Assembly (NCBI GenBank): GCA_017935025.1
Contig: JAGBIL010000017.1
Location: forward strand, 1 to 64,000
DNA length: 64,000 bases
Reading direction: 5' to 3'
Source: Opitutales bacterium
GTDB lineage: Bacteria > Verrucomicrobiota > Verrucomicrobiia > Opitutales > UBA953
The position numbers and the translations under genes were made by a program. Below are positions 1-64,000 of this stretch, one piece after another; the first letter of the stretch is position 1; every line of letters starts with the position of its first letter. Below the pieces are notes generated by a model that saw nothing but the letters and a program-made list of their open reading frames with translations, did not search any database and had not been told where the DNA came from.

Positions 1-117
1 ACGCAGAACCGTCCGCATTTTATCTCCGGCAACGTTGTGGAGTCCGTCGCTCATCAGCTTCATCCCGAAGATGAAAATGGCCAAGCCGCCGAAGACTTGA
101 AGAAGTAGCATTGTCAT
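1..117 (-). CDS. Na/Pi cotransporter family protein, N-terminal fragment (runs off window)
   Basis: Only the first 39 codons are inside the window; the gene continues past base 1. The reading begins MTMLLLQVFGGLAIFIFGMK and goes on with LMSDGLHNVAGDKMRTVLR. This first membrane helix with FGMKLMSDGL and the following AGDKMRTVL is the characteristic N-terminus of the bacterial Na+/phosphate symporter family (NptA/YjbB, PF02690), which often carries a C-terminal PhoU-like domain, not visible here. Start is ATG at 117; a second in-frame ATG lies at 111. No clear ribosome-binding site precedes it. It should import phosphate or export it with sodium at the inner membrane. Confidence 0.75.
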   Translation of the reverse strand, partial: MTMLLLQVFGGLAIFIFGMKLMSDGLHNVAGDKMRTVLR

Positions 118-280
118 AGTGTTACTTTAAGTGGGTTAAATCTGCGAAGAAATCTAAGTGAGAAGATCTAAGTTTCCAGACTTTACCGGAGAATGTCAAT
201 CGAATGCGGGACAGCCACTTTTTCCCGGCGGATATTTCAATTTTCCTGGGATTACGAAAAAGCGAATGTAAAACAAAAAA

Positions 281-320
281 AAAGCGTTCCCGCAACTTAT
301 TGCGGAAACGCTTTTTTTTA
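281..320 (-). terminator. Intrinsic terminator built from an inverted CGTTCCCG motif pair
   Basis: Stem AAAGCGTTCCCGCAA (281-295) pairs with TTGCGGAAACGCTTT (300-314) with one mismatch; A-rich and T-rich runs flank it on both sides, so it could work in either direction. It lies just after the sugar-porter stop on the minus strand. One arm is a perfect copy of the window-wide CGTTCCCG motif, the other a one-base variant. Confidence 0.8.
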
Positions 321-345
321 TTTTTAGAAAATAAACACCCGAAGA

Positions 346-2139
346 TTAGAGTTTCTTTTTGCCTTCGAAGTGCGCTTCGATTTCTTCGAGCGTGCGACCC
401 TTCGTTTCCGGCAGGAAGAAGACCGCGGTAATCCAGTAAATCACCGTGCAGCCCGCACAGAAGAAGAAAATCGTCGAATACCCGAAATTACCTACAACCG
501 GAAGGAACGTTCCCGCAATGACCGTGGAAACCCCTTGGTTGATCAAAAGCGCAATCGACATCCCCATAGCACGGATGCGGTTCGGCATCAGCTCGGAAAG
601 CGCAAGCCAAACGCAAACACCCGGACCGACCGCATACGCCGCGATAAAGATCGCGAAGAAGAACGTAACGAGCCAACCGTTAGCCGCGCTCGGAAGCGGA
701 CCCACTTCAAGGCTCTTGATTTCGAATACCTGATCGTCTACTGCGGGAATCTTAAATTCGAGCTGCGAGGACGGTGTATCGTCACGCACGACAATCGTTT
801 TGAAGCTGGTTTCACCGTTAATCGAGTAAACGATTTTCGCCTGCGAGGGAACAAACGGCTTATCCGTGATCTCCTCAATAATAGCAGGTGTCATTTCTAC
901 GCGAAACGCATATTTTACGTCCTTAGTCAGCACCTTTCCGTCAGCACCGCGCTCTTCCAGACCGGTCTTTTCGTTAATGACGTTTTCGGAAACCGTAACG
1001 TTATAAGAGGCAGGATTAATTTCATTCGTATAGTTGACCATGCCCTGTTCGGCTCTGAGGAACAGGAAAGCGACACCGAGCAACCCGATGATAATACCGG
1101 ACGTACCGACAGTGAGGAGGAACTTGCGCCCCTTGCGGTCAACAAGCACCATCGCGATAACCGTCATCACCATATTGAGGATTTTAACAACCAAGTCTCC
1201 CTGATTGGCGACCGAGCCGTCGAGACCTGCCTGAGAAAGAACGTCAACAATGTACGCGAGAACGGAGTTAATCCCCGTAGCCTGATTGCAGGCGAGAATA
1301 ACGACCGCGAGCACAAACGGAATGATGTATTTCTTCTGAATGAGGGAATCCTTCGGCTTGTCAGCTTGTTCCGCCTTTGCAGAATTGTCCGAGGCCTCAC
1401 TACCCATTTCGTCGAATTCTTTCTGCGCCTGTCCCGCTCCACGGGAACGTTCAAGTGCCTTGAAGGCAGCTTCTTTTTTACCCTTGCCGTAGAGCCAGCG
1501 GGCAGATTCGGAAATAAAGAGAGCTCCGACCGTGAAGATCACCCCGGGGATTGCGCAAATCCAAAAGATGGCACGCCATGCAAAATCCTTGGCGTTGAAG
1601 ATGGCCTCTGTCTGTTCCGTAATAGAAACGTATTCCGCCGCAACAACACCGTCCACGTATTTCGCACAAACGATCCCGGCAAGCGCCGCAAAAACAAGAC
1701 CGACCGTAAGCATGAATTGGAACATCCCGGTGCCGAAACCTCGCTTGTCCGCGGTAAGGCATTCCGCAAGGTACAACGGAACAACCACGCCGATAAGTCC
1801 GGCAGCCGCGCCCTGAAGAATGCGCCCGACAACAAGAGCTTCAAATCCGAACGGTGAGCAAATCACCGGAACGGAAAGCACGAAGCAGACGCCGGCGAGA
1901 AGCATCACTTTTTTGCGCCCGAAAAGGTCGGAAAGCGCTCCCGCAAAAAGCGAAGAAAGCACCGAGCCGAGCAAAACAGCCGCGACCACCGTCGAGAGCT
2001 GACCGGGCGTGTAATTTGTCGTTGCCTGCAAATACGGAAGCGCTCCGGCAATAACGCCGACATCGATCCCGTAAAGGAGACCACCGAGCCCTGCGATAAA
2101 AAGCAGGTACATATTGTACAGTGAGGTTGACTTTAACAT
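346..2139 (-). CDS. MFS sugar porter with a large periplasmic insert
   Basis: Inner-membrane sugar:H+ symporter of the sugar porter family, 597 residues against the usual 450-490. Family marks: GRKK after helix 2 (about 74-77), PLYLAE (121-126), SESARWL (210-216, the PESPRWL equivalent), NQATGIN (285-291; the usual first Q is N), DRKGRK (334-339), GPGVCVWLALSELMPNRIRA (505-524) and PETKGRTLEEIE (577-588). The extra length is a hydrophilic segment of about 120 residues (364-487) between helices 9 and 10, the outside-facing loop. A central cytoplasmic loop (about 217-270) is normal for the family. Substrate unknown; the nearby beta-galactosidase suggests hexoses. It follows tyrA on the same strand with a 105-bp gap. 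Confidence 0.9.
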   Translation of the reverse strand: MLKSTSLYNMYLLFIAGLGGLLYGIDVGVIAGALPYLQATTNYTPGQLSTVVAAVLLGSVLSSLFAGALSDLFGRKKVMLLAGVCFVLSVPVICSPFGFEALVVGRILQGAAAGLIGVVVPLYLAECLTADKRGFGTGMFQFMLTVGLVFAALAGIVCAKYVDGVVAAEYVSITEQTEAIFNAKDFAWRAIFWICAIPGVIFTVGALFISESARWLYGKGKKEAAFKALERSRGAGQAQKEFDEMGSEASDNSAKAEQADKPKDSLIQKKYIIPFVLAVVILACNQATGINSVLAYIVDVLSQAGLDGSVANQGDLVVKILNMVMTVIAMVLVDRKGRKFLLTVGTSGIIIGLLGVAFLFLRAEQGMVNYTNEINPASYNVTVSENVINEKTGLEERGADGKVLTKDVKYAFRVEMTPAIIEEITDKPFVPSQAKIVYSINGETSFKTIVVRDDTPSSQLEFKIPAVDDQVFEIKSLEVGPLPSAANGWLVTFFFAIFIAAYAVGPGVCVWLALSELMPNRIRAMGMSIALLINQGVSTVIAGTFLPVVGNFGYSTIFFFCAGCTVIYWITAVFFLPETKGRTLEEIEAHFEGKKKL

Positions 2140-2194
2140 AAGTTTTTTGAGTAAAATGAAAGTTCGGAAGTCTAATGAACGCTTATTCCGAAAA

Positions 2195-2208
2195 CAATTA
2201 AATAATTG
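2195..2208. promoter_or_regulatory. Palindrome upstream of the sugar porter, possible operator
   Basis: CAATTA-AA-TAATTG, a 6-bp inverted repeat with a 2-bp spacer, sits 56-69 bp before the sugar-porter ATG (2139, minus strand). Position and symmetry fit a repressor or activator site; no regulator is next to it, and AT-rich palindromes occur by chance, so this is tentative. Confidence 0.25.
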
Positions 2209-2244
2209 GACGCGCCCCGTCCTTTCTCACGGGAACGACGGTTT

Positions 2245-3099
2245 CTATTTTCGGGAAAGCGGCAACCGCCACGCCGAGGCCGTCGCAAGAATCCCGAGCA
2301 GTTTTTCGGAGTTTTTCTCACGCAAAGCGGAGGCGAACTCCTCAAAATTACTTTGAAAAAGCTCCAGTGCCGGCAGGATTTTTTCCCGATTTTCTTCCAA
2401 AATTGATTGCCACACCTGCGGATTCCCGGCGGAAACCCGCGTCGTATCTCGCAAACCTCCCGCGCCGCAATCCCGCCAGAACGAAGGTTTTCGGGCAAGC
2501 GTAGCCGAAAGTGTTGCCGCAACGAAATGCGGCAAATGACTCACAAAAGCGACCACGGAATCATGCTCGTCAGGAGCGACAAGTTGTGTGTGCATTCCGA
2601 GCTCTTCCCAAAAATTTATTGCCCGTTCCCGCGCTCCCGTACGGCGGGAACGCTCGTCGTCGGCTACGAAGCACAAATGATTTTCCAGCAAATCCGCGCG
2701 GGCGGCGGCAATCCCGTTGAGCTCCGAGCCGGCCATCGGATGTGAGCCGACAAAACAAACCTCGGCGGGAAATACTTTGTCCGCCTCCGCACAGATTGCG
2801 GCTTTGGTACTTCCCACATCCGTCACCAACGCGCCCGGTTTTAACGCGGGAACACAACTCTCTATCAGCGGAACGATACAATTCACGGGAACACAGGCAA
2901 TCACAACATCCGCCCCCTCCACTGCGTCCTGAGGCGTTTCAAAAACGGCATCGCAATAATCCGTTTTCCGGCAAAAATCCCGAGTTTCCGCGCGACGAGA
3001 CCACGCTACGCACTCGGCAGCCGCACCGCGCGCCTTCGCTGCCTGCATGATTGATGCGCCGAGCAATCCGGCACCAAGAATCGAAAGTTTCTGAATCAC
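2245..3099 (-). CDS. tyrA: Prephenate dehydrogenase
   Basis: Oxidative decarboxylation of prephenate to 4-hydroxyphenylpyruvate with NAD(P)+, the tyrosine branch of aromatic amino-acid synthesis (cytosol). The 284-residue protein starts with a Rossmann dinucleotide fold, LSILGAGLLGAS (5-16, GxGxxG type), and carries GSHPMAGSE (118-126), the conserved substrate-site motif of TyrA proteins, with H120 matching the catalytic histidine. No chorismate mutase or ACT domain is fused. It is divergent from the FGE-like gene at 3163. Its partner for phenylalanine, pheA, lies far away at 53948. Arogenate specificity cannot be excluded from sequence alone. Confidence 0.9.
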   Translation of the reverse strand: MIQKLSILGAGLLGASIMQAAKARGAAAECVAWSRRAETRDFCRKTDYCDAVFETPQDAVEGADVVIACVPVNCIVPLIESCVPALKPGALVTDVGSTKAAICAEADKVFPAEVCFVGSHPMAGSELNGIAAARADLLENHLCFVADDERSRRTGARERAINFWEELGMHTQLVAPDEHDSVVAFVSHLPHFVAATLSATLARKPSFWRDCGAGGLRDTTRVSAGNPQVWQSILEENREKILPALELFQSNFEEFASALREKNSEKLLGILATASAWRLPLSRK

Positions 3100-3162
3100 A
3101 AAAATCTCCGTTGTTTTCTATCCGGTTTTATTTGTTGGAATCGTCGCCACATTTTGTATTTA

Positions 3163-4992
3163 ATGTCCGGTTTTAACAAGAATTTCCTTTTTCATGTCAT
3201 GAGAGCACTCATTTCTATACCCGAGCGTTCCCGGGTGTTTTCGGGGAAAACCGGAGGAATTGTCGGTCCTGTTGTCTTCCTGCTCATTGCGGCGGCGGCA
3301 CTTACGATTTTCTACTTTGCCAGCCTGTCAAAAGGCTCGCGCGAAGAATTTGCGGAAGCCATGGAAATCCGTCCGGACTCCGCACAGGCGGAAAAAAAGC
3401 TCGCCGAATCACGGGCGGCGGAAACTCAGTTCAACGCAATTCACGAGTTCAAAAAAGACCAAATCACCGGAGAAGATATCGACATTTACGAGAAGGCGGT
3501 AGTTGCTTACGGCGATTACCTCGCCTATTCCGGTGCCGCCGCTTCGTACAATCCGCAATACGAACATATGCGCAAGCACTTGCACAATCTCCGTGCGGAC
3601 AATTTGCGCAAACGCACCTCCGATCTTGAACGCCGCGCCGAAGAATTTGCCGATCAGAAAAACTACGCGGAAGCCGAACGACTTTTCTCCGATGCGGCAA
3701 ACATCGAATACCGCATCACGAAAGAATATCCTCTCGCCACCAAAAAAAATCACGCACGCGCCAACGCACTTGAAATTCGTGCAAAGACGATGCACGCAAT
3801 TCCTCTTCAAATGCGAGCCCAAGAACTCGAAAGCGAAGGCGAAGCCGCACTCAACGCCGCCAATTGGCCGAAAGCCAATCTTTGCCTGACGGAGGCTCTT
3901 ACCATCGAAAAAGACCTCTGGGCAAACTACCGCAACGTTATCGTTTCCAATTCCACGCGCCTGCTACGCCTCCAAGACTTGATTGCAACCGTTAATTCCG
4001 CTCCGGACTACGAACGGCGGGAACGCAACGCCACCATTGCCCGCGAAGCCGAACAAAAAGAAGATTGGAAAGCCGCTGCCGATGCGTGGGAAAAAGCGCT
4101 TTCCGCTCAGAAAACCATTATTCAGAATTTCCCGCGCTCCCTTTACGGACAAAAAACGGTCGAAGAAGATCTCGCCGCCAATCTCGCCAACGCCTCCGCG
4201 CGCCCGGAATTTATCGCTTTGCAAAAAGACTACGCTCAAATGCACGCCGATATTCGAGGGCGCCGCCCGGAACGCGTCCCGCAAATCGCAAAGCAGGCTC
4301 TCCGCCGTGCCGAAGAAATTCAGCGTAAATGGCCGGACTCGACGCTCGTTTCCGATCAATTTCTCCAAGAACTCCGCTACATGGATCTCAAAGCACCGGA
4401 TATTTCCGGCGTTCAGAGCAATTTGTTCAAACTTTTGCTCCCGATTCCCGGTCTGCCCGCAAAAACGCAAATGATGAAAACGGAAGTATCACAAGCACTC
4501 TACACGTTTGTCATGCCGTTTAATCCGAGCGCACGCAAAGAACTTTCCAATCCGGTGGAATCCGTGGACTACAACGACGCACAGGAATTTTGCCGCCGCC
4601 TCTCAATGCTTGTTGGATGCCCGGTACGCCTGCCTACACAAAAAGAATTTCTCGCTGCCGCGGGAACGTACGAACCAAACGAACTTCTTTCCCACGCGTG
4701 GCTCATCGAAAACTCCTCCGGAACGGTTCACCCCGCAGGAAAACTCACCCCAAACTCCGCCGGATTTTTCGATCTCTACGGGAACGTCGCCGAATGGGTT
4801 TGTGCCGATCCGAACACGACGAAGGAACGCCAAAAGTTTGAAGAATTTATTGCCGGAGGAGATTGCCAGACCCCGACCTACTCCTTCCCGTCAGACTTTT
4901 TCAAAAAAGTGGCCCGCACCGAAAAAAGCCGCACGCGGGGATTCCGCGTCATTGTCGAAATCGAAGAAAATTCCGTTCCGAAAAATCAGTAA
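3163..4992 (+). CDS. Membrane-anchored helical-repeat protein with C-terminal formylglycine-generating-enzyme-like domain
   Basis: About 609 residues. A basic N-terminus is followed by one membrane helix (about 34-53), a long charged alpha-helical region (about 60-440) that looks like coiled coil or degenerate TPR repeats, and a C-terminal domain (about 455-605) with the FGE-sulfatase/SUMF1 hallmarks VDYNDAQEFCRRL, RLPTQKEFLAAAG, NVAEWVC and TRGFRV. The FGE domain is compressed to about 150 residues against about 250 in true enzymes, so it is more likely a binding module than an active oxygenase. Start is uncertain: TTG 3154, ATG 3163 or ATG 3199 all keep the membrane helix. The stop codon (TAA) directly abuts the prfA ATG, so the two are surely co-transcribed. 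Function unknown; probable envelope-facing domain in the periplasm. Confidence 0.7.
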   Translation: MSGFNKNFLFHVMRALISIPERSRVFSGKTGGIVGPVVFLLIAAAALTIFYFASLSKGSREEFAEAMEIRPDSAQAEKKLAESRAAETQFNAIHEFKKDQITGEDIDIYEKAVVAYGDYLAYSGAAASYNPQYEHMRKHLHNLRADNLRKRTSDLERRAEEFADQKNYAEAERLFSDAANIEYRITKEYPLATKKNHARANALEIRAKTMHAIPLQMRAQELESEGEAALNAANWPKANLCLTEALTIEKDLWANYRNVIVSNSTRLLRLQDLIATVNSAPDYERRERNATIAREAEQKEDWKAAADAWEKALSAQKTIIQNFPRSLYGQKTVEEDLAANLANASARPEFIALQKDYAQMHADIRGRRPERVPQIAKQALRRAEEIQRKWPDSTLVSDQFLQELRYMDLKAPDISGVQSNLFKLLLPIPGLPAKTQMMKTEVSQALYTFVMPFNPSARKELSNPVESVDYNDAQEFCRRLSMLVGCPVRLPTQKEFLAAAGTYEPNELLSHAWLIENSSGTVHPAGKLTPNSAGFFDLYGNVAEWVCADPNTTKERQKFEEFIAGGDCQTPTYSFPSDFFKKVARTEKSRTRGFRVIVEIEENSVPKNQ

Positions 4993-6072
4993 ATGAACGC
5001 CCTGCCCGACATTTCCCCCGCGCGCAAACGCGCCGAAGAAATCGAAGCGCTCATGAGTGCTCCCGATTTTTACAACGACCAACGCAAAGCCGGTGAAATT
5101 TCAGCCGAACATTCGCGCCTCACCGCCACACTTGCACTTTACGAAAAATGCGCGGGAACGCTTCGAGCCATTGAAGAAAACCGCGCACTCATCAACGACG
5201 CGGAAACCGATGCGGAACTCAAAGCCCTCGCCGAAGAAGAACTTCCGCAACTTGAAGCCGATTCCGAAAAACTCTATGCGGACCTGATGATTGCAATGAT
5301 TCCGCCGGACCCGACAGACTCCCGCAACACCATCATCGAAATCCGCGCGGGAACGGGCGGAGATGAAGCCTCCCTGTTTGCCGGAGATCTTTTCCGTATG
5401 TACACACGCTACGCCGAAACCTGCGGGTGGAAGTGGGAAATGCTCAGCTCAGCACCCTCGGAAGTCGGCGGATTCAAGGAAGTCTCCGTACTTATTACGG
5501 GAACGGACGTTTTCAAAATGCTCAAATTTGAAAGCGGTGTCCACCGCGTTCAGCGCGTTCCCGCGACGGAAACCGCCGGGCGCGTCCACACGTCCGCCGC
5601 CACCGTCGCCGTGCTTCCCGAAGCAGAAGAAGTCGACGTGCAAATCTCCCCCGAAGACATCGAACTCACGGTTTCCCGCGCTTCCGGTGCCGGCGGGCAG
5701 CACGTCAACAAAACCGAATCCGCCGTGCAAATCATTCACAAGCCGACCGGAATCATGGTTTATTGCGCAGACGAACGCTCACAACTGCGCAACCGCGCAA
5801 AGGCGATGAAAATTCTTCTCTCCCGAATTTACGAAAAGAAACAGGAAGAAGAACGATCCAAATACGCTGCACAGCGCAAAAACCAGATCGGAAGCGGAGA
5901 CCGCTCCGAGCGTATTCGCACATACAATTTCCCGCAAAACCGCCTCACGGATCACCGCATCGGACTTTCGCTCCACGGGCTTCCGCAAATTATCGACGGC
6001 GATGTCGCAGAGCTCATCAACGCGCTTCAGGACGCCGACCGCAAAGCCAAGCTCGCCGAGCTGGGAATCTGA
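4993..6072 (+). CDS. prfA: Peptide chain release factor 1
   Basis: Class I release factor that reads UAA and UAG and triggers hydrolysis of peptidyl-tRNA on the ribosome. 359 residues, the normal length. GGQ catalytic motif at 234-236 ([15 protein letters not shown]), followed by the usual basic C-terminal helix ([20 protein letters not shown]). The PAT tripeptide at 190-192, in [19 protein letters not shown], is the PxT anticodon mimic, which assigns it to RF1 rather than RF2 (SPF). The codons for V-P-A here are one copy of the CGTTCCCG motif. It starts immediately after the upstream stop (TAAATG) and is followed after 35 bp by a methyltransferase gene. Confidence 0.97.
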
Positions 6073-6107
6073 GTCGAACGGAAAAACGGTTGCGGACGAA
6101 TGTAAAA

Positions 6108-6842
6108 ATGGACGACTCCGTCAATCTTGCGTATTTTTCCGCGCCCGATGTCGTGATGGATTATGCACGCGCGGCGGTCAATGTCGGATTGTGGGATTCC
6201 GAAAAAATTCTTTTTGAAAAATTTTTGCCCCGCACGGCAAAAATCCTGGAACTCGGTTGCGGTGCGGGACGCGTTGCCTTCGGGCTTTCCCGGCTCGGTT
6301 ACACTGCCCTCACGGCAACGGATTTTGCGCCGCCGATGGTCGAAATCGCACACGAAATCAATCTGCGGGAACGCACAAACATTTGTTTCGATGTCGCCGA
6401 CGCAACGGAATTATCGTTTCCCGAAAAAAGTTTTGATGCCGTCGTCTTCGCCTTCAACGGGCTTCAAATGATTCCGAAAAAAGAACGCCGCCGTCGGGCG
6501 TTGCAGGAAATTTTTCGCGTTCTGCGCCAAGGCGGAATTTTTATTTTTACCGGACACGACCGTAGCGTTCCCGCGCGCCGTGAGTACTGGAAAAACGAAC
6601 AGGCACGTTGGGAAACCGGCTCCCGCGATCCCGCGTTGGACGATTTCGGCGATTGGAATCACGACACGCCTTCGGGAAAAATGTTTATCCATTCGGCGGA
6701 TCCCGAAGAACTGCGTGCGGAGCTCGAAAATATCGGCTTCCGCATCCTTTTTACCGAGCGGCGTTCCCGTATCTGTACGGAACCGGCCTCCGTACTCGAA
6801 TTCTCTGACGATACCCGTTTTTGGGTGCTCGAGAAAGATTAG
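6108..6842 (+). CDS. Class I SAM-dependent methyltransferase
   Basis: 244-residue cytosolic methyltransferase. The SAM-binding glycine loop ILELGCGAGR is at 46-55, then the acidic end of strand 2 (ATDFAPPM), ICFDVADATEL, and the post-III motif FRVLRQGGIFIFTGHD. This is the Methyltransf_11/25 pattern found in small-molecule and quinone or lipid methyltransferases. It lacks the NPPY motif of PrmC, the release-factor methyltransferase that often follows prfA, so it should not be annotated as prmC despite the position. The substrate is unknown. The start was set at ATG 6108 because upstream sequence in this frame is the out-of-frame reading of prfA. Confidence 0.85.
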   Translation: MDDSVNLAYFSAPDVVMDYARAAVNVGLWDSEKILFEKFLPRTAKILELGCGAGRVAFGLSRLGYTALTATDFAPPMVEIAHEINLRERTNICFDVADATELSFPEKSFDAVVFAFNGLQMIPKKERRRRALQEIFRVLRQGGIFIFTGHDRSVPARREYWKNEQARWETGSRDPALDDFGDWNHDTPSGKMFIHSADPEELRAELENIGFRILFTERRSRICTEPASVLEFSDDTRFWVLEKD

Positions 6843-6870
6843 TTGCGAACCTGTGATTAAACGAAAACAA

Positions 6871-6899
6871 AAAAGCGTTCCCGCAGGAACGCTTTTTTG
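6871..6899. terminator. Bidirectional terminator between convergent genes
   Basis: AAAAGCGTTCC (6871-6881), loop CGCA, GGAACGCTTTT (6886-6896) with A and T runs on the outside. It separates the methyltransferase (plus) from the beta-galactosidase small chain (minus). The left arm and loop contain a full CGTTCCCG motif. Confidence 0.85.
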
Positions 6900-6915
6900 T
6901 TTTTAGAGGACCGGA

Positions 6916-8703
6916 TTAATTTTCCAAAACGGAAAATTCCGCTCCGGCTCCGTAGATCGTTCCCGTCTGCGAAGACATCGCACGGAAACGAATGTAACGC
7001 GCGTCCACGGGCGACGCGAAAAGCACACGCTTTTCCGCTTTGTCGTTCGAAAAATCGCCCTTAGCGAGAGCCTTGCCCCACGTTTTTCCGTCATTGCTGA
7101 CGTAGATTTCGTAGCCCTTTACGTCGCCGTTGAGCCCGCCGTCCTGACGCGGCAAGTAGCTCACGCCCTTGATTTTTTTGACTTCTCCGATATCAAAATC
7201 GATTTCATGCGGATAGTCCGCCTGCGTCACGGAATACGCCGTGTGCCACATCGTAGACGGATCGCCGTCGGTCAGGTTGGCGGCAGCTTCGCTTCCGCTG
7301 TTTTCGGAGCTGGCATAAACGACCTGCGTGCGCACTTTTTCGATTTTCGGGAACGACATTTCCGTCTTGATTCCGGGCTGGTTTTCAAAGCGTGCGGAAA
7401 TCGTGCCGCCGTTTTTAAAAGGAATCGTTCCCGTGTAAAACGTTTCGGGCGCGCCGTTGACGGAAACGAGAATTTTCGCGTCCGCTTTTTTGGATGAAAC
7501 GGAAACCACGCCGAGTTCATTGCGCGTAACGGAAATCGGCACCGCTCCCGCCGGAGAAACATTGGCGAGCTTGATCAAATCGCTTCCGGAATGAATCGGG
7601 CGAATGATGAAGCCGAAATCCGTCGGAGCAGCAAAAACCTTGTCGCGCTTTTCTGTGTCGGGGCCGCAACTCGCACCGCCGAGCCCGCGCACACCGACAT
7701 CGAGATTGAGCGTCGTTGCCGTGGAATCGGCAACTTTCTCTTCGAGTTTAAACGCGTTGGACGCGAAAAGCAGGTCGAGCGCCGTCACGGGAAGCGCTTG
7801 TGCGGAAAACGCTCCGTCGCTCGCGATAAAGAGTACGCCCTCGCCTTGCGAATCCGCCAAAACGCACCAGCGCACGTCTTCATGATTCGCCATTTCCTGC
7901 GGCTTCGTATAGTTCGTGATCTGCTTGGCTACGGGCGAGGCGTAAATACCGATGAACGCACCGGATTCGCGGTCTGCGTAGTTTTCCTGCGGTCCGCGTC
8001 CGTAGTAAACGAAGTTTTTAAAATCAGCGGGAACGTCGAGCGTATAACCGAGTCGCGGCAAATCGAAATTCGGTTTGTTCGATGTGATATTGGCCGCGAG
8101 CTCAATCGAACCGTCGGGATAAACCGTCCAAATCTGCTGAGTTGTAAACGCCAAATCGTCTTCGCCGAGCGCGCGTCCGATTTCGATTTTGGTCGGAATT
8201 CCGTTCGTGGCGCTCCCGTACTGAATCATCGGGTCGCCTTTGAGTTCGCCGGCATTCTTGCCCTGCGAACGCACGAGAAACGAGAGGGTTAGCGTGCCGT
8301 CGGCGTTTTGCACCACGGAAGGTTTGCCGAGCACTTCGTGCTTCATATCGAAAAGCCCTTGGCGGAACCAATTCCGGTATGCCCAACCGTCGTTGTTGAC
8401 GATGGCGCGAAACGCGTTGAGCTTCGGCCCCTTGCCGTCCACGATAACCGGCTTCCCGGCATAAATCAGGCTATCGAGCGTTCCCGTAGCCTTGGAAAAC
8501 TTGGCGGCAAACGTCGTGCCCTGCACGAGAATTTCAGACACCGTTTCATTCGTCGTAATGGGGTTTAGCACAACCTGCTTTTTTTCGGCAGGAGCACTGC
8601 CGCTCACCTGCGGTTCGGCTTCGTTGCACCCGCCGGCAAATACCGAGACGGCAACCGCAAAAAGCATCGCGGGAACGCTATTCTCAAAAAATTTCTTTGT
8701 CAT
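6916..8703 (-). CDS. Beta-galactosidase small chain-like lipoprotein (LacZ domain 5) with C-terminal F5/8 (CBM32-like) domain
   Basis: 595 residues. Signal peptide with a Cys at 26 (VFAGGC) predicts a lipoprotein. Residues about 50-330 match the Bgal_small_N domain that forms the C-terminal domain 5 of LacZ: DLPRLGYTLDVP, FVYYGRGPQENYADRESGAF and an ending with H-E-D-V-R-W. About 335-450 is a beta-sandwich linker similar to chitobiase C-terminal domains (PISVTRNELG...VSVNG), and about 455-595 is a discoidin/F5-8C-like domain (DPSTMWHTAY, DFDIGEVKKIKGVSYLPR, ARYIRFRA), normally carbohydrate-binding. No catalytic glutamates are present. It lies 26 bp after the large chain on the same strand, so the two probably form one enzyme on the cell envelope. 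Confidence 0.8.
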   Translation of the reverse strand: MTKKFFENSVPAMLFAVAVSVFAGGCNEAEPQVSGSAPAEKKQVVLNPITTNETVSEILVQGTTFAAKFSKATGTLDSLIYAGKPVIVDGKGPKLNAFRAIVNNDGWAYRNWFRQGLFDMKHEVLGKPSVVQNADGTLTLSFLVRSQGKNAGELKGDPMIQYGSATNGIPTKIEIGRALGEDDLAFTTQQIWTVYPDGSIELAANITSNKPNFDLPRLGYTLDVPADFKNFVYYGRGPQENYADRESGAFIGIYASPVAKQITNYTKPQEMANHEDVRWCVLADSQGEGVLFIASDGAFSAQALPVTALDLLFASNAFKLEEKVADSTATTLNLDVGVRGLGGASCGPDTEKRDKVFAAPTDFGFIIRPIHSGSDLIKLANVSPAGAVPISVTRNELGVVSVSSKKADAKILVSVNGAPETFYTGTIPFKNGGTISARFENQPGIKTEMSFPKIEKVRTQVVYASSENSGSEAAANLTDGDPSTMWHTAYSVTQADYPHEIDFDIGEVKKIKGVSYLPRQDGGLNGDVKGYEIYVSNDGKTWGKALAKGDFSNDKAEKRVLFASPVDARYIRFRAMSSQTGTIYGAGAEFSVLEN

Positions 8704-8729
8704 GAAAAATTTTCTCCGTGAATCTGTAA

Positions 8730-11287
<2,558 letters not shown>

Positions 11288-11326
11288 ACAAAAAAGCCCT
11301 CCTGTGCAAACAGAAGAGCTTTTTCC
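11288..11326 (-). terminator. Terminator after the rodZ-like gene
   Basis: AAAAAGCCCTCCTGT (11291-11305) pairs with ACAGAAGAGCTTTTT (11310-11324) with two mismatches. Read on the minus strand, the stem is followed by a T run. It closes the ispF-TIGR03790-dtd-rodZ run. Confidence 0.75.
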
Positions 11327-11345
11327 GAAAAAGAACGAAAAAACC

Positions 11346-12203
11346 TTACTCCGAAACCGGGCGGCTCCAAAGCGGATCCGCCGTCCAATAATTCGCAGAA
11401 TGTTTGAACACCGTGCTCGCGTCCTCTTCCTTAAACTTCACGGGAACGTTCGCATTAGAGGAAGCGAGCAAAGCCTCACGCGACGGGAAGCGAATTTCGA
11501 GGTTCCCGTTTCCGGAATCCTGAATTTCCAAAACACCGCGCGCGCGCAAAATCATCGGGCGATTCGCGGAAACCTGAACATTATCAAGCACTTTCGCGCG
11601 CGGACCTCCTCCGCCGCCTTTAACGTAGCAGTCCGTAATCGTTACGCGCTGGGGAATTTTTGAAATCAGCTGAAATTCATAGCTCTGCGGATTCGCGGCG
11701 GACGGAGCGACCACCGATGCAACAGGCGGATTTTCTCCGTCGTCAAAAAAACTCAACACAGCAAAAGCGCCGCCGATAATCAGCACCGCCGCAACCGCAA
11801 TCCACACGACCAGGCGGCCTCCGCCGGAGCGCAAAAACTTTTCGAGCGAAAAACCGCCGGTGCGATCCGAAAAAACGCTCGACGAATCCATTCCGGACGC
11901 GCTCGTTCCCGCGCCTTCTCCGCCGTTGTGCGTGCGGTGACCGACGCGATGTGCCACTCCGCCGTGAAGGCTGAGATTCGTGCGAAACTCCGCAACAATG
12001 CGGTCCGCGTCAAGTTTCAGATATTTTGCATAAATACGCAGAAAGCCAACCTTGTAAACGTCTGCGAGCTTGATCTTTTCCGGCTTATTTTCTTCAAGTG
12101 CCGCCAAGAAATCACTGCGGATTTTCGTCGCTTCCGCCGCACTGCGAATGTCGATACCAAAGTTTTTCCGAGCCTCCGTGAGGCGTTCTCCGATGTTTGC
12201 CAT
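11346..12203 (-). CDS. RodZ-like helix-turn-helix membrane protein
   Basis: 285 residues. N-terminal HTH_25-type domain (IGERLTEARKNFGIDIRSAAEATKIRSDFLAALE, residues 4-37, continuing to about 75), a Gly/Ser-rich linker, one membrane helix (131-153, LVVWIAVAAVLIIGGAFAVL) and a periplasmic C-terminal domain of about 125 residues resembling DUF4115. This is the RodZ architecture; RodZ ties MreB to the elongation machinery and helps keep rod shape. A longer linker and weak tail similarity make exact orthology uncertain. Downstream of dtd on the same strand (61-bp gap). Confidence 0.75.
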   Translation of the reverse strand: MANIGERLTEARKNFGIDIRSAAEATKIRSDFLAALEENKPEKIKLADVYKVGFLRIYAKYLKLDADRIVAEFRTNLSLHGGVAHRVGHRTHNGGEGAGTSASGMDSSSVFSDRTGGFSLEKFLRSGGGRLVVWIAVAAVLIIGGAFAVLSFFDDGENPPVASVVAPSAANPQSYEFQLISKIPQRVTITDCYVKGGGGGPRAKVLDNVQVSANRPMILRARGVLEIQDSGNGNLEIRFPSREALLASSNANVPVKFKEEDASTVFKHSANYWTADPLWSRPVSE

Positions 12204-12264
12204 ATGTTTGAAATTAAATTCTCACGGGAACACGCTGACAAATGTTTTTTTAACGCAATAAACG

Positions 12265-12717
12265 CTATGTTTCCCTGCGCGAGTCAAGGAGAATGGTTAC
12301 GGGACCGTCGTTGACGAGAGAGACCTCCATCATCGCACCGAATCTCCCCGTCTCCACCGGCTTTTCAATGGCAGCGGAAAGCTCCTCGACAAATTTTTCG
12401 TAGAGCGGAATCGCCTCGGCGGGAACGGCGGCGCGGTTGTACGACGGGCGGGAACCTTTTTTCATCGAACCGAAAAGCGTAAACTGGCTGACGACGAGCG
12501 CGTTCCCGCCGATGTCGCGCACGGACAAATTCATTTTTCCGTTTTCATCGTCAAAAATCCGCACGCGCGCAACGCGCGAAACAAGCCAGGAGAGATCCGC
12601 ATCGGTGTCGCCCGCTTCCACACCGAGCAAAATCAGCATTCCGGCACCGATTTCGCCGACAATTTCCCCTTGTACGCCGACGGCAGCCCGCGACACGCGC
12701 TGAATAACGGCTCTCAT
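12265..12717 (-). CDS. dtd: D-aminoacyl-tRNA deacylase
   Basis: 150-residue cytosolic proofreading enzyme that removes D-amino acids (and glycine from tRNA-Ala) mischarged on tRNA. Starts with the family signature MRAVIQRVSRAAV, carries SQFTL (77-81) with KKGSRPSY after it, and NDGPVT (136-141) containing the Gly-cisPro element that enforces chirality. Full length for the family. Its ATG overlaps the upstream TIGR03790 stop by four bases (ATGA), indicating translational coupling. Confidence 0.96.
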   Translation of the reverse strand: MRAVIQRVSRAAVGVQGEIVGEIGAGMLILLGVEAGDTDADLSWLVSRVARVRIFDDENGKMNLSVRDIGGNALVVSQFTLFGSMKKGSRPSYNRAAVPAEAIPLYEKFVEELSAAIEKPVETGRFGAMMEVSLVNDGPVTILLDSRRET

Positions 12718-14429
12718 TTCTTCGCGCCCTTTCCTTTCGCCGATGCCGCGTTAAGACGTTCGAGTTCCGGATACCACGCCGCCAAACGGGCGGAATCTCC
12801 GCGCGCACGCGCCAGATCGCAGGCCTCGCGCAAAACCTTTTCCCGCACGAACGCGGGAACGAGCCGCTGCCCGAGCAAATCGGAATAAATCTTCAACGCT
12901 TCCGGAGCGCCCGAACCTTTCGACAAAAGACGCGCGGTTTCGAGCAAAAGCCCCGGATTCTCGAGCGCCGGAACACGAATCGAAATGCGACGCGTACACG
13001 CGCCTTTCGTTTTCATTTCTTCTTCCGCAAAACGAAAATTCAGCGCGAGCCCGGGCGCAAACATCGACGCATTTTTCAAAATCTGGGCGGCCTTTGCGGC
13101 GTTCCCGTCGCGCTCGGCAAGATTTGCCGCACGCAAAAACGCGTATTGCGAAGCCCGCGTCGGCAGACCCGACATCGCCGCGCTCATCTGCGCTTCGGGC
13201 GTTTTCAGGAACGGGCGATAAAGCGGATCTCCGACAAAAATCCCCTGCCAGCTCAACACGGGAATAGAATACGCGGCAACATCCCCCGCCGTTTTTCCCA
13301 AAGAAAGGGCTTCGAGAAACAAATGCGGCTGATGCGTCATACCCAAATACGGCTCGTAAACATTTCCGACCGTTGCCGCCGCACCGCGCGCAACCAAGCC
13401 CGGAGTCCACGCCGTTTTCGAGCGCATCGACGTCGCAGAAAAACTGTGAATGTGAATCGCCACCGCGCCCGCCGGGAAACGGAAATTCGCGTCGCGGAAA
13501 AATCCGCCGACGTTGTGCGAATACCACCCGAAATACAGCGCGGGGAAATCGTAGCGCGCCGTAGCCTCCATCAGCGCGCGGGAACGCTCCTCACTTGTTT
13601 CGTAGCCGAGTTCCCGCGTGATTTCCGCGCATTTTTTCAGCCAAACGTCGCCCTGCTTGTGCGGACCGCCGATGTCGACGTAGGCGCGCCCGAGCAAACC
13701 CGTTTTTTCAGCGGCAAGGGCGCTGTTGACAAGCAATTTTGCGTCTTCGTGCGTGATTCCGTCGAGGCGGGCGACTTTCAAAAACAGATATTTTGCCACG
13801 CCGGACTTTTCGGAATTTCCCTTAAAAAAAGGATTTTCGATTGCACCGTTGGCATCGGTCCCGGGAACGCCGAGAAGTGCAATTTCGCTGTCGACCGAAG
13901 CACAGTTAACATCGAGCGGCCCGCGTTTCGGCGCGGGCGCGTCGGGCGAAGCCTGCGGCGGAAGCGGCGGAAGTTTTTCCGGGGCGTTGGCGATGCGTAG
14001 CGGCACGCCGCGGCAAAGAACGACGTAAGAAATCTTTTCCCGCGCCGAGGGAATGGATTTTCCGCGCATATCAGCTTGTGTGATTTCAAGCTGCACACGC
14101 CCGAAAGCGTCCGGCGGCAAATCGGTGCGCAATCTGCCGTCGATGAGCCCGCGTTTGAGAAACTCGCGGCGCAAGGGCGTAAAAACTTTTTCGGAAAAAT
14201 CCGACCACGAAATCGTTTCCTCGCGCGGGAACGGCAACGCAACAAGATTTTCGGAAGGAATTTCGCGCGCTTTCATGTAATGCGCGGCAAGGTCGAGCGA
14301 ATCCGAATCGTCCGCATTCGCGACAACGATTACGCGCCTGTTTTCCGGTTCGGGGTCCGACGCCGTCGCGGGAACGGCGAGCAATGCGCAGGAGACGAGA
14401 AGAAGGATGAGTTTTTTCAGTGAGTTCAT
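12714..14429 (-). CDS. TIGR03790 family secreted protein
   Basis: 571 residues from ATG 14429. A clear signal peptide (MNSLKKLILLLVSCALLAVP...) is followed by RRVIVVANADDSDSLDLAAHYM, REIPSENLVALPFPREETIS and YVVLCRGVPLRI, the signature blocks of TIGR03790, a family of unknown function seen in Verrucomicrobia, Planctomycetes and other environmental bacteria. The middle contains GGFFRDANFRFPAGAVAIHIHSFSA; the C-terminal 150 residues look like helical repeats (TPR-like). An upstream in-frame ATG at 14459 would overlap ispF by 22 bases and bury the signal peptide, so it is less likely. Lies between ispF and dtd in a tight operon. Probably periplasmic. Confidence 0.75.
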   Translation of the reverse strand: MNSLKKLILLLVSCALLAVPATASDPEPENRRVIVVANADDSDSLDLAAHYMKAREIPSENLVALPFPREETISWSDFSEKVFTPLRREFLKRGLIDGRLRTDLPPDAFGRVQLEITQADMRGKSIPSAREKISYVVLCRGVPLRIANAPEKLPPLPPQASPDAPAPKRGPLDVNCASVDSEIALLGVPGTDANGAIENPFFKGNSEKSGVAKYLFLKVARLDGITHEDAKLLVNSALAAEKTGLLGRAYVDIGGPHKQGDVWLKKCAEITRELGYETSEERSRALMEATARYDFPALYFGWYSHNVGGFFRDANFRFPAGAVAIHIHSFSATSMRSKTAWTPGLVARGAAATVGNVYEPYLGMTHQPHLFLEALSLGKTAGDVAAYSIPVLSWQGIFVGDPLYRPFLKTPEAQMSAAMSGLPTRASQYAFLRAANLAERDGNAAKAAQILKNASMFAPGLALNFRFAEEEMKTKGACTRRISIRVPALENPGLLLETARLLSKGSGAPEALKIYSDLLGQRLVPAFVREKVLREACDLARARGDSARLAAWYPELERLNAASAKGKGAKK

Positions 14430-14437
14430 TTTTTTTT

Positions 14438-14938
14438 TCAAATTCTCAAAAGCAGACAAACGGCGTGAACGGCAATGCCCTCGCCCGCACCGAGCGACCC
14501 GAGTTTTTCGTTGGTCGTCGCTTTCACACCAACGAGAGCGGGCACAATACCGAGAGCGGCACCGAGCTTTTCTCGCATCGCGGGAACGTGTTTCCCGATT
14601 TTCGGGCGTTCGGCAATGACGGCAGCATCGACGTTGCCGACGCGATAGCCCGTTTTTTTTGCCTCGGCAACGGCGCGTTCGATAATTTTCAGCGAATCAA
14701 TTCCGGCGCAATCCGGGTCTCCCGGAGGGAAAAAATGTCCGATGTCCGGTAAACCCGCCGCGCCGAGAATCGCATCCGCAATCGCGTGCGCGAGCACGTC
14801 GCCGTCGGAATGAGCCACGGAACCGATATCCGAGGGAATTTCCACGCCCCCGAGAACGCAACGCCGCCCGCGCTCCACGCGGTGAATATCATAGCCGATT
14901 CCAATGCGCATCGGGGGCGCCGCTTCTTCATTTTTCAT
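14438..14938 (-). CDS. ispF: 2-C-methyl-D-erythritol 2,4-cyclodiphosphate synthase
   Basis: Makes MEcPP from CDP-ME 2-phosphate in the MEP isoprenoid pathway; trimeric, zinc-dependent, cytosolic. Motifs: MRIGIGYDIHR with the metal ligands D and H of DxH, AHSDGDVLAHAIADA (third ligand H near the substrate phosphate site), DIGHFFPPGD, and ATTNEKLGSLGAGEGIA. The family normally begins at MRIG, which is an in-frame ATG at 14911; the longer start at 14938 adds nine residues. The next MEP enzyme in this window is ispG at 56081, not linked. First gene of the minus-strand run to rodZ-like. Confidence 0.95.
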   Translation of the reverse strand: MKNEEAAPPMRIGIGYDIHRVERGRRCVLGGVEIPSDIGSVAHSDGDVLAHAIADAILGAAGLPDIGHFFPPGDPDCAGIDSLKIIERAVAEAKKTGYRVGNVDAAVIAERPKIGKHVPAMREKLGAALGIVPALVGVKATTNEKLGSLGAGEGIAVHAVCLLLRI

Positions 14939-14973
14939 GGGAAGAAAACTAAATCAGCGTCGCACTTTCTACA

Positions 14974-15002
14974 AATTGAAATTTGCCGCAGGCAAATTTC
15001 TG
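14974..15002. repeat. Hairpin TTGAAATTTGCC / GGCAAATTTC, copy 1
   Basis: GAAATTTGCC (14978-14987), loop GCA, GGCAAATTTC (14991-15000), between divergent ispF and the MBL gene. The same hairpin recurs right after metX (46041-46069). It belongs to the intergenic repeat family described in the findings. Confidence 0.7.
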
Positions 15003-15039
15003 TTTATGCAAACGGAGATTAAGGGTAAACTTCGGCGTG

Positions 15040-15822
15040 ATGGAACTCATTTTGCTGGGCACGGGAACGTCGCAAGGCGTTCCGCTTCTCGGACACCCGA
15101 ACGACGGGTTGGATTTGTCCGAGCCTAAAAATTGGCGAAACCGCTCCTGCGCGCATCTCGTCTGTGACGGTGCGCACATTCAAATCGATGCCGGACCGGA
15201 ATTCCGCCTCGCCTGTATGAAATTCGGCGTTCCCGCAGTCGATTATTTCTTTCTCACGCACGGACACTCCGACCATATTTTGGGCATGGACGATTTGCGC
15301 CGCTTCTGCGATTTGCGCGACGGTAAAGCCATTCCCGTTTGGACGACTCCGGAGGGCAAAGCACGCATCGAAGCGATTTACCCTTACGGCATACGCCCGC
15401 AGTCCTCTCAAGGTTACATCGCGCTTTTGCCCGAGCTTGCGTCCGCAGAAATGACACTTCCCTGCGGTACACGCGTACAAACGACGATTCTCCCGCACGG
15501 TCCGCGTTTTGTTTCGCTCGGAATGGTGTTCACGGAAAAAAAATCCGGAGCCCGAATCGCATACTACACAGATTGTAGCGACGTTCCCGCCGAAGCGATT
15601 GCGCTTGCAAAAGACGCGGACGTGCTTGTCATCGACGCTTTGCACCGCCCGCCGCATCCCACGCATCTTAATTTTGAAAAAGCGCTCGCCGTGGCGGAAG
15701 CAACTCGCGCGAAAAAAACGATTTTCACGCACATGACGTTTCGCGTCGATTACGTCCGGGATTCCGCCACACTGCCGCCCGGGGTCGTTCTCGGCTACGA
15801 CGGCATGAGAATTGAAATTTAG
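15040..15822 (+). CDS. MBL-fold metallohydrolase (PhnP-like)
   Basis: 260 residues. Starts MELILLGTGTSQGVPLLG, typical of the PhnP/tRNase Z-related branch of the metallo-beta-lactamase fold, with the metal-binding THGHSDH at 73-79, later GARIAYYTDCSD and a final FTHMTF with the last histidine. Members include phosphoribosyl cyclic phosphodiesterases and other phosphodiesterases; no phn genes are present here, so the substrate is open. Start ATG 15040 was chosen because upstream in-frame codons cross the hairpin repeat. Ends just before a 13-base C run. Confidence 0.85.
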   Translation: MELILLGTGTSQGVPLLGHPNDGLDLSEPKNWRNRSCAHLVCDGAHIQIDAGPEFRLACMKFGVPAVDYFFLTHGHSDHILGMDDLRRFCDLRDGKAIPVWTTPEGKARIEAIYPYGIRPQSSQGYIALLPELASAEMTLPCGTRVQTTILPHGPRFVSLGMVFTEKKSGARIAYYTDCSDVPAEAIALAKDADVLVIDALHRPPHPTHLNFEKALAVAEATRAKKTIFTHMTFRVDYVRDSATLPPGVVLGYDGMRIEI

Positions 15823-15835
15823 CCCCCCCCCCCCC
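15823..15835. repeat. Homopolymeric C tract (13 C)
   Basis: Thirteen consecutive C residues start directly after the MBL stop codon, 93 bp before the mlaE-like ATG. Such tracts slip readily; here it lies in a leader or between genes, so it could alter spacing or promoter strength rather than frame. Confidence 0.85.
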
Positions 15836-15927
15836 GGATTTTTGTTTTTCCTCGCCAGCGCGCAACAAGCACCGAATTTCGTTTTTTTTCTCGCAAAGAA
15901 AAAAAGGGGGAGGTAGCTTTTCGCGAA

Positions 15928-17100
15928 ATGTTCGGCTTCCGAAAAAAATCAGAGCGAAGGAAAATCTCGGCCGTTCCCGCGGAATGCGATGAAACGACGG
16001 GAACGCTCATCGTCCGTCCGCAAGGAAAATGGTCGATTTCGCTCGGACTTGCCGACACGAAAACCCTGCAAAAAGCCTACGCCGACGCGTCGCCGAAAAC
16101 GCAATTCCGCACGCTGAGATTTGATTGCTCCGGCGTGACGGAATACGATTCTGCGCTGGTTTGCTACCTGCTGAGGTGTATTTCTTTTTGCCGCGAAAAA
16201 AATATTGATGCCGATTTGGAGTCATTGCCTGCGGACATTCGCCGCCTGACCGAGCTCGCTTCGGGTTCGGCAACAGCGGGAACGCCAACACGCGGGAACG
16301 CGGACGAAAGCGACATTTTTTACCGCATCGGAGAACGTGTCACGCAAATCGCGGAAAACGCCCGAAAGCAGCTGAATTTTCTCGGAGAAACCGTCGCCGC
16401 GTTCGGGAATTTTTTTCGCGGAAAAGCGCGTTACCGCGGGCGCGACGTGCTTTATTTCATCCAAGGCTGCGGAATTGACGCATTGCCCATCATTTCGCTG
16501 ATTTCTTTCATCACGGGAATGATTCTCGCCTACATCGGCGCAATGCAGTTGGAGCGTTTCGGTGCAATCATTTACGTTGTCAGCCTCATCGCAATCGCGA
16601 TGTACCGCGAAATGGGCGTAATTATGACAAGCGTAATCATGTGCGGGCGCACAGGATCGGCGTTTGCGGCGCAAATCGGAAGTATGCAGGCAAGCGAGGA
16701 AATTTCCGCGTTGCGCGTGCTCGGCATTAATCCCGTGGAATATCTGGTGCTCCCGCGCATGATTGCGCTGACGCTCATGATGCCGCTCCTCACGCTTTAT
16801 TCCGATATTCTCGGGCTTTTGGGCGGCTTCTCCGTCGTTTCCACCATGGGCGTAACGCCGGAGCAGTTCTGGCACCAAACCGTGCTGACGATGAATCTGG
16901 AACACCTTTTTTCCGGACTGATTAAAAGCGTGTTTTTCGGCTGGCTCGTCGCATGGGCGGGCTGTTACCGCGGAATGACGGCGGGAAAAAGTTCGCTCGC
17001 CGTCGGCGAAGCGGCAACTTCCGCCGCCGTGCTCGGCATTACACTCATCGTTATCGGCGACGGAATTTTCGCCGTTGTTTTCAACATCATCGGATTTTAA
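15928..17100 (+). CDS. STAS-domain-fused MlaE/Ttg2B-type lipid ABC transporter permease
   Basis: 390 residues. Residues about 1-115 form a STAS-like domain (GTLIVRPQGKWSISLGLADTK, LRFDCSGVTEYDSALVCYLL), equivalent to the separate MlaB protein of E. coli. After a linker holding two CGGGAACG motifs (16277 and 16293), residues about 150-390 are the MlaE permease with EMGVIMTSVIMCGRTGSAFAAQIGSM and LRVLGINPVEYLVLPR. Together with the next three genes it should move phospholipids between the membranes. A GGGGAGG at 15907 lies 14 bp before the ATG, too far for an ideal ribosome site. Confidence 0.92.
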   Translation: MFGFRKKSERRKISAVPAECDETTGTLIVRPQGKWSISLGLADTKTLQKAYADASPKTQFRTLRFDCSGVTEYDSALVCYLLRCISFCREKNIDADLESLPADIRRLTELASGSATAGTPTRGNADESDIFYRIGERVTQIAENARKQLNFLGETVAAFGNFFRGKARYRGRDVLYFIQGCGIDALPIISLISFITGMILAYIGAMQLERFGAIIYVVSLIAIAMYREMGVIMTSVIMCGRTGSAFAAQIGSMQASEEISALRVLGINPVEYLVLPRMIALTLMMPLLTLYSDILGLLGGFSVVSTMGVTPEQFWHQTVLTMNLEHLFSGLIKSVFFGWLVAWAGCYRGMTAGKSSLAVGEAATSAAVLGITLIVIGDGIFAVVFNIIGF

Positions 17101-17103
17101 GTC

Positions 17104-17940
17104 ATGACGGGAACGCCAACAGAAAAACCGGTTATCGACGTCCGCGAGCTGACGATGGCATACGGCTTCGACGAGCCGATTATGCGCGATTTGAATTTTT
17201 CGATTTTTCCGAAAGAAATTTTCATCATTATGGGCGGAAGCGGTTGCGGGAAATCCTCGCTCCTGCGGCATCTCATCGGCTTGCAACAACCGCGTTCGGG
17301 CGAAATTTTTCTCTTCGGGAAAAATCTCAACCGCTGTACGGAAGACGAGCAAAACGCGTTGCGGCAACGCATCGGCGTCATGTATCAGGGCGGCGCGCTC
17401 TGGTCTTCAATGACGCTTCTTGAAAACGTTATGCTTCCGCTCGAAGAATTTTCCAAATTAAACACGCGGGAACGCCGCGAGGTAGCGCGCTACAAGCTCG
17501 CCCTCGTCGGACTCGAAGACGCCGCCGACAAATACCCGGCGGAAATTTCCGGCGGCATGGCAAAGCGCGCGTCCATCGCCCGCGCGATCGCACTCGATCC
17601 GGAAATTCTCTTTTTCGACGAACCCGGCGCCGGGCTCGACCCGATCGCCTCGAAAGAGCTCGACGATCTCACGCTGAACATCCGCGACGCGCTCGGCACA
17701 ACCATCGTCATCGTAACGCACGAGCTCGACAGCATTTTCGCCGTCGGCGACCGCGCGCTTTTCCTCGATTCCGCGACCAAAACGGCGGGAGCGCTCGGCG
17801 ATCCGCGCGAGCTCCGCGAAACCGCGCCCGCCGACATCCGCTACTTCCTTTCCCGCGCGGGAACGCTTCCGGGCGCCAAGCATCAGGCACCGAGCATCAA
17901 GCCAAATACCGGTCTCCCGTCTCCCGTCACCGTTCACTAA
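17104..17940 (+). CDS. MlaF-type ABC transporter ATP-binding protein
   Basis: 278 residues, cytosolic ATPase of the lipid transporter. Walker A GGSGCGKSS at 44-52, ABC signature SGGMAKR starting at 149, Walker B with D172-E173 (ILFFDEPGAGLDP) and the switch histidine in IVTHELDS. The start lies 3 bp after the permease stop. The last 20 residues or so (from about GAKHQAPSIK to the end) are encoded by degenerate heptad repeats like those found between genes, so the native C-terminus appears to have been extended by such an element. Confidence 0.94.
   Translation: MTGTPTEKPVIDVRELTMAYGFDEPIMRDLNFSIFPKEIFIIMGGSGCGKSSLLRHLIGLQQPRSGEIFLFGKNLNRCTEDEQNALRQRIGVMYQGGALWSSMTLLENVMLPLEEFSKLNTRERREVARYKLALVGLEDAADKYPAEISGGMAKRASIARAIALDPEILFFDEPGAGLDPIASKELDDLTLNIRDALGTTIVIVTHELDSIFAVGDRALFLDSATKTAGALGDPRELRETAPADIRYFLSRAGTLPGAKHQAPSIKPNTGLPSPVTVH
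17873..17937. repeat. Heptad-repeat tract forming the 3' end of the mlaF-like gene
   Basis: Reads as successive 7-mers: CAAGCAT, CAGGCAC, CGAGCAT, CAAGCCA, then GTCTCCC, GTCTCCC, GTCACCG. The 7-bp period is that of the intergenic elements elsewhere in this window, though the sequence differs. Confidence 0.55.
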
Positions 17941-17945
17941 AAAAC

Positions 17946-18938
17946 ATGAGCCATTCTTCCAACAAAACCGCTATCGGAATTTTCACTGTCGTTTTCGGTG
18001 TACTGCTTCTGGCGAGCATTATTTTCTTCGGAAAATTTTCCTTCAACCGCGACAAAGCGCAGTTCGTGATTTACTTCTCGGACTCGCTGAACGGGCTCGA
18101 CGTCGGCTCCGCCGTCAAATTCAAAGGCGTAAAAGTCGGGAGCGTCAAAAGCATCAAAATGCAGTTGCGCGGCTCGCGCGCGGAGGATCTTTCCGTTCCC
18201 GTAGTGATCGAAATCGACCACGCCAACGCCAACACGCCGAGCGAAAGCCTAAGACGCGAAAAACTCGACGAAGCGATTCTGGAAGGTTTGCGCGCCCGCC
18301 TCCAACTCACCAGCATCGTTACCGGCTTGCTCTACGTCGATTTGGACTTCATGCCGGGAACGCCGATTATTCTTCACCGCGAAGCGGAAGCGTTCGACGC
18401 TCCCGAAATTCCCGCGGTTCCGTCGAACACTTCGCAAATGATGAAAGCGGTTTCGACCATTCTCCAAGACCTTTCAAACGCAAAATTTTCCGAGCTTTCC
18501 GCCCAACTCAAACAAACCGCCGAGCGCATCAATCAGGGGCTCGGCGAAATCGAGTTTGAAAAAATCAACGCCAACGTCGTGCGCCTCACGGATTCCGCCG
18601 CAACGCTTCTCGAAGCGCCGGAATTGAAAAACGCCGTCGCCAACGCAAACCGCCTGATCGGCAACATCGACACGCTCTCAGCGCACATCGCAGATCAGGT
18701 CGATCCCGTCGCTCAGGAAATCAAACAAAGCCTCGCCGACCTGCGCTCAACGCTTTCCGAAATCAGCCTCGCAATTCAAAACTTCCAAACGCTCGTGACA
18801 CCAAGCCAAGGCTCTATCGGACAGGAATTCGGCGACGCGCTCGTGCAAATCAACGATGCCGCCCGCGCCGTTCGCGCCCTCTCCGAGTTTCTCCAAGTTC
18901 AAATTTCCTCCGGCGAAAAACCGCCGCACACCAAATAA
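17946..18938 (+). CDS. MlaD-type MCE lipid-binding protein
   Basis: 330 residues. One N-terminal membrane helix (about 9-29) then an MCE domain (about 38-125: FVIYFSDSLNGLDVGSAVKFKGVKVGSV, the PqiB/MlaD pattern) and a long alpha-helical tail with coiled-coil character (SAQLKQTAERINQGLGEI...). Anchored in the inner membrane with the MCE ring in the periplasm, carrying lipid for the permease/ATPase upstream. Five bp after mlaF-like; part of the same operon. Confidence 0.92.
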   Translation: MSHSSNKTAIGIFTVVFGVLLLASIIFFGKFSFNRDKAQFVIYFSDSLNGLDVGSAVKFKGVKVGSVKSIKMQLRGSRAEDLSVPVVIEIDHANANTPSESLRREKLDEAILEGLRARLQLTSIVTGLLYVDLDFMPGTPIILHREAEAFDAPEIPAVPSNTSQMMKAVSTILQDLSNAKFSELSAQLKQTAERINQGLGEIEFEKINANVVRLTDSAATLLEAPELKNAVANANRLIGNIDTLSAHIADQVDPVAQEIKQSLADLRSTLSEISLAIQNFQTLVTPSQGSIGQEFGDALVQINDAARAVRALSEFLQVQISSGEKPPHTK

Positions 18939-18952
18939 TTTTTTTAATAAAC

Positions 18953-19543
18953 ATGAAAAAGATCTTCGTTCCCGCAGTCGCCGCGCTTGTGCTCGCGCTC
19001 CTTCCCGCCTGCAACATTTCCGTGTTCCCGCTGGAACCCGACGCGCACGCGCCGAAGCATTATGTGCTTTCCGGCGATGCCGTTCCCGCAAACTCCGCAA
19101 CGCTCCCGCAGATTCCCTTCGGGCGCATTTCGATTCCGTCGTATCTCGACGTTCCGCAAATCGTTACGCGCGACGGCAATCTCATTTCGCGCAGCGAAAC
19201 AAACCGCTGGGGCGAACCGCTCGCGCGCGGAGTCGCCCGCAATCTTGCCCTGCGTTGCGCCGCACACGCCGCGACAGTCCGCGAAAAAATCTCAATCGAC
19301 GAAACGACACGCATTCAGGTTGTTTTCGAGCGCTTCGACGGTGAGCTCGACGGGAACGTCGAAATTTCCGCACTTTACACTCTGATTTCCGGGAAAACCG
19401 GAACCGCCGCCGCCTCGCGTCTGTTCAAAACCTCGATTCCCGTCGAATCTCCGAACAACCACGACGCCTATGTGCGCGCGTTGAGCCGGGCGCTTGATTC
19501 GCTCGCCGCCGACATCGTTTTTTCCGCGTTGGTCAAAAACTGA
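18953..19543 (+). CDS. ABC-type transport auxiliary lipoprotein (PqiC/YmbA-like)
   Basis: 196 residues. Signal peptide with lipobox LLPAC (Cys 20), then FGRISIPSYLDVPQIVTRDG, SETNRWGEPLARGVARNL, the core of PF03886 (the outer-membrane lipoprotein partner of MCE transporters such as PqiABC). Completes a four-gene lipid transport operon; it probably docks the MCE assembly to the outer membrane. No separate MlaC is present, which fits a Pqi-like rather than Mla-like shuttle. Confidence 0.85.
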   Translation: MKKIFVPAVAALVLALLPACNISVFPLEPDAHAPKHYVLSGDAVPANSATLPQIPFGRISIPSYLDVPQIVTRDGNLISRSETNRWGEPLARGVARNLALRCAAHAATVREKISIDETTRIQVVFERFDGELDGNVEISALYTLISGKTGTAAASRLFKTSIPVESPNNHDAYVRALSRALDSLAADIVFSALVKN

Positions 19544-19556
19544 TTTTTTTTCAGAG

Positions 19557-19565
19557 CCCCCCCCC
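19557..19565. repeat. Homopolymeric C tract (9 C) at the ribosome-binding position of the sanA-like gene
   Basis: Nine C residues end two bases before the ATG at 19568, where a ribosome-binding site would sit. Slippage could change spacing or initiation. Confidence 0.8.
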
Positions 19566-19567
19566 GA

Positions 19568-20230
19568 ATGTTTTCTTCGCTGAAAAAACTCGTAAAATCG
19601 CGCGTTACGCAACTCTGCACGCTCGCGTGCATTTTGCTCGTCGCGGGAACGATTCTCGCCTGCAACCTGCTTGTGGCAACCGGCGAAAAATTCGTTTTTG
19701 AAAATCCGGAAGACGTTCCCGCGACGCAAACCGCGCTCGTTCTCGGCACAGCGCCGACCACGCGCGGCGGCGGCATCAACATTTATTTTGCAAACCGCAT
19801 CGCCGCGACGAAGAAACTTTTCGACTCCGGAAAAATTGAGCGCATCATCGTTTCCGGCGACAACCGCACGCACGACTACAACGAACCGCAAGCGATGAAA
19901 AACGCGCTCGTCCGCCTCGGCGTTCCCGCAGAAAAAATTTACTGCGATTACGCGGGGCTACGCACGCTGGACTCCGTTGTTCGCGCACGCGAAATTTTCG
20001 GGCAGGAAAAATTCGTCGTCATTTCGCAGGCGTTTCACTGCGAGCGCGCCGTTTTCCTTGCGCGTTCCCGCGGCATCGAAGCCGTCGGATTCGTCGCGGT
20101 CGATAATCCGCCGCTGCGCTACAAAATCAAACTCTGGCTGCGGGAACGCCTCGCACGCGTCGCCGCCGTTGCCGACATCCTTTTCATGCGTTCTCCGAAA
20201 CATCTCGGCGAACCCGTAATGATAAAATAA
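19568..20230 (+). CDS. SanA/YdcF-like DUF218 protein
   Basis: 220 residues. One N-terminal membrane helix (about 15-35), then a DUF218 domain: ALVLGTAPTTRGGGINIYFANRIAATKKLFDSGK, IIVSGDNRTHDYNEPQAMKNAL, TLDSVVRAREIFG and VVISQAFHCERAVFLA. SanA in E. coli affects the envelope permeability barrier and vancomycin sensitivity; the domain faces the periplasm. Its position right after the lipid-transport operon supports an envelope role. The ATG follows a run of nine C, so no normal Shine-Dalgarno is available. Confidence 0.9.
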   Translation: MFSSLKKLVKSRVTQLCTLACILLVAGTILACNLLVATGEKFVFENPEDVPATQTALVLGTAPTTRGGGINIYFANRIAATKKLFDSGKIERIIVSGDNRTHDYNEPQAMKNALVRLGVPAEKIYCDYAGLRTLDSVVRAREIFGQEKFVVISQAFHCERAVFLARSRGIEAVGFVAVDNPPLRYKIKLWLRERLARVAAVADILFMRSPKHLGEPVMIK

Positions 20231-20251
20231 CGACAAAAACCTATTCTCCCT

Positions 20252-20734
20252 ATGATCCAACCTACACCGACAGACGATCCGAACATGCTCTACAGCACGG
20301 CAACAGGCGAAATTTGCCTCGATTTGCCCTCGCCCTACATTCCGCACAAGGAAACGGGCCTGCTGCACCTGCCGCGCTTCATCGCAAAAATCCGCAAGCA
20401 CCTCGCCGGAAAACTGCCGAAATCCTACCGGCGCAATTTCTGCAAGGGCTTTGACCGCTTCCTTTGCCTGCACCTCGGAATCGACCCGCAAAGCGTCGTC
20501 GAAGCCGTACGCGAATGCGGGAACGACAACGCCGCTCTCGATGCAAAGCTCCTCGAAATTTTCCCGAAAGATCTCCGCGTCGCAAAATGGAACCGCGAAT
20601 GCGTGCAAAAAGGCATGAGCGAGATGGGACGCGAAGCGCTCAACGACGCCAAGCGCAAAATGGAAGCGCTCGACCGCACCGACATCATTTCGTTCGCCGA
20701 TATGATTGATTTCGACGAACAGCGCATTCCGTAA
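20252..20734 (+). CDS. DUF5069-like small protein
   Basis: 160 residues, cytosolic, no signal or membrane helix. The core LLHLPRFIAKIRKHLAGKLP and FDRFLCLHLGIDPQSVVEAV fits DUF5069, a family of unknown function frequent in Verrucomicrobia. Acidic and lysine-rich, ends with ISFADMIDFDEQRIP. Lies 21 bp after the sanA-like gene and 22 bp before a winged-helix-like gene on the same strand. Family assignment is from memory of the motif and moderately sure; the function is unknown. Confidence 0.65.
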   Translation: MIQPTPTDDPNMLYSTATGEICLDLPSPYIPHKETGLLHLPRFIAKIRKHLAGKLPKSYRRNFCKGFDRFLCLHLGIDPQSVVEAVRECGNDNAALDAKLLEIFPKDLRVAKWNRECVQKGMSEMGREALNDAKRKMEALDRTDIISFADMIDFDEQRIP

Positions 20735-20756
20735 AATTTCGCCAACGCAAATTTTT

Positions 20757-21365
20757 ATGAGAATCAAAAAAACTCGGCGCGCGAACCCAAGCCCGATCCC
20801 GTCGAAGAAATCAATTCTGGTCTACACCGAAGCGGAATCGCCGACGCTCCCGCAGGACTTTGAACAAAAGGACTCGGAAAGCGGCGCGGGAACGCTGACC
20901 GTATACTCGATCCTTCGCTACATCGCGTTGAATCAGGGTGTCAATTCGCCAAGGCTCGCCGCATTTTTCAAAAAAACGATGAAACTCATCAGCCGTTTTA
21001 CGACGGAACTGCGCTACCGGAATTTCATCGAGTTTCGCGGCTCGCTCAACAAAGGCGGTTATTTTCTGAAGCCCGACGGACTGAAATTTCTGGAAAACCC
21101 GGAAGTGGCCGGTAGCTTTGCCCCGAAACGCATGACCGGAGAACTCGTTCTGGAATTTATCCGCGAAAACCCGGGCGCAAATCACTACGCCATCGCCGCG
21201 CATTTTCAGCGCACGATAAAATCCGCCACGCGCCACACGCTCCGTCTGCGACAAAAGGACAAAATCACGTTCCGCGGCACGCCGCGCGACGGTGGCTTTT
21301 ACGCGAAAAAACCGAAATCCGAAAGCCGCAAAAACGCACCTGCCGAAACCTCCGGAAACCTTTAA
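20757..21365 (+). CDS. Protein with two tandem winged-helix-like repeats
   Basis: 202 residues from ATG 20757 (an upstream in-frame start at 20706 lies inside the previous gene). After a basic N-terminus, two similar segments of about 65 residues follow. The first (about 50-110) has ILRYIALNQGVNSPRLAAFF...TTELRYRNFIEFRGSLNKGGYF; the second (about 125-185) has VLEFIRENPGANHYAIAAHF...TLRLRQKDKITFRGTPRDGGFY. Each ends in a beta-hairpin wing with RG(S/T)...GG(Y/F)(F/Y). This suggests a duplicated DNA- or RNA-binding winged helix. Basic tail (PKSESRKN). I recognise no named family. Confidence 0.6.
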   Translation: MRIKKTRRANPSPIPSKKSILVYTEAESPTLPQDFEQKDSESGAGTLTVYSILRYIALNQGVNSPRLAAFFKKTMKLISRFTTELRYRNFIEFRGSLNKGGYFLKPDGLKFLENPEVAGSFAPKRMTGELVLEFIRENPGANHYAIAAHFQRTIKSATRHTLRLRQKDKITFRGTPRDGGFYAKKPKSESRKNAPAETSGNL

Positions 21366-21402
21366 TTTTCCGATTCACCGTTTAATCATCATCCACTAAA
21401 AA

Positions 21403-23211
21403 ATGCCGGAACAAATCCTTTCCGCCCTGCTCTCCGCACGCGGAATCTTTTACATCATTCTGTTTTTCGGAGGCTCGATTTTCGTTCACGAGCTCGGGCA
21501 CTTTCTCGCCGCAAAATCGCGCGGATTGAAAGTCGAACGCTTTTCCATCGGTTTCGGTCCGAAAATTTTCGGCTGGAAGCGCGGAGAAACGGAATACCGC
21601 ATTTCGTTGCTTCCGCTCGGCGGCTACGTCGCAATTCCGCAACTTGCCGACATGGAAATGATTGAAGGGAAAACGGAAAATGGGAAAAGCGTTCCCGCGA
21701 AGCCGCTTTCTTACACGGACAAAGTTGTCGTGTTTGCGGCGGGCGCGTTTTTCAACGTGCTTTTCGCCGTTCTCTGCGCAGTAATTTTGTGGATCGCCAA
21801 AACGCCGGAAGTAGAAGGGATTTCGAGCAACATCGTCGGCAACACGATCCCGAAACTCGAAGTCCGCCCGGGCGTTGCCGAAATTTCTCCCGCCGTTAAA
21901 GCCGGAATTTTGCCCGGCGACCGCATCACGGAAATCGACGGCGTTCCCGTGGAATCGTTTAAAGACATCACGATGAAAATCGCCACGGGAACACGCCGCA
22001 CGGAAGACGGAAAGCCCGCCGCCACGCTGAAAATCCTGCGCGGGGAAAAAGAATTTTCCCTCGAAGTGTTTCCGGAACTCGTCGCATACAACCCGCGGAG
22101 CGGAGATTTCGTGCGCACGCTCGGCATTGAGCCTATGATGCCGCTCATCGTTTCCGACCGCGACGGCAAGGTCGCGCTTCCGGAAGGTTTTCTCGACGGA
22201 GACCGCGTTCTCGCCATTACGCTTCCCGGCAGAACGGAATCGCACCGGGTTTACTCGCTCTCGCAGTTTGCGGAACTTCTCGAACAATCCGACGGAAAAA
22301 CCGTTTCGATTACCGTCGCGCGCGGCGTTCCCGCGCAGGAAATCGAAATTTCCCTTACGCCGAAAAAAATCCCGTCCGTGCGCGAACTCGGAAAAATTTC
22401 GTTTGAAGAAAACGGAAAACTCCGCGAATTACAGCTCGTTCCCGTACCGGAGAAGCTCGACGACTTTTCCGAAAAAGCCGTGCGCAACAATCTGCGCGTG
22501 CTCAATACGCTCCCGCCCGATTCCGCATTCGCGGAAGCCTGCCCGCCGGGCACAAAAATCTCCGGCATTTCGAGCAAAACGAGCGGAATCGTCGCCGTAT
22601 CCTCACCCGCCGACCTCGCCCGCTTTTCCGGAAGCAAACAGGAACTGACGCTTTTTCTTGATCTTCCGAGTAGCGAGCAAACCATCATTTCCGTCGGCAA
22701 CGCCACGGCGGAGCGCGTTCCCGAGCAAAAAATTCTCCGCGCGGGATTGCCGCTCGCGTTCCCGCAAAAATACGTTCGCGTCGCACCTTGGACGCAGATT
22801 GCGGAAGCCGTCGAAGTTACCTACGAATCCGTCGCAAGCCTCGTCAATCCGAAGTCCGACATCGGAGTCTCGCACCTCAACGGTATTTTCTCGATTGCCG
22901 ATACTTACTACGAACTTTCGTTCGACCTGCGCCGCGTGATCATGCTGACGATTCTGATCAACATCAACCTCGCCTTCCTGAATCTGCTTCCCGTTCCCGT
23001 GCTCGACGGCGGACACATTCTTTTCGCCACGATTGAACGAATCCGCCGCAAACCGCTCCCGCGCAACATTCTTTCCGGGATTCAGAGCGCATTTGTCGCT
23101 CTTCTGCTGATTTTCATGGCATTTATCCTTTTCCGGGACTTTTCGCGCACGCGCGGGAACGCCGACCTGCGCACACTCGACCTCATTTCCGATCACCGTT
23201 TCTTCAAATAA
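21403..23211 (+). CDS. rseP: RIP metalloprotease RseP (site-2 protease)
   Basis: 602 residues, inner-membrane zinc protease of family M50 that cuts anti-sigma factors and remnant signal peptides within the membrane. HELGH with ligands H29, H33 and catalytic E30; third ligand D535 in NLLPVPVLDGGH; final membrane helices. Two periplasmic PDZ-like domains lie between (about 145-230 with VKAGILPGDRITEIDG, and about 250-330), plus a further insert, making it longer than E. coli RseP (450). Preceded by ACTAAAAAATG with no Shine-Dalgarno. The usual neighbours (dxr, bamA) are absent here. Confidence 0.93.
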   Translation: MPEQILSALLSARGIFYIILFFGGSIFVHELGHFLAAKSRGLKVERFSIGFGPKIFGWKRGETEYRISLLPLGGYVAIPQLADMEMIEGKTENGKSVPAKPLSYTDKVVVFAAGAFFNVLFAVLCAVILWIAKTPEVEGISSNIVGNTIPKLEVRPGVAEISPAVKAGILPGDRITEIDGVPVESFKDITMKIATGTRRTEDGKPAATLKILRGEKEFSLEVFPELVAYNPRSGDFVRTLGIEPMMPLIVSDRDGKVALPEGFLDGDRVLAITLPGRTESHRVYSLSQFAELLEQSDGKTVSITVARGVPAQEIEISLTPKKIPSVRELGKISFEENGKLRELQLVPVPEKLDDFSEKAVRNNLRVLNTLPPDSAFAEACPPGTKISGISSKTSGIVAVSSPADLARFSGSKQELTLFLDLPSSEQTIISVGNATAERVPEQKILRAGLPLAFPQKYVRVAPWTQIAEAVEVTYESVASLVNPKSDIGVSHLNGIFSIADTYYELSFDLRRVIMLTILININLAFLNLLPVPVLDGGHILFATIERIRRKPLPRNILSGIQSAFVALLLIFMAFILFRDFSRTRGNADLRTLDLISDHRFFK

Positions 23212-23236
23212 AACTTCTAACGGGTGTATCGGCAGC

Positions 23237-23258
23237 TTCCGGAATCCGGAGCGATTCG
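23237..23258 (+). repeat. 22-bp intergenic repeat, copy 1
   Basis: Begins TTCCGGAATCCGGAGC and ends GATTCG; a copy at 43816-43837 differs at two of 22 positions. The core is an imperfect CCGGANTCCGG palindrome. It lies between rseP and the GH20 gene. Confidence 0.5.
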
Positions 23259-23297
23259 GGGTTTCAATTCGCGGAAAAATCCGCCAAGATTCCCGAC

Positions 23298-25517
23298 ATG
23301 AAACACATCCTCGCTTCCGCTCTGTTTTGCTTCTGCACGATAAACGTTCCCGCGATCGCAGCCGAAGGACTCGTACCCCTACCCGTTTCCGTTGAAAGAA
23401 CAGCCGCCGCACCGATTGTTTTCACCTCCGGAAACGAACGGCAAAACCGCCTTCGTGTTTCCGACACCGATGCCGCAAGGCGCGCCGCCGCCTATTTTTC
23501 CGCCGCGCTGAAAAAGCATTTTGCCGGAAAAAACATTCATTTCGGCAAAAACAAAATCATTTTCGCTTCGCTCGAAAATCCGGAAATTATCTGCGGGAAC
23601 GCCGAAGGCTACGTTCTCGAAATCGGCGACGGCAAAATCGTGCTTTCGGCGACGACTTATGCCGGCTACTTTTACGCAATCCAGACGCTCTTACAAATGC
23701 TCCCGCGCGAAGCCGACGGGAACGGCGAAATCACACTCACACCCTGCAAGATCGTCGATTATCCGCGTTTCGTGTGGCGCGGGTTCATGCTTGATTCCGT
23801 GCGCCATTTCCAATCCGTCGAATGGATAAAAAAACTCATCGACGTGCTCGCTTCGCAAAAAATCAACACGCTGCACTGGCATTTGACCGACGACCAGGGC
23901 TGGCGCATCGAAATCAAAAAATACCCGAAACTCACACAGCTGGCGGCGTGGCGCGAACACATCGGCTTCGGCTTGGAACCGGATCAGTCCGAACACTACG
24001 ACAAAGCCGGACGCTACGGTGGATTTTACTCGCAGGACGAAATCCGCGAAATCGTCCGCTACGCCGCGTCACGCAACATCACCGTTGTTCCCGAAATCGA
24101 ACTTCCCGGGCACGCCGTTGCCGCACTCAGCGTGTATCCGGAATTCGGATGCACGGGCGGACCGTACAAAATCCGCCTCATCGGCGGTGTTTCCGACGAT
24201 GTTTACTGCGCCGGAAATGAAGCCGTTTACACATTTTGGGAAGATATTTTTGACGAAGTCGTACAACTCTTCCCGGGAAAATTCGTCCACGTCGGCGGAG
24301 ACGAATGCCCGAAAATCCGCTGGAAAATCTGCCCGAAATGCCAAGCCAAAATCCGTGCGGAAAATCTGAAAGACGAACACGAGCTGCAAAGCTACGTTAT
24401 CCGCCGCATGGAAAAAGTGCTTTCGCAACGCGGGAAACGCCTCATCGGCTGGGACGAAATTCTCGAAGGCGGTCTCGCTCCCGAAGCGACCGTGATGAGC
24501 TGGCGCGGCGCAAAAGGCGGCGTGGAAGCCGCGAAAATGCAGCACGATGTCGTGATGTCGCCGAACTCCCACTGCTACTACGATTACTCACAGGCCCACT
24601 CCGGAGAACCACGCTCTTTCGGCGGATTTATTCCGCTCGAACGCGCTTACGAATTTAACCCGACGGAAGGCGTTCCCGCGAAATTCCACAAACACATCCT
24701 CGGCGGGCAGGCAAACCTTTGGACAGAATACATTCCCAACGAGAAACACGCCGAATATATGCTCGCGCCGCGCATTTCCGCCCTTGCCGAAGCGACGTGG
24801 ACGCCGCAGGAACTGCGCTCGTGGGAAGATTTTCAAAACCGCATGGTGCACCAATACGCGCGCTTCGGCGCCGCCGGCGTAAATTACCGCCGCCCGGAAG
24901 CCGTGCAAATCCTTGTCGAAAACGGAACACTCCGTTTCCGTCCGGATTTGAGAAATGCCAAAGTCGTTTTCACGCTCGACGGAAGCGAACCGACGGAAAA
25001 ATCGCAAAGCCTTGCGCCGCAAACGCGCATTCCCGTTCCCGCAGGCGACGCTGCCGTGTGCGTCCGCGCACGCGCCGTTTTTCCGGACGGTTCGCTCGGA
25101 AGAATCAACGAGCGTTTCCTGAATTTGCCGAAAGCCAAAGTGATTTCAACGCTCAACACGGAAGCCGGAAACGTTCCCGCCCGCGCCTTCGACGGTTCCC
25201 GCGAAGCCGTTTACTGGGCAAACGGCGGCGCACGCGCGGGCGACACCGTCGCCGTGGTTTTTGAACAGGCGCAAACGCCGAAACACGTCAGCTGCATCAC
25301 CGGGAAAGGCGAAACCGGAGGCGGAGGCGATCGGCTTCACTCCGGCGTTCTGGAAATCTCGTCCGACGGGAAAACGTGGCACCCGGTTGCAAAATTCTCG
25401 CGCGGATTTGCCGAAGCCGAACTTCCTGCGGGAACGCAGGTCAAAGCCTTGCGCCTTCGGGTAACGAACCCGCAGGCGGAATGGCTTCTCGTCCGCGAAT
25501 TTGAAATTCGGAATTAG
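23298..25517 (+). CDS. GH20 beta-N-acetylhexosaminidase, secreted
   Basis: 739 residues. Signal peptide to about residue 24 (ending PAIAAEG), GH20b N-terminal domain (about 30-160), catalytic TIM barrel (about 160-510) with RGFMLDSVRHFQSVEWIKKL, LHWHLTDDQGWRIE, and the catalytic pair D335-E336 in HVGGDECPK; WTEYIP and ATWTPQE close the barrel. The C-terminal 200 residues include a chitobiase-type beta-sandwich and an F5/8C-like domain (NGGARAGDTVAVVFEQ...KALRLRV). Releases terminal GlcNAc/GalNAc from glycans. With the beta-galactosidase it fits degradation of host or mucin glycans, which is inference. Confidence 0.94.
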   Translation: MKHILASALFCFCTINVPAIAAEGLVPLPVSVERTAAAPIVFTSGNERQNRLRVSDTDAARRAAAYFSAALKKHFAGKNIHFGKNKIIFASLENPEIICGNAEGYVLEIGDGKIVLSATTYAGYFYAIQTLLQMLPREADGNGEITLTPCKIVDYPRFVWRGFMLDSVRHFQSVEWIKKLIDVLASQKINTLHWHLTDDQGWRIEIKKYPKLTQLAAWREHIGFGLEPDQSEHYDKAGRYGGFYSQDEIREIVRYAASRNITVVPEIELPGHAVAALSVYPEFGCTGGPYKIRLIGGVSDDVYCAGNEAVYTFWEDIFDEVVQLFPGKFVHVGGDECPKIRWKICPKCQAKIRAENLKDEHELQSYVIRRMEKVLSQRGKRLIGWDEILEGGLAPEATVMSWRGAKGGVEAAKMQHDVVMSPNSHCYYDYSQAHSGEPRSFGGFIPLERAYEFNPTEGVPAKFHKHILGGQANLWTEYIPNEKHAEYMLAPRISALAEATWTPQELRSWEDFQNRMVHQYARFGAAGVNYRRPEAVQILVENGTLRFRPDLRNAKVVFTLDGSEPTEKSQSLAPQTRIPVPAGDAAVCVRARAVFPDGSLGRINERFLNLPKAKVISTLNTEAGNVPARAFDGSREAVYWANGGARAGDTVAVVFEQAQTPKHVSCITGKGETGGGGDRLHSGVLEISSDGKTWHPVAKFSRGFAEAELPAGTQVKALRLRVTNPQAEWLLVREFEIRN

Positions 25518-25529
25518 TTCAAATAACAA

Positions 25530-25570
25530 AAAAAATCGGCGAACGAAAATCCGTCCGCCGATTTTTTTTA
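25530..25570. terminator. Bidirectional terminator between GH20 and polA
   Basis: AAAATCGGCG (25532-25541) pairs with CGCCGATTTT (25556-25565), 14-base loop, A and T runs outside. Serves both convergent genes. Confidence 0.85.
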
Positions 25571-28162
25571 TTTTGCATCCGCCCAATTCAATCCGGAAGC
25601 GGCATCGGCGACAAGCGGAACGGCAAGCGGGAACGCCGCCGACATTTCCTCTGAAAGCAGTTTTTTCACGGTTTCGGCTTCCTCTGCGGGAACTTCGACC
25701 AGCAATTCGTCGTGAATCTGCAAAACGATTTTCGCCGCGGGAACGTCTTTTTTCAGGCGTTTGTGCACGCGAAGCATCGCGATTTTAATGATGTCCGCCG
25801 CCGTCCCCTGAATCGGTGCATTGAGCGCCACACGCTCGCCGAAAGCACGCACGTTGTGATTGGGCGAAGCGAGCTCGGGCATTGCGCGGCGGCGTCCGAG
25901 CAAGGTTGAAACAAAGCCGTCCGACTTCGCTTTTTCTACCACGTTTTTCATGTAGTCGCGCACGCCGGAATATTTTTCCAGATAATTTTCGATGTAGCGC
26001 TTCGCATCGCGGCGTGCGACGCCGAGATCCTGCGCGAGCGAAAATTCGCCGATTCCGTAAACAATGCCGAAATTCACCGCCTTGGCGTGGCGGCGCATGA
26101 GCGGCGTAATCTGCACGGGAACGGCACGGAAGATTTGGCACGCCGTTACGGTGTGAATGTCCTCGCCGTCGCGAAACGCTTTCTGCATCGCGGCATCGCC
26201 GGAAATGTGCGCCAGCACTCGCAACTCAATTTGTGAGTAGTCGGCATCGACCAGCACGTTCCCGCGTTCGGCGACAAACATTTTCCGCATTTCGTTTCCG
26301 AGTTCGCCGCGCGTCGGCACGTTTTGAAGATTCGGCTCGGAGGAACTGAGCCGCCCCGTCGCGGTAATCGTCATGTTAAACGTCGTGTGAATCCGCCCGT
26401 CGGCGGCGATGGCATCGATTAAACCGTCGGCAATAGTTTTCAGCTTCGTAAATTGGCGAAATTCGCCGATTTTTCCGACAACGGGATGAAGCGGCTCCAG
26501 CTCTTTGAGCACGTCCGCATTGGTGGAATAGCCCGTTTTCGTCTTTTTCTTCGCCGGCAAACCGAGTTTTTCAAAAAGCACTTCACCGAGTTGCTTCGGC
26601 GAATTCAGGTTAAATTCCGTTCCCGCGAGCGAGAAAACTTCTCTCTGCGCCTCCTGCGCGCGGGCATCCGTTTCGCGGGAAAACGCCTCAAGTTTTTCGC
26701 GATCGACGGCGATTCCTGCGTGTTCCGTTTCCGCAAGCACGGCGCAAAGCGGAAATTCGATTTCGCGATAAAGCTTTGCCAAACCCGCCGCGTCCAACGC
26801 CGGAATTTGCGCTTCGCAAAATTCTTTCACAAGAAGCGCGCGCGCGGTTGCGGGAACGTCCTCCGGAAGCGGAGCAACGGTGCGCGTCGGTTCCAGTAAA
26901 TACGCGGCAAGCGCCGTATCGAAAACAAAGCCCTCGGCAGGAAGCCCGACGGAAAGACACGCCCGCATCAGCGACTTCACGTCGTGGGCAACTTTTTTGA
27001 CGCTTCCGCCGAAAAATTTTTCCGAAAATGCGCGAAAATCCGCCGCCGGAAATTTCTCCGGAGAAATTTCCGCGACACGCGTTCCCGCGACCACGACGAG
27101 CGAATCGAGCGGATTCTCCGATTTTGTATCTGAAAAAATGTATACGCGTTCCTGCGCTTCGCAATGCGCGAGAAATTCCGGCAATGACGAGATTTCCGCG
27201 AGCACGGGAACGCCGTCCGCTTTCGCCGCCGCATTTTCCCCGCCTGCGAAAAGCGGCAAATCCTCGTTCCCGCCGTCGGCGGGAACGAGATTCCACTTCT
27301 CAATGAGCTTGGAAAACTCCAGTTTTTTGAAAAGCGTATAAAGCGCGGGAACATTCGGCTCGACGCGTAAATTTTCCTCCGGAGAAAACGCAATCGGCGC
27401 ATCCGTGCGAATCGTCGCCAAATCGTAGGATTCAAAAGCGCTTTCGCGTCCCGCTTCGAGTTTTTTTCTCACGGAAGCGGAAACATCAATTGTATCCAAA
27501 TTTTTATATATATCGGAAATAGGTCCGAATTTTTTTATAAGCTCCGTCGCCGTTTTTTCTCCGATTCCTGCAACGCCTTTGATGTTGTCCGACGCATCAC
27601 CCATCAACGCTTTCAAGTCCACGATTTGCGCGGGAACGAAGCCGTAAGTTTCAAAAAAACTCGCCGGGGAAAATTCCTTAGTTTCAGTTTTTCCCATGCG
27701 GGAAACAACGAGTTTGACGTGTACGCGCTCGGTAACGAGCTGAAGGCTGTCGCGGTCGCCCGTAACGATTTCGCAGTCCCACCCTGCCTCCGCGCAACGC
27801 ACGCCGACGGTTCCGAGCAAATCGTCCGCTTCCCAGCCGGCGAGTTCGTACGCGGGAACGCGCATCGCGGCGAGCACTTCTTTCAGGAGCGGAATTTGCG
27901 AGCGGAGTTCGTCCGGCATAGGACGGCGCCCCGCTTTGTAATCGGCGTATTTTTCGTGGCGAAACGTCGGCGCGTGCACGTCGAAGCAAACGCAGAGCGC
28001 ATCGGGTTTACTCTCGTCGAGGAGCTTGGCAAGAATCGTGAGAAAACCGTAAACGGCGTTGGTCGGGATGCCGTCGCGCGTGGTCAGAAGCCGCACGCCG
28101 TAAAATGCGCGGTTAACGATGCTGTTTCCGTCCAAAACCATCAATTTCATACGGTCTTGCAT
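25568..28162 (-). CDS. polA: DNA polymerase I
   Basis: 864 residues from ATG 28162 (ATG 28150 also possible). The 5' nuclease domain begins MKLMVLDGNSIVNRAFYG with DALCVCFDVHAPTFRHEKY and GVAGIGEKTATELIKKFG. The middle 3'-5' exonuclease domain is retained but its DxE box reads SDTKS and the later KYD-type site reads HDVKSL, so proofreading is probably lost. The polymerase has motif A DYSQIELRVLAHIS (D641), O-helix KAVNFGIVYG and motif C LQIHDELLVE. Dense in CGGGAACG motifs (about 12), including a perfect inverted pair in the linker between nuclease and exonuclease domains. Divergent from the KAS III gene. Confidence 0.96.
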   Translation of the reverse strand: MQDRMKLMVLDGNSIVNRAFYGVRLLTTRDGIPTNAVYGFLTILAKLLDESKPDALCVCFDVHAPTFRHEKYADYKAGRRPMPDELRSQIPLLKEVLAAMRVPAYELAGWEADDLLGTVGVRCAEAGWDCEIVTGDRDSLQLVTERVHVKLVVSRMGKTETKEFSPASFFETYGFVPAQIVDLKALMGDASDNIKGVAGIGEKTATELIKKFGPISDIYKNLDTIDVSASVRKKLEAGRESAFESYDLATIRTDAPIAFSPEENLRVEPNVPALYTLFKKLEFSKLIEKWNLVPADGGNEDLPLFAGGENAAAKADGVPVLAEISSLPEFLAHCEAQERVYIFSDTKSENPLDSLVVVAGTRVAEISPEKFPAADFRAFSEKFFGGSVKKVAHDVKSLMRACLSVGLPAEGFVFDTALAAYLLEPTRTVAPLPEDVPATARALLVKEFCEAQIPALDAAGLAKLYREIEFPLCAVLAETEHAGIAVDREKLEAFSRETDARAQEAQREVFSLAGTEFNLNSPKQLGEVLFEKLGLPAKKKTKTGYSTNADVLKELEPLHPVVGKIGEFRQFTKLKTIADGLIDAIAADGRIHTTFNMTITATGRLSSSEPNLQNVPTRGELGNEMRKMFVAERGNVLVDADYSQIELRVLAHISGDAAMQKAFRDGEDIHTVTACQIFRAVPVQITPLMRRHAKAVNFGIVYGIGEFSLAQDLGVARRDAKRYIENYLEKYSGVRDYMKNVVEKAKSDGFVSTLLGRRRAMPELASPNHNVRAFGERVALNAPIQGTAADIIKIAMLRVHKRLKKDVPAAKIVLQIHDELLVEVPAEEAETVKKLLSEEMSAAFPLAVPLVADAASGLNWADAK
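27263..27289. repeat. Perfect 13-bp inverted repeat of the CGTTCCCG motif inside polA
   Basis: CTCGTTCCCGCCG (27263-27275), one T, CGGCGGGAACGAG (27277-27289). Two opposed motif copies in coding sequence for the VPADGGNE linker of DNA polymerase I. Confidence 0.85.
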
Positions 28163-28244
28163 TTTTTTTATAAAACGCGGCGGAGGCAAAGGAAAAAAGC
28201 CGTTTTTTATCGCCTCGGGCCGGGTTTTGCGGGAGGATGGGCGC

Positions 28245-29279
28245 ATGAAATTTTCCCGAACAGTCATTGAACGTATGGCGGTCGAACTTCCCGACGAAGT
28301 TTGGAGCTCCGAGTTGCTCGAAGAAAAACTCGCGCCCGTTTATTCCCGCCTGAAACTCCCGCAGGGACGCCTTGAGCTGATGACGGGGATTCGGGAACGC
28401 CGTTTTTGGAGCCGCCCTACGCTCCCGTCGCAAGCCTCCGCCATGGCTGGGAAAAAGGCGATGCTCGCTGCGGGAACGCAGCCGGAAGATATCGACTTGC
28501 TGATTCACTCCGCTGTTTGCCGCGACCGCCTCGAACCGTCCACCGCTGCCTATGTGCACGGGTTGCTCGGACTGACGCAACGCACGATGATTTTTGATGT
28601 CTCCAATGCGTGCCTCGGCTTCCTGAATGCGATGGTCGTCGCCGCCAACATGATCGAGAGCGGACAGATCCGGCGCGCGCTCATTTGCTCAGGGGAAAAC
28701 GGACGTCCGCTCGTCGAAAACACGATTGCGAAACTCAATTCCGACGAAACACTGACGCGTAATTCCATCAAGCCGTATTTTGCGAATTTCACCATCGGTG
28801 CCGGAGCCGTCGCCGCCGTGCTCACGCGCGAGGACCTCGCTCCCGCAGGTTCGCCGAAACTCGTCGGCGGAATTGTCGCGACGGATTCCGCCGCCAACCG
28901 CCTTTGCGAAGGAGACACAAGCGGAAACGCGCTCGCCATGCAGACGGATTCGGAAAAACTGCTCGAAGCGGGAATCGACCTCGCCGCGCGCGCCTGGGCG
29001 GATTTCAAAGCGGAGACGGGTTGGGACGAAAGCGTTCCCGCACACGTCATTACGCACCAAGTCGGCGTGCGCCATTCTTCCGCCCTGTTTGCGAAACTCG
29101 GACTTGATCCCGCGAAGGACCGCCGCAGCTTCGATCGCCTCGGAAACGTCGGCTCGGTTTCGCTTCCGGCGACACTTGCGCTCTACGCCGAGGCAGGCAC
29201 GTTCAAACCCGGTGAAAAAGCCGCTCTGCTCGGCATCGGTTCGGGATTGAGTTCTCTCATGCTCGGCGTGGAATTTTAA
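28245..29279 (+). CDS. 3-oxoacyl-ACP synthase III-like (KAS III / OleA-like) thiolase
   Basis: 344 residues. Thiolase-fold condensing enzyme: catalytic Cys 123 in SNACLGFLNAMV, His 271 in ITHQVGVRHS and Asn 301 in LGNVGSVSLPATL. Opening MKFSRTVIERMAVELPDEVW and GIRERRFW fit the KAS III branch that includes OleA-like enzymes and uncharacterised synthases rather than classical FabH. It would condense an acyl-CoA with malonyl-ACP or another acyl-CoA. Start ATG 28245 has GGGAGG 8 bp upstream, one of the few clear Shine-Dalgarno sequences in the window. No fab or ole cluster is next to it. Confidence 0.85.
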   Translation: MKFSRTVIERMAVELPDEVWSSELLEEKLAPVYSRLKLPQGRLELMTGIRERRFWSRPTLPSQASAMAGKKAMLAAGTQPEDIDLLIHSAVCRDRLEPSTAAYVHGLLGLTQRTMIFDVSNACLGFLNAMVVAANMIESGQIRRALICSGENGRPLVENTIAKLNSDETLTRNSIKPYFANFTIGAGAVAAVLTREDLAPAGSPKLVGGIVATDSAANRLCEGDTSGNALAMQTDSEKLLEAGIDLAARAWADFKAETGWDESVPAHVITHQVGVRHSSALFAKLGLDPAKDRRSFDRLGNVGSVSLPATLALYAEAGTFKPGEKAALLGIGSGLSSLMLGVEF

Positions 29280-29310
29280 AATTTCCGAAATTCAGGAACG
29301 AGGCATAGCA

Positions 29311-29360
29311 AAACCGGAGCGAGGAAATCACATTTTTGTTTCCCGTTTCCGGTTTCATTC
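29311..29360 (+). terminator. Possible weak terminator after the KAS III gene
   Basis: AAACCGGA (29311-29318) pairs with TCCGGTTT (29348-29355) around a long loop containing a T run. The stem is only eight bp with a weak T run after it, so the call is tentative. The rest of 29280-29459 holds one CGGGAACG motif and no gene. Confidence 0.4.
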
Positions 29361-29459
29361 TTTGTTCCGAAGCCATTCCTTTCTTGAAAAACCGCACGGG
29401 AACGCGCATCATTCCTGCTTTCTCAAAGCTTTTTGAAAACCCTTTCACACATTACGCTC

Positions 29460-30845
29460 ATGCCCAAAGTTCTCCTGAAAGAAATCGATCCCCGCGAACA
29501 GAAGCAAATCGCAGCCGCAGAAAACGCCATCGCGCGCGGTAATCCGCAATTTGCGGCAGAAACCTGCCAGGCCGTTCTCGGTCGCCACCCGGAATGCACG
29601 GAAGTGCGCCGTATCCTCCGGCGTGCGCAAAAGGCGATTTGCGGGAACAAGCCGGCAGGAAGCGGTTTCGGAAAACTTCTCAGCTCCGTTTCCCTCGCGG
29701 GAAAATCCTCCGTCGCCAAATCCAACCCGGCGGCGGCAATGGAGCACGCGGAAAAAATGCTCGCGAAAAATCCTTTCGACATTCCTGCCAACAAACTGCT
29801 CGCCGCCGCTGCGGAAACGCTCGGACTCTGGGACGCCGTTGCTCTCGCCTACGAGGAAATCGTCGCCGTTGAACCCAAAACGGAAAACTACAAACTCCTC
29901 GTCAACGCCTATTTGAACGACAACGACGGCGACCGCGCGGAAAAAGCCGTTAACGGCGCTTTGAAAAAATTCCCCGGCGACGGCGACTTGCAGGAGCTTG
30001 CCCGTCAGGTTTCCGTCAAAATGACGATGAAGAAAAGCTGGGATAACGACGGCGACTACCGCAGCAAAATCGCCGACAAGGACAAAGCGCTCGAACTCGA
30101 AAAGAAATCCCGCGTTGTTTCCGATGCGGAATCGGCAGCGGCGGAAATTCCGAAACTCCTCGAAGCCGCGCAAGCCGATCCCGAAAACACGCAAATTTTC
30201 CGTGATCTTTCCCGCAATTACAAAATTGCGGGCGACCTCAACGCCGCGATCTGGGCAATTCAACAGGCGCGCCAAACGACCAACGGCAAAACCGACGCGA
30301 CGCTTGAAAAGCTTGAACACTCGCTCACGACGGAAAACTACGAAAACTGCATCCGCGCCGCAGAAAAAGTCGTCGCCGAAAATCCCGGGAACGCCGAATA
30401 CGCGGATTATTTGGCAAAACTCCGCGAAGCAGAAAAAGCCTACAAACTGCAGGCGATTCAGACGCTCGTCGAAAAATATCCGAACGATTACAACTACCGT
30501 TACGACCTCGGCTTGATGTTGCTCGATTCCGGCGACGTCAACAGCGCGATTCGCGAACTCCAGCTCGCACAGCGCTCGCCGAAGAACCGCCATCTGGCAA
30601 TGCTCAACCTCGGTCGCGCGTTCATCGCGGGCAGCAAGTACGACCTTGCCGCCGACCAGCTCGCCGTCGCCAAAGGCGAAATCGGTTTGATGAACGAACT
30701 GAAGAAGGACGTGATTTACGAACTCGCCAACGCGCTGGAAAAATCCGGAAAACGCGAAGATGCCATCGCCGAATACAAGGCTCTCTACATGGCGGATTCG
30801 ACCTACAAGGACGTTTCCGAAAAAATCAACGCATTCTACAAGTAA
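29460..30845 (+). CDS. TPR-repeat protein
   Basis: 461 residues, mostly helical, cytosolic (no signal peptide). Tetratricopeptide-like units are visible: AIARGNPQFAAETCQAVLGRHPECTEVRRIL, AEKMLAKNPFDIPANKLLAAAAETLGLWDAVALAYEEIVAVEP, NYRYDLGLMLLDSGDVNSAIRELQLAQRSP, and a last one with ALEKSGKREDAIAEYKALYMAD. Scaffold or assembly role likely but partner unknown. ATG 29460 preferred over an upstream TTG. Followed by a heptad-repeat element, then a SIS-domain gene. Confidence 0.8.
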   Translation: MPKVLLKEIDPREQKQIAAAENAIARGNPQFAAETCQAVLGRHPECTEVRRILRRAQKAICGNKPAGSGFGKLLSSVSLAGKSSVAKSNPAAAMEHAEKMLAKNPFDIPANKLLAAAAETLGLWDAVALAYEEIVAVEPKTENYKLLVNAYLNDNDGDRAEKAVNGALKKFPGDGDLQELARQVSVKMTMKKSWDNDGDYRSKIADKDKALELEKKSRVVSDAESAAAEIPKLLEAAQADPENTQIFRDLSRNYKIAGDLNAAIWAIQQARQTTNGKTDATLEKLEHSLTTENYENCIRAAEKVVAENPGNAEYADYLAKLREAEKAYKLQAIQTLVEKYPNDYNYRYDLGLMLLDSGDVNSAIRELQLAQRSPKNRHLAMLNLGRAFIAGSKYDLAADQLAVAKGEIGLMNELKKDVIYELANALEKSGKREDAIAEYKALYMADSTYKDVSEKINAFYK

Positions 30846-30936
30846 GAGAAGAATTAGAAGTGAGGAATTAGGAATACAAAAACTGTCCTGATTCCTCATT
30901 TCTAATTCTTCATTCCTAATTTCTAATTCTTTTCCC
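30846..30936. repeat. Heptad-repeat palindromic element A
   Basis: Left arm GAATTAG-AAGTGAG-GAATTAG-GAATACA, right arm TTCCTCA-TTTCTAA-TTCTTCA-TTCCTAA-TTTCTAA. A right-arm stretch of about 20 bp is the near-perfect reverse complement of the left arm. Each arm is a tandem of degenerate 7-mers. Lies between the TPR and SIS-domain genes. Confidence 0.8.
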
Positions 30937-30939
30937 CAA

Positions 30940-31557
30940 ATGCCCCTCCATCCGCAAATCAAATTTCTGATTTCCCGCTATCCCGTTCTCGAAAGCTGCG
31001 GGAACGATATCCAGCGTGCCGTCGACGTGCTCGCCGAATCCTACCGCAACGGCGGAAAACTCCTCATCTGCGGGAACGGCGGAAGCGCCGCCGATGCCGA
31101 CCACATTTCCGGCGAGCTGCTGAAAGGTTTTTGCTCAAAGCGTCCGCTGAAACCCGAAGCGCGGGAACGCCTCGGCGAAGAGCTCGCCTCGCAGTTGCAG
31201 GATGCCCTGCCCGCGATTCCGCTTCACAGCCTCGGAGCAATCAACACGGCTTGGCTGAACGACTGCGATCCGTACTACGGCTACGCGCAACTCGTTTGGG
31301 GTTTGGGCAACAAAGGAGACGTTTTGCTCGGGCTTTCGACTTCGGGAAATTCCAAAAACGTCGGCTACGCAATGCAAGCCGCCCGAGCCAAAGGATTGGC
31401 AACCGTCGGGCTTTCCGGTGCGACCGGCGGGAAACTGAAAACGCTTGCGGATGTCTGCATTTGCGTGCCCGACACGGCAACATTCAAAATTCAGGAACTC
31501 CACCTTCCCGTTTACCACACGATTTGCCTCGCACTCGAAGATATTTTCTTCGGATAA
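30940..31557 (+). CDS. gmhA: SIS-domain sugar-phosphate isomerase, GmhA-like
   Basis: 205 residues. SIS fold with LLICGNGGSAADADHISGELLKGF, LGAINTAWLNDCDPYYGYAQLVWGLGNKGDVLLGLSTSGNSKNV, the layout of phosphoheptose isomerases that convert sedoheptulose 7-phosphate to D-glycero-D-manno-heptose 7-phosphate for lipopolysaccharide core. The residues between the two sugar-phosphate loops are longer than in E. coli GmhA, and close relatives (DiaA, other SIS isomerases) cannot be ruled out. No other heptose genes are in the window. Confidence 0.75.
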   Translation: MPLHPQIKFLISRYPVLESCGNDIQRAVDVLAESYRNGGKLLICGNGGSAADADHISGELLKGFCSKRPLKPEARERLGEELASQLQDALPAIPLHSLGAINTAWLNDCDPYYGYAQLVWGLGNKGDVLLGLSTSGNSKNVGYAMQAARAKGLATVGLSGATGGKLKTLADVCICVPDTATFKIQELHLPVYHTICLALEDIFFG

Positions 31558-31607
31558 AAAAAGAAATGTGAAGGCTGTTCCCGTAAAGAAAATTTTTCCG
31601 CGCACTC

Positions 31608-31645
31608 ATTCGTAGGAGTAATTTTGCTCCTACGAATTTTTTTTG
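31608..31645 (+). terminator. Terminator of the gmhA-like gene, overlapping the lnt stop
   Basis: ATTCGTAGGAG (31608-31618), loop TAATTTTG, CTCCTACGAAT (31627-31637), then T8. The stem contains the lnt stop codon (31630-31632), and the T run encodes the Lys-rich end of Lnt on the other strand. Confidence 0.85.
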
Positions 31646-33303
31646 CGCCAACGGCGGTTGCGTAAATACGCGGAGAGGAAAAGAAGACCGCCGAGCGTGA
31701 CGAGCCATTCTCCGTGGCGGGCGTAAAACGTGCGTCCTCCCGCGCCGAGCGCGTTCCCGTCTTCGTCGAAACGCCTCCAGCCGTGAACTTCAAAGCTTTT
31801 TTCTCCGCGAAAATAAATCGTGCCGTCCGGCTTGTTGTTTTCGGTCATCACTGCCATGTGTCCGAGCGGATTGATCAGCCCGCTCCAACCCGCGTTCCCG
31901 CAACGCACCACGGGCACGCCCAGACTCACCGCCTGCATCACGGAATGAGCCGCGTGCTGATACGCTCCGGCTTCGCGTCCGTACCACGCATCGTTAGTCA
32001 CCACGGCAAGAAAATCCGCTCCCCGGCGAACGAGATCGCGCCCGAGCTCGGGAAAAACATCTTCGTAGCACACAAGCGCGCCCATCGAAAACGATCCGTT
32101 TTTCAAATAAATCCGAATCGGCTCAGCGGACGTTCCCGCGAGGCAATCCGCCGCAGCCGGCACAATTTTCCGGAACGGCAAATAATCCGCAAACGGCAAA
32201 TATTCGCCGAAAGGCACAAGATGCCGCTTCGCGTAAAATTCATCGGAAATACCGGATTTCGGGTAGGCGACGTGTACGGAATTGTAATACGTTTTTTCGT
32301 CGTTGCCGTTGCAAATTCCGCCAAAAACAAGCGGCGTTCCCGCGTGGGCGACGAGCTCTTCGATCCACGCGCGATAGTCGGGCAAATCAACGGGAAACGG
32401 CAGCGCGGCCTCCGGCCAAAGGATAAAATCCGGCGCGGGAACGCCCTTCGCGGCGGCAAGAGTCAACTCGTCCAGCACGGCGACACACGCGGAAGTACGC
32501 GATGAATCCCACTTTTCGTTCGGGTCAAAATCCGGCTGAACCGCCGCAAACGCAAAGTATTTTTCGTTGTTTTTTGCGAAATCCAAGCAGGAATTCCAAT
32601 ACACGAAAACCGAGAGCAAAACCGGAATCAGTGCGCAGTAAAATTCCGGACAAATGCTGCGCAGAGAGCTGAACATCGATTGCGAGTCGCCGGGTCGCAC
32701 CCGCCAGATTTTTGCCTCAACGACCAAATGACGCGCATACCGCGCCACGCCGAGATTGAAGAAAATTATCAGAAAACTCGCACCCGCCGTTCCCGTCCAC
32801 GGGCAATACGCGAGCATCGCCGGGCGTTCCCACTGCGTCGCCCCGAGCGGCATCCACGGGAACCCCGAAAGAAACCACGTCAAGATCCATTCGAGCAAAA
32901 TCCAAAGCCCGGCAAGCCCGAGCAAATTCAGCAAACGCGAAAAAAATCCGTGCTCTTTTCCGCTCGCGGGAAAAATCATCCGCAACGCGATGAACCACAA
33001 AAACGGAAACGCCGAATATCCCAACGGCAAAAGAAAAACCGCCAGCCAGCCCAGCGGCGGATAGACGTGGCGAAGCCAAATCAGCGTGAGCAAACCGCTC
33101 AAATAAGCACACGCCGACGCGCCGAAAAGCCAACTTTTCCAACTCGGACGCGTCGCCGCCCAAAGCGCCATCGGCACCGCCCAAACCCACGCCAGCGAAG
33201 CGATATCCGCTCCCGGCATCGACAAAACATAGCCCAACGTCGAAAGACCGACTGCGACAACCGCGAACACGCGTTCCCGCGTAATTTTTTTCGAGAAAAT
33301 CAT
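31630..33303 (-). CDS. lnt: Apolipoprotein N-acyltransferase
   Basis: 557 residues. Adds the third acyl chain to the N-terminal Cys of lipoproteins at the inner membrane. About six to seven N-terminal helices (about 10-215), then a nitrilase-fold periplasmic domain with the catalytic triad E298 (WPEAALPF), K359 (AKRHLVPFGEYLPF) and C412 (VCYEDVFPEL), and a final membrane helix with a basic end (RRWRKKNS). Matches the lipoproteins seen here (6916 and 18953 genes) and a Gram-negative envelope. Convergent with the gmhA-like gene. Confidence 0.95.
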   Translation of the reverse strand: MIFSKKITRERVFAVVAVGLSTLGYVLSMPGADIASLAWVWAVPMALWAATRPSWKSWLFGASACAYLSGLLTLIWLRHVYPPLGWLAVFLLPLGYSAFPFLWFIALRMIFPASGKEHGFFSRLLNLLGLAGLWILLEWILTWFLSGFPWMPLGATQWERPAMLAYCPWTGTAGASFLIIFFNLGVARYARHLVVEAKIWRVRPGDSQSMFSSLRSICPEFYCALIPVLLSVFVYWNSCLDFAKNNEKYFAFAAVQPDFDPNEKWDSSRTSACVAVLDELTLAAAKGVPAPDFILWPEAALPFPVDLPDYRAWIEELVAHAGTPLVFGGICNGNDEKTYYNSVHVAYPKSGISDEFYAKRHLVPFGEYLPFADYLPFRKIVPAAADCLAGTSAEPIRIYLKNGSFSMGALVCYEDVFPELGRDLVRRGADFLAVVTNDAWYGREAGAYQHAAHSVMQAVSLGVPVVRCGNAGWSGLINPLGHMAVMTENNKPDGTIYFRGEKSFEVHGWRRFDEDGNALGAGGRTFYARHGEWLVTLGGLLFLSAYLRNRRWRKKNS

Positions 33304-33515
33304 TTCCGCTCAGCGTAAAGCCCGTACCCGTACTTGAAAAGTTTTTTTGTCCGGAACCCGCAGACCGCTCCGCGTGAAATTAAAATTTTTCCTAAGTATC
33401 CATCCTCCGCCCTCCCTCGACCATAGAAGCGAAAAAAAAACGTTTTTCGTGGTGGACAAAATTTTTGAAAAAACCGACACTCCTTGCCGCTTTACATTTA
33501 CTTATGATTCACAAA

Positions 33516-34388
33516 ATGAAAACCCTCGTTCCCGTGCTTGCGGCATTTGCCGTAGCCCCGTTTGTTTCCGTTGCAGATGAAGCCGCGCAACCGCCGGCTC
33601 TCGCGCCCGAAACCGCCGCGCAGGCACCGAAGAAAATCGAAATCACGCCCGAACAGCGCCAACTTTTTCTGAAAGGTTTGGGCTGGCTCGTCGGTCAACA
33701 GAGCGGCTTAGTTCAAGAGCTCCGCATTTCCAAAGAAGATGCCGCCGCCGTCGCGGAAGGCTTCCGTCTTGCGCTCATGGGCGAAGGTCAGGACATCCCC
33801 GCTCAAGTCATGGCGAATAATGACGCCTACTCCGCGTTTATCGACGAGTTGCAGGCAAACGCCATGGCTCAACTCGAAGCCGAAATGAAATCCGCCGCCG
33901 CCGAAAACAAGAAAATCGGTGCGGAATTTGCTCAGAAGAAGCAAGCTGAAGACGACGGGTACAAAGCGCTTCCGTCCGGCGTTCTGATGAAAACCACGAA
34001 AGCGGGCGATACCGAGAAAAAGCCTTCGGCCGCCGACACGGTCTCCGTGCGCTACACGGGAAAACTCGTTGACGGCACGGTGTTCGACAGCTCGGCGAAG
34101 GACGAAAACGGTGTTCCCGTGCAGTTTGTCGCAGGCGAAGGCGAAACGGTCTCGCTCCCGCTCGGACAGCTGATTAAAGCCTGGGCGGAAGCGATTCCGT
34201 TGCTCGGCATCGGCGGGCAATGCACACTTATCGTTCCCGCGGATCAGGCGTACGGCGATCGCGCCGTCGGCATCATTCCGCCGGGAGCCACGCTCATTTT
34301 CGATATTGAACTCGACGGCATCGCCGATCCGGACAACGGAAATGACGATGCGGAAGAAATCGACATCGCCGAAATCGAAGAAGCATAG
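33516..34388 (+). CDS. FKBP-type peptidyl-prolyl cis-trans isomerase, secreted
   Basis: 290 residues from ATG 33516 (ATG 33504 adds MIHK). Signal peptide MKTLVPVLAAFAVAPFVSVAD, an FkpA/Mip-like helical dimerisation region (about 40-150), then an FKBP domain (about 165-275): VSVRYTGKLVDGTVFDSSA, VSLPLGQLIKAWAEAIPLLGIGGQCTLIVP, AYGDR and PPGATLIFDIELDGI. A very acidic tail follows (DDAEEIDIAEIEEA). Periplasmic folding helper. Ends at a motif-pair terminator. Confidence 0.93.
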   Translation: MKTLVPVLAAFAVAPFVSVADEAAQPPALAPETAAQAPKKIEITPEQRQLFLKGLGWLVGQQSGLVQELRISKEDAAAVAEGFRLALMGEGQDIPAQVMANNDAYSAFIDELQANAMAQLEAEMKSAAAENKKIGAEFAQKKQAEDDGYKALPSGVLMKTTKAGDTEKKPSAADTVSVRYTGKLVDGTVFDSSAKDENGVPVQFVAGEGETVSLPLGQLIKAWAEAIPLLGIGGQCTLIVPADQAYGDRAVGIIPPGATLIFDIELDGIADPDNGNDDAEEIDIAEIEEA

Positions 34389-34407
34389 TTGATTTTTCTT
34401 CGATGAA

Positions 34408-34447
34408 CGCGTTCCCGCGAGGATTTTCCCGCGGGAACGTTTTTTTA
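34408..34447 (+). terminator. Terminator made of a perfect CGTTCCCG inverted pair
   Basis: CGTTCCCGCG (34410-34419), 10-base loop, CGCGGGAACG (34430-34439), then a T run. Both arms are exact copies of the window-wide motif in opposite orientation. Confidence 0.92.
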
Positions 34448-34480
34448 TGTTAACCTGCGATACGCTCAATGGGCTAAACG

Positions 34481-34555
34481 TGTGCGTTCCTTTTGAGGAG
34501 AAAATTCTATTCCGTTGCCAAACCCGTTTTTTTTCTATTCAATGTGCGTTCCTTT
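34481..34555 (+). promoter_or_regulatory. Direct repeat TGTGCGTTCCTTT x2 upstream of glgP
   Basis: The 13-mer TGTGCGTTCCTTT occurs at 34481-34493 and 34543-34555, 62 bp apart (close to six helical turns), within the 166-bp leader of glgP. It could be an activator/repressor site pair or part of two promoters. Exact repeats of 13 bp in such a short region are not expected by chance. Confidence 0.45.
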
Positions 34556-34613
34556 AACAAAATCTGACTAGGACACAAAAGATTAAAGTAGACAAACAAC
34601 GAAAAAAATAACG

Positions 34614-37151
34614 ATGGCAAAACCGACATCTTCCAAAAAGACAGCCAAGGCGGCATTGCAGTCCGTCACCGACAAATCCGGACAGGAAGCCGTTTCCGCG
34701 TTCAAGCAGTGGATCCTCTATCATATGCGTTGCACGCTCGCACGCGACACAAACACTGCAACGAATCACGATTGGCTCACCGCCGTCAGTTGCGCAATTC
34801 GCGACCTTTTGCACCACCGCTTCATCACAACGCAGGAAACCCACGTCACGGAGAAGGCGCGCCGCTGCTACTACCTTTCGATTGAATACCTGATGGGACG
34901 CCTTCTTCGCAACAATCTTGCGAATGCGGAATTACTTGAGGTCGCCGAAGCGGCGATTCGCGAGCTCGGACTCGATCCCGAAACAATTTTCGCGGAAGAA
35001 AAAGATATGGGGCTCGGCAACGGCGGTCTCGGTCGCCTCGCCGCGTGCTTCCTCGACTCGCTCGCCACGTTGGATCTCCCGAGTGTCGGCTACGGGATTC
35101 ACTATGAATTCGGTCTCTTCCGCCAGACGTTCGTCAACGGCTACCAGGTGGAAACTGCCGACAACTGGCTCATCGCCGGTAACCCGTGGCACCTCCGCCG
35201 CGCGTCCCGCCGACTCGAAGTCCCGGTTTACGGCCATGTCGAACTCTCCTACGACGAAAACGGCAATTTCCGTCCGCGCTGGGTAAACACGCAAACGCTC
35301 GTCGCCGTACCGTGGGATATTCCGATTGTCGGCTACAAGGCGAAGACGATCAACTTCCTCCGCCTCTGGGAAGCGAAAGCCACGCGCGATTTCGATTTCC
35401 ACAAGTTCAACGAAGGCGCTTACATCGAAGCGATTCACGAAAAAGCGAGCAGCGAAACCGTTTCCAAGGTGCTTTATCCGAACGATAAAGCTGCCGTCGG
35501 CCGCCAGCTCCGCCTCGTCCAGCAGATTTTCTTCGTTTCCGCTTCGTTGCAGGACATCATCCGCCGCCACAAAGCCGAAAACGGGTCGCTCGATACGCTT
35601 CCGGAAAAAGCCGCGATCCAGCTCAACGACACGCACCCGACGCTTGCGATTCCGGAATTGATGCGCCTCCTCCTCGACGTCGAAGGTTACTCCTGGGACA
35701 AAGCGTGGAGCATCGTCACGAAGGTTTTCGCGTACACAAACCACACGCTTCTTCCCGAAGCGCTCGAAAAGTGGAGCGTGCCGCTGTTTGAAAAAGTGCT
35801 CCCGCGCCATCTCCAGATCATTTACGAAATCAACCGCCGCTTCCTCATGGAAGTCGAAAAGAAGTGGCCGGGAGACGAATCGAAGAAGCGCGAACTCTCC
35901 ATCATCGAAGAAGGCAACCCGAAACAGGTCCGCATGGCGACGCTCGCCGTCATCACCTGCCATTCCACCAACGGTGTCGCCGCACTTCACACGGAATTGC
36001 TCAAGCAGACGCTTTTCCACGACCTGCACGAGCTCTATCCGGAACGCTTCAACAACAAGACGAACGGCATCACGCCGCGCCGTTGGCTTCGCGCTTGCAA
36101 CACCGGGCTTTCCAAACTCATCGATTCCAAAATCGGCGGTGATTGGACGGCAGATCTCGACCAGCTCAAAAAGCTCGAAAAATTTGCCAACGACAAAGCC
36201 TTCCGCAAGTCCTACATGGACATCAAGCGTGCGAACAAGGTTGAACTCGCCCGCATTATCAAGAGCCTCTGCGGTATCGAAGTTTCGCCGGATGCGCTCT
36301 TCGACGTTCAGATCAAGCGCTTGCACGAATACAAACGCCAGCACCTGAACCTGCTCCACATCCTAACGCTTTACCACCGCATCCTGAACAACCCGTCGCA
36401 GGACATCACTCCGCGTGTGTTCATCTTCGGTGCGAAGGCCGCTCCGGGCTACGAACTCGCCAAGCACATCATCCACGCCATCAACGCCGTTGCCGCAAAA
36501 ATCAACAACGACCCGCGCGTGGGAGACAAGCTCAAGGTTGCGTTCATTCCGGACTATCGCGTATCCCTCGCAGAAAAAATCATTCCTGCGGCGGACCTTT
36601 CCGAGCAGATTTCCACGGCGGGCAAGGAAGCCTCCGGAACAGGCAATATGAAGCTCGCTCTCAACGGTGCGCTCACGATCGGCACGCTCGACGGCGCGAA
36701 CGTCGAAATCAAAGAAGAAGTCGGCGACGACAACATCTTCATTTTCGGTCTCACGGTCGACGAAGTTAAAGCTCTGCGTTCCCGCGGCTACAATCCTTGG
36801 GAATACTACAATCGCGACGAAGAGCTCAAAGCTGTTCTCGGCTGGCTCACCAGCGATTACTTCACGCCGGAAGCTCCGGGCTCGCTCGCTCCGGTTGTTC
36901 GTAGCCTCCTCGAAGGCGGCGACCCGTTCCTCGTCCTCGCCGACTACCGTGCGTATGTAGAATGCCACGAACGCGTGGACAAAGCGTTCCGCGACAAGGA
37001 CGCATGGGCGAAGTCCGCGATTCTCAACACCGCGCGCGTCGGCAAATTCTCGTCCGACCGCACGATTTCCGAATACGCGAAAGACATTTGGAATCTGCCC
37101 GCACTTCCCGTCAAACACGGTGAAATGCACTGGCGCATCATCGCGGAATAA
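34614..37151 (+). CDS. glgP: Glycogen/starch phosphorylase
   Basis: 845 residues, normal length. Phosphorolysis of alpha-1,4-glucan to glucose 1-phosphate, PLP-dependent, cytosolic. PLP lysine K680 in [20 protein letters not shown]; early [19 protein letters not shown] and [22 protein letters not shown] glucan-phosphorylase blocks. It contains only one CGTTCCCG copy (near 36779) in 2.5 kb, far below the window average. Probably transcribed alone, with a repeat-bearing leader upstream and two terminators downstream. Links with pfk on the other side of those terminators in glycogen breakdown to glycolysis. Confidence 0.97.
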
Positions 37152-37165
37152 TTCATTCCGTTCCT

Positions 37166-37212
37166 AAAAAAGCGTTCCCGCGAGGAATTTCCTCACGGGA
37201 ACGCTTTTTTTT
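37166..37212. terminator. Motif-pair terminator after glgP
   Basis: AAAAGCGTTCCCG (37168-37180) pairs with CGGGAACGCTTTT (37196-37208), with GAGGAAATTTCCTC extending the hairpin inside. A and T runs outside. Both arms carry the motif. Confidence 0.92.
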
Positions 37213-37246
37213 TCAAACCACGCTTTACGACACTCACAGCAAAAAC

Positions 37247-37281
37247 AAAAAACAGCGACGTTCCCGCCGCTGTTTTTTTTT
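37247..37281. terminator. Terminator after pfk with the motif in its loop
   Basis: AACAGCG (37251-37257) pairs with CGCTGTT (37268-37274), followed by T run and preceded by A run; loop contains CGTTCCCG (37259-37266). Confidence 0.85.
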
Positions 37282-37296
37282 GCTGTTCGGAAAAAT

Positions 37297-38631
37297 TTAC
37301 TCGCCCCAGGACACCGGCTGTCCGGTGCACTCGAGGACACCGCGCCAGAGTTCGCTCGTAACATTGACTTTCTTGCGCTTGTTGGCAATGAGCGAAAGCG
37401 GCAAATGAACGTGCGCGCGGTGGCACATTGCGACGAGCATTCCGGTTTTTCCCGCCATACCCGCGTGAACGGCATTGTGCGCCAAGTGAGAGCAGTACGC
37501 ATTATCGTAGGCGTTCGCAGGAATGCTTCGAATGATGTAGCTCGGGTCAATGTACTTAATGGTGCAATCGACATCGTGTTCCTTCATGTCGGCTTTGATG
37601 CGATCACGCAGATATTTACCGATGTCATTGTGAAGTTTGTTTCCGGAAGCGTCGCGTCCGGCGTCGCCGGAAAAAAGATTTTGTCCGGCGCCTTCGGCAA
37701 CGACGATAACGGCGTGTCCGCGTTCGACGATGCGTTTACGGAGCACTTCGAGGAATCCGTTCGGACCGTCAACGACCAGCGGGACTTCCGGAATGAGCAC
37801 AAAATTCGCTTCGGAGCTCGCGAGAGAGGCGTACGCGGCAATAAAGCCGGAATCGCGCCCCATAAGTTTCACGATCCCGATTCCGTTCGGAGCGCCCTTC
37901 GCTTCCGCGTGCGCACAGTTAATGACCTTAACGGCTTCGGAAACGGCGGATTCAAAGCCGAAGCTCTTGTCGAGCAAAACGATATCGTTGTCGATGGTTT
38001 TCGGAATCCCGATGACGGATTTTTTCAAACCGCGGAGCTTGCACTCGTCGGAGATTTCCCGCGCGGCGCGCAACGTACCGTCCCCGCCGACGACGTAAAG
38101 AATATCAATACTCATGCGCTGGAGCGTATCGACGATGGTCGGCGTATCCTGTTGTCCTCGGGAACTCGCGAGCATCGTTCCGCCCTGCGCGTGAATATCG
38201 GAAACGATATCCGGGTCGAGCAACATCGGTTCGTGATTTCCTTGCGGGACGAGACCTTCGTAACCGTAGCGGAAGCCGTAGATGCGAGTTACGCCGTAGG
38301 AGTGATAAAGCCCCATAACGAGGTTTCGGATAACGTCATTCAAACCCGGACAAAGACCGCCGCAAGTTACGATGCCGACTTTCGTATCCGCCGGATTGAA
38401 GAAAATATTTTCGCGCGGTCCCGCCGATTCAAACGAAACAAGCGGTTTTCCGGCGCAAACGGCTTCCATCGCACCCTTAAACGTAATATCGGCAAGGATA
38501 CGGTCTCCGTCCGTTTTAAAAAGTTCTTCGGAAAAATGTAGCTTTTTAAGCGGCGAAGGAAATTTGCAGGGACCGAGATTTTCGATAACGGTTTCCGGAG
38601 TAATAGAATTGTTGCAGGAGGTAGAACTCAT
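37297..38631 (-). CDS. 6-phosphofructokinase, long (TP0108/plant-like) ATP-type
   Basis: 444 residues. Phosphorylates fructose 6-phosphate in glycolysis. VGIVTCGGLCPGLNDVIR, then GGDGT (182-186) with G185 at the site where ATP enzymes have Gly and PPi enzymes Asp, and GIPKTIDND with K211, the Lys seen in PPi and plant/long ATP forms. This G/K combination is that of the plant-like and spirochaete ATP-PFK clade. MGRDSGFIAAYASLAS follows. No CGGGAACG motif occurs in the gene. Divergent from the Bax-inhibitor-like gene. Confidence 0.9.
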   Translation of the reverse strand: MSSTSCNNSITPETVIENLGPCKFPSPLKKLHFSEELFKTDGDRILADITFKGAMEAVCAGKPLVSFESAGPRENIFFNPADTKVGIVTCGGLCPGLNDVIRNLVMGLYHSYGVTRIYGFRYGYEGLVPQGNHEPMLLDPDIVSDIHAQGGTMLASSRGQQDTPTIVDTLQRMSIDILYVVGGDGTLRAAREISDECKLRGLKKSVIGIPKTIDNDIVLLDKSFGFESAVSEAVKVINCAHAEAKGAPNGIGIVKLMGRDSGFIAAYASLASSEANFVLIPEVPLVVDGPNGFLEVLRKRIVERGHAVIVVAEGAGQNLFSGDAGRDASGNKLHNDIGKYLRDRIKADMKEHDVDCTIKYIDPSYIIRSIPANAYDNAYCSHLAHNAVHAGMAGKTGMLVAMCHRAHVHLPLSLIANKRKKVNVTSELWRGVLECTGQPVSWGE

Positions 38632-38782
38632 AGTTCGGAGATTGTCTTACAGCACTACCGTTCGGGCAAGTTTTTATTTTTTTTTCGGAAACAACGCTGC
38701 GTTCCCGCAAGCGGAAAAATAATTTCAGACGAAACTTGCGCGGCGGCACGCTTCCTGCAAAGATTTTTCCGTAAAAAAAATT

Positions 38783-39505
38783 ATGAACGACTACACCAAT
38801 CCCTTCGTCGTCGCTGCAGCGGCTCCCGCCACGCGCGCCGACTTTTACAGAAAAACCTATATGCTCGTCGCCGTCGCCTGCGCCGTATTCGGACTTTTGC
38901 TCGCGGGAACGCTGGCAACGCCTGCGATTGTGAATCCGCTGACGCGCCTGTTCTTCGGGAGCGGCGGTTTCGGCTGGCTACTCGTCCTCGGCGGATTCTG
39001 GCTGATTTCGATGTTTGCCAACCGCTTGGCATTCGGCGGCGTTTCCACGGGAACGCAACTCGCCGGGCTCGGCGTGTACATCGTCGCGGAAGTTCTGCTC
39101 TTCGCTCCGATGCTGAATCTGCTGATGATTCAATTCGGACAGGACGCAATGATTTCGGAAATCGTCGCTCCCGCCGCGCTTTCCACGCTCCTGCTCGCGT
39201 GCGGTTTGACGGCGACGGTGTTTATGACAAAAACGGATTTTTCGTTCCTGCGCGCATTTGTATCCGTCGGATTTTTCGTGGTTCTCGGCGCCGTCATTCT
39301 GCTGACGCTTTTCGGCACGGGCATCGGAACGTGGGGAATCATTGCGCTGACGGCGTTTATCTCGGTCGTGATTCTTTACCAGACGTGGATGGTCAAAACT
39401 CAATTCCGCCCCGACCAACACGTCGGCGCGGCGCTGATTATTTTCGCCGGAATCGCCACGCTGTTCTGGTATCTGGTCATGCTTTTTGCCGAACGCCGCG
39501 ACTAA
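38783..39505 (+). CDS. Bax inhibitor-1/YccA family membrane protein
   Basis: 240 residues with seven predicted membrane helices after a short polar N-terminus (MNDYTNPFVVAAAAPATRADFYRKTYMLVA). Ends with the family pattern VVILYQTWMVKTQFRPDQHVGAALIIFAGIATLFWYLVMLF. Inner-membrane protein; relatives include a calcium-leak channel (BsYetJ) and FtsH-interacting YccA. Specific role unknown. Followed by a strong terminator. Confidence 0.88.
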   Translation: MNDYTNPFVVAAAAPATRADFYRKTYMLVAVACAVFGLLLAGTLATPAIVNPLTRLFFGSGGFGWLLVLGGFWLISMFANRLAFGGVSTGTQLAGLGVYIVAEVLLFAPMLNLLMIQFGQDAMISEIVAPAALSTLLLACGLTATVFMTKTDFSFLRAFVSVGFFVVLGAVILLTLFGTGIGTWGIIALTAFISVVILYQTWMVKTQFRPDQHVGAALIIFAGIATLFWYLVMLFAERRD

Positions 39506-39529
39506 GCAAGTTCCCTCGACGAAAGGGAA

Positions 39530-39568
39530 AAAACGCGAATGCCGTTCCCGTGGCATTCGCGTTTTTTT
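39530..39568 (+). terminator. Terminator with the CGTTCCCG motif as its loop
   Basis: AACGCGAATGCC (39532-39543) pairs with GGCATTCGCGTT (39552-39563), loop GTTCCCGT, T run to 39568. A 12-bp perfect stem with a motif copy bridging the loop. Confidence 0.92.
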
Positions 39569-39619
39569 ATTGAGCGGGAATGCTTGCGCGACGACGGAAA
39601 AAGCGTAAATTCCGTAAAA

Positions 39620-40213
39620 ATGACGACTCGAAACAAAATCACGACACTTCTCGCACTCAGCGTCCCCGTGGCGGTTGCCGTTTCCGCCGTCAATCCCCCC
39701 GCCGGAAACGTCTGGTTTATAGAAATTTTCTGGTGCGTTGCTTACTGGATTTTTCTCGTTGCGACATTCCGTCATTTCCGCTTTTCAAACACGGCATACG
39801 CAATCGCCACCTCCTGGTGCATTTTGCAAACCGTCGGAGCGCACTACACGTTCGAACTCGTTCCGATGACACAGGACTGCTTCGGTTTTGAGCGCAACCA
39901 TTTCGACCGCATCGCACATTTTGCCGTCGGACTAAACGCCTTTCTGATTTCGGAATTTCTTTTCCGCAAAAAAATCGTTCCCGGGCTTCGCGCAGCGGCA
40001 ATCGGCGGATTTTTCGTTATCGTTGCCGTCGCCGGACTCTGGGAAATCGTCGAGTGGCTCTACGCCGTGTATGACGGAGGCGAAATGGGAGCCGCATTTC
40101 TCGGCTCGCAGGGCGATATTTGGGACGCACAAAAAGACATCCTTTGCGACACGCTCGGCGGTCTTGTCGCGGGAACGCTTTTCGCAAAAATGCCCCGGCC
40201 CCAGTGCTCCTGA
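39620..40213 (+). CDS. DUF2238 (YjdF-like) membrane protein
   Basis: 197 residues with about six membrane helices. Signature FGFERNHFDRIAHFAVGLNAFLISEFL and GLWEIVEWLYAVY...DIWDAQKDILCDTLGGLVAG match DUF2238/YjdF, an inner-membrane family of unknown function with conserved acidic and His residues in the helices. ATG 39620 preceded by CCGTAAAA with no Shine-Dalgarno. Ends four bp from the convergent flippase stop with no visible terminator between. Confidence 0.85.
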   Translation: MTTRNKITTLLALSVPVAVAVSAVNPPAGNVWFIEIFWCVAYWIFLVATFRHFRFSNTAYAIATSWCILQTVGAHYTFELVPMTQDCFGFERNHFDRIAHFAVGLNAFLISEFLFRKKIVPGLRAAAIGGFFVIVAVAGLWEIVEWLYAVYDGGEMGAAFLGSQGDIWDAQKDILCDTLGGLVAGTLFAKMPRPQCS

Positions 40214-40216
40214 AAT

Positions 40217-41743
40217 TTAATCAGGCAAAAAACGACTTCTGATTTTTTCGCGAATAAATGCGCGTTCCCGTGCGGTCATTCCGACAAAATAAATCGCGAG
40301 AACACTACAGAAGACAGACACACTTCCGACGAAAATCAAGCGAATCCAACCCTCGCTCATACAGCCGCAAATGATTGCCGGAGCAACTGACGATACCGCT
40401 AAAACCGTTCCCGCAGGGAAAAAAACTCGGAGGAAATACATACGTACCGAAAAACCGATTTGCCTCTTTAAGAGCCATACACGCCAACACATCATTAACG
40501 CTTCCTGCACCGCCCCAAGCAAAAAGACAAGGCTCGCCGGCATACCAGCGCAAAGTGCAAAGTAGCTTCCGAAAAAGTAAAGCGCGTGAAGTGTTGCAAA
40601 CCCGACTTGGTGTGCGCGAATATTTCCCGTGGCCATAAGAGCCTGAAACATCGGTTGAGCCGACGTAACAATCAGTCCTTGAAGAATAGTGATCCGCAAG
40701 AAAATTCCCGTATTCGCCGGAACATCTCCCAACCAAATTTTTAAAACGAAATCACTCTCAAGAAAAACCGGAATTGCAAAAATCATCAGCAGGAAAAACG
40801 ACATCTTACAGGTTTTCAATATTAACGAATGTCCTTGTGCAACTTCTCCCGCGACCTGCGTTTTTACGATTTGCGGACCTGCCGCTATTTGAAAGTTTGC
40901 AACGAAACTTTGAATTGTTCCCGAAACCTGCAAAGCAATCCCCCGTGCAGCGTTTACGACGGGGCCGAAAAATTGGTTAAGCAAAATGTTGATTCCCTGA
41001 CCGGAAAGCGCACCCGAAAAATGAGAAAGCAAGCTCCACCCCGTGAAAGAAACGATTTCCCGTGCCTTATTCACGTTAAAATAAAAACGGAAGCGACATT
41101 CTTCAAAATTGATCCGGCAAAAAACCCGATACGTCATTGCAACGACAAATGACGTTCCCGCGCAAAGCACTGCGTAGAGAATCAGCTTGTCCCCACCGAG
41201 TGTTGTCAGCAGAAAAACAAGCAACAGTTTTAAAACGACTTCCCCAAGGCTGACATAGGCATAAACGCTCATGCGTTCCCGCGCGATAATCGTCGCCATA
41301 TATGGCACTTGCAAGACACCGATGATAAACGAAAACACGGAGCATTGGTAAACCCAATTCAGGGCGGGTACGCGGTCTGAGGGAACATTAAGTTGCGTAT
41401 TTACGAACCAGAGTCCGAGTGTTTCCGCCAAAAGAAGGATTGCCACCGCAAGTCCGGTGTGAATCGTCAGGGTCAGAGAGAACGTCTTTTTTAATTCGTC
41501 AAATTTTTTTTTGCCGAGCGCTACAAGCAAAAACCGCTCCGTACCGCGAGCCATCGCCGTATTCAGAAACGCGAGAAAAGTAACAAATCCACCGACGACA
41601 TTGTAGATTCCGAAATCGTCCATTCCGAGTGTCGCCAAAACTACGCGCGACGTATAAAGCCCGACGCCCGTAGAAACGAGCATCCGAAAGTAAAGCATTA
41701 ATGTGTTCCGCATCAGCCGATGCGCGTCGGCGGCTCCGGACAT
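40217..41743 (-). CDS. MOP-superfamily oligosaccharide flippase (Wzx/MATE-like)
   Basis: 508 residues with 12-14 hydrophobic helices. N-terminal NTLMLYFRMLVSTGVGLYTSRVVLATLGMDDFGIYNVVGGFVTF is the polysaccharide-transporter (Wzx/RfbX) opening; later SLLSHFSGALSGQGINILLNQFFGPVVNAARGIALQV fits the same family. Would flip an undecaprenyl-linked oligosaccharide or other lipid-linked product across the inner membrane. Its ATG overlaps the upstream stop by one base (TAATG), so it is translationally coupled to the PP-loop-like gene. No glycosyltransferases are next to it. Confidence 0.88.
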   Translation of the reverse strand: MSGAADAHRLMRNTLMLYFRMLVSTGVGLYTSRVVLATLGMDDFGIYNVVGGFVTFLAFLNTAMARGTERFLLVALGKKKFDELKKTFSLTLTIHTGLAVAILLLAETLGLWFVNTQLNVPSDRVPALNWVYQCSVFSFIIGVLQVPYMATIIARERMSVYAYVSLGEVVLKLLLVFLLTTLGGDKLILYAVLCAGTSFVVAMTYRVFCRINFEECRFRFYFNVNKAREIVSFTGWSLLSHFSGALSGQGINILLNQFFGPVVNAARGIALQVSGTIQSFVANFQIAAGPQIVKTQVAGEVAQGHSLILKTCKMSFFLLMIFAIPVFLESDFVLKIWLGDVPANTGIFLRITILQGLIVTSAQPMFQALMATGNIRAHQVGFATLHALYFFGSYFALCAGMPASLVFLLGAVQEALMMCWRVWLLKRQIGFSVRMYFLRVFFPAGTVLAVSSVAPAIICGCMSEGWIRLIFVGSVSVFCSVLAIYFVGMTARERAFIREKIRSRFLPD

Positions 41744-43119
41744 TATGAGTTTCGTTTAAAAATTTTCCGGTAAATTTTTCGCAAAAGCGGAATCTTCGCT
41801 GCACGGGAACGCACGAATGCGGCGACAGCCAAAACACTTGCTTCCGCAAACAGAACCGGAGAAATGTCTTTGCGGAGAATTTTGAATGCCTCTTTTACCA
41901 TCAAATCCCCGCAGGGATTTATTTGCTGTGCCGCAAGCCATCTCAGGTACTTCCTCCGGTGTAATTTGTAGTAATCAATATCGAAAACAGCGCAAAATTC
42001 TTCAAGTTTACCGAGAGCATCGAGCGAAACAAGCGTTCGGCGGCATTTCCCGCAAACATTGCAATTTCCTCCGATGTCGCTCGTGCAAACGTGCAAATAT
42101 TTTTGAGCGGGAACAAAGTCGGCGAGCAGTTTCGTTTTTTCAAAACGGGTCTTGGCTCCGCCTTCGGAATAAATTTTCAACTGCCGCGAAGAAAAACACG
42201 GAAGCGAAAGAAGTTCATAATGGTCCGACGAATTAAATTCGTTGTTTTTCAATTCAAACGCACCAAAATCGTAGCCGCTTGAAGCGTAAAAATAAACGCC
42301 CCAAAGTTTTTGAAGCACAAGAACCGAAAAGATGCTCGAATAAGTATGCGTCAACAAATGGTTCTGCGGGAACGCTTCGGCAAGATTTGAATTTGTCTGA
42401 ATAAATTCAAATCCGTATTCCCGTGCAAATTGCTTGGCATGTTCCGTCTGCCAACGGAATTGACGATCTTCGTCGTCATGGGAAAACGCGCCGACGTTAT
42501 TCAAAATCAAATGCGTCAATCGTAAGTGCGGGAACGGGCTTTGCGCATTGCAAGCGACAGCATGAAGCGAATCAATTCCGCAGGAAATTCCGGTACCGAC
42601 TGCTCCCGCGTTCGGTAACATTTTCACGTCGATTTCACCCGAAATTTTCGGGGCATGAAGCCTTTTACTCGCCTTGACAAGTGACGGAATCAGATAAGTT
42701 CGGATTTGATAAAGCAATTCTTCGCCCACAGGCGCCTCGCAAACAAAATCGCAACGTTCCCGCATCGCCCAATTAAGCAAAGCGACGAGAAATGCGTCTG
42801 AACGCTCAAAACAAAGAAATTTTCCGTATTTTTCTTCGACTTCAAACCAAACCTCGCGCACGTCTCCTGAAACATCAATTTTCGCAGACAGACGGGAACG
42901 CCCGTTGAACGTTTTAACTTCCGGTCGGCGAATCGTAACAATCTTTGCAGACACATCCGTTTCGGACGAAAGATTTTCAAAAAATTTTGACATTCCGTCT
43001 GAAAACGCAAGTTGCTCGGCAGAAGAGATCTTGCCTTGGACAGAAAAAAGCAATTCCTCCGGAAGAGAAAACGCAGGATCGGTTAAAGCTAAAGTTTCTT
43101 CTCTCATTTCTTTTGACAT
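41743..43119 (-). CDS. PP-loop ATPase-like protein with C-terminal Cys cluster
   Basis: 458 residues, no signal peptide. After a beta-rich N-terminal part, residues 177-185 read GISCGIDSL, close to the SGGxDS PP-loop of N-type ATP pyrophosphatases (amidotransferase/ligase enzymes such as QueC or asparagine synthetases); the second G of SGG is C here. Further LTHLILNNVG and a YASSGYDFG block fit that fold. A Cys cluster C345, C353, C356, C359 (CxxCxxC within HVCTSDIGGNCNVCGKCRRT) probably binds zinc or Fe-S. Coupled to the flippase, so a role in modifying an exported saccharide or peptide is plausible, but the product is unknown. Its start codon lies within operator box 1. Confidence 0.65.
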   Translation of the reverse strand: MSKEMREETLALTDPAFSLPEELLFSVQGKISSAEQLAFSDGMSKFFENLSSETDVSAKIVTIRRPEVKTFNGRSRLSAKIDVSGDVREVWFEVEEKYGKFLCFERSDAFLVALLNWAMRERCDFVCEAPVGEELLYQIRTYLIPSLVKASKRLHAPKISGEIDVKMLPNAGAVGTGISCGIDSLHAVACNAQSPFPHLRLTHLILNNVGAFSHDDEDRQFRWQTEHAKQFAREYGFEFIQTNSNLAEAFPQNHLLTHTYSSIFSVLVLQKLWGVYFYASSGYDFGAFELKNNEFNSSDHYELLSLPCFSSRQLKIYSEGGAKTRFEKTKLLADFVPAQKYLHVCTSDIGGNCNVCGKCRRTLVSLDALGKLEEFCAVFDIDYYKLHRRKYLRWLAAQQINPCGDLMVKEAFKILRKDISPVLFAEASVLAVAAFVRSRAAKIPLLRKIYRKIFKRNS

Positions 43120-43216
43120 AAAATTATGTCTAAGAAATATGTTTTTAACATAACATTATGTCAAATTGTGAATTCTCCGAGAAAAATTAGCTTTGTGTTA
43201 GACATCTCAGTATGTC
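43115..43216. promoter_or_regulatory. Three GACAT-N6-ATGTC operator boxes between divergent genes
   Basis: Box 1 43115-43130 (GACAT-AAAATT-ATGTC), box 2 43147-43162 (AACAT-AACATT-ATGTC, one mismatch), box 3 43201-43216 (GACAT-CTCAGT-ATGTC). Centres are 32 and 54 bp apart, near whole helical turns. Box 1 covers the start codon of the PP-loop gene and box 3 that of the RHH-like gene, so binding should repress both. Confidence 0.75.
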
Positions 43217-43502
43217 TAAGAGCTCGAAACAGTTCTTTATCGCGTTCCCGCGCGAGATCCTTAACGCATACGAATCTTGCCAGAACATGAAAAATTTTGC
43301 CTCATTCGTACGGGAAGCGACGATTAGGCGTTTAAATACGGAATTCGGATTCACTCTGGACGAAAAGCTCGGAAATTTCCGGCGTGCGCAGCGCACAGAC
43401 CTGATGAATCCGCAGGCAAGGCGGGAAAAGTTACCCGAATTGCAACGGCAAGCCGCGCGAGCTCGTGCGAAGAAAAAAGGAACGGACGCAAAACCGATTT
43501 AA
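43212..43502 (+). CDS. Small ribbon-helix-helix-like protein, probable autoregulator
   Basis: 96 residues. Residues about 7-43 (QFFIAFPREILNAYESCQNM then KNFASFVREATIRRLNTEF) follow the CopG/Arc ribbon-helix-helix plan: a short strand, a P-x-E/x-LL helix, a turn and a second helix with FVREATIRRL. The remaining half is basic and polar (ARARAKKKGT). RHH proteins bind palindromes as dimers of dimers; three matching palindromes lie just upstream, one overlapping its own ATG. Alternatively it is an antitoxin-like or unknown protein. No toxin gene is visible beside it. Confidence 0.6.
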   Translation: MSKSSKQFFIAFPREILNAYESCQNMKNFASFVREATIRRLNTEFGFTLDEKLGNFRRAQRTDLMNPQARREKLPELQRQAARARAKKKGTDAKPI

Positions 43503-43563
43503 TTTCTTGCCAGCGGGACGGGAACGCGGCATTTTGTTGCGTTCATCAAACTTTTTTAAAGCC

Positions 43564-43779
43564 GTGAGAGAAGATTATCTGAAACAAGCGAACAAAGTCA
43601 TCAAGGATCCGAACATTCTCATCAATGTGGTTTCCCACCGCGTTCATCAGCTTCAGCACGAAGGCATGACGCCGCTGATTGAGTCCCTTGAAAAACTCGA
43701 ACCCGAGGACATCGCCCTCCGCGAAATCATCGAAGGCAAGCTCTCCTACGAATTGCCGGAATCGTTCCCGAACGCATAA
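43564..43779 (+). CDS. rpoZ: DNA-directed RNA polymerase omega subunit
   Basis: 71 residues from GTG 43564. VREDYLKQANKVIKDPNILINVVSHRVHQL matches the N-terminal core of omega (the segment that wraps the beta-prime tail), and the later EPEDIALREIIEGKLSYE matches its conserved helix. Upstream in-frame codons reach back into the RHH-like gene and are unlikely to be translated. Sits before smpB. Short but complete; helps assembly of RNA polymerase and ppGpp response. Confidence 0.85.
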   Translation: MREDYLKQANKVIKDPNILINVVSHRVHQLQHEGMTPLIESLEKLEPEDIALREIIEGKLSYELPESFPNA

Positions 43780-43815
43780 CTCTGCGGCACGGGAGAAAAA
43801 CGGGCGGGCGCGGCG

Positions 43816-43837
43816 TTCCGGGATCCGGAGCGAATCG
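43816..43837 (+). repeat. 22-bp intergenic repeat, copy 2
   Basis: Begins TTCCGGGATCCGGAGC and ends GAATCG; 20 of 22 positions match the copy at 23237. Located in the 85-bp gap between rpoZ and smpB. Confidence 0.5.
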
Positions 43838-43864
43838 TCTGCCCTTTTCATTTTCTAAAGTTTT

Positions 43865-44335
43865 GTGAGTAAGAAAAAAGACAACACGCGGCTCGCTGAG
43901 GTCCGCAACCCGAAAGCCTCCCGGGATTATTTTCTCGGAAGCCGCTTTGAAGCGGGTATCGCGCTTACGGGAACGGAGGTCAAGGCGATACGCCTCGGGC
44001 GCGCCAACATAGCCGATGCCTTCGTGCGTATCAACAACGGCTCCATTCCGATTCTCTACCATGCTCACATTTCCGAATACGATTTCGGAAACACCAACAA
44101 CCACCAACCCTACCGCCCGCGCAAATTACTTTTGCACGCACGCGAAATCCGGAAGCTCGTCGCGGAAATTCGCTCCGGCGGAAAAACCATCGTCCCGACA
44201 AAACTTTATTTCCGCCACGGCTTGGTCAAAGCCGAAATAGCCCTTGCCCAAGGCAAAAAACTTTTCGACAAGCGCAACGACATCAAAAAGCGCGACGATG
44301 ACCGCTACGTGCGCCGCGCCCTGCGTCGCAACTAA
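43865..44335 (+). CDS. smpB: SsrA-binding protein SmpB
   Basis: 156 residues starting at GTG 43865. Partner of tmRNA in rescue of stalled ribosomes. Conserved AEVRNPKASRDYFLGSRFEAGIALTGTEVKAIRLGRANI, the LLLHAREIRKL block, TIVPTKLYFRHGLVKAEIALAQGKKLFDKR and the lysine/arginine tail that enters the ribosome (KKRDDDRYVRRALRRN). tmRNA itself was not seen in this window. Follows rpoZ with an 85-bp gap. Confidence 0.97.
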   Translation: MSKKKDNTRLAEVRNPKASRDYFLGSRFEAGIALTGTEVKAIRLGRANIADAFVRINNGSIPILYHAHISEYDFGNTNNHQPYRPRKLLLHAREIRKLVAEIRSGGKTIVPTKLYFRHGLVKAEIALAQGKKLFDKRNDIKKRDDDRYVRRALRRN

Positions 44336-44397
44336 AATCGCATTGCGGCGGTTGCGTCGTCAGCTTAGCGTTCCCCACAAAAACAAGAGATTTCTCC

Positions 44398-44862
44398 ATG
44401 CCCACGCCTCGCACAGTTTATTTCGTCTGCACCGGCAACACCTGCCGTAGCCCGATGGCGGAAGCGCTTTTTCGCGAAGTTTTAACGCAGGAAAATTTGG
44501 GGAAAAAATTTAAAACGGCATCATTCGGACTTGCCGCCGCGTGCGGAGAGCCGGCATCCCTCGAAGCGCAAAAAGCCGTCGCTGAAAAAGGCGGCGACCT
44601 CTCCGGACACCGTTCCCGCCGTGCAGCAGATGTCGCCCTTGGCGCGGGAGATATTTTCATCGGCATGACTCCCGGGCATCTACACGCTTTAAAAACGCTT
44701 CCCGCACAGGTTTTTTGCATCGGCGAATTTTTCCCCGAGAACGCGTTCCCGCGAGAAGTGCCGGATCCTTTCGGCGGAACGGCGAACGACTATCGCGTCG
44801 CGCGCGATGCCATTTTATCCGCGTTCCCGCGCCTGACGGAATTTCTCAAAACCCTCGACTGA
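44398..44862 (+). CDS. Low molecular weight protein-tyrosine phosphatase family protein (first of two)
   Basis: 154 residues, cytosolic. Active-site P-loop VCTGNTCRSP with nucleophile C11 and R17, and general acid Asp in VPDPFGG. Residue pattern (GNTCRSPMAEALF) resembles the bacterial low-Mr phosphatases and arginine phosphatases (YwlE type has T in the CTGNTCRSP loop, as here), so protein-arginine phosphatase activity is possible. Located between smpB and metX, 10 bp before the latter. Confidence 0.88.
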   Translation: MPTPRTVYFVCTGNTCRSPMAEALFREVLTQENLGKKFKTASFGLAAACGEPASLEAQKAVAEKGGDLSGHRSRRAADVALGAGDIFIGMTPGHLHALKTLPAQVFCIGEFFPENAFPREVPDPFGGTANDYRVARDAILSAFPRLTEFLKTLD

Positions 44863-44872
44863 ACGGATTTTT

Positions 44873-46045
44873 ATGACGGACGATGACGATTCCACCCTCA
44901 CCAAAAAAGACGGCGAAACCACCCTGCTCGTTTCGCCGCAGGATTTCGTCTGTAAAAAACCGTTCTCATTCGAACTCGGCGGAGAAATCCCCGAATTTAA
45001 AATTCGCTACGAAACCTACGGCACGCTCAATGCCGACAAATCCAACGCAATTCTGATTTGCCACGCACTCACGGGCGATCACCACGTCGCGGGTAAACAC
45101 CGCCCGGAGGACAAACGCCCCGGCTGGTGGGACCACTTTATCGGTGAAGGCAAAGCCGTCGATACGCGCAAATATTTTGTCATCTGCTCCAACTGCCTCG
45201 GCGGTTGCAGCGGCTCCACGGGACCGAAATCCGTCAATCCCGCTACAGGAGATCCCTACGGGATCGACTTTCCCGTACTGACGATGCTCGATATGGTGCG
45301 CGCACAAAAAGCGCTCATTGATTTTCTCGGAATCGAAAAACTTCACGCCGTCATCGGCGGCTCCATGGGCGGAATGCAGACACTGCTTTGGGCAATCGAA
45401 TATCCCGACGCGGTGAAAAATATCGTCGCCATGGCATGCACGGCGCGGCAAAACACCCAGGCAATCGCGTTCAACGCTGTCGCCCGCGCAGCAATCGTAC
45501 AAGACCCGAATTGGCTCGGCGGATACTACGGAGAACTCGAAGGCACGGGGCCGCGCACCGGGCTTGCCGTCGCCCGCATGATGGCACACATCACTTACCT
45601 TTCCGATTTCAGTCTGACGATGAAAACACGCCGGGACTCGCGTATAGACTTACCCGGCGGACGCATCGCAACCAGCGAATTTCTGCGCAAAATCACATTC
45701 CCGATCGAAAGTTATCTGCACCATCAGGGCGACAAATTCCTCGATCGATTCGATGCAAATTCCTACCTTTACATCACGCAGGCGACGGACCGTTTCAACC
45801 TTTCCGAACACAAGTCGCTCGACCAGGTTTTCGCCAATGTCAAAGCGCGGGCGCTCGTCATCGGATTTTCCACCGACTGGCTTTACCCGCCATGGCAAAA
45901 CCGCGAAATCGTCCTCGCCTTACAACGCGCCGGTAAAAATGCGCGTTACGCCGAAATCGAAGCCGTGAGCGGACACGATTCGTTCCTCCTCGATTCGCAG
46001 CGCCTCTACGACCTTACGGCGCAATTCCTGCGGGGAGAAAATTGA
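44873..46045 (+). CDS. metX: Homoserine O-acetyltransferase
   Basis: 390 residues. Transfers acetyl (or succinyl) from CoA to homoserine in methionine synthesis. Alpha/beta hydrolase fold with nucleophile S164 in GGSMGGMQ, upstream LICHALTGDHHVAG and SNCLGGCSGSTGPKSVNP, late Asp in FSTDWLYPP and His in VSGHDSFLLD. No CGGGAACG motif falls within the gene. Its TGA stop is part of the left arm of the repeat hairpin at 46041. Acyl specificity (acetyl versus succinyl) cannot be fixed from sequence inspection. Confidence 0.93.
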   Translation: MTDDDDSTLTKKDGETTLLVSPQDFVCKKPFSFELGGEIPEFKIRYETYGTLNADKSNAILICHALTGDHHVAGKHRPEDKRPGWWDHFIGEGKAVDTRKYFVICSNCLGGCSGSTGPKSVNPATGDPYGIDFPVLTMLDMVRAQKALIDFLGIEKLHAVIGGSMGGMQTLLWAIEYPDAVKNIVAMACTARQNTQAIAFNAVARAAIVQDPNWLGGYYGELEGTGPRTGLAVARMMAHITYLSDFSLTMKTRRDSRIDLPGGRIATSEFLRKITFPIESYLHHQGDKFLDRFDANSYLYITQATDRFNLSEHKSLDQVFANVKARALVIGFSTDWLYPPWQNREIVLALQRAGKNARYAEIEAVSGHDSFLLDSQRLYDLTAQFLRGEN

Positions 46046-46069
46046 AATTTGCCTGCGGCAAATTTCAAT
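46041..46069. repeat. Hairpin TTGAAATTTGCC / GGCAAATTTCAA, copy 2
   Basis: ATTGAAATTTGCC (46041-46053), TGC, GGCAAATTTCAAT (46057-46069). The same core stem as 14978-15000. The metX stop codon is inside the left arm, and the hairpin may act as its terminator. Confidence 0.75.
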
Positions 46070-46265
46070 TAATCTCGAATTCCGAATTCCGAATTGCGAA
46101 TAATTACCAAGAATCAAAAAAAGGCATTATGGCTTCGGGGGGAGTCTCGGGATTGCGAACAAGAGTTGAAGTTCTTACCCTCTACGACGAAGACCGGAAG
46201 GGTTTCACTCCCCAATTTTTTTCCCGCACTTCATTCGGAATTTGGAATTCGCTATTCGCAACTGA
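46070..46265. repeat. Heptad-repeat palindromic element B with a structured interior
   Basis: Left arm GAATTCC-GAATTCC-GAATTGC-GAATAAT, right arm CGGAATT-TGGAATT-CGCTATT-CGCAACT, roughly inverted. Between them (about 46138-46222) is GC-richer sequence where GGGGGGAGT could pair with ACTCCCC, followed by a T run at 46217. No protein is recognised here despite a short open frame. Confidence 0.6.
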
Positions 46266-46302
46266 TTGAAATTAGCGAAGCGGAGGCTTCGCTAAATTTC
46301 AA
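46266..46302. repeat. Hairpin TTAGCGAAG / CTTCGCTAA
   Basis: TTGAAATTAGCGAAG (46266-46280), CGGAGG, CTTCGCTAAATTTCAA (46287-46302) with one bulge. The AGCGAAG core recurs in hairpins at 51270 and, as a variant, at 58665. Lies upstream of ilvB. Confidence 0.7.
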
Positions 46303-46359
46303 TTTGCGGGAACGCGGCGGATAGGTTATTCTTGCTGTTTTTCCTAATCTAAAATCGCT

Positions 46360-48222
46360 ATGAGCCAAACAGAAACCGATTTCGGTAAACCGACACTCGT
46401 TAACGCCGGTGCCACAAACAGCGACACAAAAATGCGCGGAGCAGATGTCGTCGTCCGCTGCCTCGAACTCCTCGGCGTAGACACGGTTTTCGCCTATCCG
46501 GGCGGATCGGCAATCGAACTCAACCAAGCCCTTTCCAAAAGTAAAAAAATGCGTATTATCCTGCCGCGTCACGAACAAGGCGGAGGATTTATGGCAAGCG
46601 GATACGCCCGATCAACCGGGAAACCCGGCGTGTGCTTCGCGACGAGCGGACCCGGCGCGACCAATCTCGTTACCGCCATCGCCGACGCATTTATGGACAG
46701 CATTCCCGTCGTTTTCATCACGGGACAGGTTTTCTCGCAATTTATCGGGAAACAGGCGTTTCAGGAAACGGACTTTTTCGGCATGACGCTTCCCGTCGTC
46801 AAGCACAGCTTCCTTGCCCTCAAGGCGGAAGATTTGCCGAACATCATGTTCCAAGCCTTTAAAATCGCGACAAGCGGACGCCCGGGACCGGTTGTCATCG
46901 ACATTCCGAAAGACATCCAACAAGCGCTCTTTACGCCGAAATTTCCGTCTTCCATTGACGATTTCCCCGCAAAAATCCCCGGAAAAAAACACGCGATGGA
47001 CGACGAGCTCAAACTCGTGCTCGACCTCATTTCCTCTGCGAAAAAACCGGTGCTCTACATCGGCGGCGGGATCATTTCGTCGGAATCGACGGAACTTTTC
47101 CGCAAATTCGCGAAACTGACGGGCGTTCCCGTGGCATCGACACTGATGGGGCTCGGCGTGTTCCCGCCGGACGATCCGCAATCGCTCTATTGGTTCGGAA
47201 TGCACGGCACCGTCGCCGGAAACTGGGCAGTTTACCACTCCGATTTACTCATCGCAATGGGGGCGCGCTTCGATGACCGCATTACCGGTCCCGTGAAAAC
47301 TTTTGCGCCGAACGCAACTATCGTTCATTTCGACATTGACCGCGCCGAGCACAACAAAAACAAGCGCGTGCAATTCCCGATTGAAGGCGAAATTCACGAT
47401 GCCCTTGAACGCCTCATCGACCTCGCCGAGCGCACGAATTTCAAAAAGCCCGATCTTACCGAATGGTTCAAAACCATCGACGGCTGGAAGAAACAGCACC
47501 CGTTCCCGTTCAGCTATGATCGCCACGGCTCTCCGCACATCATGCCGCAGGAGGCCATCGAAGCGCTTTACGAAGAAACAAAGGGTGAAGCCATCGTTTG
47601 CACCGGCGTCGGTCAACACCAAATGTGGACACCGCAATACTACCATTTCAAAAATCCGCGCACGTTCATCAGCTCGCTCGGCTCCGGCACGATGGGCTTC
47701 GGCGTTCCCGCAGCGTGCGGCGTCGCGGCGGCGCACCCCGATAAAATTGTCGTCAATGTCGACGGCGACGGCTCCGTGCTGATGAACATTCAGGAACTCG
47801 CGACGATGTCGGTGGAAAAACTCCCCGTCAAAATCGTTATTCTGAACAACCAATTCCTCGGCATGGTCGCTCAATGGGAAGACTGCTTCTACGGTTCCAA
47901 CCGCGGACAGACGCTCCTCGGCGACGTTAACAACATCGGCTCTCCTGACAATATTTCCGGTCTGTTCCCGGACTTTGTTACGATTGCCAAGGGCTTCGGC
48001 ATCAACGGTCGCCGCGTCATCAAACGCGAGGAACTTCACGATGCCATGCGTGAAATGCTCGACACTCCGGGCCCGTTCGTGCTCGATGTCGTCGTGCCTT
48101 ACGGAGAACACGTTCTTCCTTTCCTTCCCGCCGGACGCTCTGCGCTTGAGATCATGACGAACGAGTCTTGCGGCGACTGTACCGTCGCCCGCCTCGAACG
48201 GCTCTGGGGCAAGAAAGAATGA
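46360..48222 (+). CDS. ilvB: Acetolactate synthase large (catalytic) subunit
   Basis: 620 residues. ThDP-dependent enzyme that joins two pyruvates (or pyruvate and 2-oxobutyrate) in branched-chain amino-acid synthesis. Catalytic Glu E72 in [22 protein letters not shown]/pyruvate region [20 protein letters not shown], and the ThDP motif [15 protein letters not shown]...[15 protein letters not shown]. No ilvN regulatory subunit follows; the next gene is an outer-membrane protein after a terminator. The 314-bp region upstream contains elements B and two hairpins. Confidence 0.94.
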
Positions 48223-48252
48223 GAAGTAAAAAGAATTAGAAATTGGGAATCG
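48223..48252. repeat. Short heptad-repeat tract after ilvB
   Basis: AGTAAAA-AGAATTA-GAAATTG-GGAATCG, the same 7-bp period as elements A and F but only one arm; the ilvB terminator follows directly. Confidence 0.5.
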
Positions 48253-48256
48253 GAAG

Positions 48257-48296
48257 AAGAGCGGTAGTTCATACGAAAACACCGCTCTTTTTTTTC
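48257..48296 (+). terminator. ilvB terminator
   Basis: AAGAGCGGT (48257-48265) pairs with ACCGCTCTT (48281-48289), 15-base loop, T8 after. No motif in the stem. Confidence 0.88.
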
Positions 48297-48445
48297 AAAA
48301 AAAACTCCCGTAAAAACACGGGAACCCTCGCGGGAACGTGGCTTTCTCTTAACTTGCGAATGCGAAAACCGAAAATTCTTTATATACGAACGAACGTTTT
48401 TTTTTCTTGTCCCGAAATGATTTTTCAGGCAGGGTTTGAGGTGCT

Positions 48446-49609
48446 ATGAAGAACTTATTTCTCTCTGCCGCAATGATGTCGGTGTTCGCCGGAATGGTGT
48501 TCGCCTCCTCTGAAACCGCATCGAGCTCTCAGCCGACGGGCAACGTTCCCGAACTGAACGTTGACAAATTCCTCTCGGCGTCCAGCAATATGCAAAAAGC
48601 CATCAATGAAGACGATCCCGTCCTCGAGAAACTCAATCTCGACGCCGACGACCTCGAAATCATGATGCCCGATGAACAATTCCAAGCCGTATGCGATGCT
48701 ATCTCTTCGCACTATGCGGAAATCGAAGTCGGAGCTGCCAATAAAGCAAAACTCGAGGATGCCAAGGTGATTTTCGGCGCAGAAAACGCAAAGGAAATCC
48801 AGCCGTTTATCGGCAATCAAGCGGCTATCGACAACGCCCGTCGCCAACTTCGCGACGCGTACAACGTTTTTGCTGACTACCACTCCACGCAGGAACTCGC
48901 ATCGTCCGTCGTTGACTGGAACTGGGGCGACTCCTGGGGCGTGACGATCAACCCGTCCGTCGGGACACTCGGTGTCGGTATCGATGCCGGTTACGAGTTC
49001 AACCGCTTCTTCAAAATTCGCGCCCACTACGGCACGGGACGTTTGGATACATCCGTTACGTTGTCCGACACGGACATGGATCTCGAATGGGAAAATCAGG
49101 ACAACTACGGTGTCTTCGTTGACTGGCACCCGAAAGGATCTCAGTTCCACGTAACACTCGGTCTCATGCGCATGGATCCGCGTATCCGTGTCGAAGCGAA
49201 TTATCACGGAACATCCTACGCGTACGATGCAGCCGGACAGGGTGCATGGTATGACGTCAAATCCGACTACATCATGGAAGGCGACTGGGAGAATGAAGTT
49301 CAGCCTTACATCGGCATCGGCTGGTCTTCCGACGGAAGCAAAAAGCGTACGCTTTATTTCTCTATCGACCTTGGTCTTGCCTATCTTGGTGAAGGAAATT
49401 ACGAGGAAAGCGGAGCTCCGCATTTCTACAAAAACGGGATCCCCTTCGATCCGAATAATCCCATGGCAAACTTGGGAGAAATTGATGCGGTTTCCACCCT
49501 TCAGCAGTTCGACTCGAACGTTCGCGATGCTGTGGACAAAGTGGCGGACTTCCTGAACGATATGTACGTCTATCCTGTTCTTCAGATCGGCGGCGGTATT
49601 CGCTTCTAA
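48446..49609 (+). CDS. Outer-membrane beta-barrel protein of unknown family
   Basis: 387 residues. Signal peptide MKNLFLSAAMMSVFAGMVFAS, a helical acidic region (about 35-155), then a beta-rich domain (about 160-387) with alternating aromatic strands (WGVTINPSVGTLGVGIDAGYEF, FFKIRAHYGTGRLD, NYGVFVDWHPKGSQFHVTLGLM, YIGIGWSSDGSKKRTLYFSIDLGLAYLG) ending in GGGIRF. A C-terminal Phe is the usual outer-membrane sorting signal. Only the signal part carries a CGGGAACG copy. I do not recognise a named family; it could be a pore or anchor. Preceded by an AT-rich leader (48297-48445) and followed by a motif-loop terminator. Confidence 0.7.
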   Translation: MKNLFLSAAMMSVFAGMVFASSETASSSQPTGNVPELNVDKFLSASSNMQKAINEDDPVLEKLNLDADDLEIMMPDEQFQAVCDAISSHYAEIEVGAANKAKLEDAKVIFGAENAKEIQPFIGNQAAIDNARRQLRDAYNVFADYHSTQELASSVVDWNWGDSWGVTINPSVGTLGVGIDAGYEFNRFFKIRAHYGTGRLDTSVTLSDTDMDLEWENQDNYGVFVDWHPKGSQFHVTLGLMRMDPRIRVEANYHGTSYAYDAAGQGAWYDVKSDYIMEGDWENEVQPYIGIGWSSDGSKKRTLYFSIDLGLAYLGEGNYEESGAPHFYKNGIPFDPNNPMANLGEIDAVSTLQQFDSNVRDAVDKVADFLNDMYVYPVLQIGGGIRF

Positions 49610-49627
49610 TCGGCGTTCCCGCAAAGC

Positions 49628-49664
49628 AAAAACCTCGGCAGGCTCGTTCCCGCCGAGGTTTTTT
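49628..49664 (+). terminator. Terminator with the CGTTCCCG motif in its loop
   Basis: AAACCTCGGC (49630-49639) pairs with GCCGAGGTTT (49652-49661), followed by T run. The loop contains CGTTCCCG. A further copy lies 15 bp upstream. Confidence 0.9.
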
Positions 49665-49665
49665 G

Positions 49666-49858
49666 TTTCATGGGCTTTTCAAGCCGACACAAATATTCAA
49701 GGATTTTTATAAACTTTTCCGAGCATTCCGTGATTAACTTTCCGTTTTCACCTTTCAACTCTCAGTAGACGAAGAATTTCCGTTGATAATTTAAAAGGGA
49801 TAGTTTTTCCTTTTTATCGCTTAGAAAAAAGCATTTTTTGTACATCTATAACCACTAT
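49666..49858. other. Gap upstream of purD
   Basis: About 190 bp, AT-rich, no reading frame or repeat that I can support. Presumably holds the purD promoter; I see no confident -35/-10 pair. Confidence 0.4.
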
Positions 49859-51157
49859 ATGGTTCCCAACAAATCCCTCAGAGTTCTCATCATCGGTTCG
49901 GGTGGGCGCGAACACGCGCTTCTCCGCGCCTGTAAAGCCAGCCCGCTCGTCGCAGCGGTATCCGTCGCGCCCGGTAACGGCGGCATGGAGCAGGAAGCGG
50001 TGTGCTACCCGCTGAATGTTTCGGACACGGCGGCAATTGTGGCGCTCGCAAAGAAACTGGATGCAAATTTTGTAATTATCGGCCCCGAAGTTCCGCTGTC
50101 GGTCGGGGTTGTCGATGAGCTCGAAGCAGCGGGCATTCCCGCCTACGGCCCCGTCAAGGCGGGCGCGAAGCTCGAAGCGAGCAAAAATTTCACGAAAGAA
50201 TTTCTTGTCCGCCACAAAATTCCGACGGCGCAAGGCAAGCGCTTCACGTCTTCGGAAGAAGCGGTGGAATACCTTACGTCGCAAAAATTCCCGATCGTGA
50301 TCAAGGCAGACGGTTTGGCGTCCGGCAAAGGCGTGATTATCGCCGAAGATTTTGACCAGGCCTGCACGGCGGTTTACGACATGCTCGATTCCGGTTGCTT
50401 CGGAAAGAGCGGAAGCGAAATTCTCATCGAAGAATTTATGGAAGGCGAAGAAGCCTCCATCATGCTCATGGTCTGCGAAGACCGCTACGTGATGCTTCCC
50501 GCAAGTCAGGACCACAAGCGCGTGGGCGAAGGCGACACCGGACTGAACACCGGCGGCATGGGCGCTTACGCTCCCGCGCCCGTCGTTACGCCGGAAATTG
50601 AGCGCCGCGTTGTTTCTGAAATCGTCGAACCCACGCTGAAAGGCTTGGCGGAAGACGGTATCCGCTACCGCGGCACGCTTTACGTCGGTATCATGATTAC
50701 AGCGGAAGGACCGAAAGTAGTTGAATTTAACGTGCGTTTCGGCGATCCCGAGTGTCAGGTATTGCTCCCGCTTCTGAAAACGGACCCGGTCGCCGTCATG
50801 TACGCCTGCGCAACGGGAACGCTCGATCCGAAAACGGTGGAATTCCACGACGGAAGCAACATCATCGTCGTGCTCGCGGCGGAAGGCTATCCGGGAACGC
50901 CGCGCAAGGGCGACGTCATTTCCCTGCCCTCGCGCATTCCTGCGGGAACGGGCATCATTCACTCCGGAACGGTTCGTGAGGATAACGGCACCATCACGAC
51001 GGCGGGCGGACGCGTGCTCGGCGTAACGGCGCGTGGCGCAAACCTCGCCGAAGCCGCAAAATCCGCCTACGCACTCATCTCCCAGATCCGTTTCGAAGGT
51101 ATGCACTACCGCCGTGACATCGGCGCGCGCCAACTCCGGAGAGATCGCGAAGTTTAA
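49859..51157 (+). CDS. purD: Phosphoribosylamine-glycine ligase
   Basis: 432 residues from ATG 49859 (a TTG at 49838 would extend it by seven). Second step of purine synthesis: ATP-grasp ligation of glycine to phosphoribosylamine. RVLIIGSGGREHALLRACK, APGNGGMEQEA, FVIIGPEVPLSVGVVDEL, the ATP-grasp block FPIVIKADGLASGKGVII, and GDTGLNTGGMGAYAPAP, PKVVEFNVRFGDPECQVLLPLL. Full length. Stops 13 bp before a heptad element and terminator. Confidence 0.96.
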   Translation: MVPNKSLRVLIIGSGGREHALLRACKASPLVAAVSVAPGNGGMEQEAVCYPLNVSDTAAIVALAKKLDANFVIIGPEVPLSVGVVDELEAAGIPAYGPVKAGAKLEASKNFTKEFLVRHKIPTAQGKRFTSSEEAVEYLTSQKFPIVIKADGLASGKGVIIAEDFDQACTAVYDMLDSGCFGKSGSEILIEEFMEGEEASIMLMVCEDRYVMLPASQDHKRVGEGDTGLNTGGMGAYAPAPVVTPEIERRVVSEIVEPTLKGLAEDGIRYRGTLYVGIMITAEGPKVVEFNVRFGDPECQVLLPLLKTDPVAVMYACATGTLDPKTVEFHDGSNIIVVLAAEGYPGTPRKGDVISLPSRIPAGTGIIHSGTVREDNGTITTAGGRVLGVTARGANLAEAAKSAYALISQIRFEGMHYRRDIGARQLRRDREV

Positions 51158-51167
51158 TACCAAAGGG

Positions 51168-52945
<1,778 letters not shown>

Positions 52946-52949
52946 ATTC

Positions 52950-53062
52950 CCTAATGAATAACGAATAGCAAATAATGAACAACGCCGTGCTTTAAGTTTT
53001 TGCCTTCAGGCAAAACCTCTGGTTTTAACCGTTCGTTATCCGCTATTCATTATTCATTAAAA
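52950..53062. repeat. Heptad-repeat palindromic element C
   Basis: Left arm AATGAAT-AACGAAT-AGCAAAT-AATGAAC, right arm CCGTTCG-TTATCCG-CTATTCA-TTATTCA-TTA. About 25 of 29 arm positions are complementary. A central hairpin GTTTTTGCC...GGCAAAAC (52996-53016) sits between the arms. Confidence 0.85.
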
Positions 53063-53073
53063 AAAAGATCGTC

Positions 53074-53895
53074 ATGGAGTTTAACTTGAAAAAGATTCTG
53101 AAAGCGATGCTCGCATCGACTTCGGAACCGCTTTCCATCAAAGACATCCAGGCGGTCATTACGCGCTACCACGAACAGCGAGAAAAACAGCCTGCGGGAA
53201 CGCACGACGATGCGGACTCCGACGGGAGCGCAGACGGTGCGGGAACGCCTGAGCAGGCGCTGATTCAGGATATCATCAATCAGGTCCCGACGCTGCTCAC
53301 GGCAACGCAAATCCGCGAAGCCGTCGCCGAGCTCAATCAGGAAATGGAAGATTTCGGCGACGTGACGCGTATCCTGCAAAGCCCGGAAGGCTTCCGCATG
53401 ACGATCGCACCGGATTACGCTGAGTGGATTCGCCTTCTGCGCAACGATCCGCGCCCGCAAAAACTCACGCAAGCCGCTCTGGAAACCCTCGCCATCGTCG
53501 CCTACCGCCAACCCGTAACACGCGGCGAAATGGAAGCGATCCGAGGCGTTTCCGTGGACAGCGCACTCGCGCGCCTGTTGGATCTGGAGCTTGTTGCCGT
53601 ATCCGGCAAAGCGGATTTGCCCGGGCGTCCGTCGCAGTTTTCCACAACGACGAAATTCCTCGATTTTGTCGGTCTTCAAACGATTTCGGAGCTTCCGGAG
53701 TCCGACGTGCTCTCGCCCGCTCAAATTTCCGCATGGATTGAACGCGCGAAAAATCCGACGAAGGCAACCGCCGCCGATGTCGGTTTGCCCGACGATTCCG
53801 TTCCCGTAAAACAAACGGAAATGCCGCTTGATGAAACCGCTCCCGCAGCGAAAACCGACGCCGTTCCCGCCGAACAATCCGATTCCGCCGAGTAA
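53074..53895 (+). CDS. scpB: Segregation and condensation protein ScpB
   Basis: 273 residues. Winged-helix kleisin-associated subunit of the SMC-ScpAB condensin. Conserved KKILKAMLASTSEPLSIKDI and the second domain LTQAALETLAIVAYRQPVTRGEMEAIRGVSVDSALARLLDLELV and PGRPSQFSTTTKFLDFVGL. A disordered insert (about 38-66, rich in D, G, S and A) sits between strands of the first domain and contains two CGGGAACG copies; the C-terminal 60 residues are also low complexity with two reverse copies. scpA is not adjacent. Confidence 0.93.
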   Translation: MEFNLKKILKAMLASTSEPLSIKDIQAVITRYHEQREKQPAGTHDDADSDGSADGAGTPEQALIQDIINQVPTLLTATQIREAVAELNQEMEDFGDVTRILQSPEGFRMTIAPDYAEWIRLLRNDPRPQKLTQAALETLAIVAYRQPVTRGEMEAIRGVSVDSALARLLDLELVAVSGKADLPGRPSQFSTTTKFLDFVGLQTISELPESDVLSPAQISAWIERAKNPTKATAADVGLPDDSVPVKQTEMPLDETAPAAKTDAVPAEQSDSAE

Positions 53896-53947
53896 TTTTC
53901 TATCGACGGATTTTCCCTGAAAAAAAACTTTTTCTCCCCCTCCTGAC

Positions 53948-55027
53948 ATGAAAGACATTCCCGCCGCCCGCCAAGAAATCGAACGCATCGACTCGGAAAT
54001 CATCCGTCTGCTTGCGGAGCGACAGGAGTGCGCACGCGTCATCGGCGAAAACAAACGCCTCGCGGGAACGAACGTTTTCGTTCCCGAACGGGAAGAAGAG
54101 CTTTTGCGCAAACTGGAAAATCTCGCCGCCGATCTGAAAATTCCCTCGGCGGACATCCGCTCGATTTATCGCGAAATCATTTCCGCCTCCGTCGCCCTTC
54201 AAATGCAGGATTTGCCCGTCGCCTACCTCGGACCGGAAGGCACATTCACGCATCAGGCGGCACGAAAAAACTTCGGCGGCAGCGTAAAACTTTTGCCGAT
54301 GCGCACCATTGCGGAAATTTTTGATGCCGTCGAGCGCGACAAAGCCGGCTACGGCGTTATTCCGATAGAAAATTCCAACGCGGGAGCGGTCGCGGGAGCG
54401 CTCGACACACTCGCGGAATCTAATTTAAAAATCATCGCGCAAATTCAGCTTTCAATCGAGCAATGCCTCATCTCGCATTCTCCGATTGAAAAAATTACGC
54501 GCGTATTGTCGAAAGATATCGGACTCGCGCAGTGCTCGCAGTGGCTCATGCAGTATTTGCCGAAAGCGGATCTGGTACCGACGGATAGCACGGCGGCGGC
54601 CGTTACGGAAGCGGCAAAAGACAAAACGGCGGCGGCGATTGCAAGCTCCGTCGCAGCGGAGATCCACGACGTTCCCGTAGTTGAAAAAGGGATACAAAAT
54701 CGCTCCGAGAATTTCACGCGTTTTCTCGTCGTCGGGAAAAAGCCGAATCCGCCCTGCTCTTCTTTTGAAGAAAAAACGAGCCTCGTCGTTTCCATCAAAA
54801 ATGAACCCGGCTCCCTGCTCGGTATGCTCGAACCGTTTTCCAAGCGCGGAATCAATCTGGTCAGCATTGAATCGCGTCCGTCGCGCAAGCGTGCCTGGGA
54901 ATACCTTTTCTTCGTGGATATCATCGGCTCGTGGAATTCGCCGAACGTGCGCGACGCCGTCGCCGAACTCGAGCGCCATAGCGTTTTCGTCAAACACCTC
55001 GGCTCTTACCCGAACCTCCAAGCATAA
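53948..55027 (+). CDS. pheA: Bifunctional chorismate mutase / prephenate dehydratase (P-protein)
   Basis: 359 residues with three domains: chorismate mutase (about 1-85, IERIDSEIIRLLAERQECARVIGENK), prephenate dehydratase (about 90-270, VAYLGPEGTFTHQAARKNFG, IPIENSNAGAV and NRSENFTRFLVVG with the T-R-F catalytic box), and an ACT regulatory domain (about 280-357, LVVSIKNEPGSLLGMLEPFSKRGINLVSIESRPSR). Makes phenylpyruvate for phenylalanine and is likely feedback inhibited. An inverted CGGGAACG pair (54063-54086) lies in the mutase domain. Preceded by 52 bp after scpB; ends at a terminator. Confidence 0.95.
   Translation: MKDIPAARQEIERIDSEIIRLLAERQECARVIGENKRLAGTNVFVPEREEELLRKLENLAADLKIPSADIRSIYREIISASVALQMQDLPVAYLGPEGTFTHQAARKNFGGSVKLLPMRTIAEIFDAVERDKAGYGVIPIENSNAGAVAGALDTLAESNLKIIAQIQLSIEQCLISHSPIEKITRVLSKDIGLAQCSQWLMQYLPKADLVPTDSTAAAVTEAAKDKTAAAIASSVAAEIHDVPVVEKGIQNRSENFTRFLVVGKKPNPPCSSFEEKTSLVVSIKNEPGSLLGMLEPFSKRGINLVSIESRPSRKRAWEYLFFVDIIGSWNSPNVRDAVAELERHSVFVKHLGSYPNLQA
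54063..54086. repeat. Inverted CGGGAACG / CGTTCCCG pair inside pheA
   Basis: CGGGAACG (54063-54070), 8-base spacer, CGTTCCCG (54079-54086). The spacer reads AACGTTTT, so the hairpin can extend. Confidence 0.8.
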
Positions 55028-55050
55028 AGAGGAAGCGAGACCGGACAAAA

Positions 55051-55093
55051 AAATCAGGAACGCCAAAAATCCGCGTTCCTGATTTTTTTTTTG
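55051..55093. terminator. Bidirectional terminator after pheA
   Basis: AAATCAGGAACGC (55051-55063) pairs with GCGTTCCTGATTT (55073-55085); A and T runs outside. The arms hold GGAACG/CGTTCC, a one-base-shortened version of the motif. Confidence 0.88.
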
Positions 55094-55109
55094 TTTCCGG
55101 AAAGATTTT

Positions 55110-55961
55110 CTAAACCTTCCTCAGCGTTTCCGTGTGAGCGACGATATCGTGCAAACGCGCCAGCCACGGACGACAGAAAATAAACGTGTTGCGCGTAAAC
55201 TTTTTCCATTTCGCCGCAGCATTCAGGCGCGGAAGAATGTCGCGCGAATCGGCATAGGCGACCGAGCCTTTCGCCGTAGTAAATTGTGCGACAAAACCGA
55301 AGGATTTTACAATTTCCACGGACGCATCCGAATAGTGTCCCCACGGCCAAAACATCATCTGCGGTGCGCGCCCGGTGATTGAAGAGATCTCGTCGATACA
55401 ATTTTGCAAATCGGCACGCAAAAATTTTTCAAAATCTTCTGCGGAAACATTGTTCGCGGGAGCGGCGATGGAACTGATTCCACGATCGTTTTTCAGGTGG
55501 CGCGTGCCGTGCGCCTCGATAGACCAGCAGCCGGAATCGTGCATGGCGCGGACTTCCTCACGGGAAAGGTAACACAGCGTGTCGCCGTCGGGCGCAAGTT
55601 TTTCCGCGTCGAGATTGCGCCGCTCGACGATTTCCGAGGGAATCTCTTCGGCGTGTTCCCGCAAAGCGCCGTCGTGTAAAAAACCGGCGGAAAGAGCGAG
55701 CGCGGCACGCAATCCGCGACGTTTCAAAATCGGCGTCGCATAAAGCCAGTTATCCAGCCAACCGTCGTCAAACGAAAGCATGGCGAAACGCCCGCGGGAA
55801 CGCGGAAATTTTCCCGCGATAAAATCCGCCGCTTCTTCCGGCGTAAGCACTTCAAAATGCTTTTGAATATAATCCAGTTGCCGCTCAAAAACATCAATGC
55901 TCAGAGCGTCGGGATGAGGTTTCGGCAAAACGCGATGATAAGTGAAAACGGTAAGCGGCAT
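55110..55961 (-). CDS. Polysaccharide deacetylase (NodB-like)
   Basis: 283 residues from ATG 55961 (MPLTVFTYHRVLPK). NodB-type fold: AMLSFDDGWLDNWLYA with catalytic D65 and metal D66, metal His pair in SIEAHGTRHLK, and FWPWGHYS. Removes N- or O-acetyl groups from chito-, peptidoglycan or exopolysaccharide chains. The absence of a signal peptide with this start suggests cytosolic action, unless the longer start (56036) is used. Convergent with pheA, divergent from ispG. Confidence 0.85.
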   Translation of the reverse strand: MPLTVFTYHRVLPKPHPDALSIDVFERQLDYIQKHFEVLTPEEAADFIAGKFPRSRGRFAMLSFDDGWLDNWLYATPILKRRGLRAALALSAGFLHDGALREHAEEIPSEIVERRNLDAEKLAPDGDTLCYLSREEVRAMHDSGCWSIEAHGTRHLKNDRGISSIAAPANNVSAEDFEKFLRADLQNCIDEISSITGRAPQMMFWPWGHYSDASVEIVKSFGFVAQFTTAKGSVAYADSRDILPRLNAAAKWKKFTRNTFIFCRPWLARLHDIVAHTETLRKV

Positions 55962-56080
55962 ATCGGAAGAATAGCACAGAAAATCCCTCGCGGCAAATTT
56001 CTGTTTTCTTGAAAAACGAGGCGGCGGGAGTATCATTTTTTGCAGTCGTTTTCCCCCAAAAAAAATCCCATTTCTTTTTT

Positions 56081-58132
56081 ATGAGCTACGCGCTTTCTCG
56101 TTTTAACTGCGTCCGACGCCCCTCCCGCGAAGTGCTTGTCGGCGGAGTCGGCATCGGCGGCGGCAATCCTATCCGGCTTCAATCCATGACGACGACCAAT
56201 ACGCTCGACATCGCGGGAACGGTCGAACAGTGCATCCGCCTCGCCGAAGCGGGAAGCGAACTCATCCGCATCACGGCTCCGACGGTCGAAGCGGCCCGCG
56301 CCCTGCGCGAAATTCACCGCGGCTTTCGCGCCGCCGGTTTTTCCCAACCGCTCGTTGCGGACATTCACTTTCTTCCCGCTGCCGCGATGGAAGCACTCGA
56401 ACACGTCGAAAAAGTGCGCATCAACCCGGGCAACTATGCAGACAAACGCACCGCGTTCCCGCGGGATTACACGGATGCCGAGTACGCCGAAGAATTGGAA
56501 CGCGTCGCCGAAGCCGTTTCGCCGCTGATTCGCCGCGCCAAGGAACTCGGGCGAGCGCTGCGCATCGGCACCAATCACGGCTCACTTTCCGAGCGCACGC
56601 TCAACCGCTTCGGCGACACCCCGGCGGGCATGGTGGAAGCGGCAATGGAATTTGTCCGCATTTGCGAAAGTAACGGTTTTTACGAGCTCGTGCTTTCGAT
56701 GAAATCGTCGAACACGAAAGTGATGATTGAAGCCTACCGACTCGCCGTAAAACAGATGCGCGACAACGGAATGAACTACCCGATTCACCTCGGCGTTACC
56801 GAGGCCGGAGAAGGCGAAGATGCACGCATTAAATCCGCCGTCGGAATCGGCTCACTTCTGCTCGACGGGATCGGCGACACCATTCGCGTTTCGCTCACCG
56901 AAGATCCTTGGCACGAACTTCCCGCCTGCCGCGAAATCACCTCCCGTATCGGCGCGATTTGCACGGTGCCGAGTACGTCGAATCCCGTTCCCGCGCCCGT
57001 GCGAGACACCGATATTGCTTCGTTTTCTTTCCGCCGCAGAGAAATCATTCCCGTCGAACTCGGCTTGGGAAAAAAACTTTCCGTCGATACGCCTCCGCGC
57101 GTTTTTGTTCTGCTCGATGTCGAGAAGCCGCTCGAAACAATCGCCCGGGAACTGCGTACGCTTCTCGATGCCACACGCGGGAAAACGCCCGTCGAAGGCA
57201 TCGTTATGCCGATTGCGACGGAAAGCGATCTCGCCGCCGCCTGCGAACTTCAAACGATGTTTGAAGACGAAATTTCCGCGTTTGTTTTTGACCCGATCAA
57301 AACCTCCGTTCCCGCGCTTTTTGAAAAACTTTCTCCGTCAAAAAAATCGGCGACCTACATTCAGCGCCGCTTCAATCCGGCAAACGCGGAAATTATTCCG
57401 GATTGGATTGCGCTTTGCCGCGAAAAAAATATCGGACTCGTTGTCGATACGACCGCAGGTGCGCGCGCCGCAATCGTTCCCGCACTCGAAAATTTCCCGC
57501 AGAACAAACTCATCTTCACGTCGAGTCGGAAAACTCCCGACTCTCACCCCGCCGGCGGCTACCGGAAACTTGCCCAAATGCTCGCCAACGCCGGCATTCA
57601 CGCGCCGATTTGGATTCGCTCCACGTCAAAAAACACCATCTTGCCTCTCCCGAAATTCGGGGGCGAAAACGATGCCCGCGTCGAAGCCTCGCTGCTCGCC
57701 GGCACCCTACTCTGCGACGGAATCGGCGACATTCTCAGCGTTGAGCTTTCGTCGGATTCCGCACGCAACGTAACTCTTGCCTACGACATTCTTCAGGCGA
57801 CACGTTCCCGCCAAACCAAGACCGAATACATCGCCTGCCCGAGTTGCGGACGCACACAGTACAACATTCAGGAAACCGTAAAAAAAATCAAGGAACGCAC
57901 ATCGCATCTCAGCGGAGTTACCATCGGTGTCATGGGTTGCATCGTCAACGGTCCCGGCGAAATGGCGGATGCCGATTTCGGGTACGTCGGAGGTGCTCCC
58001 GGGAAGATCAATCTTTACGTCCGCAAGGAATGTGTCGAGCGAGGAATTCCTCAGGAAGAAGCCGTCGAACACCTTGTCGATTTGATCAAATCCCACGGAA
58101 AGTGGCGGGAACCCGATTCCGGGAATAATTGA
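56081..58132 (+). CDS. ispG: 4-hydroxy-3-methylbut-2-enyl diphosphate synthase, large type
   Basis: 683 residues against about 370 in E. coli. MEP pathway enzyme converting MEcPP to HMBPP with a [4Fe-4S] cluster. N-terminal TIM barrel (PIRLQSMTTTNTLDIAGTVEQ, VADIHFLPAAAMEAL, KVRINPGNYADKR), a central insert domain (about 260-560) as in chlamydial, Bacteroidetes and plant IspG, and the reductase-like end with cluster ligands C586, C589 and C620 in CPSCGR and VMGCIVNGPGEM. The last codons merge into a heptad-repeat tract. ATG 56081 after a T-rich stretch. Confidence 0.94.
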   Translation: MSYALSRFNCVRRPSREVLVGGVGIGGGNPIRLQSMTTTNTLDIAGTVEQCIRLAEAGSELIRITAPTVEAARALREIHRGFRAAGFSQPLVADIHFLPAAAMEALEHVEKVRINPGNYADKRTAFPRDYTDAEYAEELERVAEAVSPLIRRAKELGRALRIGTNHGSLSERTLNRFGDTPAGMVEAAMEFVRICESNGFYELVLSMKSSNTKVMIEAYRLAVKQMRDNGMNYPIHLGVTEAGEGEDARIKSAVGIGSLLLDGIGDTIRVSLTEDPWHELPACREITSRIGAICTVPSTSNPVPAPVRDTDIASFSFRRREIIPVELGLGKKLSVDTPPRVFVLLDVEKPLETIARELRTLLDATRGKTPVEGIVMPIATESDLAAACELQTMFEDEISAFVFDPIKTSVPALFEKLSPSKKSATYIQRRFNPANAEIIPDWIALCREKNIGLVVDTTAGARAAIVPALENFPQNKLIFTSSRKTPDSHPAGGYRKLAQMLANAGIHAPIWIRSTSKNTILPLPKFGGENDARVEASLLAGTLLCDGIGDILSVELSSDSARNVTLAYDILQATRSRQTKTEYIACPSCGRTQYNIQETVKKIKERTSHLSGVTIGVMGCIVNGPGEMADADFGYVGGAPGKINLYVRKECVERGIPQEEAVEHLVDLIKSHGKWREPDSGNN

Positions 58133-58200
58133 GAATAGGGAACAGAAAGGTAGCAATTTTCCTCTTTCTAATTTCGTATTTCTAATTCTTAATTTCCCGA
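58124..58200. repeat. Heptad-repeat element F at the end of ispG
   Basis: Left GAATAGG-GAACAGA-AAGGTAG, right CTTTCTA-ATTTCGT-ATTTCTA-ATTCTTA-ATTTCCC. The ispG stop codon lies at its left edge. Arms only roughly complementary. Confidence 0.65.
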
Positions 58201-58205
58201 AGTCT

Positions 58206-58685
58206 ATGAAAAAATTTCTCTTCGTTTGTCTCGGAAATATCTGCCGCTCTCCGGCGGCAGACGGCGTTTTCTCCGCCATGATTACGGAAAAGAATCTCGC
58301 GGGAACGCTCGCTTGCGATTCCTGCGGAACGGGCGACTGGCACATCGGTCAGCTTCCGGATTCCCGTATGCGTGCCGCAGGAGCACAACGCGGCTATAAC
58401 TTCACACATCGCGCACGGCAACTCTGTGCCTCCGACTACGGGAATTTCGATTTTATCATTGCGATGGATGACGCAAATTTTCGCGACATCATCGCGCGCG
58501 CTCCGGCGGGAGCCGACACCTCCAAAGTTCACCGCTTCGCAGAATTTTGCACCGGAGAATTTGCGGGCACGTCCCACGTCCCCGATCCCTACTACGGCGG
58601 GGAAAAAGATTTTCACCACGCACTCGATATCATCGAAAACGGCTGTGCCGCCCTATTGAAATTCAGCGAAACACAGCCTCGCTAA
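58206..58685 (+). CDS. Low molecular weight protein-tyrosine phosphatase (second of two)
   Basis: 159 residues. P-loop VCLGNICRSP with C8 and R14, and the general acid Asp in VPDPYYGGEKDF, which match the classical eukaryote/bacterial LMW-PTP (Wzb/Etp/PtpA) better than the copy at 44398. Cytosolic phosphotyrosine phosphatase, often tied to capsule kinase systems, none of which is visible here. The last residues (KFSETQPR) are encoded by a repeat hairpin (58663-58689) that also supplies the TAA stop, so the C-terminus was extended or trimmed by the repeat. Confidence 0.9.
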   Translation: MKKFLFVCLGNICRSPAADGVFSAMITEKNLAGTLACDSCGTGDWHIGQLPDSRMRAAGAQRGYNFTHRARQLCASDYGNFDFIIAMDDANFRDIIARAPAGADTSKVHRFAEFCTGEFAGTSHVPDPYYGGEKDFHHALDIIENGCAALLKFSETQPR

Positions 58686-58689
58686 ATTT
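58663..58689. repeat. Hairpin AAATTCAGCGA / TCGCTAAATTT overlapping a stop codon
   Basis: Imperfect stem around AACACAGCC. A variant of the AGCGAAG hairpins at 46266 and 51270, here inside the 3' end of the phosphatase gene. Confidence 0.55.
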
Positions 58690-58698
58690 GATGACGGC

Positions 58699-58765
58699 GA
58701 GACCGGAAACAAGCGGAAAAAAAAGGTGTTTAGACTCTTTCCGCTTTGAAGCGTTAACCGGTCTC
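58699..58765 (+). ncRNA. Long two-tier stem-loop, candidate structured RNA or terminator
   Basis: Outer stem GAGACCGG (58699-58706) with CCGGTCTC (58758-58765) followed by TTTT; inner stem AAGCGGAAA (58711-58719) with TTTCCGCTT (58738-58746) and an 18-base loop. Longer than needed for termination of the phosphatase gene. No family recognised. Confidence 0.4.
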
Positions 58766-58785
58766 TTTTCATAAGGACCCCGTAC

Positions 58786-58806
58786 TGCGCCGACAACATC
58801 GGCGCA
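58786..58806 (-). terminator. Hairpin after tex, terminator without T run
   Basis: TGCGCCGA (58786-58793), loop CAACA, TCGGCGCA (58799-58806), eight bp beyond the tex stop on the minus strand. A strong stem but no T run, so termination is unproven. Confidence 0.45.
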
Positions 58807-58813
58807 CAAATTT

Positions 58814-61180
58814 CTATTTGAAGAAATCGCCGAGGGAGCCGAAGCCGCCGCCTGAAGAACCTCCGGTCGAAAAACGGCGCGGCGAACCGTCGTTCCCGCG
58901 ATTGTCGCGGCGCCCGCCGCCGAAGCCGTTCCCGCCGAAACCGCCGCGACGCGGACCGTTCCCGCGGCTGTCGCGATCGGCGAAACTTTCCCGCGCGCTA
59001 CGGGCGGATTTTTCCGGATTCGTCTTCATCGAAAGCCCGATACGGCGGCGCGGAATATCGACTTCCACCACCGTTACGGAAACTTTTTGTCCGACTTTGA
59101 CGACTTCCGCCGGATCTTTCACGAACGAATCCGAAATTTGCGAGACGTGAACGAGCCCGTCCTGATGCACGCCGACATCGACAAATGCGCCGAACGCCGT
59201 CACGTTCGTCACCACGCCGGGCAAACGCATACCTTCCTTCAAATCAGCAATTTCGTGCACGCCTTCCTTGAATGAGAACACTTCAAATTTTTCGCGCGGG
59301 TCGCGTCCGGGTTTTTCGAGTTCTTTTAAAATGTCCTGCAAGGTCGGTAGCCCGACATCGTCCGAAACGTATTTTTTCAAATCAATACGGGAACGCAGTT
59401 TTCCGTCTGCAAGCAACGCGGGAACGTCGCAACCCAAATCCGCCGCCATTTGCTCGACGAGCGCGTAGCGTTCCGGGTGTACGGCGGAAGCGTCGAGCGG
59501 ATGCGCGCCGTCGCGTATCCGCAAAAAGCCCGCACATTGCTCAAACGCTTTTTCGCCGAGGCGCGGCACTTTTTTCAAATCTTTGCGGGAACGAAACGCT
59601 CCGTGTTCGTTGCGGTAAGCGACGATGTTTGCGGCAATGCTCGCGTTTAGCCCGGAAACGTAGCTCAAAAGCTGTTTCGACGCCGTGTTGACTTCGACAC
59701 CGACCTTGTTCACGCAGGAAATAACAACGTCGTCGAGCGAACGTTTCAGCGCAACCTGGTTCACGTCGTGCTGATATTGCCCGACCCCGATGCTTTTCGG
59801 ATCGATTTTGACAAGTTCCGCAAGCGGGTCCATGAGGCGACGACCGATGGAAACCGCACCGCGCACGGTAACGTCTTCGTTCGGAAATTCCTCGCGCGCC
59901 GCTTCACTCGCCGAGTAAATTGAGGCACCGCTTTCGTTGACAACAACGACCGGGATCGACGCGGGAAGCCCGCAGCCGCGCACAAACGTTTCCGTTTCGC
60001 GGGAAGCCGTTCCGTTCCCGATGGCGATCGCCTGGATTTTGAATTGGTGGCAAAGAATACGGATGCGGTTTTCCGCGTCGGCGTATTGCGCGGACGATCC
60101 CGCCGTCGGGTAAATCACTTCGTGGTGAAGCAGTTTCCCCTGCGCATCGAGCACAACGAGTTTGCAGCCCGTGCGAAAACCCGGGTCGAGCGCAAGGACA
60201 CTTTTTTGCCCGAGCGCCGGAGCCATCAGCAACTCGGAAACGTTTGCCGCAAAAACGCGAATCGCTTCCTCATCAGCGCGTTCCTTGGATTTCAGGCGCG
60301 CTTCGGTTTCGAGCGACGGACCGAGCAGGCGTTTCCACGAATCGTGCGAAGCCGTACGCACTTCGTTCCCGCAAGCGCCGTTCCCGCCGACAAAAATTTT
60401 GTCCAAACGCGAAAACGCTTCGTCCTCGTCGACCGTGATGCGGAAAAACAGAAAGCCTTCTTTTTCGCCGCGGCGAATCGCCAAAACGCGGTGCGACGGT
60501 GCGGACGCAAGCGGCTCGCTCCACTCGAAATAATCTTTAAATTTCGCACCTTCGGTTTCCTTGCCTTTGATAACTTCTGATGATAGCTCGGCGGATTTTT
60601 CGTAAATTTCGCGGCAGGACGCACGCGCCGTTTTATCGTCGGAAATGCGTTCGGCGAGAATATCGCGCGCTCCCGCAAGCGCGGCGGCAGCATCGGGAAC
60701 GTCTTTGTCCGGTGCGACGAATCTCGCGGCTTCGGCGGCGGAATCGGCGTTTTGATTTTCAAAAATAAAATCGGCGAGCGGCTCAAGCCCTCGTTCCCGC
60801 GCGATCGTCGCACGCGTGCGGCGCTTCGGCTTGTACGGCGCGTAAATGTCTTCGAGTTCCGTCGCGGTCTTGGCTTTTTCGACGGCGGCTTTTAGTTCGG
60901 GCGTAAGGTGCTTGTTGTCTTCAAGCGATTTGAGAATCGAGGCGCGGCGGGCGTCGAGCTCGCGGAGTTGTTCGAGTCGGTCGCGAATCGTCGCGATTTG
61001 CACTTCGTCCATTTCGCCGGTCGCTTCTTTGCGGTAGCGAGCAATAAACGGAACAGTCGCACCCTCGGCGAGGAGCTTGGCAACAGCCATCACGCGCGTA
61101 ACGACAAAATTATTTTCCTGCGCAATGCGCAAAACGTAGTCGGAAATTGTGATTGTATTTTCGGAAGATATTTCAGCCAT
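58814..61180 (-). CDS. tex: Tex-family S1 RNA-binding transcription accessory protein
   Basis: 788 residues from ATG 61180. Tex N-terminal helical domain (VPFIARYRKEATGEMDEVQIATIRDRL), YqgF/RNase H-like domain (LALDPGFRTGCKLVVLD), helix-hairpin-helix pair (LNASIAANIVAYRNEHGAFRSRKDLKKVPRLGEKAFEQCAGFLRI), and S1 domain (GMRLPGVVTNVTAFGAFVDVGVHQDGLVHVSQ). A non-conserved C-terminal tail of about 55 residues is Gly/Arg rich (RRGGFGGNGFGGGRR), RGG-like, and encoded partly by three motif copies in 70 bp (58893-58960). Nucleic-acid binding; affects transcription and stress survival in other bacteria. Motif-rich (about 11 copies). Confidence 0.95.
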   Translation of the reverse strand: MAEISSENTITISDYVLRIAQENNFVVTRVMAVAKLLAEGATVPFIARYRKEATGEMDEVQIATIRDRLEQLRELDARRASILKSLEDNKHLTPELKAAVEKAKTATELEDIYAPYKPKRRTRATIARERGLEPLADFIFENQNADSAAEAARFVAPDKDVPDAAAALAGARDILAERISDDKTARASCREIYEKSAELSSEVIKGKETEGAKFKDYFEWSEPLASAPSHRVLAIRRGEKEGFLFFRITVDEDEAFSRLDKIFVGGNGACGNEVRTASHDSWKRLLGPSLETEARLKSKERADEEAIRVFAANVSELLMAPALGQKSVLALDPGFRTGCKLVVLDAQGKLLHHEVIYPTAGSSAQYADAENRIRILCHQFKIQAIAIGNGTASRETETFVRGCGLPASIPVVVVNESGASIYSASEAAREEFPNEDVTVRGAVSIGRRLMDPLAELVKIDPKSIGVGQYQHDVNQVALKRSLDDVVISCVNKVGVEVNTASKQLLSYVSGLNASIAANIVAYRNEHGAFRSRKDLKKVPRLGEKAFEQCAGFLRIRDGAHPLDASAVHPERYALVEQMAADLGCDVPALLADGKLRSRIDLKKYVSDDVGLPTLQDILKELEKPGRDPREKFEVFSFKEGVHEIADLKEGMRLPGVVTNVTAFGAFVDVGVHQDGLVHVSQISDSFVKDPAEVVKVGQKVSVTVVEVDIPRRRIGLSMKTNPEKSARSARESFADRDSRGNGPRRGGFGGNGFGGGRRDNRGNDGSPRRFSTGGSSGGGFGSLGDFFK

Positions 61181-61265
61181 AAAAAAATTGCGCACCATTT
61201 CATAGAATTTTGCGGTCCCGCGCGAACGATTTTTTTCTATAAAAAAAAAAACTTGACTATTACTG

Positions 61266-61293
61266 TTGACCGAGTGAACAGAGCTTTTATAAT
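61266..61293 (+). promoter_or_regulatory. Sigma70-type promoter of the histone-tail gene
   Basis: TTGACC (61266-61271), 16-bp spacer, TATAAT (61288-61293). Best consensus promoter in the window. A second TTGACT lies at 61253. GGAAG at 61311 is too far from the ATG (61332) to be a ribosome site. Confidence 0.75.
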
Positions 61294-61331
61294 GATTTCT
61301 CTACTTAATTGGAAGTTAGGTTACTTAATAT

Positions 61332-61772
61332 ATGAAAAAGACAACAAAAACCGCAGCGACCAAATGCTGCGCGAAAAAGAAAACGACAGCAGAAAATAAG
61401 ACCGCAACTGTTGCCAAGAAGGTTACGACGAAAGCTGCCGCGAAGGCACCTGCCGCCAAAACAACCAAGAAAGCGGTGAGAAAAACGACGGGAACAACCG
61501 CCAAAAAAGCAGCAAAGAAGGTTACGCGAATCGTCGCCACCGTCGATGTCGGATGGGGCAATATGCTCTACATTCGCGGCGAAGGTGCCGGGTTGAGCTG
61601 GGAACAAGGCATTCCGATGCTTTGCGACAATGGCACGGAATGGCACTGGACGGCAGAAACCGATGCGGAGCCGATTTCGTTCAAGTTCCTCGTCAACGAC
61701 GAAAAATGGGCCGCCGGCGAAAACGTCACGATCAACGCCGGAGACGTTCACATTTCCTCCCCGACGTTCTAA
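61332..61772 (+). CDS. Histone H1-like basic tail fused to a small CBM-like domain
   Basis: 146 residues. Residues 1-66 are almost only K, A, T and V (KKTTAENKTATVAKKVTTKA, ...), like the bacterial histone H1-like/AlgP repeats that bind DNA. Residues about 67-146 form a compact domain with aromatic spacing (VDVGWGNMLYIRGEGAGLSW, GTEWHWTAE, FKFLVNDEKWAAGENVTI) resembling carbohydrate-binding or starch-binding beta-sandwich folds (CBM20/48-like), sometimes seen on nucleoid proteins of this phylum. Strong promoter upstream and a motif-pair terminator downstream suggest an abundant monocistronic product. Function not known. Confidence 0.7.
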   Translation: MKKTTKTAATKCCAKKKTTAENKTATVAKKVTTKAAAKAPAAKTTKKAVRKTTGTTAKKAAKKVTRIVATVDVGWGNMLYIRGEGAGLSWEQGIPMLCDNGTEWHWTAETDAEPISFKFLVNDEKWAAGENVTINAGDVHISSPTF

Positions 61773-61795
61773 GCAACTCGGTCAGAACAAAAAAA

Positions 61796-61839
61796 AAACG
61801 CGTTCCCGTGATTCATTTGCGGGAACGCGTTTTTTTTTG
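61796..61839 (+). terminator. Terminator made of a perfect CGTTCCCG inverted pair
   Basis: CGCGTTCCCG (61799-61808), 11-base loop, CGGGAACGCG (61820-61829), then T8. Preceded by a run of A, so it may act both ways (also for the FeoB-associated gene). Confidence 0.92.
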
Positions 61840-61848
61840 TGCGAAAAT

Positions 61849-62028
61849 TTATTTCGATTTCTTTCGGAGATGCGGCGGGAGTGCCGATTTGCGGGAACAC
61901 TCGCACCCGCATCCGCAACCGGAGGAGGCGTGCGGGTCTCGTAACGAACGCAGTTTTTTCCACAAGCGGAAAAAAAGGTACGCCGCCGCGCCGAACACGA
62001 AAACCGAAACGAATATAATGTCGACCAT
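61849..62028 (-). CDS. FeoB-associated Cys-rich membrane protein
   Basis: 59 residues from ATG 62028. One membrane helix (MVDIIFVSVFVFGAAAYLFF), a basic stretch and a CGCGCEC cluster (C38, C40, C42, C44) as in the small proteins commonly found next to feoB (FeoB-associated Cys-rich family). Possibly an iron sensor or chaperone for the ferrous transporter. Separated from feoB by a heptad-repeat element of about 110 bp. Confidence 0.75.
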   Translation of the reverse strand: MVDIIFVSVFVFGAAAYLFFRLWKKLRSLRDPHASSGCGCGCECSRKSALPPHLRKKSK

Positions 62029-62137
62029 TTGATTAATGAACAATGAATAGTTAATAGTGAATAATTCAGTGTGAAAGTTTTTGCCGAAGGCAAAAACCTT
62101 AGCGCTGCGCTATTCACTATTCATCATTAACTATTAA
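62029..62137. repeat. Heptad-repeat palindromic element D between feoB and its Cys-rich partner
   Basis: Left arm AATGAAC-AATGAAT-AGTTAAT-AGTGAAT, right arm CTATTCA-CTATTCA-TCATTAA-CTATTAA. Central hairpin GTTTTTGCC (62077-62085), GAA, GGCAAAAAC (62089-62097), then TTAGCGCTGCGCTA. Same architecture as element C. Confidence 0.85.
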
Positions 62138-64000
62138 TTAAAACAGGCTTCCGATCTGGAAGCAAAGCACAGCGCCGAGCCACGCAAGAAACGTCATTTG
62201 CGCCCAAGCGATACACGCCCATTTCCAAGAGGATTCGCGAGCGATGACAACGATTTCCGCAAGGCATTGTCCGCAGAGCGCGAAAAACACCATAATGCCG
62301 ATGATAACCGGAATCGTGAACACGGGAGAACCGTCGGCGTGGGTTGTTTTTTCCATCGACGCGTAGAGGTCTTCGGTTTCCTCGTCCACATCTCCGCCGA
62401 GGCTGTATGTAATTCCGAGCGTGGAAACGATGAGTTCGCGCGCCGGGAACGAGCCGAGCACGCCGACCGTAATGCGCCAGTCAAATCCGCACGGAGCAAA
62501 CACCGGTTGGCAGAATTTGCCGAAGCGCCCGATGTAGGAATTTTCCATCCACGCGCCATCAATTTTGTTGCCGAGCGCACCGACGAGAGCTTCCTGCGCT
62601 TCGCTCGGTTCTTCGGACTCTTCCGCCGCGACGAGAACTTTTTCAAATTCCGCCACGGGAACGTTTTGTGCCGCCGCCGTTTCCGCAACAAATTCCGTGC
62701 GAGCCTGTTCGGCAACCGCTTCGCTACGCGGGAAATACGAAAGGAACCAGATAATCACGGACATCGCGAAAATAATCGTTCCCGCGCGACGCGTGTATTC
62801 CCAACCGCTTTGCCAAACGCGCAAGCCGATGTCGCGTAGGCGCGGCAGTTGGTAGCGCGGCATTTCGAGTACAAACGGAGCCGCTTTCGATTTCAAAACG
62901 AACTTCGTGTAAAGCCACGACACGGGAACGGCAACAATCACGCCGACAAAATACATCGCGACAAACACCGCCGACGCGATTCCCGCAGACGATTCCGCAT
63001 AAGCGGGATTCTCGGAGAGCACGCGTTGGAGCACGCCGCACATCAGCACATAAACCGGCATACGCGCGCCGCAACTCATAAACGGCACGGCAAGAATTGT
63101 CGCCAAACGCGCTTTCGGATCTTCAATCGTGCGCGCACCCATAATCCCGGGAATCCCGCACGCGTAGCCGGAAAGCATCGGAACGAAACTTTTCCCGTTC
63201 AGCCCGCACCAGCCGAAAAGTTTGTCCATCAAAAACGCTGCTCGCGCCATGTATCCGGTCGATTCGAGCACGCCGAGGAAGAAGAACAAAATCAAGATCT
63301 GCGGCAGGAACACGAGCACGCCGCCGACCCCGGCGATAATGCCGTCCACAACCAGAGATTGGAATACCGGGCTTGCTTCGAGCTTCGCGCCGACGCTTTC
63401 GCCGAGCGAGCCGAACCAGCCGTCAATCCAATCCATCGGGAACGCCGCCAGCGTATAAATGCACCAGAAAACGCCCCACATCGCCGCAAAAAAGAATACG
63501 ACACCGAAAACGCGGTTGAGCAAAAGCTTGTCCACGAGCGAAGTAAACGTCGTGCGTTCTTTGCCGCGATGCGTCACGCCCGCGAGAATTTCCTTGATAA
63601 ACGCATAACGCTGAAGCGCTTCCGTCGAGTGAGGATTTTCACCGAAAGCACGAATGCACTCGCGCGCTTTTTTCAGAATTTCACCGACGTGTTCGATATC
63701 TTCCCCTTTGAGGCGGTTCGCCACGGGCGACGCCACGTCGAAAATAACGCGTTCGAGTTCGGCATCGCTGACGTTTTTCTTCACGTCTTCGGAAAGTCCG
63801 GCACGCAAAGTTTCGATCGCCTTACGCGTTCCCGCGTTCCACGCGACGGTTTTCATCTTGTTGCCGTTTTTCAAAACATCGGCAATCGCCTGTTTGAGCG
63901 CTTCAATGCCCTCGCCTTTGCGCGCAGAAACCGCGATGACGGGAATCCCGAGGCGTTCCCGCAACAAATCCGTGTTCACGGAAAGTCCGTCTCGGCGCGC
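62138..64000 (-). CDS. feoB: Ferrous iron transporter FeoB, N-terminal end missing at window edge
   Basis: Partial: at least 620 residues, the remainder (G1-G4 of the GTPase domain) lies beyond 64000; translation is open to the window edge. Visible are the G5 SARKGEG region, the GDI-like helical region, and the membrane core with FVPMLSGYACGIPGIMGARTIED (Gate motif) and SCGARMPVYVLMCG, the Nucleoside_rec/FeoB_C signature. Inner-membrane GTP-driven Fe2+ importer. Its small Cys-rich partner follows on the same strand; a feoA could lie upstream outside the window. Confidence 0.95.
   Translation of the reverse strand, partial: ARRDGLSVNTDLLRERLGIPVIAVSARKGEGIEALKQAIADVLKNGNKMKTVAWNAGTRKAIETLRAGLSEDVKKNVSDAELERVIFDVASPVANRLKGEDIEHVGEILKKARECIRAFGENPHSTEALQRYAFIKEILAGVTHRGKERTTFTSLVDKLLLNRVFGVVFFFAAMWGVFWCIYTLAAFPMDWIDGWFGSLGESVGAKLEASPVFQSLVVDGIIAGVGGVLVFLPQILILFFFLGVLESTGYMARAAFLMDKLFGWCGLNGKSFVPMLSGYACGIPGIMGARTIEDPKARLATILAVPFMSCGARMPVYVLMCGVLQRVLSENPAYAESSAGIASAVFVAMYFVGVIVAVPVSWLYTKFVLKSKAAPFVLEMPRYQLPRLRDIGLRVWQSGWEYTRRAGTIIFAMSVIIWFLSYFPRSEAVAEQARTEFVAETAAAQNVPVAEFEKVLVAAEESEEPSEAQEALVGALGNKIDGAWMENSYIGRFGKFCQPVFAPCGFDWRITVGVLGSFPARELIVSTLGITYSLGGDVDEETEDLYASMEKTTHADGSPVFTIPVIIGIMVFFALCGQCLAEIVVIARESSWKWACIAWAQMTFLAWLGAVLCFQIGSLF

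Follow-up and report, generated by a model that had tools for sequence, protein, structure and literature searches.

A putative ribbon-helix-helix autorepressor and its predicted operators in an exchangeable, probable envelope-polymer cassette of an Opitutales bacterium

The locus lies in a 64,000-nucleotide stretch of contig JAGBIL010000017.1 from an Opitutales bacterium (here, the window). A gene for a 96-amino-acid protein (43212-43502, plus strand) is divergent from two minus-strand genes encoding a 458-amino-acid QueC/QatC-like PP-loop ATPase (41743-43119) and a 508-amino-acid polytopic membrane protein resembling a flippase (40217-41743). The start of the flippase gene overlaps the stop codon of the PP-loop gene (TAATG), and we therefore treat the two genes as one operon. 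The 508-amino-acid product shares 29% identity with a flippase-like protein, which itself matches Polysacc_synt_3 just under the cut-off. On the other side, the 96-amino-acid gene is followed by rpoZ for RNA polymerase omega (43564-43779, plus strand). No Rfam element was found.

The initial annotation had described the product of the gene at 43212 as ribbon-helix-helix (RHH)-like, a proposal that gains indirect support from profile comparisons and structure prediction. The protein itself had no matches in Pfam and NCBIfam, no significant match in PHROG, and no relative in a viral scan, and among 273 genomes sampled across the order, only 1 of 88 genera contained its relatives. Profile searches detected remoter homologues whose sequence is plainly of the RHH type and which likewise have an RTDL motif following the domain. 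Using hhalign, the profile of the 96-amino-acid family (A1) aligned with that of the bridging homologues (A7) with a probability of 95.7% (E 8.5e-9), and one A7 member passes Pfam RHH_3 (score 25.8 against a cut-off of 21.6); the similarity to RHH sequences is thus reached via the bridging homologues rather than by a direct profile match. The AF2 monomer has an extended segment at residues 1-13, helices at 14-23 and 29-45, and a separate, basic C-terminal helix at 67-90, with a pLDDT of ~90 over residues 11-50; no strand was assigned, as expected for a single-chain prediction from which the dimer partner is absent. RHH domains comprise an N-terminal strand and two helices within ~45 residues, and as dimers they contact DNA via the paired strands. 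Foldseek and VIA matched no RHH structure to the predicted model, and a search of the PDB with the 96-amino-acid family profile found no RHH. Profile hits in the PDB to NikR, Arc, CopG, and EndoAI were discarded as independent support, as they vanish without three classical homologues. Because structural libraries gave no match, we regard the RHH fold of this putative DNA-binding protein as well supported rather than proven. The protein family and its operator are undescribed, and the open literature that we searched contains essentially no work on RHH regulators in Verrucomicrobiota.

Three palindromic boxes, assigned to no strand, lie between and partly within the divergent genes. Box 1 spans 43112-43133 (TTTGACAT-AAAATT-ATGTCTAA; core at 43115-43130), box 2 spans 43144-43165 (TTTAACAT-AACATT-ATGTCAAA; core at 43147-43162), and box 3 spans 43198-43219 (TTAGACAT-CTCAGT-ATGTCTAA; core at 43201-43216). 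The initial annotation listed three GACAT-N6-ATGTC palindromes. The 5-6-5 layout holds in all three and the sequence is exact in boxes 1 and 3, but box 2 is a one-mismatch copy (AACATAACATTATGTC) with the left arm AACAT. Its start-to-start spacings of 32 and 54 bp were borne out, as was the placement of two boxes over start codons: the minus-strand ATG of the PP-loop gene (43119) is inside box 1, in the right arm as read on that strand, and the plus-strand ATG of the 96-amino-acid gene (43212) is inside the right arm of box 3. With three bases added on each side, the boxes become the 22-bp dyads TTTGACATaaaattATGTCTAA, TTTAACATaacattATGTCAAA, and TTAGACATctcagtATGTCTAA, respectively. On its own, the 10-base core carries little weight: the 2.03-Mb genome contains 2 exact copies, where ~1.6 are expected from composition alone, and 30 places with at most one mismatch. 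Three such sites within 102 bp have a Poisson expectation of ~2e-5 genome-wide, based on the observed density, and in 20,000 Markov simulations of a 150-bp region with the local composition, no sequence contained even two sites. The clustering of the three boxes is not due to chance.

Based on a consensus scan, the region contains a sole sigma-70-like site, which is the predicted promoter of the PP-loop/flippase operon (43136-43164, minus strand): TTGACA (43164-43159), 17 nucleotides, and CATATT (43141-43136). A consensus match of this kind is weak by itself, with 0.6 expected per shuffle. Its -35 element is inside an arm of box 2, its -10 element occupies the 10 bp that separate box 1 from box 2, and transcription is predicted to start inside box 1, ~10 bases from the start codon. 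In G003, the second species with the module (contig SUVQ01000001.1, "Verrucomicrobia bacterium isolate SIG76", from a single-protein scan), the promoter is kept as TTGACA-17-CATAGT; the consensus match is 10 of 12 positions in both species, and the overlap with the boxes is conserved. The rpoZ promoters of the genus are similar in style. Among that in the window (TTGCCA-17-CATTTT at 43507-43535) and the rpoZ upstream regions of six other genomes, most have TTGCCA or TTGCAA and, after ~17 nucleotides, CATNTT, which suggests a clade-specific -10 element. The scan recognised no promoter for the RHH gene.

The geometry of the boxes and the predicted promoter is that of a repressor site. The 96-amino-acid protein could instead be a cognate RHH regulator that activates the operon, either solely or while repressing its own gene, the latter being the case for the RHH protein AmrZ, a repressor of its own gene and an activator of algD (PMC3986905). 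We consider this improbable, since activators usually bind upstream of the -35 element, whereas box 2 overlaps the -35 element and box 1 overlaps the start point and the start codon.

The longer arms are much more specific than the core. The extended pattern TTNGACNTN6ANGTCNAA occurs, with at most one mismatch, at four places in the 2.03-Mb genome, i.e., boxes 1 to 3 and the start of a paralogue of the 96-amino-acid gene, and all are at genes of this family; the reversed control had no matches. Among eight genomes of the genus, 6 of 7 perfect matches to the extended pattern are at genes of the 96-amino-acid protein family, the exception being in G005, and the pattern therefore appears to be nearly specific to these genes. 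A group of paralogues, 45-51% identical to the 96-amino-acid protein, is present in four genomes; in three of these, the variant box TTTGACTTTGCGCAATGTCCAA lies over the paralogue's own ATG, and in the fourth, the box has one further change. This suggests that operator and protein changed together. A local RHH autoregulator is expected to have a cognate palindromic operator at its own promoter or start and not elsewhere; box 3 and the paralogue boxes each lie over the ATG of the family gene itself, and the four genome sites are all at family genes. More distant paralogues have no shared box, and their upstream palindromes are mostly no better than those in shuffled sequences; we therefore dropped the idea that every paralogue has its own box.

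The surroundings of the paralogues vary. The paralogue in the same genome (L019:8419-14660, on C42) adjoins a candidate defence gene (PDC-S31/DUF2971-like) and a gene for a 1,413-amino-acid surface protein with Chlamydia-PMP repeats and PEP-CTERM-like features; similar giant repeat proteins adjoin a paralogous RHH gene in G003 and G007. A more distant RHH paralogue in G007 (L023:7198-9484) has its own AT-rich palindromes, TAACAAATTAATTTGTTA, and adjoins cas1 and a Cas2-like gene.

Palindromes with a 5-6-5 layout are used by many regulators, and the sites here are known from sequence alone, so that another, unlinked transcription factor could bind the boxes with the small protein as a bystander. 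This seems to us quite unlikely because the extended motif occurs in the genome only at genes of the 96-amino-acid family, and a paralogue has its own diverged box, which is what co-evolution of autoregulators would produce. Autoregulation via palindromes near promoters is also known for RHH antitoxins and MobC-like proteins (PMC2812701 and PMC4175270), and the 96-amino-acid protein could accordingly be an antitoxin, or a partition or relaxosome accessory protein with the boxes as its iterons; we find this very unlikely, as no toxin, ParA, or relaxase gene is adjacent, the neighbours being the PP-loop enzyme, the flippase, and rpoZ/smpB. In a test for a type II toxin-antitoxin system, no toxin gene was found in an operon with the RHH gene, and PADLOC gave no hit.

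At another locus, G003 has all three genes arranged as they are here, together with the boxes; the three-box module was found in these two species only. Between G000 (the genome of the window) and G003, 45 of 48 positions are identical in the box arms, compared with 12 of 18 in the N6 spacers and 23 of 42 in the other intergenic DNA, and the spacing of the boxes is equal, with no indel between them. Box 1 in G003 has decayed on one side (TTTGACATaatattTAGTCTAC). Since Met-Ser-(Lys/Asn) is encoded in the right arms of box 1 and box 3, coding may account for part of their conservation. Box 2 is wholly non-coding and its arms are identical in both species; its conservation is thus not a coding effect. 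It is accordingly extremely unlikely that the boxes are a coding by-product, with both genes starting with ATGTC(T/A)AA and AT-rich DNA supplying the other arm, since this would account for the right arms of boxes 1 and 3, which are coding in both species, but not for box 2, for left arms that are non-coding and yet conserved while the spacers changed, or for the simulations at local composition. The placement of the boxes on the predicted promoter and this cross-species footprint support the suggestion of the initial annotation that the boxes control the divergent pair.

The PP-loop protein matched no Pfam family at E values up to 1, including the QueC model PF06508. Its best structural neighbours are QatC (Z 12.8 over 301 residues), QueC (Z 11.6), and Cap9 (Z 11.3). 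The QueC family signature comprises an SGGxDS loop and a C(x)8CxxCxxC zinc motif (PMC13329287). The PP-loop protein has the loop SCGxDS, which resembles SGGxDS with one change, and a close variant of the zinc motif, C-x7-CxxCxxC (C345-x7-C353-xx-C356-xx-C359), the four cysteines of which are invariant in seven homologues. Unlike QatC, QueC, and Cap9, it has no match to PF06508, no YPDC, and the altered loop. As far as these models go, its relation to QueC is one of structural similarity only. The protein is patchily distributed in the phylum (26 of 289 genomes), and most relatives examined adjoin envelope-polymer genes, i.e., genes for a flippase with a CapA-type PGA_cap protein, polysaccharide pyruvyl transferase, a glycosyltransferase, or an acyltransferase. 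In contrast to QatC and Cap9, these relatives lie among polysaccharide genes and lack qatABD or CBASS genes as neighbours. A reading of the PP-loop gene as part of a QatC-like defence system was rejected in view of the absence of a PADLOC hit and of qat or CBASS partners, and of the polysaccharide neighbours.

PP-loop proteins that match no Pfam family are encoded in envelope-polymer clusters of Verrucomicrobiota at 41743-43119 (minus strand) in the window and at L074:6780-8021, L073:5842-7044, and L075:6524-7975; clusters with such a QueC/QatC-like gene sometimes include PGA_cap and flippase genes. A second PP-loop gene in the same genome (L078:6870-8009, on C40), with 36% identity, lies in a cluster with genes for an acyl carrier protein (ACP), ketoacyl-ACP synthase III, an SDR protein, and sugar modification.

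The divergent genes and their boxes are part of a stretch of ~3.3 kb (40183-43497, no strand; edges taken from alignments and approximate to a few bp) in place of which the closest relative, G005, has 355 unrelated bp between flanks that align at 90-91%. The replaced stretch begins where the upstream DUF2238 gene ends and runs to the stop codon of the RHH gene; the right junction is inside this stop codon, and the rpoZ promoter is outside the junction. No integrase or insertion sequence is present in the cassette. The empty site in G005 (L088:6411-6765) contains an 18-codon Arg-rich open reading frame, MKNLKLALVGIRRRRKQA, and a terminator-like hairpin, and no similar sequence was found in the other fetched loci. 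DNA identity between G000 and G003 is 75% in the cassette and 87% in rpoZ-smpB; the cassette was therefore not exchanged recently between the two species. The proposal of a self-contained module agrees with the presence of the three genes and boxes in a second species, at a different locus, and with the clean empty site in G005; genes, operators, and spacing appear to behave as one exchangeable cassette.

The best reading of these observations is a horizontally variable envelope-polymer cassette that is putatively repressed by a local RHH autorepressor. We consider it likely that the 96-amino-acid protein represses both its own gene and the divergent PP-loop/flippase operon in an accessory envelope cassette. 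RHH dimers would bind 22-bp palindromes of the form TTNGACAT-N6-ATGTCNAA, with a half-site spacing of 11 bp, or one turn. At a distance of three turns from each other, boxes 1 and 2 would bracket the single promoter of the operon, with box 2 covering the -35 element, the -10 element lying between the boxes, and box 1 covering the start point and the start codon, so that occupied boxes would keep the operon off. Negative feedback would come from box 3, which covers the start codon of the repressor gene itself. The gene set, operators, and spacing would travel as one unit, a locally regulated accessory cassette that would serve an envelope polymer through the QueC-like PP-loop enzyme and the flippase. 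We infer DNA binding and repression by the 96-amino-acid protein at the boxes from sequence, and repression of the operon from the overlap with the predicted promoter; the signal and the enzyme product in this explanation are likewise presumptive.

The proposed mechanism, a local RHH autoregulator that also controls a divergent operon, is ordinary. Less so is the presence of a QueC-like enzyme in a putative envelope cassette, and this unexpected setting merits its own study. The locus also offers a compact putative operator-repressor pair from a phylum with little such work, and the paralogue and its variant box are natural variants from which to read how RHH specificity changes. These results suggest that surface-polymer genes of the genus move with their own switch. 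More speculatively, and in our view doubtfully, the genus-restricted RHH family may have diversified into dedicated switches for exchangeable envelope modules, every switch having an operator of its own. The switch described here would command an undescribed branch of QueC-like enzymes whose target, shared with a flippase and in other clusters also with a CapA-like protein, would be an exported polymer and not nucleobases or defence proteins.

Several known RHH systems share parts of this arrangement. MobC of RA3 functions in a conjugation context, for which there is no counterpart here, but is likewise an RHH autoregulator acting via an imperfect palindrome before its own operon (PMC4175270). 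In the RelB/relO system, contiguous 12-bp half-sites and a toxin co-repressor contrast with arms that are 6 bp apart and no toxin, while RelB dimers also bind adjacent subsites on one DNA face, and the ATGTC(A/T) arm is similar to the relO core [A/T]TGT[A/C]A (PMC2812701). AmrZ of Pseudomonas, an Arc-type regulator of alginate, Psl, and motility (PMC3986905), differs in acting globally, with 154 ChIP peaks recorded for P. fluorescens compared with four predicted sites in the genome here, and the 96-amino-acid protein, unlike AmrZ, has no significant sequence match to any library. AmrZ, likewise of the RHH type, acts as a repressor at its own promoter and as a regulator of a surface polysaccharide (PMC3986905), roles that resemble those proposed here for the 96-amino-acid protein.
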